Of a stretch of 64,000 nt of DNA, positions 1 through 64,000 are shown piece after piece. This DNA is from Diatrype stigma (taxonomy: Eukaryota; Ascomycota; Sordariomycetes; Xylariales; Diatrypaceae): NCBI GenBank assembly GCA_022225965.2, contig JAKJXP020000053.1, forward strand, positions 248,001-312,000, read 5' to 3'. Every line of letters starts with the position of its first letter. Positions within the stretch are counted from its first letter, which is position 1. Position numbers and translations under genes: made by a program. The notes beneath the pieces were generated by a model, which did no database searches, had not been told where the DNA came from, and saw only the letters and a program-made list of their open reading frames with translations.

Positions 1-540
1 CAGGATGACAGTAATGCAGTCCACTTCGACGACCTCGAGGAACCGCGCAACCTCAAAATGCACGGAGAAAGAAAGGAAGAGAAAAAAAAAAAGACGAGGG
101 GCAGATGATAATGATGTAGGTATTGATATGTATGTAGGGAAATATTCTTGAACGGGAGTGGTGGTTACAGCATTCGACAGAGGCACGGTACATACATCCA
201 CAAGTTCTCAGGCCCGTAGGGAAGTACTTAAGCTGTTAAGGTTGGTGTGATGCACGCCCATCCATGGTACCTGTAGGTATGCCCATGTAGGCCCATGTAG
301 GCCTATGTACCCATGTAGCCATGAGCAGCGATGAGCAGCCATGGAGGCCCTGGTAGAAGGTGAAGGCCCATGTTGCCGATGTATGTAGGTATATACTGGG
401 TATGTAGGATGTAGGCATGTAGGTAATTATAGGTCAAGGTAATTGGTGGGGGAGGGGGATTTGATGGGTTGATCCCGTTGGTGGTGGCAGGGAACATTGC
501 AGGTGAAGTTCACTTACCGCTAGGTACAAGAAGACTTGCA

Positions 541-579
541 GTAGTCTGTAGTCTGTAGTCTGTAGTCCGTAGTCCGTAC
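541..579. repeat. 7-bp tandem repeat (GTAGTCT/GTAGTCC)
   Basis: About five consecutive copies of a heptanucleotide. The first three are GTAGTCT and the later ones GTAGTCC, so the array is diverging by a single transition. It lies in non-coding DNA. Confidence 0.8.
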
Positions 580-783
580 TAGCTAATAACGACAACAGCG
601 CCTGAACCAGCGCCAGGGCTGACCGGGTTTCTTGCTGCTGCTCGAGTTTCGCTATAGCGCGGTCCCAAATAAGGTAAAGCCAATCGAAGATGTAGGGCGA
701 AGTGCGAGGTTGTTATCCTGGCCCATATAGACTCCAACTCAGGTAGACTAGGTATGTCGGTTATGTAGGTATGTAGGTAAGAT

Positions 784-837
784 AGGTAGCAGGTAGCAGG
801 TAGCAGGTAGCAGGGGAGGACCTCAGGGGAGGACCTC
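784..837. repeat. Two adjoining tandem arrays (7-bp and 13-bp units)
   Basis: Four copies of AGGTAGC run directly into two exact copies of AGGGGAGGACCTC (812-824 and 825-837). Both are simple replication-slippage type repeats in non-coding DNA. Confidence 0.8.
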
Positions 838-2754
838 AGGTAGGATTCGAACTTTGGAACGACACGGCCGAGAGGTTAAATAAGCCACGCAAAAAGCCTA
901 ACCGGGATGTAGCTTATATCGAAAAAGTCTGGTGTATTATATGTCGACTTAAGGCCAAGGTCCGGGTCCTGAGATTAGGGTCGTAAAACAATTTCATCGA
1001 CAGTCCTTCCTCTTCCTTTTCTAGGCAATAATCATAAGACAAGTTCTACCCAAGGTTTTCTTCTCCCCCAACCCGCCGTCCTTCACGGTGCTTTAAATAT
1101 TCGGATATCCAAGCACGTCCCGATACCTGGATGCCTCCTCTCCTCTCTCCATTGTTTCCGTTCGGCCAACATTGACAACTTCAACCCACCAGCAGAACCA
1201 ACACACATAAAATGCTCAGTCACATCAAGACTAGGTGCATATGTTAGGCACTTCTCTTGTACACTTATTCAGTCGCTACATCATATGTACGTGCGTCCGT
1301 GACCATGAGGATAGAACGTGACAGAGCAGGTAGGTAAGTATCTTGGGAACTTAGAACAAATTCCAACAGCTCCAAGAGCAAAGACACGGCATTCGGTAGC
1401 ACGGGGCAAACTTCAACCCCCCTTTTCCCCCAACCCAAGTCGTGAATACACCTACATATACGCAAACAAACTATGCACATTGGATATTACACCTACGTTG
1501 CATTGGTATATAAGATTATGATGAACTACCTACATCGCATGTTATGTCTATATCTGCATAGGTATGTATGCAACCTACAAAATTATAGGTCTGTATCAGC
1601 CCCCATGAGTGAGATGGCGACATAATATGCACACACTCAGACTCACACCCACGTATCTATTTACGTTAAATACCAGACGACCATGTATGCACACGTGTAA
1701 AGTGGTGACTCTCGATCTAAAATAAAAATAAAAAATGACAGTTGAGACGATTTGGGGGGTGCCGGCTTGCATCCAGTCATACTGCATACCAACGCACACC
1801 ATCCTCCTCCTTCATTCCATTCATTCCATTCATCGTAAGTACCGTACACCCTATGTTGGCCATACTCTAGCCCGTCTGGCTGGGCGAACAACACCGACAC
1901 CCAGCACCAGCGCCAACAAGGGCAAGTCAAGGCCCGGCCTACCGTCATAACCGTCTAACGTACATATCAGATGTGTCCCAGATTGGCCAACAAGGGCCGG
2001 CCTAGATCATCCGAATCAGCATCCGTAACGAGGCAGAGCCCCATGGGTCGAGACATCACGCAGGGAACCCTCGACAGACAGCTGCAGACTAGTTAGGTAG
2101 TCGTCCATCCAATCCCGGCGGCTTCAAACCTGACGAGCCGAAGTCTGCATGTCTGCATGTCTGCATGCGCATGCTGCACCGCAGTCGTAGCATCGTACTG
2201 TAGTTAGTTCTGACCGTTCCAGCCAGGCCAATTAGATAATACACACGGCCATGATCTTGGCATAAACACATACATATACCGTGCCGATGGCGCGCACGAA
2301 GCACAGAGGTGAGGGAGAGGCGATGGCTCTTTGTCTCTTCTTGTCTAACAGGTTATATTATGGGGTAACATCGAGCCTTCAGTCAGTCAACAGCATCCAG
2401 TCAAGAGCACCGCGTAAATGGTATGGTGAGTGGTACGTACAAGCACCATGGAGTACATGCGATGCCGACGTTGCAGTAGTTTATCAGAGGTGGTACAAGT
2501 ACGTACTGGCTTATACATTATACATGATACATTAATACCCAAGACCAAGACCCAAGACCCAAGACCCAAGACCTGGAGGACCCACAGCTGCGGCACGAGC
2601 CTAAGTAACCCGAGCCCAGCACACTGGGAGAGGGCACCAAGACGCAAGCCAACATCGGAGTGGTTCCAATCAGAGAGGTCCCAATCAGAGACATGGCCTA
2701 ACTACGGGCTACGGTACATACACAGCACTGACACAGCACTACTTACATACCTCA

Positions 2755-2814
2755 TCCCGTCACCCCGTCCCCCGTCACCCCGTCCCCCGTCACCCCGTCA
2801 CCCCGTCACCCCGT
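2755..2814. repeat. C-rich minisatellite (CCCCGTCA-type units)
   Basis: About seven units alternate between CCCCGTCA and CCCCGTCC and end abruptly at a GTAACTTG boundary. The strand asymmetry (almost no G except inside CGT) makes this a possible structure-forming tract. No gene is nearby. Confidence 0.8.
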
Positions 2815-5800
2815 AACTTGTAAGACTAAGGCTAAGACTAAAGCTAGGACCGACCCACGGGTAGATACTAGATACATAGTCCCGTCCCGTCGTCTGATTG
2901 AGCTTGCTCGCACTCAGAACCAGACCGGCGGGAACATCAACAACGCCCGGGAGGACAGACTCAGATCCCCTGATCCCCCCCCCCTCCCCGCCCCTAGATT
3001 CTGGCACACAAAGGCATACCACATCTGGGCCTAGCGCCGAATGAACCGAGCCAGTCTGTATACGCATAAGTTATATACGCATACTGCTTACCCAAGCGAA
3101 CCCCCCCCCATGATCTACCCTCTACCCCTATTGATGGAGTCGGCGGGGTCGTATCGTGAAGAAGATGAAGGTAGCTTCACAATGGCCCTCAACCCGCCTA
3201 GAGATGATGCCCTCGGAGTGATAAAGGCTGTTAGTAGGTAGAGGCTAAAGGCAAAGAGCACGTAGCACGACGTCTGACCCGGCGAGTGCCAGATGCCATT
3301 CGCAGTCACGAGGTACATATATAGATGCACGTAGTAGTTGCATATAGATGAGGAAATGCCGAGCGAACGGTAACGGCAGCAGTTGGTCCTTGGGGTCCTT
3401 ACTAATGGGCCAGTCACACACCCAACCGCGCCCATACACGATGGCTACAGCAGGCACCATGGCAGAACGACCGAGGTTGTCTCCTAGGCTCGTCGATGGT
3501 ACCGCCTACGTCTTCATTGGTACGGGTTCACGACAGCCTAGCCTTGACTAGTAGGCTGTCCTCCAGAAAGGGGGGTACATGCGGCACGCTCACACCCAAT
3601 ACGACAATTGCTTCTCTTCGACGAGGCCGTGTAACTACTCTTCTTGGACTAACAGCATAAAACAGCACCCTCGTGATGCTACCCAGTGGTTATCTCCATA
3701 AACGAGGACAGTGTTGTCCATTCTGGAGTATAGGCGCAAATCTCACAAGGCAGCGCCCCTGGATAGGTATGATGAAGTCGCAGTCTCCCCGTCTGAGACA
3801 GGTTTGAGAGATACCTAGCTGTTGAGCAGCCAGTGCTGTCAGATACATACTTTGTCACCTCGTCAGATCTCAACGCTATACCCTATATAGGCTAGGGATC
3901 GCGATATACTCCTTCAGGGTCTCAGTATCGGGTTGGGGTGGTACGGGCCTCGCTTCAGGCAAACGAGTCGCTGTGGCGAGCAGGTAGGTACCAACCAAGA
4001 CCCGATTTTCAGGTTCTCTGCGGCGGCCGCTGCCTCTCCCTCTCCGCCTATAGGTCCGTTCCATGCCTAGCACTCAGCACCCAGGATCTAGCACTCAATC
4101 CCCATTCGCCCCCTTCCTTGCCGGCAGGGCCATGACGTTTTGGCCCAAAATCTCCCGACGTCGGTGCTTGCAAGGAACCCCTGAACATTCGGCCTGCAAC
4201 GCTACTCGTACAACACAGCACCCCCCGAGGTACGGTACCCCATCCGCCCGGCAGGCTCCTGCGTAGCATTCTGGCCAATAATGGCACCATCTTGGGCCAC
4301 ACGAGACTAAGGCCCGCGTCGGCTCCAGAGCTCGACACCCACCCGACTTCTCACCGGGCCGAGAGATACAACTTTAGGGTTGCCAGCCTGAGTCGCGACC
4401 GCCCGAGATCAACTGAGACAGGGACAGATCGGCGCAACAGATCCCATCAGCAGATAACTGATGATCTGGCAGCATCGTATCCCCTAAAAGAAATCTACGC
4501 GATCGAATATTGGACGAATTATGCAGCAATGTATGCGCTCTCCTTTCTTGTATCGTACGTGGCCCATCGAGCCGAGCGAGCCGATTTTTGCTACGACGGT
4601 TAAAAAGCGTTGCCGATCTTGGCTGCCGAGTGGCGCACGCCCAAGCCAGAGAGAAAAAGTAGCCAGAATGTTTCGAAAACGATTGGGTGTTTTGGTAGTA
4701 TACATTGGGTCTCGAACATGGCATTATGTTCTTTTCCCTCCCCCCTATCTTTTCTGGGACGACAAAGTTGCCGATGCCCCCTACCGTCGCTGCATGATGC
4801 TAGTACTGCATGCCATGCATCCACAATGCTCGTGTAACCCAGGTAGCTAATTCTAGACGAGTTCGAGGGTGCCGACAGCGAGTGCCCACGTACAGAAGGG
4901 AGCAGCAGCTTTGACGCAAGAGCCAGGGGAATTAGGAACCAGATTCGCGAAACTAACAACATTCGCGATCCACCGCCCATTAGCCCAAGAAGATCCGTCG
5001 TATCGTATTGATCAACTTGTTTCATAGGCCGGCTAGGGATCCTCACAAAAAACGACGACTGCGGAGTGGCTCCTCGTAACTAACTACCTCGTACCAGCTT
5101 CGCAAGAAGAACACCAAAAACAAAAGGAGGCAGCTAACTACTTGAGTATGTAATATACTGTGCAGCGGATGATGACCTGGCTACCGCGACGCTATAGGTC
5201 ACCGGGCACAAATGCTAGGAGGGCTTAGACGCCCACCGCCCACCGCCCACCATCGAATCCGCGCTCTTCTGTTAGATGCGTAAGCCACGGAGGAATGCAT
5301 TGCTTGTTCGCGCTTTGGCGCTGCCAAAAACCTGCGCGGATGGAAGGCAATAAATGCTCGTAGAAACAGCGAGCCAATCAGCGTGGAGAAGGCGTCCCGA
5401 CAGCTTGGGACGCTAAGAAGGGACCCAAGCTTTGCTTAGCTGCTAGTTGACTAGCTGCTGTGTACATATGTATGTATGTATGTAGGTAGATGGTAGTAGG
5501 TACTACTTCGTACTTCGTAGCTGCTCTGTGTAGCTTTCTCCCTACAATCTCTACAATCCCTACAATCCCCCTACTAATACACCCAATCCCTACTGCACCG
5601 GCAGTGTCCCCAGTATCCCTACTACAACCTTGAAGGCAACTAACGCTCCACGCCAGGTATTCCAAGCCAAGTACTGCATTGTACTTAACATCGGCAACGG
5701 CAGGTCTCCCAGGGCTCCCAGGTCTCCCAGGTGTGGGATCTTATGTAGGTATCCCACGCCCCTCCCCCCAGCTCCTACCAACCAGCCCAAGCCTCCACAG

Positions 5801-8599
5801 CCGTCTGCCTCAACCCAGATGCTACAGTAAGTACCTCCTACCTACTGTACAGAGAACTAGGGGACCCATGGTTAGCCCACGACAAGACTGCCACATCTCC
5901 ATCTCCCCTTTGTCCTTTGTGGGCGGAAGACCTTCACGGCCTGAGGCGCGGTCGATAATACCGGCTACTAAGAGGTAGCTATTCATAGCAAAGGCGCCAT
6001 TCGAAACGGATTGGCAGGGACTGGCGGTTTCAGCAGCCACATACTATTTACCTAACTCGGGTAGCCTCGAAGTCCTGCAGGGGCACGAAAAATGCGCGAA
6101 GATCGTGAAGATATTCGGATGCCAATGTTGATGGGCCGGGGGGCTCAATGAGTCAATGGGGCTCGTAAGATCCAAGTGGGCTATATACGTGATTACACTG
6201 CTTGCTATGTATGAAAATTCTCCGACCCGAGAAAATAACCATGTAACTACCGTACGGCCCGGGTTCTTTTCATCGTCAGAGGGCGGCTTCCCCGACGGGA
6301 CGAGAAGAATGCCTGCCCTGCCTGGAAGTTGACCAGGGAATGCCAGCAAAGAGTGGCGTCTGTATGTCCGTGTCCTACGTAGAGTCGTTGTTGACTACCT
6401 ACCTATGGCAGCAGTCTCTCGCAAAGGCACAGCATTGAAGATATTCGCAACATTCAGTAGGCATCTCGGATTTCATTGGGCGCGGACGTAGCACACCAGC
6501 GTGTCTCGTCCTCCCAAGCGATCTCACTCATTACAGCTGAAAGGCTAGCTGCGGCAGATCCTGTTGATTCCCTTGGGTCTTCGTTCTCTTCAGACGGTTA
6601 GATGCGATCTGCTTGCTTGATCTACTACGTCAAGTCTTACCTGCACGCCCCTATACATCGCCTCCATCCATCCCTGGGTATAGGACAGGTATTATCATTA
6701 TCATCCACCGTGGCGGTAGTGTTGATAGCCGTCGTCGTCGTCGTCGTCACACTCAGCTAGCTAGCTTACCTATTTCCCTGGGCCCGCAAGCCTAGGTAAT
6801 ATCAGCCGTTTTATGCTCATTATGACTTCGTGTCGCCGCCACTACTGTACCAACTTATACGTGAGACCAAGCCCTCCCTCTCAAATTACGTATTACTACG
6901 CCCGTACCCTTCCTTAGGGCTACCCCCCGGCATGCCAACTCATCTCTCATCTGGTCGTACCGTACCCGAGAGGTAAGCCAAACCATCGCCACGGGTGCTT
7001 ACAGCGCCGTTTTAGATTTGACCGGCCTTTCGTCGCATCATGTAATGTATGTGGTTTCCCATCGGGGCGGCCGCCCGTTTCTGTCTGGTACCTGCATCCG
7101 AGTTGAGGGTAGCCACAGCTCGAGGAAGGTCAGATCCACATAGGAGAGAGGAGGATGCGTGTATATCCGAGAATCCAAGAATAGACATTCGCGCTACACT
7201 ACTACGCAAGCATGAAGAGTCTGTCTCATTCGTGAGTTTATACACTAGCTTGTGCCTAACTGAGGTCATCTCTTATGAATCCGTCTCGAAGGCATAATCG
7301 GCCCATACACCCACTGATGTAGACTATCAAGGGGCCCTTGTTTAGACAACCGTGCCAGGGTAAGGGCTCCAGACCAGGCCTCTCGAGGTAAGCCGGAAGA
7401 AGACTAGGTGAACAACAGCACTGCCTAAGCCCAATCACTGTCCGTGAGGAATCGGTACCCGAGAGGTAGAAAGCATGGGCAGTCACTGAACGGCGCAACG
7501 GGGTCTTCTGCGGGGGAAGGAGGACAACGTCTTACCAGCGTTCAGTCTACTGACTATTTAGGTTGTGTTATGGCTCTTGTGATCCAATATCTATCATATC
7601 GAAAAGGGCCCTAGGGAGGAACGCACACAAACACGCAAACACACACCCCGATGTGATTCGCGAGAGTGATAAGTCATCTCTACGGTAGGTACACGAACCC
7701 TTTCACCAGTTCAAGGCGATCCTTCAAGGCGATGCTGTCATACCGTGGTACATTGCGAGATGTGTCACTTGTGGCAACGGGGAGGGAGGGGTTCGTTCGA
7801 AAATGCCTATCGCTGTCGTCGATAGCCCCGTGCTCCTGTAACCACATTACCAGGAACCTGGGCCAGCGCGCCTCTTTGACGTAGTGGGTAGCATGCAGAT
7901 GTTTTAGGCGAGGCCTTCCCCTGTTCCCTTGTTGGCTCTTTCGTCGTCCACACCTAGATTGAGGGAACAGAACCCACCTTCTTATCAGCATATATGTTAG
8001 GTACTTAGGTAGGAACGTACGTACTTCGTATATAGTTACGTGCTCAGCGTATTCATCCGGGATCTCCTCCTTTCATCCCTTACGCTCAAGAGCCAATGAA
8101 GATCACAGTGACTAGCTAGCCTCTCTGACTCCATACAGACTACGTAGGTAGCGAGCAGGTTAGCCCCCAAGTTCAATTTGCGTGCGATCCAGCCAAAGCG
8201 TGCACCGATAGCAACATCGTTAGATTAATCCTGCGCTTCATAAGTTCACACAAGGCCGTTAGGAGCTCGGAGTATATACCCTTTAGGCTACCAGTTGCGG
8301 CCACTAAGGGTAGAACTGGACTAGCATTGCTGCAAATCATCCATGGGTCATCTAGTGGATTACATGAGCATGGGAGGGAGGGGAGAGGATGGGTGGATGG
8401 GGGGTGGTGTCGCCGATGAGCAGCCTAGCAGCCTTGTAGTTAACTTGGTTTGGCTGTCACTCCCTGCCATCCCTGGCGCCCGCCCCTTGCCCCGGGTCAG
8501 CAGCGACTTTCTTAGCCCCAGCAGGGAAATGACCGCATCCAGACTGTCGGGTCGGACTAGCACGTTTTCGGAGGCCACCGCTTATGGCCCTGCCCTTTG

Positions 8600-8619
8600 C
8601 CCCCCCCCCCCCCCCCCCC
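8600..8619. repeat. Homopolymer run of 20 C
   Basis: An uninterrupted run of 20 cytosines between TGCCCTTTG and GGTGACC. It could form an i-motif or G-quadruplex, and its length may be a sequencing or assembly approximation. Confidence 0.85.
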
Positions 8620-10916
8620 GGTGACCGCCTCACTCACCCCGAGTCCGCCGCGGCTTCCGCGAGATAATTACCGCCTACGCGCCGTCCCTTCGGGACCATC
8701 ACGACGAGCCGAGTGTGTTCTCCTTCCCCATTCCCTTCACTAGGCCAGGTGGGGGTCACCTGAGCCTCCTGCTAGTTAAACCGCCGGCCCCCTACACCCT
8801 ACACCGTAAGCTGCTAGCTACGGTAGACTTCGCATGAATCCATAGGATATATACTTACCTAGGTAGTAAGTAGTAGGCCTCTCCCGAAGGACTGGGTCCT
8901 GGACTGCCCCATTAAAGCTGACTATACGCCCGGAGAACCGGAAAAGCGCCGCCCGGCACTTGGGTGGTCTTATGCACGATGCCATCTTTCCCAAGTCTCA
9001 CCACTGAATCAGCGGCGGAACAACAGCTGATAGGCTATGCTCCTCCTTATGGCATCGCAGCCATTAACCGTCTGGCAAAAGTGCTCATTACAAGGAGGAA
9101 TATCCCCCCGTCTCCTTCTCCTTCTCCTTCTCCTCTCTCACCCCCTTGCCTTGCCTTACAACATGTTCCCAACGATCTCGGCTGATTACGCAGGTTAGAT
9201 ATGCACCCACCTGTCAAGGTTGCTTGGTTCTTATGACACACCACGTGCTAGATTACTAGATAGGGACAGCAGCGACGGGAACTGCTTCATCACTCGCAGG
9301 ACGACAGCAGCCTCGCTCGTGTACTTTGGTCGCCTAGCTGGTTCCCTCTTCGTTTGTTGGTCAGCCAGCTTTACCCTATATAGGCAGGTCAGTCGTCAGG
9401 CAAGATCGCTAGGTGATGATATTCCCGTGTACCTATAGCATATACCTCTTCAGTAGGCATATAACAACATAGTGCCTCCCATTGTCGGTACAGATATTCG
9501 GTACACCGCCATGGTAGAGCTTCAACCTACCTACTTATATGCGGCCATTATAAAGAGGGTAGGGATATATAGCTACTAGATGTACGATCATATGCATATA
9601 TATCCATACCCATGGGTATTTCGAGAAGAAGGTATATCTCATAACCGCATCCCTGTTGCTACTACCTACATACTTGCAACTTCACCTCCAACCCACTGCT
9701 ATATCATGACAGGTTATTATTGTTCTCGCCCATGCATGTCCTGCCCTGCCCTGGCCTACATGCATACACACGGCAACACGTGGTATCCCTCTACGACTGC
9801 AACCGCCAACAGGAGAAGGCCGATGCATCACATGGCAACTCGGGACGGGGAACTGGCCCGCCCGACGACGAAAGGATGTGATGCTACGTATTCTAGTCGG
9901 ATAACTCTTGTGCCCAGTATGGCCCAAGGGATCATCGTCGTCATCGTCGTCGGGCGTCGGGTGGATTCTGTTGCTGGCTTGCGAAGTACTAACTCACGTT
10001 TCATATATGGAAAATGGCATGCGATGACGAGTGAATGCTGAACGTCCTCCTACAGAAATAGGAGGCTTGAACGCTAGCCACGTATTATGTATTATCATAC
10101 ACAGGTTGAACATTCGGTAGATTCTTAAGGGTACCTAGCAAGGCTAGCCCACAGTTTCTGCGTATGGTTCAAGTTGGTTAGGTCCCAAACTGTCGGGTCA
10201 GAGCAAGACGCATATCGTGATTCCCCTGTCATTGGTAACAGCGTTGAAGAGATGGTGACATGGTGTTATTTTTCTGGATACTGACCCACCTTATTCATCA
10301 TGGCAACTGGGCTATCGGAAGCCAGTCGGCGTATTTTATTTAGGATGCAGGGAAAATGGCCCCAGATCATCTCAGGAATGAAAAACTTGTGTATGGAGAA
10401 GATCAGGATCCATGTGAAAATAGCGGTCTATTCCTACATACTGCTACGAACCAAACTCCCAACGGTCCTGGGTCACCTGAGGACCACGGGTTCTCACCGC
10501 CAGCCGCCAGCCAGAAGCATGCAGAGATCAGCCCTAGTGCTCTATCACTAGGGAATTGGTCGGCGAGGAAATCCAACGCAAAAGTCAAACGTAAAACTCG
10601 TGAGTTCAGCAGCGTCTCTAATAACTCGGCCTCCATTAACGCCTTTCCCTGTAAGTCCCTATTCAAAACCGCAAGCACGCCCACAACCATACATATCCGC
10701 GCTATACGGTAGCATGGTTGATAGAGTCCTTGTCCCCCCCTCGAAGCAACCTTTTTTTAGGTATACTACCTGAGAAACGGGGCAAGGGGGCAACTATGCG
10801 TCCTGTGATTGATGATATGGTTGCAATAGCGAGCTCGGTATGTTAAGGTAAGGATGTCTAAGATGGGCCATTGTGGTATAGACTGCCGCTGAAAAGTTGT
10901 CGAAGTGCGCGGCCAG

Positions 10917-11563
10917 TTACCATTCGTACTCTCCAGTCGCTTTATGGAAGACGTAGTCCTTCCCATTGACGCTGAGAACGCCATCTTTGAGGACGCACTT
11001 CCTGCACAAGGTTGTTAGTAGATATATGCAGTCATTATAGAGCTAGATCTTACCACTTGTTCTTGACGCGCTGGACTTTGTCATACATGCAAAGCATGAT
11101 ATGGCCGCCATCTTCGTCCTCATCATCCTCGTCGATGTTATCCTCGGGATCATCAAGGTCAGAGTTGATCGCATCTTCATCCTCCGACTCATCAAGATCG
11201 TCACCCGGCCCATCAAAGCGAGAAGGACCAGCGTCCGCATCAAGCGTACGATGATAGGACGGCTTTGTCTTTTTGGCACGTTGCAACGGTACCATAAGAC
11301 CACCACCTTCCATGGTCTTCGCTCGAGCTACGATTTGCGTGTGGAGCATGCGGTCGATATCGATACGTCCCAGCTCGGTATTCTGGCCTCCCCGGCTTTG
11401 GTGCATCAAGACGCCAACGGGGCCATCCTCATCTGCGGCTCCGTCCATCTGAGAATTAGATGGTCTCTGACCGTTGGATGGCTGTACTGGTGATCGCTGT
11501 TGTTGTTGTTGCTGTTGTTGAGCACCACCATAACCCGGGGGGTAGATCGGTCTGTGTTGCTGC

Positions 11564-11595
<32 letters not shown>

Positions 11596-12881
11596 TTGCT
11601 GATTTCCTTGGTACTGTCCAGGTTGAGGCTGAGGCATGGGCGGCAAGCCTGGTCTTGGTTGGCCCTGGGTTTGCGAGCCATTCTGAGGTTGCATTCCCAT
11701 GCCGGCCTTGAGCTTGTCAATAGAGCCCGCGGCGCGATCGCCGTACTGGGTTTTGAGTTGCTGGATTACGCGTTCTTGCACCCCTCCAGGGGGTCGCGAA
11801 CCCTGAGACATGTTCGGAGAGCCATCTGGACCAAGACCTGGCTCGACCTTTACAGTAGGCTCCGTCTTGATACCCGGAGTCTGACCCGACGGCATAGGTA
11901 AGGAGAGACTTGGCGCAGAAGCAGTTTGTTGCTGCGGATAAGTTGCGCCATTGGATGGATTAGGTTGAGCGGGCGGCAAGTCAGGAGCTGACGGTGGTGC
12001 CGATGTCACAGGAGGGGCAGGAGGAGGGTCCGGCTTAGGATCCCATGGGAAATTAGCTAGCTGCTGCTGAGAGAGCTTTTTTTGCCAGCCCTATTGCAGA
12101 TGTATTAGTACGGGTACTCCAGATGTGTAGAGGCACGCAATGAATGCGCATCCATGGTAAGCTGCATCTTGTCTGTTTGAGGGGTCACATTTCCATAATT
12201 TGCATGTCTGATGCACTACTTGGGCAAGTGGGTAGGCATGTAGACGACGGGCTTGGGTTGTATGACAATAAGATACAGAGTATGGAAGTGAGGCAGTATA
12301 TAGCAGTATACGAGAGTATAAGGGGTATGACAGTATGACAGGATGGACAGGATGACATAAGGGAGTGCACGTGATGCAGCCCACCAATCGGAAGCATGTG
12401 ACTCATTAGGGAAGGAGCAGATTTTTAGTGGGTGGCGAGGGACATAAAAGGGCACCAAATAATGAGATTTGACCGCCCCCCTCCCCCTCACCAAAGTTGG
12501 CTGTTGTTCTTCACCACTTTCGCTTGCCGCCCACTGGGCGCACTGGACCCGAGAGGAATGCTGCGCACCAAGGTCGACCCCCAAAAGTCGCACATGGTAG
12601 CAACCAAATCTCCCGGAAATGTTCAAACAATGAAACAGATTTCAGACGATGGACGAGAAGAATCAAGAAAGCGCAAAAAGCGGTCAAATTGCAATTGCAC
12701 CGTAGATGACGGGTGCCAAAACAATGGAATCGGGACGTGGGAGGAAGATTGACTTGCTTACCTGCCGCAGTTCCTCTAGAACACCCTCATCAATTCCGCC
12801 TTCCTCGAAATCGACGCGCGAAGCTTCAATGACATCTTGTATGATCTGCTGATATACCTGGCCGACCTGAGCATTAGACAT
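10917..12881 (-). CDS. TOA1: TFIIA large (alpha/beta) subunit, TOA1
   Basis: General transcription factor IIA large subunit, which stabilises TBP on promoter DNA in the nucleus. The gene model has three exons on the minus strand: 12881-12762, 12090-11054 and 11001-10917, giving 413 residues. Introns are 12761-12091 (671 bp, GTAAGC..ATAG, phase 0) and 11053-11002 (52 bp, GTAAG..CAG). Residues 1-55 form the conserved N-terminal helical region (starts MSNAQVGQVYQQII; exon 2 opens GWQKKLSQQQLANFPWDP). A long proline/glutamine linker follows, with a 15-Q run at about 204-218 and an 8-Q run near 231. An acidic block lies at about 337-367. The C-terminal beta-barrel contains CMYDKVQRVKNKW, continues in exon 3 as KCVLKDGVLSVNGKDYVFHK and ends EYEW. 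The divided C-terminal motif closes in frame only with the 52-bp intron removed, which fixes that exon. Identification is secure; the first intron is unusually long for this genome. Confidence 0.95.
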
Positions 12882-12925
12882 CTTGGTGGTTTACGATGGT
12901 GTTCTCTTGGCGTTGGTGCTGATGC

Positions 12926-12959
12926 TGGTGGTGGTGGTGGTGGTGGTGGTGGTGGTGGT
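12926..12959. repeat. (TGG)n trinucleotide repeat in the TOA1 leader
   Basis: About eleven TGG triplets lie 45 bases upstream of the TOA1 start codon. In TOA1 sense this is an ACC/CCA tract, so it is probably transcribed as part of the 5' leader. Confidence 0.85.
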
Positions 12960-13667
12960 CACGAGGATTGGTTGATGTAGGCAGGACCTTGGAAGTTTGA
13001 CTGCACGGGCAGGTTATGTGGACGGGCAGTGGAGACACGCAGGCCCGAGGAATCACATCAAGCAGTAGATATGTGCACCGGTATCTGCTAGTAATTCCGG
13101 GAAAACTGCCTGGGTAAGGTTTACGATGCGATGCGTGCGAAGCGGGCGTTGCGCAGTGGTTCAAAGCGCAAGAGAGGGAGTGGGAGGCGTGTTGCAAGAT
13201 GTAGAAAGGTCAGGTTGCAACTGCGTGGGTGCAATGGCGACTGTAGGAAGATCGGACACGGCACATAACAATGGCCTTGCCCGAAAACCTTCCCTTCGGC
13301 ACGCTTCGTCTAAGCTATGCCTCTACTAGGTCCCTCAATCTGTCCAGGCTCCGAGATTGCAATTTCCGTCCTTATTGTTGCTGTTGCGGTCGGTTTAGCT
13401 GGATATCCAATGATCTTGAATGCGATGTTGAATTGCGTAAGTTTGGGTAATTGAGGTTGGTGTTGATATGGTACCTGCGCTCGGGCCACTTTTGGCTGCG
13501 CCTTACTTCATTGGTAAGCACCACAGGCATCCAGGCCTGCACTAATCAGGCACCTAACCAAGAATGGGGCCGTCTGTATGTCTGTATGTCTGTATGCCTG
13601 TACTTTGTTTGTACGGCATCCCCACCCACACACCAAGGGCACCTCCCTGCACCTGCAAACTCATTCG
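12960..13667. other. Intergenic region upstream of TOA1
   Basis: This holds the presumed TOA1 promoter and a short TGTATGTC-type tandem repeat at about 13573-13598. No other gene is visible. It ends at the stop codon of the small frame disrupted by the Copia element. Confidence 0.6.
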
Positions 13668-13731
13668 TCAATGCATGTGAGAAGTGATCAGTTGCATCGC
13701 CCATTGAGCCACTTCACTGCCACTACTATAA

Positions 13732-13736
13732 ATTTG
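13732..13736. other. Copia target-site duplication, left copy (ATTTG)
   Basis: Five bases directly abutting the left LTR. They are identical to the five bases after the right LTR (20229-20233) and define the insertion site to the base. Confidence 0.85.
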
Positions 13737-14136
13737 TATAAGATTATACGGTATATGGTTATACTGTATTGGATAATACGGATGTAGCAGTGGAATAAAT
13801 AGGCACTAAGTAAGGTTAAGCAGACGTATATAAAGGTAGTTATTCAAGTATGAAGTAGTATTCGTGTATGTGTATAAGTGTGTGTGTGTGTATGTATAAG
13901 GTTCCCACTTCCTGTATATCAGCTAGGTGGCTATTACCCCTATTTATATACAGAGTATTTCCTAATGCGGTAATTGTCCCTATCCTTTCTATTACAATGG
14001 AAGTCCTTATTTCCTTTATCCCATACAGTAATTACTTCCGGCAATATACCGTTCCCAGCAGTAATTCTGCTATATAAATGCAACTCCTTTATAGTTGCTT
14101 TGTTATACTGCCTTGCTGCATTCAGCAAATCCTACA
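13737..14136 (-). repeat. Copia LTR (3' LTR in element sense)
   Basis: A 400-bp terminal repeat matching 19815-20228 over its whole length. Most differences are transitions: this copy keeps more G where the other has A (for example around 13750-13790). It also has a shorter GT microsatellite at about 13865-13895. The conserved central part includes GGTTCCCACTTCCTGTATAT. Confidence 0.93.
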
Positions 14137-14145
14137 CCCCCCCTT
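14137..14145 (-). other. Copia polypurine tract
   Basis: In element sense, AAGGGGGGG directly abuts the TGTAGG start of the 3' LTR. This is the expected position and composition for the plus-strand primer of reverse transcription. Confidence 0.85.
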
Positions 14146-14577
14146 AATAATTATCGAAGGCCGTAAGTAAGCATTAATATATAGGATTTGTCCTTATAAC
14201 TGAATAACGTATATGTATATATCAGGAAAGCCGTTATAACGGTAAAACCTATATAAAAAAAAAGGTAATTATATAAGCGAATAATGGGTGCAGGTATATA
14301 AGTGGTTATAATTAACTAAGCACCTGCTTTGCCGGCTTATAATTATATAAGCAAGGCTATATTGGAACAGCTTGTAATTATATAAACAAGGCTTTGCTTA
14401 TATATAACTATATAAGCCCCTATTGGAATATAAAAAGCTTTCCAGCTTATCCTTTCTTTATTCGGTGTTAAAAATTAATAAAAAATCACCTATTTATCGT
14501 ATAAAGCCCAGGATAAAACGTACGTATACGGAAAAAATCAAGCTTTCAGTAGGGAAACCTTTAAAGAAATAAAACCA

Positions 14578-17500
14578 CTATATACTAATTATATTAACTA
14601 GTTTTATTAGCTTGTTTAATATAACGCTGGATACCGGCTTTATTAAAAAATCAGCTAGCTGTTTTGCTATATTAATATGATATAATATAGCTTTATTATT
14701 TGCTACTACCTCCTTATTAAAGTAATAAGTTATATCTATATGTTTAGTTCTTTTATGGAATTCAGGATTATTAGCCAGCTTTTAAACGGCATCGTTATTT
14801 ACATATACCTTTAAAGGCTGGTCCGAATAACCTAGGTTTAATTCTTTATTTAAGTAATTAAGCATATTACCTAAATATACGGTTTCTTTTAATCCTTCCT
14901 TTAAAGCCATATATTCTGCTTTACAGGAACTTAAGAATACTATTTTCTAAAGTTGGGAGGTCCAGCTTATAAGGTTAAAATTACCCCTATTTGCTAAGCT
15001 GGTTATATACCCACTTATAGATTTTCTATCTAATAGGTTACTTCCCCAATCAGAATCTATATAAACCTCTAATTCCAAAACTCCGTTGCATTTATATATA
15101 ACCCCTATATTAAGGTGCTTTAATAAATACCTTCATATTTTATATAACTCCTTAAAGTAGTTTATACTTGGGTTGCTCATAAATTTGGCACAAGTACATA
15201 TAGCGTAAGTTATATCAGGTCGAAATTTTAAAGCTAGGTATAATAAAAAACTTATTTGCTTTTAATAATCCACAACTTCTATATTTAAAGCTATTGATTT
15301 ATTTTTCTCAAGCTTAAGGCCGGAAATATAAGAAATATTTCCTGGCTTTATATTTGGATTATTACGTATATTGTATTTAATGAACAGCTTTTCTATATAT
15401 CGTTTCTGGCTTATACGTATTTCCTTATTAGGATAATCGATTTTTAAATCGTTACCTAGGTAAGTAGAAACGGGACCTATTCTATTTAGTTTAATAGATT
15501 TTAACAGCTTTGTGGCTAAATTATTTATACCGGCTTCGAACGGGCTTATTATTAATAAGTCGTCTATATGGCAGATAATAACAATATTACTTATTTTATT
15601 TACAAATACTCCTTCGTCGTAAGGAAATACAATAAATCCTTCGGTTAATAATACTTGGAATAGGAATTTATACCAAAGCCTAAATGATTGTTTTAAGCCG
15701 TATAAAGCTTTATTAAGCTTAGCTACCTTATTATAAGCTTTTAAATAAAAACCTTCTAACAGCCGTATATAGATTTCTATATCTATATTAAAATAAACAA
15801 AAACGTTTTAAACGTCGTATTATATTATAAGCCACCCCTTATTAACGGCTATTATTAATAATAAGTGCTACGTTTCCGGTCTAGCTGTAATGGAAAAGGT
15901 TTCCAAATAATCTACCCCTAACTATTGGTTATATCCTTATATAATAAATCTGGCTTTAAAGCGTTTAGATTTATCTTTATTAGTTATTCAGTTAGGTTTA
16001 ATAAAGTTACCTTTAATAATAGGTTTAGATTTAAACAGCCAACGAATTCCTATAAGGTATTTTCCCTTAGGTAGGTCCATTATACTGTAAGTATTCTATT
16101 TCTCCAGTTCCGTTATTTCTGCTTTGCAAGCTAAATACCAGGATTCTCGGTTTATACCACCCATTGCTTGCTTATACGTAGCTGGTTCGGTTATAAAAGC
16201 CGAAAAAATAAAATCAGCTTTTCCTTTTCTTTTTATATTCATAAGCTAATTAAATAATAACGTATCTTCCATTATATATAACAAATGGTTTATATTAACC
16301 TTTATACAGTCCTATATAGGATCTAAAGATATAAGAAAGCTTGGAAGTATAAGGGTTAAATTATTAAGCTTAACCCTTTTATTTAAATTCTAGTTATTAT
16401 TTAAATTTCGATTAGCTGCAATAATAACGGCTGCTCGTTTTATTGGATTACCTATAGCAGCTACAGCTACTTTAATTACATACCGTCTGCCCGGTAATTC
16501 CTTTATTTACTTATAATTAAAATTATCAGCTAAATCAATTGGTATAATTCCCGAAGCTTCCGTAGCCGTTATAGGTTTATTAAGCAAGTAAGAGGGCTTC
16601 GGTATAACTGGGCTTTCTGCTACCCCCCCATTTTGGATATATGGAAATTCTTTTATATTATCTACGGCTTCCAGGGTGCCCCCCTGGCTTATATTATTAT
16701 TAATAAGGTCCTTAATAAAGATACCGTCCCTTATATTAACGTCCCTAGCCCATATAAGCCTTTGGGTTATTATATCCCAGATTTTGTAATTTTTATTTTC
16801 GATACCGTAGCCGATAATAATCCCTTTTTTAGTCCTAGGATCCAGCTTATGCCGATATTTATTAGTATTATAATAACACATAAAGCCCCATATATATAGA
16901 TTATTAGTATACGGCTTATGCCCATAATAAATTTCAAAGGGCTGCTTATAATTTAAAGCCTTATGTAAGGTACGATTATATATATAAGCCGTTGCCAACA
17001 GGGCTTTATCCCAAAGGTAATTAAGTAAGCCTAAGAAAATAAAGAACGTCCGTACCTTATTTAATAAGGTTAGATTAATACGTTCTATTAAATCATTAGG
17101 TTCCTTTATATAAGCAGGAGTTATATGGTGGATAATACCGTACGTTTATAGGTAAATTTCGAAGCGTAAATTTATATATTCCGTACCGTTATTTATAAAA
17201 AACTCCTTTATTTTATACTCTGTTTAATTTTTAGCCTGCAACTTATATACCTTAAAGACTTCCAAAGCTTTTAATTTTGAATTTAACAGCTTAACTTCCA
17301 CATAACGGCTTCGTTTATTCAAAAAGGTAATATAATATTTATACCTATTATAGGTATTAAGTAATGAACCCCCTAGGTTACTGTATATCCTTTATATAAT
17401 ATTATATTCCTTTTGGCTTATAGCCGTTTTATTTATCCTGCGGTGGTTCTTTGTTATATTGCAAATATTACATTTCCAATTATTATATTGGATATATTCC

Positions 17501-19167
17501 TTTTTCGAAATTCTTACCCCTTTAAATACAAGGAATTCTATTAAGGGCTTTAAGGATAAGTAACCTATTTTATTATGCCATATAATAAGCTTATTAAATA
17601 TAGGCTAATTAATAAGATTCAGTATATTCTTTGGCTTATTTTGGCCGGTAATCACCTTAAACGATATATAATATAACCCGTTTTTGTAATATCCTATTAT
17701 AATAAGGTCCTTATCCTTATTATATAGCTTAATGCTATTAATGGCATTTATAATTATATAACAGTTTTTGAGCTTACTTATGGATAAAAGATTAATACCT
17801 AGTTCTGGAATATAATTAACCCCTTTTATCGTATATACCTTTTTAAAGGTAATACATTGTATTATTAAATTACCAGCTTCTTTTACAATAAGGAAACGTG
17901 CATTGCCCCATTTTACGATTTTATAAATTTGCTTTATATTAATTAATAGATTTCTATTAGCTATAGTAATAAAAGTGACCCCGCTGTTTGCAACTAGCTT
18001 TATTATACCCCTATCCTTAAATTTCGTAGAATTTAAATAATCTGGGCCAGAATTAGTATTATATATAAAGCTGGCTTTATTTATATTATAACGACTTACT
18101 TTAAAATCGTTTATATTTATCCTTCCGGGCGTAAAAGAAAAAAGGAATTCGGAAAGATCTAATTCAAATAAATCCTCGTTTTTCCCTTTATTGGATTCTT
18201 CCGATATAGGGCCCAAAATAAGGGTATCCTCCTCGGAATCGATTAGGGCACCTAGAAGGTCCTCCTGTTTTTTTTCCCGTTTTTCCCTCTTTGAGTTACT
18301 GGAATTGGTGGATTTTAAGGAATTATTTTCCTCTTGTTTCTTTTTATCCCTTTTAGAACCGGACTGTTTCTTATTTACCTTATCCTTTTTTTTCCAGCTT
18401 TTTGAAGCCTTATTGGGATAAAGGAAATAACAGTCCTTTTCCTGGTACCCCTGGATTTTGCAATAGTTGCAGTATATTTATTTTTTCTGTTTCCAAAGCT
18501 TTTTGCTTTTTACGTAAAGAATTTTCTCCTTTTTATCCATTCCTTTGGATTCATCCATTAAGAAGAAAAACAAGGTATCTTTGGAAATTGCTAAAAAATC
18601 CTAACGTAAAAATTGGGTAATATTTTAAACGAAGGCTTTATATTTTTCGGGTAAATTATTTAATACCCAAGCAATTATAACCTAATTTGGAAAGTTTACC
18701 TTATTTAACTTAAGCTCGTTCGTTATAAACCTTATTTTATTAAAGTAAGCTTCGAAGGTATCAAAATCTTCCACAAAGGAATTAAAGAATTCCTTTAATA
18801 ATAAAAATTCTATTATAAATCCTTTTGGCCGATAGTAATTTTTTAAGGCCTCCCAAGCTTTTTTATAGCTTAGTATGGATTTAATATAAATTAAGGGACC
18901 TTCTTCGCAAAGAAGTTATATAATAGCCAGGGCTTTATTATTATCCTCTTGGATTAACGTTTTAAAAAAAATAGGAATTTCCTAACTTTCCTGGCTTTCC
19001 TGGCTTTCCTAAATTTTTACAGCTGTTATGGCTGTTTCCTTTATTTCCAAAGTAAGGGCATGATCCAGATTTTCCTTTATAAAGGTAGCCTTTGCTTTAA
19101 TGGCCCATATTTCATAATTCTTTATGCCCTTAAGCAGCATAATGCGGCTCTAAGGATTAATTCCCAT
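14578..19167 (-). pseudogene. Copia gag-pol polyprotein, multiply interrupted
   Basis: The polyprotein can be followed in element sense from an ATG at 19167 (MGIN) to a TAG at 14578-14580, but is broken by many stops. A gag-like domain occupies about 19167-18480. A zinc knuckle near 18480 reads CNYC..Q-G-Y-Q..KDC, where the histidine ligand has become tyrosine. A protease-like stretch near 18050 reads NTNSGPDY, where the usual D-S-G catalytic aspartate is asparagine. The GAG-preintegrase segment lies in 18216-17605 and integrase C-terminal sequence in 16998-16507. The reverse transcriptase core near 15570 retains HIDDLLII (the xxDD catalytic pair). RNase H retains DSDWGSN..SISGY near 15040, and the end carries KHIDITYYF and QLADFL. 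H-to-Y and D-to-N are both what C:G to T:A transitions produce. Confidence 0.9.
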
Positions 19168-19800
19168 TGTTATAAGTAATTATATAAAAAAGGATAACGG
19201 TAAAATTAATCCCTCTTAAAATCTGGAAGCTTAAATTCTTTTAATTCGAATAATATAAGTTACGTATTTTTTTAACGGTTAAATAAGAAATAACCGTAAA
19301 ATAAATATCGGTAATAATTAAAGATAATACAGCAATATAAGATATTGCTTAATAAATAATTTTTATTTCTACAAGTAATAGAAGTAAAAAAATTCTGTCT
19401 TAAAATATGAAACTTAATTAATTAAGCTATCGAATGGTCCAAGTTTCGTCCAGATCGGGTAAGGTTTGGTAAAGATACGGACGAATAATGGAATAAAAAG
19501 ATCTAATATATTTATAACAGAAATATCTAAATAGTAATTACTTTATGATTTAACGGAAAAAATAAGTATAATAAATCGGTCTTAAAATCTAATTATCTTA
19601 ATCGAAAGGATTCTAATGGTATAGAAATTTCCCGATTCGAATAAGTATTGGTCGAGATATAAATAAATGGATTAAGAATAACCTTAGTTATATTATATCT
19701 GCTGTTTCCTTTAGGGTAACCTTTTTCAAAAGAAGTATACAGGCTTCTGCAAGCCGTATAAAGGTCCTATAGGTATATATAGCCTATTTAGGCGCTACCC

Positions 19801-19814
19801 CGGGCCTCATAACC
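19801..19814 (-). other. Copia primer-binding site (internal initiator-tRNA type)
   Basis: Immediately inside the 5' LTR, element sense reads GGTTATGAGGCCCG. Apart from one extra base this is complementary to the anticodon-arm region of initiator tRNA-Met (GGGCTCATAACC), not to a tRNA 3' end. Drosophila copia is known to be primed by such an internal tRNA-iMet fragment, so the same mode is inferred here. Confidence 0.75.
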
Positions 19815-20228
19815 TATAAGATTATACGATATATAATTATATTATATTAAATAATACGGATATAACAATGGAATAAATAAGCACTAAATAAGGTTAAGCA
19901 GACGTATATAAAGGTAATTATTTAAGTATGAAGTAATATTCGTATATATGTATAAGTATGTGTATGTATATAAGTATGTATGTGTGTATAAGGTTCCCAC
20001 TTCCTGTATATCAGCTAGGTGGCTGTTACCCCTATTTATATACAGAGTATTTCCTAATGCGGTAATTGTCCCTATCCTTTCTATTATAATGGAAGTCCTT
20101 GTTTTCTTTATTCCATACAGTAATTGCTTCCGGCAGTATATCGTTCCCAGCAGTAATTCTGCTGTATAAGTGCAACTCCTTTGTAGTTGCTTTGTTATAC
20201 TGCCTTGCTGCATTCAGCAAATCCTACA
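19815..20228 (-). repeat. Copia LTR (5' LTR in element sense)
   Basis: A 414-bp terminal repeat starting TGTAGG and ending CTTATA in element sense. Compared with the other LTR it carries many extra G-to-A changes on the plus strand, so it is the more heavily RIP-mutated copy. It also has a longer TATGTG-type microsatellite at about 19945-19990, which accounts for the extra length. Confidence 0.93.
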
Positions 20229-20233
20229 ATTTG
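20229..20233. other. Copia target-site duplication, right copy (ATTTG)
   Basis: Five bases after the right LTR, identical to 13732-13736. In minus-strand reading they are part of codons CAA-ATT of the interrupted small frame. Confidence 0.85.
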
Positions 20234-20739
20234 GCTCACTTTACGAAATACAACCGGATCAACAATGGTTACGGGAGGTAGGTAGCAATTACGATAACAG
20301 CCACTGAGCTTCAAGGGCATTCCAAGGGATGGAGCAATAACATCACTGCTGGCGGAAGCAACTTCACTAATACTTGGGATTGTGATGGGATCACCTTTAT
20401 CCCAAGCTATCCTGACGAAACTCATAGTATTTGACTAAATTGAACGTCATTCGTGCTCGGGAATTTACGACGATAAGCAATACAATACACGCCAGCCATC
20501 GCCTTCCCTCTGGGGATATAAGGCACTAGATGACGAACCTTAATGATATGCAATAGCAAACTTCTTAACTGTTTCTAGTACAATAGTTCAGTCTTTGACG
20601 GCGTATGTACTTTAGATAAAGAGCACATTTTTTATACACTTAGTAGTATCTTTAATTGTGTTATCATAACTGAGCTGTCAGTCGGGCCGTCCCGACCCTA
20701 TGCGCAAGGGGTGCAGCTTGTAGGTAATATGTCATAACT

Positions 20740-21010
20740 ACAGATATGTCTATGTCTATTGCCTAGTAGCTAAGTAGGTATGATAATTACATGTAATATC
20801 TTTAACTTGCCCTTATAAAGTAAGATTGCTTGCTTATTAAAGTTATAAAATATTAAGACATTAAAAGTAAATAAGAAAAAGAATACTCTAAGAAGCAGGC
20901 AATAGCTGAGAATTATTATACATAATATAAGCGTAAAATATTAATAGCAGGTGTTTAAAGGCAAAGAAGTGTATTATACAGAGCCTGGTATATACTGCTT
21001 TTAGTTGCTA
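20740..21010. repeat. AT-rich patch, possible degraded transposon remnant
   Basis: A block of TA-rich sequence with runs such as TATACATAATATAAG, sharply different from its GC-moderate flanks. Composition resembles the RIP-mutated Copia interior, but I find no terminal repeats, coding motif or target duplication. The call rests on composition only. Confidence 0.3.
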
Positions 21011-22402
21011 GGTTCTAGAAACCTAAACCCCTTTATATAGACAGAAGCCGGAATAACTGGTCCATTCTGTACCCCGAGCTCGGTCCATTTTGACCTCGAG
21101 AGACATACGTCGTTCATGTCTCTGGAAAGGATCGGGACGCCGCTCCCGCGCCTACGGCGGCTCACCTGGCGCGTCCTATTCCTCCTGCTGCCGGCCGTTG
21201 TTGTTTTTCCCGACGCTGCCTTGTACTCAAGACGGCCTACACTTGCCAATCTCTAGGGGGAGGGAGAGAGTTCAACAGCAACTTGGAAAATAAGAGAAGT
21301 CAAGTAAAACCATAACGGAGGAATTCCACCTGCTTACATGCAGATTATATGATATCCTAGGGCTGCTGCTATTCTTACAGTAGTATGTAGGTGCTCCTAT
21401 TATCCGGCTTCGAATTGTGTTCCATGTTACTACCGTAACACGTACGAACAGCGCTACCGTATCTTCTAGATAACAGGAAACCTGCTGGCCAGATCCTGAA
21501 ATGAAGAGCGAGAGATATTTTCACGAGGTGGCGAAAGTTGGAGACTTTAGCTCGCATAACCGGAGAGGAAGAAAAGGGGAACAAAAGAAGAAACGAAAAG
21601 AAAGAAAAAAAATATATAAAAAAAATAACCCTCGTACTACCCACACACGTATCTGGCAAAGCACTAAAGTACTTGCTCTCAACGTATTGAGAGGCTTCCT
21701 GGAAAGTTGGCATGGACGTAGTACACCAGCCCGGTACCCCTCCTACCGGGTGCGCACAATTGAACTTGAGACCTTGGAGTTGTGTGGTGGAAACACAACC
21801 ACTCGGTCACCTGTTCTGTTTGGAAAGTAATTCCTTATTTGGATTGATAAGTATGGTGCCGTACGTATGCTTATTCAAGGGAGGCTGGTGATTAGTCCAT
21901 AATGGTCCTTGGTTACTTACCTTGACTCTTGCTCTACTTGTCACCTAATAGGTAAAGTAACCATTTCGGTTGTTGCTATCCATGGATGTGACGAGTACCT
22001 TAGGTGGCAGTGGCTCTCTAGGCATCCTGCCTCATTTATACGTAGTCCTAAGGCTCGATTTTGCAAGAGCCTCTTTCATGAACATCTTCTCGTCCTTCCT
22101 TATTAGATCCCAACCAGGCTTCCCATTGTTTTTGCAGTACCTATCTACTGTTTTTGGTTCAGCACTACAGCAGCCGCCTGTTTATTGAGGTAATAAGGCA
22201 CTACGAATTCAATACCCAACTACAAGCAAACATTCAAGGAAATATGTCGTCATACTGCCATAGTATGCCCAAGGCTGAGATGCTACCTAGTATCTTAGCC
22301 ATCCATCGAAGTAGCAAGCAAGATTCCTGCATATTCCTCAAAATCCAAATTCAAGTCCAGACCGGCATCCCATCTCTCGCTCTCCAACTTACAAGTAAGT
22401 AT
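21011..22402. other. Intergenic, no supported gene
   Basis: Only short unrelated frames are seen. The long plus-strand frame that enters from 22154 and runs to 23014 is the antisense shadow of the glyoxalase gene. Confidence 0.6.
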
Positions 22403-23473
22403 CTACTTAGGAGTTGCAGCCACGAGCTTGAACTCAAGCGTATGCTCGCCATCAACCTTCCCTCCTATCGTTTTGCCCACCCAGTTCTCATCGTCGGTAT
22501 AAAACGTGATCTTGATGCTGCCGCCAGCCCCAGCCCCAGCCCCATCACCACTGCCACCGCCCTCCTGCGCCCTCGCCGCCGACAGCACAATCCGGCCCGG
22601 GGGATGCAGCAGCCTACCCGCCTTACGGCCGCCCGCGACCGTCTCGACCTCCCACCCATCTCTCCCCCCCTTCTCCCCAAAGACTGCATCATACGCAGCA
22701 GCCAGGGCCTCCTTTTCCTTCCCCAGACCATCCCCATCCCCACCCCCACCCCCAGCCACGACCACTTCCACCTCGGCGACGCCCACGATTCCCGTCGGGT
22801 GGCGTGTCTTGTCTCCGCCGTCCTCTTCGAACGGCACCCTCAGCCGTCTCGGCGTCTCATCCAGACACCAGAAGGGCAGCTGACCCGGCTCGACCGGCGC
22901 CCACGACGCCCCATCCGGCTCCGGACCTGGCGTGGAGGCGGAAGCCGCTGCATCGGTATGGCCCTCGCCCTTCCCCTCCCGTCTTCTCCTCGCACTCGCC
23001 ACCGCCCACCGTAACTCCGCGCCGTCCGGCCTCAGCCGGCCGCCTCGCACGGGATCGCCGTACGCGAAGCCCGCGTCCGCGGCCGCCTTCCCAACGCGGT
23101 CCTGGATGTCGCGGAACTCCGCGCCATGCCTGATCTCATCACCACTCCCATCATCATCGCCCGGCGCATGCAGCGTGAGCGCCCAATCGATGACCGTGCC
23201 CTCCGCCTTGCGGCCCCACCTGTGCTCGTGGCGGCTGCTGCCGCCGCCCGCGCTCGCCGCTGGCACAAAGGCGATGAACTCCAGGTACGAGCCGTCGGCG
23301 AGCAGGACGAGGGCGTTCTCGGTGCGGCCGTCGGCGTGGCGGCCGCCGGGCGCGAAGCGGAACGGGGCGCGGAGCCAGGCGGGCGGCGACGCCAGGAAGG
23401 CGTGCGGGACGAGGATCACGACGTGGTCCAGGAGCGGGGTTGCCTTGGGGGCAGGCGAGGTGGGTGGTGCCAT
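22403..23473 (-). CDS. Glyoxalase-like domain protein
   Basis: A single-exon gene of 356 residues with start ATG at 23473 and stop at 22403-22405. Early residues (LLDHVVILVP, then FAPGGRHADGRTENALVLLA and DGSYLEFIAF) match the start of the Glyoxalase_3 / VOC-like family (Pfam glyoxalase-like domain). Later blocks also fit: VIDWALTL, GGRLRPDGAELRWAV, LPFWCLDETPRRLRVPF, HPTGIVGVAEVEVVV and ITFYTDDE. The family uses paired beta-alpha-beta-beta-beta modules. Its substrate is generally unknown and I infer none here. There is no signal peptide, so it is presumably cytosolic. Low-complexity glycine/alanine/aspartate insertions (about residues 85-120, 180-200 and 310-330) lengthen the protein. The gene is much more GC-rich than its surroundings. 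Confidence 0.88.
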   Translation of the reverse strand: MAPPTSPAPKATPLLDHVVILVPHAFLASPPAWLRAPFRFAPGGRHADGRTENALVLLADGSYLEFIAFVPAASAGGGSSRHEHRWGRKAEGTVIDWALTLHAPGDDDGSGDEIRHGAEFRDIQDRVGKAAADAGFAYGDPVRGGRLRPDGAELRWAVASARRRREGKGEGHTDAAASASTPGPEPDGASWAPVEPGQLPFWCLDETPRRLRVPFEEDGGDKTRHPTGIVGVAEVEVVVAGGGGGDGDGLGKEKEALAAAYDAVFGEKGGRDGWEVETVAGGRKAGRLLHPPGRIVLSAARAQEGGGSGDGAGAGAGGSIKITFYTDDENWVGKTIGGKVDGEHTLEFKLVAATPK

Positions 23474-25247
23474 AGTACCGGTAACTAGGTAGCAGCTTTC
23501 TTTCTTCTCTCTACCGTAGGTCCTGGTTCGTTGTTGCTATTACCTCCTGGACTCTGGGGTTAGAGATAGGCGGTAAACGTATTATAGGATAAGATTTGGG
23601 TTTCAAGTTGGTCACTACGAAGCAGGACGGATGCGAGGTGAAGGGGGAGAGAGAGAGCTGCCACGATGCGTTTGGAGTTTGTCGCATTAATTAGGTACTC
23701 ATATACTAGTTTCTGTCGTAGTGATTATTGCGTTATTGGCTGCCAGGATGGCATATTTCAAACTCGAACCCTCTTCATGACTTGGTTCGCTTTCGTAGAT
23801 TAAAGAAAAACCGAATAATAGTATCTCAACCCTCTGACCTCTTCTCATTTGTATTCTCCGCTGGCCTACCCTAACATATGCCGAGCTTGCGATGATAACG
23901 ATGATTGCTGGGCTTGGAATTGTCGATTGGCCGTAGATGATGTCATCCGTCGTTTAATTTGTGAATATCATAATCCCATAAACCGCCGGTCTTGGCCTTC
24001 GGTCAAACTTCAGACTTTGGTACGACCTATGTAGTCTTGTCCGAGAAGTATATAGATGTTATTGATAGCTGTTCTACCTACCTGTACTCAATAGTCTAGT
24101 TCTAGCATGCGGGTAGATGCTAAGTAAGTATATAGACATGATAGTTAAGCCAAAGGGTGATGACAAGTCAAAGTAGCTAGGGGTTTCTCAAGTCGGACCG
24201 CATACCTTGGATAAGTACGGATCCAGGGACTTCGACATTTAGGGGGCCCACGTAATAAGACGCGGCTTAATTATCACCGTAGGATCGATCCCTCTCGACT
24301 AGAATGACCTGATTAAACAATTACTAACTACAATCCACATTCCAGCTGGAGAATTTTTCTCAACGAAGAGAAAACTTTGGCACCATCTCACGTCATGATT
24401 TTGTCTATTTACGTGTTGCGAAATATGCATTTGACCATCTTTGTATATGGATGAAGTCAACAAGTACATAATGGAGCCCTAAACTAGGCCGTCATGTAGT
24501 ATCGTGGTGCATGTTCCCTCCCCAGCGGCATATTTCGCAGCGAAATCTCCTCCAAAGGAATTAGTAGTTCTCCAAGCGGAGGAACATCAATGTAAATGAC
24601 GGTAGGGCTGCCAAATGTTGCTGCCATTCCAGTTCCCCACCAGCTATGCGAGGGATGGCACCTCTCGAATATCCCCCTGCCTTCAAAACCCTCAAAACCC
24701 TCGACCGAAAAGCAGTATGTGGTGCTTTGCGAGTCGACGCACGCATCTCATCGGTGCGGCTCTCCGTAAATCCACCTTCAGCCAGCTGCTACAAACTGCT
24801 GATGTCCCTTTCTCCCGTCATCCGAATATCGTGGCACCGTACGCTGTGTACTGCTGAGCATCTCTTTCTCTCCGCCCCTGTCTCTACAACGCAATTTGCC
24901 GTCGATCCTTCGCCGTCTGCCCGGGGCCGATGGACGATCCCAGAGCGCAATGAAACCTCGACGGGAAACAGATTTTTTTGTTGGTTGGAAATCGTAAATG
25001 CTTTTCGGGCAATGCAAGGTCGAAACACACGCGCGCGTTGGGTATGACAGAGAAAAATGAATAAAGGGAAAAGAAATCAAACGAGTCGCTAATGCCATAG
25101 AGATGATCCCTGAACCGTCAATTTATGCAATCTTTTTTTCTTCCAATTGTACACATCCATGCGATGATAAAGAAGTTTAGTGTCGAACGAAAGTTGTGAG
25201 TCGCAAAAGGTCCACCAAATGCTGATCCAAACGTCTACCAATTATAT
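23474..25247. other. Intergenic between glyoxalase and cyclin genes
   Basis: This holds the glyoxalase promoter side (23474 onward) and the presumed 3' end of the cyclin transcript (left of 25248). Several 60-130 codon frames at 24560-25100 overlap each other in both directions and carry no recognisable motif. Confidence 0.6.
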
Positions 25248-26657
25248 TTATTGAGCCATCTGGTTGTTATATTCATCTGTTACATAAACAGGATACTGCT
25301 GCATTTGTTGCTGCTGGTATCCAGTCATGTTCGGCGGCTGGGGTGTCGGCGTAACCGGGCACCGAGGAGGAACGTATCGGTTCATGGGATCGGTCGTCGT
25401 CGTAGCCACACCAAAACAGACACCATCAGGGGTGATGGGCGGCGTCATGTATCCATCGGCAACTCCCACAACAGCGCCATTAACCTTCTGCGGGGTGCTG
25501 TAGATGTCACCTTGCTTCGAAGAGAGCGTTGCCTCCGTGGGAGGCGATGGTGGCCCCGCTCGTCGAGAGATGGCTGCTTGCTCTGCTAGAAACTCGGCTA
25601 GCTTCACTGAAACTCGTGAGAAGTGCTGCGACGAATACTTGCGCGACAGGGTGGCTGAAGGCTGGTGAAGGTGTTGCGACAGAGCCAGAACTGTGACATT
25701 CTCGGTGTGGTTCCATTCGCCATCGTTGACCTCGGGACGTCCTAATATGGCTCGTGCAAGGGCGAGCGAGGCACGGGCCATGATGGAGGGCTTGGTAGAG
25801 ACGAAATCACGATGATACAAGGCGATCTCGCAGAGATAGGCGGACATATGCTCCACCTCAAGGTCGTCATTCTCTTCGGCGACGATGAGCTGAGTGAAGA
25901 AGTCGACAGTCGGATGGCCAATGGTCCACTCCAGCGTATTAAGGACATGCATCTCCATCTGGGTGAACATGCCAGAATCGTACAGGCCACAGCACATGTT
26001 GTTCAACTCATTGATCTGAGGCACGCGGTCCTTCTTGTCACCATACTTGGCAGCAATCAGGAGCGCAGCGCAACCGACGAGTTGGTAGTGCTGCTTGTAG
26101 ACTACTCGTTTTGAACAATAACGATCTAGCAGGTTGATGGTGAGGAAGAGCGTTTCCGGAAGCAACGAGAAGGCGGCGTGAGCCTCGACGAGGAAGTCAA
26201 CTAGGTATGGTCGCATAAACCATTGTATCTCCCGTTGCATATCGATTAGGTTGGCGTCGGGCAGGGTCTCGTCCTATGATACTTTGTTAATTGCTGAACG
26301 GAACCAAGGGCATATTGATTACATAAGCTGTAGCAAGTGAAGCAATGCTAGGCTAGGGTCAAGTATAACAACGTTCCCAAGACGGGCATAGCAAAGCGTA
26401 ATGTTCGTGGTGATTGTCGGTGTAGGTGACAACAATAGGCCAGAAGAATGGGGACTGTGTGGACCTACCTCCATGTGTCTCATGTGTTGCATCATGTCCT
26501 CGAGGTACTCGTCGCCGGCGAGGCGGGAAAGCTCATTGGCAATCATCTCCTGTCGGTTGCGAGCCAACATCTTTGCAGCATCCTTGGCGGTGATCCGTGA
26601 GAACTTAGGCTCCTCGGACTCGACGAAGAATCCGGAGTCTGTGGTAGAGTACGCCAT
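25248..26657 (-). CDS. G1/S-specific cyclin (Cln/Puc1 type)
   Basis: Two exons on the minus strand: 26657-26469 and 26273-25248, giving 404 residues. The 195-bp intron has GTAGGT donor and ATAG acceptor and is phase 0. Exon 1 ends QHMRHME and exon 2 opens DETLPDANLIDMQREIQWFM, the classic beginning of a cyclin N-terminal box. The box continues RPYLVDFLVEAHAAF, LFLTINLLDRYCSKR and LVGCAALLIAAKYGDKK (about residues 75-165). A C-terminal cyclin fold follows, then a proline/threonine-rich tail with TPQK, TPPITPDG and CPVTPTPQPP, candidate CDK phosphorylation and turnover sites, ending in a Q-rich stretch. It resembles the single G1 cyclins of filamentous ascomycetes (Neurospora CLN-1, Aspergillus PucA) more than B-type cyclins. 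It is expected to bind the Cdc28/Cdc2 kinase and drive entry into the cell cycle. Family assignment is firm; exact orthology is inferred. Confidence 0.9.
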
Positions 26658-28700
26658 GTTGATCGGAAGGTTGTATCGGTGAAGAGGTAATTATGGTTGA
26701 GGCGACTATGGTGGACAGGCGAGTTCGACGTTCTGGGTGGTTGGCGGTGGGTGTGCTGAAAGAGCGACGATTAGGTTCTCCAGGAATCTCAGTTAGTTTG
26801 GTGAATTGATTGATTATTAGGTCGTCTTGCCGAGATCGAAGGATTGAATACCGCAGCAGACGATTATTACTATATTAAAGGAGTGTAGTGAATATTATCT
26901 TCCGAAAAGACTAATGATAAATGAATGACGATGGCCCCAATTGGTTGCCGTGGACTCAGAAAACGAGGAGGTGAATGAACAAGGTGAAGGATCGGGAGTG
27001 TGGCCGATTTTAACGATGTCGAGTGAAGAGTTCTAGATTCCCACTATTAGCGGAGGAGCGGAGGAGCTGATACCAGCCACGGCAGAAAGACAAATAAGAC
27101 CAATTGAGATCGATAAGACACGCCCCTTCGAATCGACATCAGGGGTATGGGCAATGGGCGGACAGGAATGGAATAGGAATGGAGGTATGGGTAGACATTA
27201 TTGCCCAGGGCATTCTGATTCGACCAGCATATTGTGGGGGAGGTTAGGACTTCCTGGTTCGGACTTCCTGGCACAAACCCACACGATGGACCCAGAGTTG
27301 TCTCTGACCGATGGGCAGTACTGCCAGTACATGAACCCACTCGAACCCATGGATGAACCACCGACTTTTTTTAGACTATGGTTGTGAATGTTGCACAGAA
27401 GAAAAGACTATCCCTTACCGCCACGATTAGATCCGACAGGAAATTAAGCGATTCCTGAGCGATTCCTAGAGGTTGGGTGGGAACGGCGAGTTAACGAGTC
27501 CCACGAGGCGAAGCTTTCTCGAGATGAAGCGTGAGTGCGGATTATACCATCAGAACACGAGGGAACCACTGGCAGATAACTGTAGATAGACGACATCCGA
27601 GTTAGAACCTGGGCACGCATCTAGGGCTGCTAGGGATACTGCAACTGCGACTGCAACCGCGACTGCGACTGCGACTGCAACCGCCACCGCCCGTCTTCGC
27701 GCCTTCACACATACCTCTACACTTGCACGCTTCTATCGGATCGTAGTAAGGGTGTCTAGGCTCATGTAGACTCCCGAGATGCTCGAATCGGAAGCAGACT
27801 CAGGGACTGAGTCTAATGCCGATTACTGTTCTTGAGGCTGAGATCCACTTGATTGCGATGGGCCAAAGTCAGATTCCAGGTACCGTTGGCACGGAGGAAT
27901 TCGAGGAGAGTTTGATTGCCTACTTAGGGCAGACACGCCAATTCTCCTAGAAAGGGTGTGTTTTTGTCGTCGGTAGTAAGGGATGTACCGGCCGAGGAAT
28001 GGAAGAGGGAACCGACCGACGGGATGAAGTCGAGGGGCGATTCGAAGGGGTGATGGGAGGGGGGGTTTCGTGGTAATTGAGCAGATTCCTCAAGAAAATA
28101 TTCCGAGGATTTCTAGCTAGGAACTACCGAACGATGGGAGGGCTAGCCGAAGAGGATATTTGTCTTAAAGCGAGAAGATGATTGGATTTTTGCTGCCAAT
28201 ATCTAATTCGCTTCTCTCTTCATTTATTCTTTCTCGACCCTGTCTCCTTCTCTGCTGTTGTGCTGGGGCTAATTAACGTTGTCGAAAGGGGCCTCCAGGG
28301 TGATGAACTCTCCACCTTTTTTGCTCTCCGTTGAATGAACAAGGAGAGACTCGATAGTGGAATTTTCAGGAGAGAGAAAGAGAACGAATGGATCGTGTAA
28401 GAGGAGGATAGAGGGGAGGAAGGAGAGTGAACAAGAAAGGCTTTCGAGTTGGAGGAGGATGAAGGAGGTGAAAAAGGATTGGAAGAGATTGGCTAAAGGT
28501 AGTTTTAAGACACACACCAGGTCGAGTTCAAGCCCACCCCCAGCCCAGCCAAAAAAGCAGCAACCCACACCAATGACACCGATGCACCACCAACCCTCAC
28601 CCACCTTGCCTTGGGGCTTTGGGGCCTTGGGTCCTTGGGTCCTTAGGTCCTTGGGTTGCCTGATCCTGTACGAATAGTCGGTACTCCTAGCAAGCATACC
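26658..28700 (-). promoter_or_regulatory. Long upstream region of the G1 cyclin (presumed leader and promoter)
   Basis: No plus-strand gene is seen here, and the minus strand carries only non-conserved frames (27361-27047, 104 codons; 28697-28269, 142 codons) in front of the cyclin start. The stretch includes an imperfect GCAACT/GCGACT hexamer array at about 27641-27690 and a GA-rich tract at 28340-28500. Long leaders with upstream frames are known for G1 cyclins such as yeast CLN3; whether this region is transcribed is inference. Confidence 0.35.
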
Positions 28701-30388
28701 TAGGTGGTACTCCTGGCACAGCAGCCGCTCCTAGCAAGCAGTACTAGGCAAGCTCGGTATTAAGCCGCCTTAGATGCCCTTAGAGGGCAATAGTCGCTGG
28801 TATTCAATGGTAGCAATCATTATTGCACGTTAGATGGGACTATGTAGCTACATACCCGGGTGTCTAACCACATCCATCCGCACGTATGTATTATTGCACA
28901 ATAGGTACGCACTACTCCCAGGTGCTCCTGCCCAGCTTGCCCAGGTAGGTATGTAGCTACTGTACCTACATACAATACGATTGCCATACAAACTGATACG
29001 ACACAATGGCTTGGTGAGGCACCCAACTAACAGCACCTACCACAGCATGCCGACTAGGGAGCTAGGCGATAGGTTAGGTACAGAAGGTAGGTAGGAGGTA
29101 TGTAGGTAGTTAGTCCTACCCAGTGCATCCCATTGGTATGCAGAGCAGCATCAGCACTATCAGCATTAACTAACAAGGAACCTTCGACTGCACAGTTGAG
29201 CGCGAATCCACATACACACGCACACACGCACACACGCACACACCGTGACGCTAGCAAACTACATACAACATACATGGGGCCGATGCTAGGTAGGTACCTA
29301 GACCGCACGCTTACAGGAACAGGCGGGAATCTCCAGTCACCACCAACTATAGCTGCCTACCGGTATTGAGCTTAAATGGCGAATGCACCTCCCACACGCG
29401 CACAGTTGCATGCCTCCAGCTCCATGTACATCCATCCGTTCCGTACGTACATACGTACGAGAGGGCAGGCAGCAGACAGGGAGGAGGGGCTGCGGATGGA
29501 TTGGATAGGACAGACAAGCAGCACACCAGCAGACGAGCCGACCAGAAGGAGGTGAAAGAACCAGAGGCCTGGCAAGGGCCGGGGTTGGAATTGGTTGACC
29601 GATTTATGGAGCACTAAACACTAGACTTGCAAGGTACCGCGCCCTGCCAGCCTGTAGGATAGGCCGTTCGACGATGCTGGGCGTGGTGGGCGTTCGGAGC
29701 TGATGACGGGGTTGTTGCCCCCCGGGTAGTACCTACTACTATTAGGTAGTAGCATGGCATTCTACAGAGGTAGGGACACCGTAGGAGTGGTAGGCTGGTA
29801 GGGCACATCCATCTGGCATCTCGCGTTGGTTGGCGAGTGTCAAACGTGTGGAGTTGTTGCTCGTCTCTTAATTTTTTTTCCAAGGTTTCTTCTCTCGGCT
29901 GGGAAATCAGGCCCGTCTCTCGGGCTATGCAAGGATCAAACGGGTAGGGGAAGGCCACTGGGGAGCGAGCGAGTTATGCTGATGACGGGAGACTGACACG
30001 CGCACAGTATTTGCTGATACAACGGGCTCTTTTATCACTGAGCTGGTTGGCTATCCTTTGGTCTGATAATCTAGAATCTGGATACATAGTGGCTTCTACC
30101 CAGCTGTTGGTGCATCTGTGATTTATTATCTGCCTTAGGTAGGTACTTCATTAGACCTGCAGTTAACGATTAGATGTCAGGCTAGGATTGTTCTATGAGC
30201 ATGAATATCGTGAGGTACGCAATGGCCCGGTCTCCGTACGTAGATTTGGCGCAGGTCCATTTGGGACGATTCTGCCTACAATGTGGATTCTCTGGTGCAT
30301 AACAAGCGTAAGGAATTTTATCTGTCTGTGAGTTCGAGAAGCGCGATACTCCCGTTCATCAAGCAGTAAGCACCTGCAGATTGTGTCA
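28701..30388. other. Intergenic with simple repeats, no supported gene
   Basis: Repeated TACCTAGGTAGG-like motifs occur (28690, 29085-29110, 29285-29300). A CA-rich microsatellite (CACACACG units) lies at about 29209-29244. Frames that cross these repeats have repeat-driven composition and are not genes. Confidence 0.6.
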
Positions 30389-30390
30389 TA

Positions 30391-30647
30391 CGAAGGTCGC
30401 GGCCACAATTGTTGATAACAAGCCCATATAGCCACAGTACGTAATAATTGAGCCGCACTTAACCTTCAAATTAGTTAGCGCAGTATGGACGCTATGCTTC
30501 AGTGGGCTTAAACCCTGGAAGTAATGCCATATACTGGCTTGAGCCACTGAAACCGCTAAGGCTTAATACAGTATCCCTTATATGTCATTTGCTATTCGCA
30601 CATACCCAGACATGGGCTATGATCAACAATTGTGGCCGCGACCTTCG
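30391..30647. mobile_element. TA-flanked MITE (copy 1), 257 bp
   Basis: Perfect 26-bp terminal inverted repeats, starting CGAAGGTCGCGGCCACAATT, lie at 30391-30416 and 30622-30647. Each end is flanked by the dinucleotide TA (30389-30390 and 30648-30649), the target duplication of Tc1/mariner-type elements. The 205-bp interior has no coding frame but has further self-complementary segments (TTCAGTGGGCTTAA near 30498 against TTGAGCCACTGAA near 30538). Copy 2 at 53599-53859 has nearly the same size and the same outer motif. Non-autonomous status is inferred from size and lack of a transposase. Confidence 0.75.
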
Positions 30648-30649
30648 TA

Positions 30650-33600
30650 GATAGGTATAAGTAGGTACCTAGGCACTCAATATTCTTACATACCTACCTG
30701 TTAGGTATAGGTAGGTAGGCAGGCATACCAGGCGCCACCGCCATATTACAGGTGCTTGAATACCAGCAACAACCTTGAACACAAGCATCTGAAGATATCT
30801 ACAGAAATGCACGAATAGATGTGCAGTAGCAGTCGGGTTCCTTATAGATCCCCTTTCGTCGAGGACCAGTCATATCGGGCGGATCCAGTGTCTATTTGTT
30901 TGTTTGGTAGGCCATGTGAATGGCCGCCTTCTTCTGTCCTGGTGGCCATTGTTATGTACGTGTATTGTGCATCCGTTGATTGTATAGGCAGGTTAGGTAT
31001 ATAGCTATTGTACCTATGCGGCCTGTTTCGAGAACTGACGATACTTCCGCCCATACCCAGACCTACATACCTACATACATGCATGCATGCATGCATGAAT
31101 GTTCAGTTCATCCAGATGCACATACATAATATGCACGTAATAATGCCATTTGCGGGAAGCACCTTCTGTAGCCACTCCACTGGGTTGGTAATAATAATAA
31201 GGAAACTCCCCTCCCGGAATGGGTTGACGTCGGTCTGAAGCCTCTGAACCTTCTTCACCAGACTCCTCTTTGAAGCAAAATTTCTCTGCTCTCGCGAGGT
31301 TAGAAAGCGGTCTCTTGACTAAACACGCCGACATATCGCCATGACGGAGAGGAGCAGAGCAGAAAATGTCTTCGTCTCCCCACTCTGGATGCATGCAATG
31401 ATGAGCTCCAGAACACGGTGAAGAGCGACAACCAGGCAACGTATGGGGTTTCGACGGAAGCTAACATTGAAGGTGTAGAATAGAGATGTACCGTGCCATT
31501 TCCCGATCTGTAACCGCAACGCGTACTGTACGTACTAGAATTTCGGAGATGGTTTGCGCCAAGTTCCGTGACGCAGCGCCCCCTTTAAAACGCCTGAACG
31601 TACAGCGTAAGGCCTTGTATATCCGTCGGGGGCTTAATTGTACGGAGATGAACGACACTGAAGCTAATGCGGACAGGATGGAGGATGATTCACCACTGTC
31701 TGGGTACGATATCGAACATCATATAGTGTTCTCGAAGCTTCAGACAAGCAGGCATGATAATCTCAGGGGCCGCGCACAATGAGACGGATTGCTCGAGATA
31801 GTTAGTATAGTCGCCTGCATATCAAGGTCTAGGCACAGTGCGCGGTTGGATGGCTCTGACAATCGGGGATGGCACCCATGTTGAGCTTGTCTTTCGTGAG
31901 AAAGGATGAGGTAAGGCAAGTCTGGCAACATGGTGCTAATGCAGATTGGGCCGCCTCAGATTAGCCTTTCTGCTGCTTAAGTCTAAAACATCCATGATCT
32001 TCCTAAAAATTAATGAGATTTGCTAGATACCTGCCTGTCCGTCAGCCAGGCCTCGCCGTCAGTCTTATTAAAGACTCCATAGAACCGGCTATGTCAGCTT
32101 CGCGTTTTGACCGCATACTTCGTACACGCCGCTTAAGGGGTTATTAGACCGAACCCAACAATGCCTTACAATGCTGGGTCTCACCACCTATTGAAGCCAT
32201 CTATACACTGTAAGGGTTACGATGCCTACCCGCAATAGGATAGCAGGTTTTGCTACTGCAGACGATCTGGACGATGTGCGAACGATGTGCGAACACTTTC
32301 ATCATCATCACCATTACTAGCAGCAAGGGAAGCAGGGTTTACCTGTAAATAGCAAGTAGCGTTGCATCCTCAGCCCTTAAAGTCCGCAAAGACGAACAAG
32401 GTATAAAAGGGTAAAATGAACTTTCCGGACCAGCCAGTTGCGCCAAAGCCCATTTCTTAGACTGGGCATCATGGCCAATCAAGCGCGCCCGACGCGGTCC
32501 TACACGACTCTCAGAAATCAATTAATCCTGCGTGTCATATGCAATGGGTATGGATCCCGCTGCTAATCCGGGCTTGGGTTGCTCTACGCCTCAACTGAAC
32601 CTCTACCCGAGAGTCGCAGCTAGGTGCTAGTCAGACAGTTCTATTATATTACCAAGAGCTATCGCGTGTCGGAGGGGTCTTCTCGTGGCATAGTATCTCC
32701 TATTCGTCATCCTTGTACAACTTGACTCGCGGTGCCGCAAACTATTGCTCCCACCCCCTCTTGCCGGCTGTTATAGTGGCTTGCCAGGAATTTCCCATGT
32801 AAACCATCCCGTGCGGTCAATGTGATGGTAAATATAGTTGGGTATGGTGTGGCATGTTGTCTGTCTGCCTACTTGGTAGCATGCATGAAGAAGGGGCCAG
32901 TCCTAGGATCAGCCTTTCCAGTAAGAACGTTGTGTTACTGAGGTGGGCTGTTGGTAAAGATTCTACTAATGATGGACCGATGATTGATTGCTTCGCGCAT
33001 TTCAAGTCGTTGGATGTGCATTTTATATGCCAATTGGTATGTCCGGTCTGTAGATCTAGTCCCGCTGCCTCACGACAGGTATTAGCACCTATGCTTTTGG
33101 CAATCCACCAAGTTCTTAGCCGTCTTATGAAAGGGCATTTTTCAGTCTGGCCATGCATGTCTACACGCCTCGAAGTGCATCAGCGTTCAAGAAGTGAAAT
33201 TGTATCAAGAACAGCCTTAAATAAGGTATGCGAGACTACCTAGTTTCGTGTCCACTGGCTTGGTGCCGTATGGAATGGCAAGATTGGCTGAGTGGCTCTC
33301 AGCTTGTAATGTACCATACGGAGTAATTAGTTAGTAGGTACTTAGGTAAGTATGCACGCATCTCGCATCCTGTCAGGGACCAATAACCACACCGATAGTC
33401 ACCTGCCAAACAAGGCAGAGGATCACAGTGCATCTTGCTCCAGTGCAAGCGAGCCTCGCTCTTTTCATTCTATGTACGTATTGGTACAATGTTTTGGTCC
33501 ATAGCCGTGCTTATGTTTGAGAAATATGATGATGATACACGAGAGGAGCAAGCAAAGCAATCTGGCAATCCAAAAAAACCAACACAGCCTCAACTGAACA

Positions 33601-36600
33601 CCGATTACTACGGCCGTAGCTGTATAAGGTAATTTCGTAAATCTATTCTTTTTTGCACCGCTTCCTTTTATTCCACCTACATATGCACGTATGCACGTAG
33701 CGGCATGCAACGGCTGCCTTATCTTGCCTTGCGTTAGAAGAGGCGAATCTTATAGCCGCACCACTTGCTCTCCGTATGCTCCATGGTGACTTGTCCATAT
33801 GTCGCACAATGACATTGTGAGTCGAGACACGCCGACAAATCTGAATAAACGTGTTACACAACCCCCTACAGCCGCCGTTTAGATCTCTGTGGAGATACCT
33901 AGGTAGTATGAATATAGTAATATGCAAGGCTCCCTTAACACGGCACAGCCTTGTCACGAGTTTGAAAAATATTAGGACTGGGTCTAGAGGTGTGTATATA
34001 CACATGCTTTGCGCGACTGCTTTGCAACCCGCTTTGCAACCCATTAGTCAAGGGCCAAGGCTGTTGCGCGTTGATAGTCATTAAAGACGTAACTTTCTAT
34101 TTAAGAATACAGATAGGACCCCTCATTTAGATGGGCATGGAACAACTTGGGTCACCCCGCATTCAGGGGAATAGATGCAACCCTGCTCGATTGAGGTCCA
34201 ATGAGATTAATTGGTATCCAGAGATATGAAACTCGTACTTTGATACTGTACTGTAATATACGAAGGATACACCTATATATACGCCTATACTATAGGTTAT
34301 ATCCGAAGAGTTATGAGCTGTTAAGCCACCTATAATGTCAGTTCTTAACAATGATAAGGGTAAGACTAACAAAGACCAAACCTTGACTCCGTACATAAGT
34401 AACTGTAACTACTTACATAGCTGGAGGGTTGTATTACTACTTACGCAGCAAGGGATTGGTGGACCTGCATTCTTGATTCAGCCCTGTCAATACCTATCCG
34501 CACCTCAAATGATCGCGCATCTACGAATAACGCGTTATACTAACCCCTCACGTCCCATACCAACATCACTTCCTACTACGTATGGACCACCTACCTAGGT
34601 AGGTACCTAGGTATCCTTCAGGTTCATGGTGCGGATAAGCCAACTACCAATATGAACCACGTGCGAAATAGCTTAAACATTGAAGCGAATTCCTGAAGAT
34701 AAAGCATTGGACTTAAACTAAGCGAACTTTAAACTCACGGGAATGACGTGTAGCGCGTTTAAAGTGGAGACATCCCGAAGAACAGAAGAACGCCGACCAA
34801 TCTGGAAACTAATCCGCTTTTCGCTTAGTTAAATCATCCAGGCACGGCCGTGTTTAAAACTCAAGCTCTGTCCGGCCTGCCGGTCTCAGGTCTGCTGCCC
34901 GTTGCCCGTCCAGGAAATCCAATTTCTTATGTTATAACTAGTATTTGTTCATGGGGTTTTCGATGAAGATCTAATCTCACGATCCCGTCAAGCCGATTGG
35001 TTTTCTCAAGCACATTTCATTTCCCAACGTAACCAGCGGTGAATCTTTTCGGGAAGAAGTCAGAATGTTGGCTTGGAATATGGAGCCGCACTCTTCTCTT
35101 ATTACTACATAACAATCTTTGGTCTCCCTCTTATTGTTTGCCGACTACCGACCCCATCGTGGCCGACCATGGCCCGCATCGTCCGTCCCCTTCAGCGTTG
35201 CCCCGCCCAAACCTCCTAACGTCGCGTATAAATTTTCCTAACTACTGATACCTACTGAGTCCATTCTTGTACCTACCTGATTACTAACGGCCTGCCATTT
35301 CCCCTTGGCATTCTTAATCTTCATATAGACGAACCTAGTTTAATTCCGGCATTCCCAGACAGCTGTACCTGTTAAAATCAACGTTGTAGCTGATATCATG
35401 CAGTCATTAGGCATTCCCAATTAACACATAAACCACTGCTCTCCTGATGGCGATGGCAATTAATACAGCCAACCTTGTTAAGAGCGCTTAAGAGCTTTTC
35501 AATCCACCTGCCATGTGCCCAACCGGGCTGCGGGGACCCCCACTTGTGTCCCATCGTTCCGGCTCGTGAAAAACTTCGTTCACTCCTCATCGCCTTCCAC
35601 TATTACATAGTAGGCGGGTTAGTCCCAGGGCGGCTTCTGACTGCATAACGCTATCTACAACATGCTTCTCTGGTCTCCGAGCCGACTTGACGATTTGGGC
35701 CTCATATTGGCCAGATTAACATCGGTATAACAGCCTCGGCTCACCAAGAAAACGAGGTGTCCCATCCAGTAGGCGGGCAGCGATTTCTACGCACTCGGCC
35801 CGCGAACTATGACTATGGGTCTGGTTCGAACTTACGCTCGAACATATAGTATGCATGTCAACGGCGAATCTAGCACTGTTCTAGATGCTGGAGAACAGAA
35901 TTTTCAGTATGACATTGCCTATTAGCCGCGTTGGCTTGGGTCCGAGTCTGGAGGCTGGTACGTAAAGCTCCGGATCTTGCATATCTTCATAGCTACAAAC
36001 CATGCCTCAATCGACAGTCTCGAGGTTCAATTGGTCTCATAGGCTCAGTCTGAGGGGTGAATCGTCTTTAGTTCCAAGAAACCTCGACAATAGAGGCCAT
36101 ATTCAACACACGCTAATGCTACAAAAATTCTACACGCCGGTACTCGGTCACATTTCCTGAGGTTGGTTGCAACTTGCAAGCCCTACTACGTAGTATTCAT
36201 CAAGATTGGCTATGCCGAAAGCAGACAGCTTCGCTCTGATTTTTCACGTGGTTGGCGTCTAATATTTTTCCCTTGCTATAGGCGGTCATCAAGGGTCACT
36301 GCCTGCTCATATAATATATTGGTAAAGTGTTGGTAAAAGCGAACCGGCATCGCATCCTACCTCGACTTCCCCCTCCCAAACAGAGCCCTTGATATCTTCA
36401 CAGCACTATCTGTACTATCTAGTCTTCATACCATCAGACAGGAAAACATTGCGAAGTTGATTCTCATGTTATCCCGTACCTCTACCCTATTCCCTTCTAA
36501 GCCCGCCATCCAATACCTATTCTCGGACATCTCGTTACGAACGAGCAATTAACTCAATGATGTATACAACACCACTACCAAATCCTGCTAGGTACCGGGC

Positions 36601-37001
36601 GATATGCCGATGTTTCATAGCGATACAAGAGCAATTATAACGCAATTATAATACGGCTATGAAATTACTATAGACAGTCGTTGTACGATGGTCTAGAGCG
36701 TCACCCCGCATGTTCTGTCTCATGAAGGACACGATACCCTGTCGAAGTCAGGCTTTCCATATAGATTAATGCGTGGAAAGCAGAGATATATTGACACATC
36801 GTCATCGTAGCAAGCTGTTCCCCATCCTCTATGCGGTAGATAATTGTTAAGCCTTGTCAGCCCAAAGCACGTCGGTTATGGATGATCGAATCTGACCTTC
36901 CTGTCCCCCGCCCCCACAACACCGATGCGATCCTTTCCCTGCACATCAACGGGTGCTTGCGTCTGAGTTCCCGCAGCAAACAGTTATATGCACCGTCTTA
37001 A
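30650..37001. other. Gene-poor region, no supported gene
   Basis: This includes a GCAT tandem tract at about 31078-31097 and clusters of TACCTAGGTA-like palindromes (30655-30720, 33895, 34590-34610). Several 60-130 codon frames at 31071-31782 and 32817-33243 overlap antisense to each other and match no family I know. From about 35600 to 36990 there is not even a 60-codon frame in any of the six readings. Confidence 0.6.
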
Positions 37002-37271
37002 TCAGCCAAGCTCATTATCCAGCGGTTGAGGATTAGTCCTAATAGTATTCCCCTCTTGCCGAAATAATAGTCCAGCCGTGCGCGCAACGAGCTGGAAGTT
37101 AGCTGGGAGGCAAACGGTAAGGAAGGATGTGGACAATTTCGAGAATCGAGTTTCGCCCATGCCATAGTCGCATTGATGCACCTCATTCGCAAACGCTTGG
37201 ATTAACGCTAAGCAAAGAGTGGCAGTGAGTGGTAAGCAGAAAGCTGTTTTCGCGGGTTCATAATGCGACAT
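37002..37271 (-). CDS. Possible small secreted protein (weak)
   Basis: An 89-codon frame starting at ATG 37271 (MSHYEPAKTAF) with a hydrophobic stretch CLPLTATLCLALIQAFA at about residues 12-28 that reads like a signal peptide with cleavage after AFA. The mature part would contain two cysteines (HQCDYG and TVCLPANF) and end NPQPLDNELG. An in-frame ATG lies 11 codons upstream but would bury the signal. No family is recognised and no intron is needed. Signal-like hydrophobic stretches occur by chance in non-coding frames, and the surrounding region is otherwise empty. Confidence 0.25.
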   Translation of the reverse strand: MSHYEPAKTAFCLPLTATLCLALIQAFANEVHQCDYGMGETRFSKLSTSFLTVCLPANFQLVARTAGLLFRQEGNTIRTNPQPLDNELG

Positions 37272-40106
37272 CTTGGCGCTTGAAGTTCCCCGCGGGACTA
37301 ACACAAGAAGACGCGAAGTAAAGAGCTAGAGTAGCTGCCTAGGTAGATAGAGAATGCGACGCGCGCGTGTTCTGTCTGGCGTCTTGTAAATCGCGACATG
37401 ACACGATCTCGCGTGAGCTGCCCAGCCGGCCCGATCCACGGCCTGAAGAGAGTCAAGGATTTTGTTGATAAGGCATATGTTTCTGTCTTATGTTAACTAG
37501 CTCATATACCTGCTTGGGAGATCATAGTCTGCTGCTCGTACCAATGATATCACTGGTCGACGACGAACCGGGCATCACGACAACAAACATTGATCACCGG
37601 CCCGTGGGGCTGGTGCTCTACGCCGCCCTCCCCCATGACACGCGCTGCAATGCCTATAACGGCTCATATCTGCAGCCGGTTCCAGTCCGTCTTCGAACCT
37701 TTCGAACCCAAAACGGCAGATGAAGCCACTAGGATGGGAACCCCGGAGTGGCACGCTTTTCCCGTCATCGCATCGCGCCACTCCATACCCTACCCAGGTA
37801 GTTCGATCTACGGTACGCCCATCAACTGGAAACGCGAGTCCGGGGTGTTTGCAGATCGACGAGACTTGCCCAATCCGTAGAGCTCCTCGCAGTTCTCTAA
37901 CAACCCTAACCCGAATATCGCATTCGATATCAAGAAATATGTAAGTCATCCCACGCTTGTAGAAAGAGATCCACTAGTTAGGATGCAGCGCAAGAATAGA
38001 AACAAAACTCAAGACGAACGACAGTTTGGGAAAACCCCCGATCACATTGGCAGCTGAAAGCCCATCGGCTGTTCCAAAGCGTTTATCAAACGACAAGCAC
38101 GAGATCCCCAAGGATTCCCATTGGCTACTAGCTCTCTACACTTAGTGTTTTAGTGCACTTCCCTCAGCTCGGTGTTGCAACAGCGAAGCGAGGCTCATCC
38201 GTGTCCTGGCCGGTCGGTCAGATCCCTAGATGGGCAGGTATCTGTCGGTCCCGGGCAGCCGGGGTAGACTAAACAAAACACAGCCAGCCTATATAGTGGT
38301 TAACCGCGTGGGCGGTTAGCAAGGTTCGCCAATTCCTGAAACAATCATCATCCTTTCGAAGAGAACCCCGCCCACCATGGTGAGGGGACCGGACCCTTGC
38401 GATTCGTAAGCTACCTACAGTACCTACCCCCCTATCAGCTCCAGGTCGGCAGGCCAGGTTCGAGCAGCTTATAGGTCGAGATTTGCAGAGCTAAGCTACC
38501 TACATAGCTATAACAACAGAGCAACAGCTCGGCAAGTGCGTGATCCAATCGCCGGCCGCGGTTGGCTCGTCCGTCCGTTCATGCAGAAGCGATAGGCTCT
38601 GGTCTCTATACGCTACAGGCCTCGGGTAGATAAGACCAAAAACTCTCGGCGGCGCAAGAATCAAGGAACAGATGAGATCTTTAAGGTCCTGTCCCCTAAA
38701 ACGCGAACCATCGGACAGGTTCGTCTTGTCAAAGTCGTCGAGCCCAGAGAAAAGAGGGCCCGGGAAGTGGCGGGTCGGCGTCCAGACTCCAGAAATCGCG
38801 GAGTAGTGGGGGCCACTACGAAGTAATTAGAACCGATTCCTATGCGGCTGGTCATCATTGATTCGCGATCCTGAATGCCAGGGCAAGCTTGGTGGCTTGC
38901 CAGACCAAAGTCCTATGATGTTTAGTGCCTTTCTACCATAGAACAATTCCTTGGCCTTGGGTAAGTATGCACCATCAACACTACTAACTAACAGTAGACC
39001 AGAAGTCCGGCATATGCGAGTAAGTATGTAGGTAAGTACGCAAGAAAGGAAGCACGTCATTAGGAAGCTACCGACTCGGCATGTTGTGTCACCTTTGGTC
39101 GGCTCCAATGGCGACGAGTCTACGTAGCTGGTGCTTAATATCGAGCCGTTTAGGACTTCACAATCCTCCATTCGAAATTTGATACAGTGTAATGTATACT
39201 GTCGTTATTCATACTAGCAATGCTCTTGCCGGGAGAAGTTAACACCCCCCCTATATCTAGAATATCTAGAATACCTACCCCCACCCCCTTTCCAGACCAT
39301 ACCTATGAGGGTATTTGGTTGTCATCATCGAATTCGTGCTCAATAACTATCGTCTACATTCGTTAGTAACGACAATATCCTATCGTCTCTTGTGGATACA
39401 GCAAGTCCCATTAGTGATACGGTGGTTCGTGGAATCGGTGAGCTGCGCCGCATGAGTTTACCGAGGATAGATCCGAGGTTGAATTTTGAGGACAAGTGGC
39501 TGAGATACCTACGTACTATGGTATGTAACTTGAGCAAGCTGACATCAATCTAGTTTCTTATGCTCAATCGAGGTTTCACGCACGATGCGGTTCTCTAGGT
39601 TCATGTCATAACATCAACATTCTGCGTCGTTGCTACCGTATTTTAGCAATGAATCTCCAGCTTCACCAGGTTTGGGTCTGCAGGGTTTGATCATCGCGAT
39701 GTCCATACTCTGAGCATCTATAGAAACATGACATATGAACCGCTAGCACACCGTCTCGACTATAGCTCGAGTCTGAGGGGGAGGAACGGCAAGCTTCATT
39801 CAAGGCGATGGATTGGTTGATCCTTATCTTTACGGAATGTCTTACATTCTCGGGCACGGCCCTAATGCTGACCTGATGTTCGATCCGCAGTAAGCCCTAC
39901 ATAATTAGTATCGTCAAGCAACCACCTACTTACGTATCCAGTTGGACACGCTTTTCTTTGGTTTGCAAGCAGAAGACAGAATGGGAAGAAAGCTCTCTGG
40001 TTAATATTGACCCGATATCATACCATGAGCACTGGAATAAACGGGTGTTCTTTGTAGTTGGAGGTATCCAACCCTCGATAATAATTCAGCCTCTATCGTC
40101 ATCACT
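37272..40106. other. Intergenic, no supported gene
   Basis: A relatively GC-rich patch at about 37520-37890 carries overlapping frames on both strands, none recognised. The stretch from 39900 holds the promoter side of the FAD oxidoreductase gene. Confidence 0.55.
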
Positions 40107-41885
40107 ATGTTGCGATATCTTATGCCACTGCTTCTGCTGCCAACTGCCACGTCACAGGCTACCAGTACCGGTACTGTCGGGTGCAAGTGCTTCCCCGGAG
40201 ACACCTGCTGGCCCAACGAAGATGAGTGGCGACGTCTTAACAGAACAGTCGGCGGCCGATTGATCGCTACCGTCCCTCTGGGATCACCATGTCACGACCC
40301 AACATACGATGGTGAAAAGTGCCAAGCTCTGCAAGACCAATGGCTGTACTCTGGAATACAGTGAGTTCGATCCAGAGCTTCAGTACAAGAGAGTGTAAAT
40401 ATCAGGCGGGAACATAGGCTGATGGCTAGCTATAGCATGAAATCCTCTTCGTCAGTAATGGCACCCATCTTTGCCAACCAGAGCTGTGACCCCTGGCAGC
40501 CTAGGGAAAGGCCATGTACACTTGGCAACTACGTGTCCTACGCCGTCGCCGTGTCTGGCCCAGAAGACGTAGTTGCTGCATTGAACTTTGCAGAGGAGAG
40601 AGACATCCGTGTCGTCATACGCAACACTGGCCATGATTACCTCGGCCGGTCCACGGGCGCCGGCGCGCTCGCGATCTGGACCCACCACCTGAAGAGCACC
40701 GAAGTCGTGGACTGGGAAGATGCCCACTACCAGGGCAAGGCGCTGAAGCTGGGGGCTGGGGTCCAGGCCTTCGAGGCCCTCGCTGCTGCCAAGGAGGCCG
40801 GTCTCGTCGTGGTGACAGGCGAGTGCCCGACGGTGGGCCTGGCGGGCGGCTACATCCAGGCCGGCGGTCACTCGGCGCTCAGCACCAGCTACGGACTGGC
40901 TGCCGACAACGCCCTGTCCTTCGAGGTCGTGACGCCTCGCGGCGACGTACTGACGGCGTCCGGCGCGGAGAACCAGGACCTCTACTGGGCACTAAGCGGA
41001 GGCGGTGGTGGGACGTTCGGCCTCGTGACTTCGGTGACCATGAAGGCGCATCCAGATCACATGGTCGCCGGTGCCTCATTCCAAGTGAGCGCCACGGAGG
41101 AAGAGCCGGGCCGGATATTCGAGGTCATCGACGCCTTTCACGAGGCGCTTCCGGACATCGTCGACGCCGGGATCATGGTCATATATTTCTTTGGCAGCGG
41201 TTTCCTCCAAGTGCCTGCCTTGACAGCATATGGCAAGAGTAAGGAGCAGGTAGAGCAAATATTGTTGCCTTTGGCCAACAGTCTTGCGGCCTTGGGGGTC
41301 GCCCTTGAGCCCAAATACACCGAGTTCCCGAGCTACCACGACCATTACGATCATTACTGGGGCCCGCTGCCGGAGGGGAACATCCAAGTCGGCACGCAGC
41401 TGTTCGGAGGACGTCTGATTTCTCGTTCGGCCCTCGCCAACTTCTCCTCGGCCGCGCGCCAGATTGCCGAAGAGGGTGCCGTGTTCATCGGGGTGGGCAC
41501 GGACGTCTCCGCTTTCGGAGGAGCGCAGCAGCAGCCGCAGAACTCCGTGTTGCCCCAGTGGCGGGACTCCATCGCCTCAGCTTCGCTGACCCTGCCCTGG
41601 AGCTTCCAAGCGCCGTTTCAGGAGATGATCGAGGCCCAGCGCAGGATCACCGAGGTGGTGCAGCCGATCGTCGAGATGGCTACGCCCGGCTCGGGCGCCT
41701 ATATCAACGAGGCCGACTTCCTGCAGCCGGACTGGCAGGAGACTTTCTTCGGGGCGAACTACCCTGAGCTCCTGAGGTTGAAGCGGAAATACGACCCCGC
41801 TAGCCTGTTGTATGCTCGAGTCGGAGTCGGAAGTGAGGCATATGAAGTTAGGTCTGATGGTAGAATGTGCAGAGCAAAAAAATAA
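40107..41885 (+). CDS. Secreted FAD-linked (BBE-type) oxidoreductase
   Basis: Two exons, 40107-40360 and 40436-41885, give 567 residues. The 75-bp intron has a GTGAGT donor and a TATAG acceptor. The N-terminus (MLRYLMPLLLLPTATSQA) is a signal peptide. A PCMH-type FAD-binding domain follows, with VVIRNTGHDYLGRSTGAGAL and GECPTVGLAGGYIQAGGHSA. H151 in RNTGHD and C215 in GECPTVG occupy the positions that carry the two covalent flavin bonds in berberine-bridge-enzyme-like proteins, so bicovalent FAD is inferred. The C-terminal BBE segment is present: YINEADFLQPDWQETFFG, then LRLKRKYDPASLLYARVGVG. Such enzymes oxidise sugars, alcohols or natural products; the substrate cannot be told. A second acceptor 18 bases upstream (exon from 40418) keeps the frame and adds six residues. 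The downstream one is preferred because it yields H-M-K-SSSS, as in relatives. Confidence 0.93.
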
Positions 41886-42524
41886 CGTACAAATCCGCTA
41901 GGCATGGTCTGTTGTGATGTTATGAGTTCGTACTAATGTACGTGGCGGTCATACACTGGTTAAGTAACCACCACCTTTTTTCGCTGGAGGGCTATCCGAG
42001 AAAGGTATCGTCTACCTATGGTACTGTAGGAGATCTGTATGCCGTACAAGCTCATTCTGCATCAAGAACTGATTAGGGATTTATAGCAATGGAAATAACT
42101 CATGAACTCCGAACTAGCTACCACTGCTCACCCAAGCACCACTGATTCAAGTTGCGATCTACCCAACTTATACGTCGGTGCAGTGGTCTCAGTGCAACTC
42201 TTTCAGTCCTCTCCAACCTCCCCTACCATAAACGCAACAACAACACAATACTGAAAGAGCACACACAGGCGTCCTCCAAACGCTCTACCCCTATATCGAA
42301 GCTGCCCTCTAGGGCTTCCCACATGGGTCGTTGCGAATATGGTCGTTGCGAATATACATGGTAGTGCTTTCCCAGTACCGCTCCTTCTCTAGCCTCAGAT
42401 CAGAGTGATATTCAAAATTTGGGACTCTCTCGTATTCGCTGTCGAACATGTTGCGAATACGTACTGGCTTGTGCTTACTAGGGATTTGTTAATACTGGTC
42501 AGTTACTTCCTGGAGTAGGGCAGC
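41886..42524. other. Convergent intergenic region
   Basis: It separates the 3' ends of the FAD oxidoreductase (+) and SRR1 (-) genes. It contains a 15-bp direct repeat GGTCGTTGCGAATAT (about 42325-42356). No gene is visible. Confidence 0.6.
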
Positions 42525-43608
42525 TTACTTAAAACATCCTGGAATTGCATACTTTCTCTTCTTATCATCCACCATTTCATACCAATGTACATCCTTGTCT
42601 ACCTTGGCTGAACCATCCGGTCTCCGTATTTCCCGACTAATAAAAGCGACTGGACGGGCATATTCGCTGGAGATGAGCTCAACGTTATCTCGTAGCACAC
42701 CCATTGCGAGGACCATGGTGTTATCGTCGACCAGAGTATATGCTTCGTGCCTGTTGTAGGCCGCATCGGTGACGGTGAACTCGATATCTGAGGGTTTCGA
42801 TGGCCAGGACCAAGTTCGGAAAGCCTCTTTGTGTGATTTACCATATTTTGGGTTTCTGACGTAAAGCTTGATCGTCTGACCAGTTTTTCGCTGCAATTGA
42901 TCGACAATCATAACAGCAGCAGCATGCTTATGGATAGACTGCCAAACGCGGTTCACAGAATATCCGACCCCGCTGGGCATTTCATTTATCATGCCCAGAT
43001 CGAAGCACACGACTTTGCGGATAAGATTAGGGTTAGGAATGGCATCTATGGCATCTCGTAATTCTTGTTCACGCCTGTGGCGACCCCAAGTAGATAGTGC
43101 TTTGCTGATTTGATAGCTGATATCTTCGCTACTGCCTTCGTCTGGAGATGAATCCATTAGGCGATACCTCAGGCCAGGGACGACTAATTTCCGAAACCTG
43201 CCGCTGAAGAATCAGAATATAATCTCAAAAGGGTTGGCACAGGAAAGTGTTTGGTGAATTGACCTACTTTTCCAGAGCCGGAGGACGTGCCAGACATGCA
43301 TTCGAGCTCTCGTATTCCTTGCGCGAGTCTAAAGCAACCCAAGATGCTGGATCGGAATTGGATCCATCAGCCCTCAGCTCGGGGTGCTGATCAAATTGCC
43401 AATAATTACATCTTCCCACGATCTTCTGCGTCCACTTTTGCTTTTCTCCGCGGCCAAGCAACTCCAGCATTTCGGAGCGGTCCAGAGATTCCCCTTCCCA
43501 TGCGACATCACGGCATGGTATAGATGGAATTGGTTGCGAGCCTGTGTCAGTGTTAGCATTGTCGGTGTTTTCAGCGGGCAGCTGGTCAGAAGAGATGTTG
43601 GCATCCAT
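42525..43608 (-). CDS. SRR1-like domain protein
   Basis: Two exons, 43608-43268 and 43197-42525, encode 337 residues. The 70-bp intron (GTAGGT..GGCAG) is phase 2. Splicing joins ARPPALEK to FRKLVVPGLRYRLMDSS, keeping one frame. The SRR1-like region spans about residues 150-320: LRDAIDAIPNPNLIRKVVCF (the usual KIVCFGLG site, here FDLG), then SIHKHAAAVMIVDQL, YVRNPKYGKSHKEAF (the QDP-Y block), VTDAAYNRHEAYTLVDDNTM and YARPVAFISREIRR. SRR1 proteins are linked to light or circadian signalling in plants and to other roles in animals and yeast; the biochemical activity is unknown. No signal peptide is seen. The frame before residue 110 is family-variable. Confidence 0.82.
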
Positions 43609-44262
43609 TTAGCCAGGTGATAGTAGCGTGTATCAAACTTGAACAGGGTAGTGCTTGTTTGGTGAAGTGAACTTGACTTTGGTGAGACTGACTGGTTTAT
43701 ATGAAGTAAGTTTCATCAAATCTCCATTGTGTCCATCTATGCGTCACACGATGGTGTTGACGAAAGCATTACTCATTAGAAAGTCGAGATAAAGTAGGAC
43801 GTGGGGAGGCAACTGGAATTTAGACATAATGGACCCCCTTTGTATCGATCTTCATACGCCGGGATCTTCCAGGATCGCACCAGCCGATAAGACTCTACGT
43901 CGGGTTCTATGACACATAATCCCAACAAGTTGGTAGGGCCCTTGCTTCGTATAGCATACATTCCAAGGTTGAAAAATACACTGTTCGTGAGCATCCGTGG
44001 GGCGAGAAGGCCTATGACTATTAGCTTGAAATGGACGGCATTTCAACGTTTGTATCACAAAAAACAGGGGCGAATATGAGTCGTTGGAATGTATCTACCG
44101 TAGCAGGATAACATGATGACATACTATCCCGGAGACTAATCGACCTTGATTATCTATGTATCTTTCAACCTGGCAACGACAGGTCTGGTAATAACACCTC
44201 TCAACATCATCAGGTATCTGCGACTACTTGTCGGCCGCCGACCTCTGAAATAACAATAACCA
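43609..44262. other. Intergenic between TPR-SET and SRR1 genes
   Basis: It holds the promoter side of the SRR1 gene and the 3' side of the TPR-SET gene; both lie on the minus strand. Small frames at 43776-44058 are unrecognised. Confidence 0.6.
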
Positions 44263-46645
44263 TTAGGTGAGTTCCTCATACACTAGGTCGAACGTATCCT
44301 TCTCACCACATACGATGGCAAGGAATAGTTCCGCATATTGTTTGGCTGCCGCCGAGAACTGCGGCGAGAGCATCTGGTAAGCTTCTGTCAGTTGGACGAG
44401 GGCCCTGAAGATATGCACGTCGGCCTGTCCCCATTTGGTGATCCTCAGCGCTGGCTGCTTGGAAGTTTTGCCGGGAAGACAAACTTCCATGGTGTAGCCA
44501 AGCAAGCCGAGACCTTCGATGAACAACTCGGTCGCCTCAGGCAGCCTGCCCTGGTTGTAAAAGGTTGCCCCTAGCGCGACATACTGGTGCCAGAGCCCCA
44601 AATGAGGCACTCCTTGTCTCGTCGAGTAAGTATTCCGGAGTTTTTCGAGGAGTTTCCGAGCCCTGGCGAGCTGCACGCCACTGTTGCACCTCTTCAGCGC
44701 GGCCTCGAGGCTTTTATTGAGCGATATGCGTTGTTGAACCGTCTCTTTCGGGGTATTTTTCTTATCAACACATAGCGTACACTTGCAAGTGAAACCCCAA
44801 TTTCTAAACCCCTCTTGGGTTTCCTCGTAGGGCTTATGAACAAGGGTATGGTTATAAGTGAAGACCAACTCTGCATTCGTGTCAAGATCTTGAGTGGCCC
44901 GAACAATCATCATGTCTCCAATGAACGAACGGCGACAATTCGTGACGCAGGAATGGTTGATATGCGACGCCAGTGGCCAAATGCCGCACGTATCGTGCCC
45001 AGCTTTCTTCGTGTACGCAGCAGAATTCAGAAACTGATGTCGGCTGGTCCGCGGAGCGCCGAAGCAATTCAAACTGACGATTCTCTCGACAAGGAAACTT
45101 TGTGTGGTTAGACAGGGTCCCAATAGACAGGACAGCCCCTGTAACTTACCTGTCTACTATGGGCTTCCCGTCAATCTCTGGGAGCGTGGCGGTGCGATAA
45201 TCACCATGGTGAAGCTCTGTAAACAATGCGGAGCTCTCAGGGTTGTGGTACAGCTTCTGTACAATCTGGGCAATAAGGTATGCTTGACCGCCCATGGAGA
45301 TTCGCTTCGTGCCCAAGTTCATCAAGATTCTGGTGTTGTTGCGACTAATCGGGTTCTCGTTACCCGCGTAACTGTAAGCGAACGCTTTTTCGCAAAGAAG
45401 CAACTCACCCGCCTTGACCGGCTTGGTGGTGAAGAGTCCCCTCCCACGTCCAGGGGAAGGCCGTACAGCCACAGGTCCAATGTAGGTGGCGCAATCAATC
45501 AAAGGAGGTGTAGCTTCCGCCTGCTGGTACATCTTGGTAAACACATAGTCCCCTGTCTGTTGTTCGCGCCGTCTCTCTCTGACACGGTTGATCTCCGCCC
45601 ATGCATCTTTATTATGTGGATGGCATTCGACGAGTGCTTGGAACTTCTCTAGGCTCAAGTCAAACTTCCCAAGCGCATAGAGAGCTCTAGCCTCACGGAA
45701 CAGTGCTTTCTCGGGTGCCTGTCCGCTGACACCACCCTTGCAAGCGTCTTCTAAAGCTTTCTCCGGACGCCCGAGTTTGAGCTGAGCTAGAGACCGGTTG
45801 AGGTGGGCTAGTTGGCTCTGTTCTATCGTTTTTGCGACGCGGATAGAAGATGAATAGCTATAAGATAGTAAGAGCATGACCTAGTCCACAAGGCCGAGCA
45901 ACAGGGTGATGAGGGCAGCATTCGTCTTGTGTGACATTCGGACTCAGGCTTGGTTTTCGCGAACTTACATAGTTTCCGCTTCTGCCCAATTCCCCTTCTG
46001 CACAGCCACGTTCCCATGCATTCGAAGATTCTGTGAATCATCACCAGCGCCCAGCGAGCGCTTCCTCCACTTCCGGGGGACACGCTCATCATCATCCAGC
46101 AAGTAGACGATATCGCTGACATGGTCGACTCTCAGGCTGTAAGAACCGTCGGTGGTGGCTTTGAAGAACGGTTCCTTGACGATGTAGATGCTGTCCTTCT
46201 GCAAGATGGTGTCCTTATTCACCTCAACCTCCTCGGGCTGGTTGTAGAGTTGTAGCAGGACTGCTGTACCCTCTTCATCTTCAACGATAGCCATAACAGC
46301 CGTCATCCTATCAGGCGGTGTTAATGCTCGTATGACAGCCTTTTTCCCACGATGATGGGTCTCCAGTATCATTTGTGAAATCATCAGCGTCTGTAGATTA
46401 TTGACAGGTTGTACACTCGGAAGATATGGGAGAGGAAATTGAGAAGTCTGAATCATATGTCCCGTTGCTTCAGGCGGCGTTTGATTCTGGTGAAGCTTCG
46501 TCATGAATTGGAAAATGAGGAATTGGGGATGGGGGTGGTTCTGAGGCCTTTCTCCCTTCCGACTGGCGGCTCGCTCAGCGCTGGCTTGGATCTCCTTGAA
46601 GAAGGACAGTATGTCGGGTTCGTCGGACACATTTTTGACGTCCAT
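44263..46645 (-). CDS. TPR and SET domain protein (SMYD-like methyltransferase)
   Basis: Three exons, 46645-45969, 45857-45150 and 45097-44263, encode 739 residues. Introns are 111 bp (GTAAGT..TATAG) and 52 bp (GTAAGT..AAAG). Frame closes at both joins: GNWAEAET-I-YSSSIRVAKT and KPIVD-S-FLVERIVSLNCF. Residues 1-200 are a family-specific N-terminal region. TPR-like helices cover about 205-330 (HGNVAVQKGNWAEAE; LAHLNRSLAQLKLGRPEKAL; REARALYALGKFDLSLEKFQ). The SET domain starts at about 352 (AVRPSPGRGRGLFTTKPVKA), is split by a long insert, and resumes with the NHSC motif at 509-512, ELVFTY at 538-543 and post-SET cysteines C566, C568 and C571 (CKCTLC). A C-terminal helical region follows. It should be an S-adenosylmethionine-dependent protein lysine methyltransferase; the target is unknown. 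Confidence 0.88.
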
Positions 46646-48191
46646 GATGATCGCGATTGCCCATGAGCCGAGTGATTCAAACTGGACTGGAATTATGAGT
46701 GGATTGAGAACTCTGCTGTGTTTCGATGCTAATGAAATGAGGTTGGGCTTTGGTATTTGACAAGTCTGAACCCCTCAAGTTGAACATACGCCCAAGTCAG
46801 GAGTACTGCAATAAGTGTGATTATTGAAGCAGCTGGCCAATCTCATCCCATAGCATCATCGGCGGTGCCCAAGTCATATGAAAACACTGTTTGGTCCGAC
46901 TCCTGATTTAACCAATCGTTTGCAAAAGCAAATCAATCAACTGCCGGCTCCCGGCGCGCATGGTCAATCACAACCAATGTGTCAAGAAAGCTGTACCAGT
47001 GTTGTTTATTGGTGGGCCTGCGACAGTACTCAGTGGCGTCTGTTTGAGCCTCCCTCTCGAGTGATACCAAAGTCCATAGCCACGATGGCGATGGCTTTGG
47101 AGTGCTTCTGGATAGGGAGCTAATCACACTAAAGAATACTAAGCCAACGTCATTTAGGGGTTCCCTTCACTCCTTTTCCGTCTTCATCCTTAGATTCTAT
47201 AAATGCAGTGAATTGAGATATGTTCAATGCTAACTACTTACACTCTATAGTCCATGGCATGGCCGGAATGAACATATATCATTCTACGCCCCAGAGGCCC
47301 TTTCATACATGTCAGGAGAGGTAGCGGGGGGCTGCAGGAGCGTAGTACCAACTCAGACCTTCGGGAAACATATTTGGTTGTTAGGAGAATAAGTCTAGGA
47401 CTCTGGCTTTCTTTGCAGGCATCATCCACCTGCAGGAACTGTTTGCACACCTGAAGTCCCTCTGCTGACATTCGTCCCTTGTGCCGGACAGCCACCTTTT
47501 CCTTTGCCACATCTCCTATTTCCCAAACATACATTCATGTTACAGCCCTTAGGAGCGGGCATACACAACATTTGGTTAGCGAGGGCTTTCTCTGCTTGAA
47601 CGTCGTAACCACCTGGTAACGAAAGGTAAGGGCTCCCGTGGATAAACTACAATTGCCCGTTGCCACGAACCCGTGGTCACATGTCTATTTGGTGGTGTGA
47701 CCGGACACTGGGATGGAGGCAAGGAACATTCAAGTATGAAGCTGGGGAATAAATAGTCTAGAGAATTAAAACGATATAGTAGCCTTTAATGCCATGAAAT
47801 AATTATAGAGTGTTTATTTACAGCCTCACCTTTATCTACAGTGTCCACACGTGACAACGGCCATAGCCACTTACCACAACCACCCACGAAACTCAGGGGG
47901 TGCCCCCGGAGTCTTTGAAATACTAATCGTGGGGGCGCTTTGTAGCGTGAATGGCATCACTTGACGTTCTGGATATAACGCCTAGCTCGCCACAAACATC
48001 AATATAGGGGCACACCAGGACGTACCATATAATGCTCATTGATAGCTGTGCCATAAAATTGGACATTAGAATCAAGTAGGTACGAAGTGGGTAGTATAGA
48101 GCCTATCAGTCCAATAACAGTTACACTAAACAATCATTCCCCCTTTTAGGGGTGGAAGAAGCTATTTCCACCCAAGTTTATATTTGATATT

Positions 48192-48221
48192 GTCAGGGGT
48201 CAGGGGTCAGGGGTCAGGGGT
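48192..48221. repeat. Heptamer repeat (GTCAGGG)4
   Basis: Four exact copies of GTCAGGG. The G-rich heptamer superficially resembles telomere repeats but is not TTAGGG. Confidence 0.8.
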
Positions 48222-48680
48222 GGTGCTGTCAGGGGATTTGTCGACACAGAGTGAAAGGCAGAATGTAGATACTGTAGTAGAGGTAGGATCTAGAAGAGCA
48301 ATAAACCCTGCCCTTCTCCAAGAACTAGGGAGGGCTTCGCCCTCCATATATAGGGTCGCTGGTGGGTCACCGCTACTATAGTACTATCTTACATAAGTCC
48401 CTGACAGGTGCTATACAGGGTCTTCCGAATGCACCGGATACAACTAGGGGCTGTACTGGTACGGATACGGAAGAGAGCGGGCAACGTTACTTCTACGAGG
48501 TCGCCGGCGGGTAACGATTATATAGGTATTCGGCTGGTCTCCCCTTTCTAGGGGCTGGCCAGGTTTAAGACTAGTCCAATACACAGCCTATACTGCTCCC
48601 CGCACTATGATCTCCCCCGAAAACTGGCAGATATCTTGAAGTAGTTATAGCGACCTCTGTTGTTTGTAACGTAATTATAG

Positions 48681-48870
48681 TATGGCCTTCCATAGTGACC
48701 CCTTTTAGTTGTAGAACAGCTTTAATCTTTCGTTGAGTGTACGAAATTAGCTAAAGCTGTATCTGGTACATGTCATGGAAGGTCCAGACCACTACCACTA
48801 AGCCACCATGTCCCAAAAGGGATACAGAATTCCAAGTCATACTTGGGATTCCTATAGTGGTATATATGTG
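48681..48870. repeat. Two adjacent imperfect inverted repeats
   Basis: The first has ATGGCCTTCCATAGTGAC at about 48683 opposed by GTCATGGAAGGTCCA at about 48779, with an inner pair ACAGCTTTA / TAAAGCTGT. The second has GAATTCCAAGT opposed by ACTTGGGATTC around a CAT loop (about 48827-48853), with outer TACCACT / AGTGGTA. Possible small palindromic elements or structured transcripts; no target duplication was found. Confidence 0.5.
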
Positions 48871-49572
48871 TACCTACTAGGTACGGATGCCAACCATGAC
48901 AGTACATAAACATCCAGCTTCAGCACAAAGTGCCCATTTGAAACACTTTCCGCAAGGCGCGCGCAGTAAGAGCTTTGGGCTTGCGGGCTTTGACAGCCCT
49001 CATACCTAGCTGAAGCTACGGGTGGTGGTGCGGGTAGCACTATGAAGGTATTGTAGGCACTGCCGGTGCGGCCGGGGCTGTCCAGGCTGGGTCTCCGCCT
49101 TTTGTCTTCTTGTCATTGAGGGAGCTCTCTGAACGTACAATGGCAGGCCGGCTTCCGGAGCACCCTGATCTCCTCTGGCAGGACCCCATATGGTGCCCCA
49201 AGATAGCTGGATCACGGCACAACAACAAAGCTGGGTGAATATATTATGACCTTCATAAACCACGTTAGATTATAATTATTCGTGACAGGTTGGGGCATTA
49301 CTACATACTATGAAGTTCCCCATGATGATTAACACAAAGGCTATATCAAAATACGACAATGTAACACTGAAACGTCTAATGTTCACGGCAAAAAGTCATG
49401 ATTCTCCTATACTTTGTGAAGCTTAGTGGTAAACGGCTATTCATCAACTTGCCAATACATCCTGTCAATGAATGAACCATGATACCACTTGAGAGCAGAG
49501 GCATGAAAGCCTCTCCAGCATCAGTGACAGGACATACATGCGTACATCGACGACGGAAACGCTTAATACCCC

Positions 49573-49626
49573 TCCATTGACGGCGATGTCAGTTATTACT
49601 CCATTGACGGCGATGTCAGTTATTAC
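49573..49626. repeat. 27-bp tandem duplication
   Basis: Two exact copies of a 27-bp unit beginning TCCATTGACGGCGATGTCAG (49573-49599 and 49600-49626). They lie about 250 bp upstream of the zinc-finger gene start. Confidence 0.9.
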
Positions 49627-49875
49627 CCCATGTGGAACAGGTATGCTAGTACAATGCCTTTGTGACTGCCAAAAAAAACCTTTTCCTTCTGCTTCAAGTA
49701 CATGCGGACTGGACCTCGAGATCCAACACAACACACCCTCTCCAGACTACTTCCACCCATAATCCCCCAGAGAATACGACAATTTTCTTTACCTGAATTC
49801 GAGTCGAAGTACTCTACAACTATACCAGCATCATCGGCCATCCAAGGTTTACCGTTTCTTTGTCGATTTCCCAGA

Positions 49876-50806
49876 ATGTCGACCCACGAGGAGCAGGAGC
49901 CTGTTTCTGAGGAATGGAAAGCAGTGGCTCGTGTCGCCTGGCATCTGTTCCTAGGCAGATCCTTTCGGGATCTACATGGATTCCGAAGCATCCTCGTCGA
50001 TCGTATGCGTGCCATGGAAGACTTCTCTAGAGCAGCCTATCCTGATGGGTGGGTTTTGAGATGCTTTTCCGCGGAAGAGTGGCAGGGTATCCGTACAGAC
50101 CTCGATGCCAACCTCGCCCAGAATGATGCCGTGACGACATTTGGCCTCCTATTGTGCCTCGACTACATCGAGGCGGGCTTTGAAAGCCGGGGTGAGACCT
50201 TTGAAGCTTACCTAGGACAGGTCAGTTATTCCGTAACATACACGATCGACTTGAAGACTAACAATTTCCAATAAGGTCGACCAGGAGGACAGAAACAAGG
50301 ACGAGGACGAGGACGAGGACGAGGACGGTGTCACTAGCACTGGCGCCCCCAGTGGCCAGCAGGGCAGCAAGGCCAAGACCAAGGAGAAAGCTGGCAGCGG
50401 AGAGCATGTGTGCCACGCCTGTAACAAATCCGGATTCGATAACGCCTCCACCCTTAATGTTCACTTATCGGAGTGCAACGTCGGCTCCGTCTGCCTGTTC
50501 CCCGTGGGCGCGGGCCCCTGCGGTTTCAAGGCCGAACCTCGGCGCCGGCTGGTAGACCACCTCACCCAGGTCCACCATGCCCAACCGGTCCGAGGAGCAG
50601 ATGGGCGATTCGCGTGCCCCTGGCCAGGCTGCGAGAACAGCACGAAGTTGGACCAGGGTGTTCGACGGTGCATCCGCCGCCACCAGGTTTCGGCTGCGAA
50701 GGCGGCGCAGGAGGCGGCCGAGAACAGTGCCTCCAGCCAGGCCGGCAATGGCGACGATCAGATGGAGGTGGACGGCGGCGACGGCGGCGACGGTTACGAT
50801 GGCTAG
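49876..50806 (+). CDS. Zinc-finger protein with acidic linker
   Basis: Two exons, 49876-50220 and 50276-50806, encode 291 residues up to the first in-frame stop. The 55-bp intron (GTCAGT..ATAAG) is phase 0. The N-terminal 115 residues (MSTHEEQEPVSEEWKAVARV onward) are an unrecognised helical region. An acidic D-E repeat follows (about 122-132), encoded by a GGACGA microsatellite. Then come three putative zinc-binding units: C161-x2-C164-x13-H178-x3-C182; C188-x8-C197-x12-H210-x4-H215; and C229-x4-C234-x12-C247-x3-H251. All have C2H2-like spacing but are degenerate. The tail after 255 is alanine- then D/G-rich. The frame stays coding-like after the TAG at 50804-50806 (see the next feature), so the true C-terminus is uncertain. 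A nuclear role is plausible but not shown. Confidence 0.8.
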
Positions 50807-50854
50807 GGCGAGTACCATAACCAGTACTAGTACTCGTACGAGTACCAACAGCAT

Positions 50855-50891
<37 letters not shown>

Positions 50892-50944
50892 GCCAGAACC
50901 TGCAGCCGATGCCCTACTACGATCCCGAGGACATCTATGACTAG
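50807..50944 (+). other. Stop-interrupted, coding-like C-terminal extension of the zinc-finger gene
   Basis: In the same frame as the zinc-finger protein, after TAG 50804-50806, the sequence reads GEYHNQY, a second TAG (50828-50830), then YSYEYQQH, twelve consecutive Q codons (CAA plus 11 CAG, 50855-50890), GQNLQPMPYYDPEDIYD and a TAG at 50942-50944. The Q-rich, then aromatic and acidic composition and the tidy end look like protein. Both interrupting TAGs stand where a CAG would fit the pattern. Explanations are: C-to-T mutation of two CAG codons; stop readthrough; or A-to-I editing of UAG to UGG, which is known in sexual tissue of Sordariomycetes. Confidence 0.55.
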
Positions 50945-51819
50945 TCTGCTGGCCATAGATGCCCTAAAATGTGGAAGGCGGTCTTACAAGTTTCGACAGC
51001 ACAACATCTGCCTCGACAAAACATACCAACCCCCCAATTCCGGTCTGCGCATATGTTTTCGCTTTGTTTCTTGTCGTGGTTTTCTTTGAGGCAGGAGTTA
51101 GTATAGGGCCATGAAACCTGGTAGCCTTCCTGGTCTTTCCAGTCTCTTTTCCAGTCTCATTAGTATAGGCCACGCCGAATTGCACGATGTCTGCCCACGA
51201 CGAAAAAGCCACAAGTTGGTATCTATACCGAGCGTCTACATATAATTACTTGGAGACAGAAATTCGGCCCAGATTCACGAGTGGTTAGCTACAAGATAAT
51301 CACAAGAGAAGGTGAACAGTACAACACGTTATAACTGGTCTTCGCATCCCTCAGGTGATATCATGTACTCAACACGACTGTTGTAAATGTATAAACATTA
51401 GTATCAAGAGCAAATGCTGCTTGTAGAACGGTACGGTACAGATAGAGTGACTCTCCCTGGCAAAACATCCCCCGTCTTATCAACATATCCACCAACATCT
51501 CGCAAGTATCTCGTATTAATGGCTTCGTTGCTTTGGGGCCCCGAAACCAGGCAGCGGTAAGAACGGCAGTGGTAGAAACGAAGAGCCTGGTTGTTCGTCC
51601 AAGGCGTACCTGTGAAGCACAGGCCAATACAGGCGAAATAACAACCTATTTCGGCTCGCACGAATCCTGTCCATGGTTGTGGCATTCCGCGGCGAGTGAA
51701 AGACCGAAAGCATCCGGGTGTATACTGCAGGCGAGTTCATGGGGCGGGTTTGGGCAGTTCTAGTTGAAAGGTATTAGTAAGCCTACAACATAGGTATATC
51801 CACGTATGATTGTATATGA
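50945..51819. other. Convergent intergenic region
   Basis: It separates the zinc-finger gene (+) from the cysteine-rich peptide gene (-). Short unrecognised frames only. Confidence 0.6.
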
Positions 51820-52137
51820 TTATAATATCACGTCAACCATAGGACGATTACGTACACACTGCGGGAACATAATCGGTTAGTTCAACAGCTCTTCGACTTC
51901 TGAAGGGGGCTCTGGAAAGATGACTTACAGTACCGGTCACGCACCGCGCGCCATCTGGATGGGCCTTATTATAACAGGCGTTGTTGGGTCCGCAAACCTA
52001 CAACTTGTCAGTACTGTCAGGTAGGACCGTAGGAGCCTCTTCCTTAGGATCTTAGGTATACGTACACCCGGCTCTCCCTCGGTCGCGAATGTAACGTTTG
52101 CTGCAAGAGCAGCTAGAACGACGGCAAGGAACTTCAT
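51820..52137 (-). CDS. Small secreted cysteine-rich peptide, 59 residues
   Basis: Three exons on the minus strand: 52137-52066, 51997-51929 and 51858-51820. Both introns are phase 0 and well formed: 68 bp (GTACGT, branch TACTGAC, TTGTAG) and 70 bp (GTAAGT, branch AACTAACC, CCGCAG). The N-terminus MKFLAVVLAALAANVTFA is a clear signal peptide. The mature part begins near TEGEPG, continues VCGPNNACYNKAHPDGARCV and TGTC, and ends in a short tail VRNRPMVDVIL. Its four cysteines, C26, C32, C43 and C48, are spaced C-x5-C-x10-C-x4-C and could form two disulphides. Without splicing, the frame runs on to an unrelated 66-residue reading with the cysteine pattern lost, which is why it is easily missed. 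Function is unknown; size, export signal and cysteines are those of fungal effector-like or antimicrobial peptides. Confidence 0.75.
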
Positions 52138-53598
52138 GATGGCGAGCTGAGGTAGGTGATAGCGTGCGGATAGACCGTTGGTTGGGGGAAACAGGGAGTG
52201 GGCGCTGCAACAATGTGTAACTGGCGGTTGGTTGACTCGTCGTAACTACTTTATTAAACATTGGAACGGAACAGCCTGAACCTTTATACCTGAGAAGTTG
52301 AGGCCCGGGGTAGGCTTGTTGTACGCAAAGGATCGACAACAAACACAGCCATCTTTGCCGACTTTCTACCTTCATGTTCCCATGTAATTGGTATCTGCAC
52401 TGCAAAGCATGTTGTTCGCTGCGTGTAGGATTCCTGTGCCGTATAACTGTGCCGCATAAGTGGTGGAACATGATGATGATCTCTAACCAGGTGCATGGGA
52501 TATTACCTGAAGTACGTAGTAGCTGGAATGGTTTCGAGGGAAGCTCCTTCGACGTAGCCAGGCTATATATGGTAATACATGTCCCTTTGCAACGGCTATA
52601 TGTCCCTTTCCAACGAACAAAGCCCAGCCCGCGGTAATCAGAGAATCTAGAACCCTGCCATTGGCTAAGCTGATCAGAAGATGAATATTCCAGAGCGGGA
52701 TGCTGAGATGCCCTTAGGACCTCGGCGGCTCGGGAACCTCTGCTGCATGCACAAGACTTCTCTGCAAACTTCTGGTCGGTGTGGCACGGGCTTGAAAGTT
52801 GAGCCCACTATTCATTTGAAGGTTTATGTACATACTCTGGATACCCAGCTACTAGGTACTGGCTTCTAAGCTGTATGCAGTGGGATCTGCCATTGGCGGT
52901 CTCACAACCCTACGTAATTAGGATCCCAAGCATTCCCGAGTTGCATCAAGGACGTACACTACGCCGCACTCACGGATCTCGCTGCGGCGGCGGTCAATTT
53001 AACTTTTGGATACGGGTGTAATAATAGTTTGATTTGCCGGAAGCACCAATATACGGGAATAATTCAGATCTCACTTACACCGCTTGTAGCAAATATGCGG
53101 GTAATGGCCGTAAGGCCTAGGAGCTTCATATTTTATAGGTTGAGAAATATGGATGGCCCCTGTGTGATTTTAGAAACAGGAATTTGCCAATCTGTGTTGG
53201 GAGAGAGAGGGAGAGGATGCTGTTAGACACCAGGTGCCCCTCCAGCTTTCACATAGGAGACAGTTATAACTATATATACGCAGTTATGATGTCTTTAACA
53301 TGACAGAAATCGGTCCCGTGTACACGAATCCATGGAATTCGTTAAACCAATCCACATGATCCCACCGGTCCGTTATTTGAGGCCAAGCAAGTCAATCAAA
53401 GGGCTTCGTGTATTGGGTTGAGTTGCTTTTCAACGTGTAAGTGTACCACGTGAAGGGGCGAGAAGTACAGGATGTTCTGGCATCAGCTCGTACACATAGC
53501 AACTGCGATGTGTGGACTAGGAGCAAGGCTATATGGCCGGTTCCGGGTCTTGGACTCGATATGTCATAATATTCAAAGACATCTTTATGTACGGTATA
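52138..53598. other. Upstream region of the cysteine-rich peptide gene
   Basis: The promoter of the peptide gene lies to the right of 52137. Frames at 52052-52496 overlap it in other phases and are not supported. Nothing recognisable is found up to the MITE. Confidence 0.55.
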
Positions 53599-53859
53599 CG
53601 AAGGTCGAGTTCAAAATCAATCGGCATGCCAAGGAATTAGTTACAGTACAAATATTAAAATGCTGTACTAAATACTGTACGAAGGCTTAGTGCATTCTGG
53701 AAGCTTTAGCTGTTCTGTCAGCCCCTAGATTGCCTGTATGGTTAGCGGTCTTTAGCACTAAAGCCCCTGAAGTGTTAGCTGGCCAGCTTTATGAACTCAA
53801 GGGGCTGTGTACTGTGACTAATTTCTTGGCATGACGATTGATTTTGAACTTGACCTTCG
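53599..53859. mobile_element. TA-flanked MITE (copy 2), 261 bp
   Basis: Terminal inverted repeats of 51 bp with four mismatches (53599-53649 and 53809-53859), starting CGAAGGTCGAGTTCAAAATC. Three of the four mismatches are transitions. TA dinucleotides flank both ends (53597-53598 and 53860-53861). No transposase is encoded. It shares CGAAGGTC, total length and TA target with the element at 30391-30647, but the inner TIR sequence differs, so it is at most a related subfamily. Confidence 0.75.
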
Positions 53860-54231
53860 TATATTCAGTCGATATCATGATAGCAGTCGCAGTCACCAGA
53901 CCTGAAAGATTTGACCGCATATCTACAGAATATCCAGGGCCTATATTTGTCCCCTATGACATTTGAGCTGATCGTATAGAGGATGGGACACACAGCAGAA
54001 AGTGATAATTGTCCGGCTAGATACGAGCTCCCTGGGCTAGAGCAGGAGGAGCGGCTTATATACAGAAGGAAGCAGTATAGATATTCAGATAGAACGGAAG
54101 TTATACCGTTCAGGTGGAGCTGTCCCTAGCTCCCGTCTCCAAATGGAGCCTCTGATTTGCAGCCCACTTCGCAGAGATCCTTCGTACATAGATAAAGCTC
54201 TTTCATGAAAGGAGAATGCGGCCTTCTCAAA

Positions 54232-54748
54232 GAGTGATGCTATACATTGTTTGGTTTTTTTCCCCCTTACACATTGATTACTTTTCCTGCCACCTGCTGG
54301 CGCCCCGCCACTACATTTTTGAGCCGATAGCATCACTTATATCTGATACCTGAATGAGTGGTATAGCCCTTTTTGGAAACAGCCGCTGCTGCATTATGAG
54401 AGCACTGCGCTGGGAGAGCGTTGCGTGAGAGCATTGTATTGTTGTCATTTGGTGAGTTTCGTGAAAGTTTACGTAAGCTAGTTCTTTCTTGTGAGGGCAT
54501 TCGCGGCGTTTTGGCATAAGGTTATATAGCGTCCGTAAGTGAGAGAAGCTATTCGTTGCTTTTATAACGCTTTGGAAGGCCTTAATATGGGCGATTCTGG
54601 TATCATGATGGCCTCAGTTGCGATAGGTAGGTATAAGTGTTATGTCGTCAGCCGGGAAAAGTATTGGCGGGGCGCCAATAGGTGTTAGTAATCAGCGTAT
54701 GAGAAAAAAAAAAAAAAAAAAAAAACCAATCAGTGTATAGCATCACTC
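54232..54748. mobile_element. Non-autonomous DNA transposon with 8-bp target duplication (hAT-like)
   Basis: A 517-bp element with 30-bp terminal inverted repeats starting GAGTGATGCTATACA and ending in a T-tract (54232-54261 and 54719-54748; 28 of 30 identical). It is bounded by the direct repeat TTCTCAAA on both sides (54224-54231 and 54749-54756). A perfect 13-bp subterminal inverted repeat TGGCGCCCCGCCA lies inside (54298-54310 and 54665-54677). An A22 run (54704-54725) adjoins the right TIR. Eight-base duplications and subterminal repeats fit the hAT superfamily, though the TIR does not start with the usual CA. No transposase is present. Confidence 0.78.
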
Positions 54749-54756
54749 TTCTCAAA

Positions 54757-55826
54757 CTACGATGGAGTGCTATATTATAAGTACTAAGGCGTGGCATGGA
54801 TCATGGCCCATGGCCTGGTTTAGTTAGTCCCTTCCCCTGTATTTGAGATGCGGATATGTGGATACGGAAGAGCTGTCACCAAGAACTTGGAAGTGTGATA
54901 AAAACAAATGATACCGCCCAGCTAGTATATACTCATTCAGCTGAGTGCACGAGTATAACAGAGCTATCTACTGATATCACCAGTCTACGAGTCGAGAAGA
55001 GTTCATACCGCAACTTGCTGTTTACAGCAATATCATCCATAATACGGTCAGCCCTATAACCGCGCTGCTGCTTACCCGCCTGCTGTCTCCGCAGACGCCT
55101 GCGGTTAGAGGGAAAAGATAGGTAGGCATCGAAGGGTTATCGATAGGGGTTTATATATAGGGGGGACACTAAGCTATTCTCACGAGCGCTATAACGCCCT
55201 CGCGAAAGGGCTACAGCACAGCGCGCTCGAGAGGCAGCGGCGTTGGGCCTTGCAGGACCTAACAAGGGTGACGCGAGGGAAGCAAACTAGTGTTCTGATT
55301 AGATGCCCGATCGTAAGTCACATATGGCATGCTTGTGAAACGCCATAGGGCAATGGCATTGCATAGGTTGATGGAGCAGATGGATAGTCCCCCATTTGTC
55401 TATCAAGCAGTGGTATTGGGAAGCAGAGTCAAACCCGCCTTCAGAGCAACTGAAGGCTGGTGAAGTGCTCGATCTACTATAGACTAGTTGTGTCGTAGCG
55501 CTAATGCGCGCCCTGAGATGGTGCTGTATCGTTCCGAGATGTTCGTTCATATCGATATTTTGTTTCGAGGCGCTCCGTATAACCCCCCGTGAAGAAGCAC
55601 CTATGAACCAAGATTTCCCCTTTAACCCCTGAACCAGACCCCTGAATCAGTCCCGTGATCCCCTGTTGGCCCAAGTCTTGTCCAGTAAACTCCATGACGT
55701 CCAACTCCAACGCTGATATTTAAGTAGAAGGCCCCAAAACGAGGAAACAAAACAGGCCGCAGTTATGATTTTGAGTGGTGATCCGCTATCCAATCCCACT
55801 CCCCAGAAGTTCGTTATTGCAGAAAA
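54757..55826. other. Intergenic, possible transposon debris
   Basis: The interval 55040-55290 is locally GC-rich with CGCGAAAGGGCTACAGC and CGCGCTCGAGAGGCAGCGGC, and reads in one phase as arginine/glutamine-rich residues (RERQRRWALQDL). That could be a transposon protein remnant, but no motif is decisive. The rest, up to the transporter stop codon, is unremarkable. Confidence 0.35.
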
Positions 55827-57781
55827 TTAGTAGCTAAAGTCGACATTCCCTAGTCCCATATCTCGTATTCTCTTTTCTTCTTCGGTCCTGTTATCTCCAC
55901 TCGTACTGGGCTCCGACGAATGCGCTGTTTCCACGCTGGAAGCAGTCGACGTGCCTGTCTGTGAGGGTTGCAGCTCGTGTTCTGTAGGTGGTATGCCACT
56001 GTCGGCAAACCCGTCATCACGCAACTGCTGGAAGCTCCAACTTGGTTCGAACTTCTTGCTGTGCCATGCGTAATCGACACGTTCGTACATCTCATCGATC
56101 TGTTCCAGACTGATCTTGCTCGTCTCGAAAACCATGCAATACACAAATACGCCAGCAAGAACACAGAAAGCGCCCCAAACATAAAAGACCTTGGTACCCA
56201 TATCGAGGTACCCCACACCGCTTCCGACCATGTAAGGTGTGCCGTAAGCGATTCCAAAGTTGAGGAGCCAGTTTGATGCCGTGGAGATCGACATAGCTTT
56301 TGCACGAATTTTGAGGGGGTAGATCTCCGAGGTGACGACCCAACAGACCGGACCCCAGGAGGCGGCATAGCAGAAAATAAAACACGACACGAACGCGATG
56401 AGAAGCTTAGCTACTAGCTCGGGCATCTCACTACCAACGACGGTTGATGCTATGGCAATGACCATTTGGCAGGTCGCCATGCCTATTGAACCGGCAATCA
56501 ACAGTCTCCGACGGCCCCAAGTCTCCACAACGAAAAGGCCGGGCACGGTGGAAACCACGTTGACAATATTCATTACAAGAGAGATAAGAAACGGGTCGGA
56601 TATATCGGCACGGTTGAAAAAGGACGTGCCATAATACATGATAAAGTTTATGCCGGTTAGCTGTTGAAGCATCTGGAGGCCGCAACCGGTTAATAGGCGG
56701 CGTCCAAGATGGGGGGATCCAAAGATGATATCCCGGTAATTATCGGGTCCGAGCGTGAGTTCGTAGTCATGATTCGCTTCGATCTCAGCAAGTTCCTCAA
56801 CTAAAGCTGGGTGAGTGATATCGAGACGTCGTAGACGACTTAGCGCTAAGCCCGCAGCGTGCTTATCACCGCGCTTGATCAGATATCGAGGGGTTTCTGG
56901 TAGAACGAGCAAGCCTACGGCGACCACACAAGCCCAGGTGAACTGAAGACCGATGGGGATGCGATATGCAGCCGAACCAGGTAACTCATTCGTAAAAAGA
57001 TTGACTATGGACGCAACTAAGAGTCCTATAGTGATGGATAGTTGATATGCGCAGACCAGAGTGCCGCGGATCCATTTCGGCGCCATTTCGGATTGGTATA
57101 GAGGGACCTGGACGGACACGGACCCGACCCCAACGCCGGCGAAGAACCTAAATGATATCGTCAATAACACGCCCACGAGTTGACGCATCGACATCGGCAT
57201 CGGCATCAGCATCGGCATCGGCATCGACATACCTCCCGGCTAGCAGCATAGGGATGCCAGCTGCACAAACTTGAAAAATCACGCCGAAACAGAAGACCCC
57301 GATGGAAAGGATCAGGGACAAGCGGCGACCTATCCAATCGGCGAACGGTGCGGCGAGGAGCGAACCAACGAAGGTGCCTGCGCTAAGAATCGCGACAATG
57401 AGAGCCGTCTCTTCCGGGGAAATAACCGTTCGGTTCGTTTTGGTATCTTCGTAGCCGGTATTGAACTGTTCGATGAAGGACTTCATGGCGAGAATGCCGT
57501 TGATGGTTCTACATACAGGGTAGTTACCCGTTAGCAAATGACGTGCCATCTTCCCCTTCTCAGCCAGCGGGCGCATAGATGGAACGGAAATGACGGGACG
57601 GATGGATGGACGTGTGGCGTGGCGTAGCATGGCAGCTGCTGTCTGTCGTCGCGGTCGCTGCTTACCCCGTATCGTAACCAAACAAGAGACCACCGGTCGC
57701 AACGAACAGTCCGACCATGATGGCCGGCGCAGAGGATCCGGCGACATTGTCGGGCTTGTGCCATCCCATGGCAATCGCCAT
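55827..57781 (-). CDS. MFS sugar (hexose) transporter
   Basis: Three exons, 57781-57666, 57508-57233 and 57147-55827, encode 570 residues. Introns are 157 bp (GTAAGC..TGTAG) and 85 bp (GTATGT..TTTAG). The start is the first ATG after an in-frame TGA and gives MAIAMGWHKPDNVAGSSAPA. Sugar-porter signatures appear in order: LFVATGGLLFGYDTG-TINGIL (TM1, completed by the first splice), ADWIGRRLS (loop 2-3), AGR-FFAGVGVGSVSVQVPLY (second splice), PETPRYLIKRG (214 onward), QQLTGINFIMYYG (292 onward) and ETWGRRRLL (loop 8-9). Twelve membrane segments and a cytosolic acidic/serine C-terminus (from about 490) are expected. It is a plasma-membrane proton-coupled monosaccharide carrier by family; substrate and affinity are undetermined. 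The second intron starts with a GATGCC hexamer array. Confidence 0.93.
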
Positions 57782-57960
57782 GGCGAAACGTGGTGGGACG
57801 TCAAACCAGGGCCGTGCTCAAGTCGTCGGGGTCGAGGGCGGTTCTGATGTGGTTGTCGTGACTGGCGACGATGTTGGGGAGTTGAAGGGTCGAGTCCGAC
57901 GTCGAGTTTTGCGGGTTCCCATCGATCGAGAGAGAGTGGGTATTCGAGATTGAGTGGTTT

Positions 57961-58012
57961 GCAGGTGGTGCAGGCGGTGCAGGCGGTGCAGGTGGTGCAG
58001 GTGGTGCAGGTG
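57961..58012. repeat. 9-bp tandem repeat upstream of the transporter
   Basis: About six copies of GCAGGTGGT/GCAGGCGGT lie 180 bp upstream of the transporter start codon. In the transporter sense the array is ACCACCTGC. It lies in the presumed leader or promoter and varies only by C/T differences. Confidence 0.8.
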
Positions 58013-60075
58013 GTGATGGACAGTAGCGATAAGTTAAAGTTGCAGAGTGGAGAAAGTCAATTGGGAGAGGGAGAGTCGGAGGGAGAAGGAAGATTCTTAG
58101 ACTGGATTTCGAAAACGTCCGAGGGGGACCTGAACCCTCTCGCAGGCGCTTCCAGCGACTGACTCTCGCACTCTCAGCGCCCAGCACTCAGTTTCCAGCG
58201 CCCAGCTTCCCGCTAGTGCAGCTGGCTGGGGACGGCCGGCTGGGCCGGGTCATCCACGAGGGATCCGTCCAGGCAGCCCAGGACCGTCCCAAGTCGTCCA
58301 GTCCAGTCGTCCTATCATGGGCTTGACTGGAGGGCGTGTGGGTCCGCGAGGGCGCTGCGAGGGCCAGGGAGACGGTTCGTCTGATTGGTGTCGATCGTCC
58401 AGAGTGGGTGTGCCTGCCTAAGCGAGACCAATGAGGGGCCTGTCGTCTGATGCTACATGGTAGACGAGCCTAGGGTGCCTTCGTAGGCTGCTGAGGATCA
58501 GATACATATTCAGCTAACTGACCACGACTCGACTCCAAGCACCGTGTCTTCAAGGTCTGTATGTAGCCTGGCTATTGTACCGTACAATACGATACGCACA
58601 TCTTTTGCTTCATCCCCAACTACGTAGAGTTACTAGTAGGTATGTTGCTAAAGTGAATACCCAGTTATCATGATGTATGCCGGCAATTGTCCTCATGGCT
58701 AGTTGCGGGTAGCCGGTGTTAAGGACATGAGCGTCTTTCCTTGAGGATATGGCTAGCTACCCGTGCTACCTAGGTAGTAGGTTGGAAGATGAGGAAACGT
58801 GACCAAGGAACAGAGGGGGGGCATGCTTTGGAAGTGATCATAGCTGTTAGCAAGTACACAAGGTAATCATCGCTACATGTAGCTAGAAGTTAACCAACCT
58901 GGAAGTCACAATCAAACCGTGCGTTGCTATACTGCACCGACATCTACCGTATCTACCTATACATCAGAGTTATCAGAATTATTACTAAACAGCCTCTTGC
59001 TTTTGGCTCTGATCAACCACCAACACGAAAGCGCCCAACAGCTCGGTTGGTAAATCAAATACTCCACATCGTCTTATCCCCCAGATTTAGGGCCTATAGT
59101 AGCTAGCTCGAGACCCAGACGACAAGCTTAAAAACGCACGAGGTTTACATGTGTTTACATGTAGGTAGGCTGGTAGGTATGTACGTAATGTACCGGCATG
59201 TAGGTATTGGTGTCTACATGACTTGGTACGCCATATATACATATGAATCATAAGAGAAGGGGGTGCTCTGGAAAGTACCGCATAAGTAGAAGGGGTGAAG
59301 GGAGGGGGCGGTTCTGCAGTGTGCGTGTTGTGAGTGTGTGTGCATTTGCAGCCAAGTACAGTCTAAACCAGGTAGTCCAAACCACAGGGGTGGCATGACA
59401 TGATCTCTCCCATCTCTCCCCTTCTTCCTCAAAGCTATAGGCGGTGACGATGACAGGCTCTCTAACTACATGTAGGCAGGCTCTCACGCATTAATGAGTC
59501 AGCTTCAAACGGCTAGGGCGCTTTCCCCATATGAGGCTAACCATAGCTCGCCACCGAGTCTCAATAGCGCTGCGCGGGTGGAAATGAGAGAGGCCTTCTC
59601 TTCCTGGGGACACCTGGGGACACCTGGGGAAAAGATCTGCCTTGTTTGACAAACACCAAGCTCAAAGAGAGCTCTCCGCGAATACCACCAGCATACATGG
59701 AAGTAGGTAACTAATAAGATAGGTAGGGAGGGAGGTAGGTATCCCCGTGTGATTGGGGCCGACACAAGAGTTTGTGTCGAGGATCCCAGCAAAAAGACTC
59801 GCTCATCTCTTGCGATAACCAAATGGCACAAAGACGCTAGCGTCGCTCTTACGCTACGTTTCCTGGAAACAGAGCCGAGGCTTGCCATACGTGACGGGAT
59901 GGAGGACAAGAACGAAGGGCGGAGGAGAAGATACTGCAAGAGCCTGCCGCGGTTTGCTGTGCGCGAGCAGGCTTGATGCTTCGCTCCTGGGTTGTGTCTC
60001 AGCTGAGCCTGCTGGTGTGTAACCCAAGCTGCATCTCGAGGAGTGCAAAGCTGGTGAGGTATCAGATATTAGATC

Positions 60076-60100
60076 AGCCCAGCCCAGCCCAGCCCAGCCC
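60076..60100. repeat. (AGCCC)5 pentanucleotide repeat
   Basis: Five exact tandem copies of AGCCC (phase-shifted CAGCC) in non-coding DNA. Confidence 0.85.
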
Positions 60101-60605
60101 AGCGTGAGACTCTACCACCTACAAACATAGTCAATCATAGAAACAATCCTAATCCCATAGGCCATAGTCATTGTGGTGTATCTGCATGGCGAGAACCGCG
60201 AAGCTTTGTCTGTCCTTGATCACGGGATCCAAGCCATTGAACTACGATACGAATACGCAAGTGTAGATGTAAGAAAAGTCTTGGATGTCACATGATGCCT
60301 CAGAAAAGACTGGGATTTCAGGGGGTTCTGGCTGAATAATACCAGGGCTAAAGCACGGGATCCGTAAATAGTTACCTATAATGCTTGGCGACAAGGACCA
60401 CTCGGCCGACAGCAACTTTGCGGGGAAACCCATAAACCCACTAATAAACGGCAGCTCCTATTGCCCTTAGTTCTTGCCATGTCTACTTAATCATGGTACC
60501 ATTTTGGGAACAGAAACAGGGTAAACGCAACGGTGTGATGGGGGGCAGAAGCCATGGAAGGGGTATTCTTCTCGATGTAATGCATATATGTATGTACATA
60601 CATAC

Positions 60606-61055
60606 TTAGGTATGTATGTAACTCAGTGGGTAACGCCCCAGGTTGGTTGTCCACGTCTCAACTGCCAAAGCTCCATCGGAACTTCCATCCAGGGCTCTTT
60701 GGTGCGAATGCAGGTGCGTGCTTAGTAGTAGTAAATGGGGAGAAACGGGGAGAAATGTCAATCTCAAAAGTCCCTTCAAGCCGGAATTGCCAGAGCAGTT
60801 AGCTGCATGTGCCTCGATAAACCTGGTAGCAAATCGTTCGAGAACGCCGTCCTCGCTACCCAAACCGTCGAAGGATTCCTGCGGGCAACAACGTTCTCCA
60901 GTGGAGTAGGCATGGTACTGTATACTACAGTAAGTATTGTACACAGCTAGCCGAAGCCAAATATCGCGAAGATCATCGGCTGCATCGACTGCGCGGAACA
61001 AAACCAAGTCATCCCCTGCTTCGTCTTCCTGGTTTGATATGCTGCTTAAAACCAT
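60606..61055 (-). CDS. Hypothetical protein, very uncertain
   Basis: A 149-codon frame beginning MVLSSISNQEDEAGDDLVLF with two stretches of protein-like composition: FRAVDAADDLRDIWLRLA, and FDGLGSEDGVLERFATRFIE followed by AHAANCSGNSGLKGLL. The last third (LSTHLHSHQRALDGSSDG and on) looks random. Either it is a chance frame, or it is part of a gene whose 3' exon boundary I could not find. No family, signal peptide or membrane segment is recognised. Confidence 0.2.
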   Translation of the reverse strand: MVLSSISNQEDEAGDDLVLFRAVDAADDLRDIWLRLAVYNTYCSIQYHAYSTGERCCPQESFDGLGSEDGVLERFATRFIEAHAANCSGNSGLKGLLRLTFLPVSPHLLLLSTHLHSHQRALDGSSDGALAVETWTTNLGRYPLSYIHT

Positions 61056-63566
61056 TCGTGGAGCTCGTTATTCACGTCTGGGCTGATTATATCTACCAGT
61101 TACGTACTTATAGGTATCGACGACCATTAGATGCAGCCGGGTGAACATTAAGGTAGGCTACCTGTCTGTCTATTACCTTGTAGCTGCAGTGTTACATCCA
61201 AGATATTTGTCATTGTGTCCTCGATGGATATGGATGTGACGACCACCACCACAACCACCCCCATCGGTGCCGCCGCTGCCACCAGTTCACCAACTTCAAA
61301 AAAAGGCTCCGTGGGCGATTGTCTCTAGAAGTGTTGACCGAGTATCTATGTGTGTTGCCAGAAAGCCACCGTGAATCCTCATTCCTCTCAATCTCTCCAG
61401 TACCCCCCCTTCCCCGCCCCCCTGTGAGGGCTATAGCCCCGTCATGCCGTCCGCCCACCCTGGCTATCTACGGTGCTTGGCCGGGAAGGTTTCGGAATAA
61501 GCGGCATCCGGGCGTACCTAGCCGCGTATATGGACTGGGCTGCTTGATACATAACAGGCACTTCTCCTCGCCTTTTATTCGCTTACTACAGTACGTTCCC
61601 GAAGAGATCATTGGCTGCTTAACTAAGTATTGTTCAGCTGTGGCGCCTGCGAGACACATCACATCCGCCTCGACTGTTCAATAAGCTTCCTAGACAACTG
61701 TTTACATCTCCCGCCGAAAGAAAGGTAGGCTGCACAATCCCACTCCTCAAATATATCCTGAGGGTTGTGGCTATCCAGGTTGATAGCTTCTTTTATTCCC
61801 CTATCGTCACCGCCCCGCGGCTTGGTGGCACGCAAGTACAGGGTGCAATTCAGGTGTTTATTGAGGTTTTAGAACAAGCCAGACGGTGAAGGCCTATGCC
61901 AAAGACTCCGCTGGACCGTTCTTGGCTACTTAGGTATAGGGGGCGAGCAAACAGGATCCCTTGCTCGGCTGTGCTACTCATGATATAAAGCCACCTGCGA
62001 ACCTGGACTGGCTGCTATCCTGGTGGGTGATAGAAACTGCATAATAGGCCAGGTCCTTGTGCGCCCCGAGGTCAGTCATCTCGTGTCGCCGGTTCCCGGT
62101 ATCACGCAGTGGTCGCTGCTGGCCGTTGATTCTGTCCTGGCGTTGTACAATGGGGTGTGAGCCCTCTATCCGGGCCTGGGGGCTGGGGGCTAGACCTTTT
62201 CATCTGCCCTTGTCTCACACCTCGAGAATATACAAGTCACATAACTAAGCAGCGGCATCAGAGCCTCTTCTCTTGCCTTTTCTCTCTTCCTTCGGTGTGG
62301 CTTACCGCCCGCCCCCCTTTCAATACGACTTTGACGGGGACCGGCTCAGCTCAACTTTTACTTGCCAGAGCCCCGGCCACCAGACGCGGACAATCATCCC
62401 AACTTCGTCTGTTAGTTGAGCCCCGGAAGTTGTCGGGTTCGACCCGGATGCAATTCGAGTCCAAAGTGGCCAATGGGGTTTGCTATATGTTTCCAACTGC
62501 AGTTCGTGGCCGCTGGCGCATCCTTCTGGCTTCTACCATCTCTCCTGTGGCTTGATAAATGGCATTGGCACATCAATGAACGCAAAGTCAGCGACACAAA
62601 ATAGCCTCCCAATGATACCCAGTCTCTGTTCTCAGCGTATCTGTGTAGTACATCGGACTGGCTCTATACGTCTCCTAGGGAGTGGTTGTGTTCAACTGAT
62701 GACTAGAGTTTCACAACGATGGCCCCCTAGGTAAGTTCGATCGCAAACGCAGCAATGCGTTCAAATACTCATTCCGGGGCACGTGGTGGCATCCCTAGTC
62801 GTGGTAACGTCACAACTGATAGTAACTGCAATGGCCAGCTTGGTGAGATGGTACGACCCTTCCTCTCCCTGTTCCCTGGAAAGCAACTGCGGCTGATCCC
62901 GCGCACAGCCAGGCAGCCTGGCAGCCTGGATGATAGCTAATTCAGCTTACCATGTGCTCTACACCCGCTTCTTTACTTCGCCTTAGCTCTCTCGATTCAC
63001 GCGGAGATTGGGGTGGGGAAGAACGATTACCTGACTAAAGTGCCGAATCTTTCCATTGAGGTACCGTGGAAGAGGGATGAACGTGCATATTCACCATAGA
63101 GTCAAACAGCCCTAATGTATCCGTGTAGGTTTCTCACCGCAGCTCAAGACCTACATCGGTCAGGGATGATGCAATGAACCTACCTCCGTCTCCTTCAGTT
63201 GACTGTGAACATAGTAACGTAGCCCTATGCAGGTTCTCGCGCACGTGTCGAAGAAGGGGGGGGGGTTTGAAACTGCTTTGGAATACGCATGTAGTAGTAA
63301 GGGGACGGGGAAGCCGCGGAAAAGGGGCCGAGGTAGGTTTAACGTACTTAACGCCGAGTCAGCTTCGTCTTACTCAACGCTCCACGGGCGGACCAGGCGG
63401 CCCCCAACACATCCCACGGGTTCGTCAACAATATCTTATCGGCAGGTGGTGCACCTGTCTCAGATACCGAGCCCGCGTGAGTAAGTAAAGTATGTGAGCA
63501 GTGCAGCTATAGGTGGGAGCGTCCGCTTTCAAAAGTTCTCCCAATCTGCTGAATACCAAAGGAAAA

Positions 63567-63580
63567 GGGGGGGGGGGGGG
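63567..63580. repeat. Homopolymer run of 14 G
   Basis: Fourteen consecutive G after GGAAAA. A shorter G9 run lies near 63256. Its length may be imprecise in the assembly. Confidence 0.85.
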
Positions 63581-64000
63581 TGTCTTGTTGGGTGAGTCGA
63601 ACCGGATGGTGTCCAACTCGACATGCTTGCTTAGTTGGGTCGTCTGGTGTCTTCATAAAACCAGAGTGGCTGCTATAACTCAGTGATCTCTAAGGCGAAA
63701 CCTGTTCGCGAGAGCGACACAGAATCGCTCGGTCACCCACTCACTTCTACACGGGCCTGAAGTGATCAAACAACACTGCATCTGTGTCGAGTCTCTGCTA
63801 TACTCCTATACTATAGGAAAGAGAGTAACGATTGAAATGGAAAGTGTCTTTGGCAGTAGCGAGTTCCTGGGCTTTAGCTGGGATCTCACAGGACGGAGCG
63901 GCGAGGAAGGAGGAGGGGGCAAGCATACAGACTCTCAACACCAACCGGAGAAGGAACCGATCGCACCAGTCGGAACGGTGGGGAGTCATTCACTATTCAC

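Follow-up and report, generated by a model that had tools for sequence, protein, structure and literature searches.

Sexual-stage A-to-I mRNA editing has been described as a common feature of Sordariomycetes (PMC11087585, PMC11156358). In Fusarium graminearum, PUK1 carries two tandem UAGs that are edited to UGG in perithecia, and stop-loss editing events are reported for 323 genes (PMC4817773). A second system, OLD-ZAO, is described as editing UAG in C2H2 genes that lie beside an OTT_1508 deaminase (PMC12754623). The fungus considered here, Diatrype stigma, is a Sordariomycete of the order Xylariales, family Diatrypaceae; the literature searched contained no paper on A-to-I mRNA editing in Xylariales, on RNA editing in Diatrypaceae or on the locus tag SLS62_006903.

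The gene that carries this tag in the 49-Mb D. stigma genome lies on contig C53 (312,376 bases), in a stretch of 64,000 nucleotides that was analyzed as a whole and is called the window below. Like PUK1 (PMC4817773), it is a single Sordariomycete gene with two in-frame UAGs and coding-like sequence behind them; however, the UAGs of PUK1 sit inside the kinase domain and their editing was measured, whereas those of the window gene precede a short low-complexity tail and are known from DNA alone. As in the F. graminearum stop-loss genes (PMC4817773), a canonical-looking UAG is followed by an in-frame extension, but here two UAGs stand in a row, the tail has a clear codon signature and the editing is putative. 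The locus also resembles F. graminearum CHE1 and the Neurospora crassa zao genes in being a zinc-finger-type gene broken by UAG, although the UAG of CHE1 is placed ahead of the fingers (PMC11169179) and those of the window gene come after them.

Our tentative reading, to which we give a little short of an even chance, is an editing-gated C-terminal extension behind two UAGs. In ordinary hyphae, translation would halt at 50804, and the zinc-finger-like protein would be short with an acidic end. During the sexual stage, Tad2-Tad3-Ame1 would turn the A of both UAGs into inosine, so that each is read as UGG (Trp), and part of the protein pool would acquire a 46-residue Tyr/Gln-rich tail (the 44 encoded residues and two Trp), probably disordered. 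This reading requires that both sites be edited in one transcript. The gene structure, the two UAGs, the coding-like tail and a DUF726 gene with the Ame1 signature are observed; editing at 50805 and at 50829, their joint occurrence and a function for the long form are inferred. The more specific proposal, in which a zinc-finger-like protein gains a prion-like Tyr/Gln-rich tail because both stops of a transcript are edited at the sexual stage, we consider unlikely. If editing does occur, the locus would count among stop-loss editing events, with a tail that bears a coding signature; if it does not, this lineage would have lost a low-complexity tail, which is nothing out of the ordinary. In general, a post-stop tail with a codon signature offers a good test of whether selection maintains extensions of this kind or whether they are noise.

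Gene model and relatives

The window gene has two exons (Table 1) and is a 100% match to SLS62_006903 (P0001, 248 aa), in which the exon junction is identical and the start lies 43 codons downstream of the first in-frame ATG, in the same frame; the public annotation, too, stops at the first TAG. Past that codon, the frame runs exactly as the initial annotation had read it, through GEYHNQY, a second TAG, YSYEYQQH, twelve Q and GQNLQPMPYYDPEDIYD to a third TAG, which amounts to seven codons ahead of the second TAG and 37 behind it, and the adenosine positions it had given, 50805 and 50829, are also correct. Two other open frames that extend over the tail, one on the + strand (50577-51089) and one on the − strand (50465-50956), were rejected as real genes because both score below zero there; over exon 2, the codon score is 0.009 in the frame of the − strand candidate versus 0.09 in that of the gene.

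Table 1. Features of the zinc-finger-like gene and of the sequence behind its first TAG (window positions)
Feature	Position	Strand	Remarks
Exon 1, zinc-finger-like gene	49876..50220	+	from first in-frame ATG
Intron, 55 nt, phase 0	50221..50275	+	CAG/GTCAGT, CTAAC, AAG
Exon 2, finger-like region and acidic/Gly-rich end	50276..50806	+	closes at first TAG
Candidate 63-nt intron, in-frame	50768..50830	+	poor donor GTGGAC, poor branch point ATAAC; disfavoured
First TAG (A at 50805)	50804..50806	+	annotated protein ends here
Coding-like Tyr/Gln-rich tail	50807..50941	+	44 sense codons and one TAG
Second TAG (A at 50829)	50828..50830	+	within degenerate NAGTAC repeat
Twelve Gln codons, CAA and eleven CAG	50855..50890	+	
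Third TAG	50942..50944	+	coding signal lost beyond

P0001 matched no Pfam family at E up to 1, zf-C2H2 included, and in the Pfam profile search exon 1 gave a DUF2090 match that was sub-threshold only. Part of the finger Cys/His of the window protein aligns with C2H2-type relatives, of which one genomic locus (L003) and P0003 match zf-C2H2 above the cut-off, and P0002 and a further locus (L006) below it; on these two results, the window protein is called finger-like and degenerate here. Protein searches, which reach only relatives with shared exact 5-residue words, returned the gene itself, a D. stigma paralogue (P0002, 22% identity) and a relative from another source (P0003, 27%), both aligned over most of the body. 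Neither a tail-bearing protein nor a close orthologue was found among the relatives that these searches reached, and a protein ending in a Q run and a YYDPEDIYD-like stretch, for which the initial annotation had proposed a search, was not among them. Five further places in the genome match parts of the window protein at 27-59% identity. One of them, on contig C54 (L005:1501-1596, − strand), covers 32 residues, is 59% identical to a central part of the window protein and has one TGA within the match; it may be a gene fragment.

The C-terminal ends of P0002 and P0003 are acidic (DVEMEL and EVDMEE, respectively), and the window protein has DDQMEVDGG about 10 residues ahead of its first TAG. Because the two relatives thus reach their acidic ends at about the position of the first TAG, the tail does not look like a family feature, and the gene may originally have ended at the first TAG; the tail would then be an extension of the stop-loss type rather than an interrupted interior of the premature-stop type. 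The same alignment speaks against an essential tail, but it is not decisive, as both relatives are distant.

Coding character of the tail

Read in the frame of the gene, the tail contains no TAA, TGA or frameshift, and its codon usage is coding-like in exactly that frame. Under a codon model built on 24,105 codons in 37 long ORFs from this genome (not all independent, as some loci overlap), the tail reaches +0.206, or +0.241 once the CAG run is removed, against −0.226 and −0.298 in the other + frames and −0.111 to −0.492 in the three − frames; none of 5,000 base shuffles matched it. Of the 32 codons outside the CAG run, 27 have G or C in third place. Scores as high occur in 27 of 20,000 random 34-codon stretches of the window, and among 54 in-frame 45-codon stretches directly behind long open frames, the tail included, the tail ranks first, followed by two stretches (L034 and L020) that both lie within kinase genes. 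Beyond the third TAG, the score turns negative and third-position GC drops from 0.87 to 0.46.

These scores are to be read with some caution. The codon score is noisy: 0.2 is reached by only 7.4% of 691 true coding chunks, which indicates that the low complexity of the tail inflates its score, and two of six 30-codon windows of exon 2 before or across the first TAG score below zero (50456-50545, −0.07; 50546-50635, −0.15, the latter below another frame). It might be asked whether the tail was never translated and is a GC-rich, low-complexity 3′ UTR whose NAGTAC and CAG repeats resemble code by chance, a view that fits the repeat making up much of the tail, a score above that of most true coding chunks, which points to composition, and the ends of P0002 and P0003, both of which come ahead of the tail. 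However, the last 17 codons, which are non-repetitive, score 0.265 with G or C at 15 of 17 third positions and are equalled by just 27 of 20,000 random stretches (the first 16 codons, by 134 of 20,000), and the signal vanishes beyond a stop codon in the very same frame, so that we regard a tail that was never translated as improbable. In our view, the tail is either still coding or was so until recently, part of it being low-complexity repeat, which bears out the coding-like character that had been claimed for it.

Origin of the two TAGs

If the tail was recently coding, nonsense mutations may have cut it off, leaving a decaying 3′ UTR or one allele among several; such a recent truncation is quite possible in our view, if clearly short of an even chance. 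Of the single-base nonsense routes open to the 44 sense codons of the tail, 73% end in TAG at equal rates and 80% when transitions are three times faster, so that no other stop is reached as readily. The finding of TAG at both internal positions is accordingly less telling than it might appear, because the CAG-, TAC- and GAG-rich codons of the tail mostly mutate to TAG, and the argument that CAG would fit the context of both stops has lost weight, as TAC would fit the first site equally well to judge from YDG_GEY. The tail is also of low complexity and missing in both P0002 and P0003, and so looks dispensable; the public annotation closes at the first TAG, and in a 61-nt fold the A at 50805 lies in a stem, not in a hairpin loop. 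Against truncation, a simple neutral decay model gives a likelihood of ≤0.048 at about 10 changes for exactly two TAGs and no other stop or frameshift, a post hoc figure that assumes its rates and 12% indels and has no counterpart for editing. The codon bias of the tail, moreover, is intact, and repeat-induced mutation (RIP) does not suggest itself as a cause.

No near-identical copy of the window gene was found in the genome. For the gene, the indices TpA/ApT and (CpA+TpG)/(ApC+GpT) stand at 0.76 and 1.2; exon 2 with the tail gives 0.95 and 1.18, the tail by itself 2.0 and 1.28, and the window 0.98 and 1.11. The first index is high in the TAC-rich tail, and by the usual RIP cut-offs the second is not RIP-like there. 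With neither a near-identical copy nor a RIP-like second index, RIP is disfavoured as the source of the TAGs. Elsewhere in the window, the AT-rich stretch 14001-20000 (GC about 29-30%) has RIP-like indices of 1.23 and 0.74 and holds an open frame at 17605-18216 (−) that by eye looks retroelement-like.

The TAGs could also be removed by splicing. Among 240 GT/GC-AG pairs that would take out both in frame, the 63-nt candidate in Table 1 was judged the most intron-like: it joins the tail in frame, its length is normal, and its last bases are CTAG, at the second TAG, with ATAAC 14 nt upstream. One other donor has G at +5 (GTTCGA at 50660). The GTGGAC donor and ATAAC branch of the candidate are nevertheless poor compared with the introns of kinase genes, where, at 14 of 18 exon junctions, the best candidate has a YTRAY branch, 12 of these 14 with G at donor +5, although such candidates were ranked partly on these very branch and donor features; of the remaining junctions, three have no YTRAY branch and one has no candidate. 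(These junctions were used in place of a regular-expression survey of donor hexamers, which returned only noise.) As the window gene's own intron carries GTCAGT and CTAAC and the public annotation leaves the candidate unused, splicing seems very improbable. In a sugar-transporter-like gene of the same window, two open frames overlap in a short repeat at 57148-57230 (−), which encodes alternating Asp and Ala in one of them and alternating Met and Pro in the second and may be the site of an intron or a frame change.

Translational readthrough and assembly error, neither of which has specific support, appear less probable still. Ribosomes would need to pass two UAGs, and UAG-G and UAG-U are not known as leaky contexts. 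Against an error in the assembly stands the Illumina NovaSeq depth of 145.9x given for the published D. stigma assembly (PMC12217926), in a paper that nowhere uses the term RNA-seq in its main text. The reading of the initial annotation, which had put editing, readthrough and a freshly truncated allele side by side, is supported in part, by the coding-like tail and by the place of the species in a class in which sexual-stage editing is described as common; between editing and truncation our preference is slight, the searches having returned neither a relative with the tail nor a close orthologue.

Candidate editing sites and editing machinery

Edited sites are reported to prefer a purine at +1, +3 and +4, G at −3 and +2, U at −2 and −1, and a position in hairpin loops (PMC4817773, PMC11156358). 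Both candidate sites have U at −1 and G at +1, as does every UAG. Beyond this, 50805 fits the preferences at −3, +2 and +3 (G at +2 and +3) and 50829 fits that at +3 (A), and both have C at −2 and +4, matching no published preference. In the 61-nt fold, the A of 50829 lies in a 14-nt hairpin loop and that of 50805 in a stem; in sampled structures, the A falls in a hairpin loop in 540 of 1,000 cases for 50829 and in 128 of 1,000 for 50805, and in minimum-energy folds with eight flank sizes it is unpaired in 8/8 and 7/8, respectively. Hairpin loops hold 28.9% of the 1,910 TAGs tested on both strands of the window anyway.

Editing as the explanation of the two TAGs presupposes that the lineage has the machinery. 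The Tad2-Tad3-Ame1 deaminase, to which sexual-stage editing has been tied, is reported to need an MV pair, in place of KN, in the DUF726 protein Ame1 (PMC11087585). The D. stigma genome has five DUF726 matches, which seem to represent four genes, and at the matching place one of them (C25:342432-346490) has MV, whereas the three paralogues have NH, RN and LD; this comparison rests on an alignment of the four D. stigma genes with each other, not with Fusarium Ame1. The MV gene is, by its sequence, likely the Ame1 of D. stigma, and together with the OLD-ZAO-like pair described below it makes a lineage able to edit UAG plausible. No PUK1 orthologue was identified among the kinase matches of the genome, many of which contain stops; those at four loci (L018, L020, L039 and L040) look intronic by eye. 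Of seven DNA-methylase matches, six are free of stops, and one, a weak match, contains TAG and TAA.

Whereas zao genes adjoin the OLD deaminase (PMC12754623), none of the four OTT_1508 (PF14441) matches in the genome lies on C53, and both UAGs of the window gene stand downstream of its finger-like region, on which grounds it was rejected as an OLD-ZAO member. In stretches of 8.0-9.5 kb around the OTT_1508 matches, clear C2H2 fingers are present at one of the four (L072, contig C102), in divergent orientation; at another (L073), two C2H2 motif matches look spurious, and the remaining two (L074 and L075) have none. The pair on C102 (L072:1517-4893; C102:4016-7392), with the OTT_1508 deaminase on the + strand and the C2H2 gene divergent from it, is OLD-ZAO-like, and ahead of the fingers of its C2H2 gene a coding-like frame is interrupted by a TAG (L072:2090-2088). 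The A of this TAG lies in the 4-nt loop of GCUC-AAUA-GAGC, which is the layout of edited ZAO genes, and UAG-interrupted zinc-finger genes of the edited layout thus seem to be present in this genome.
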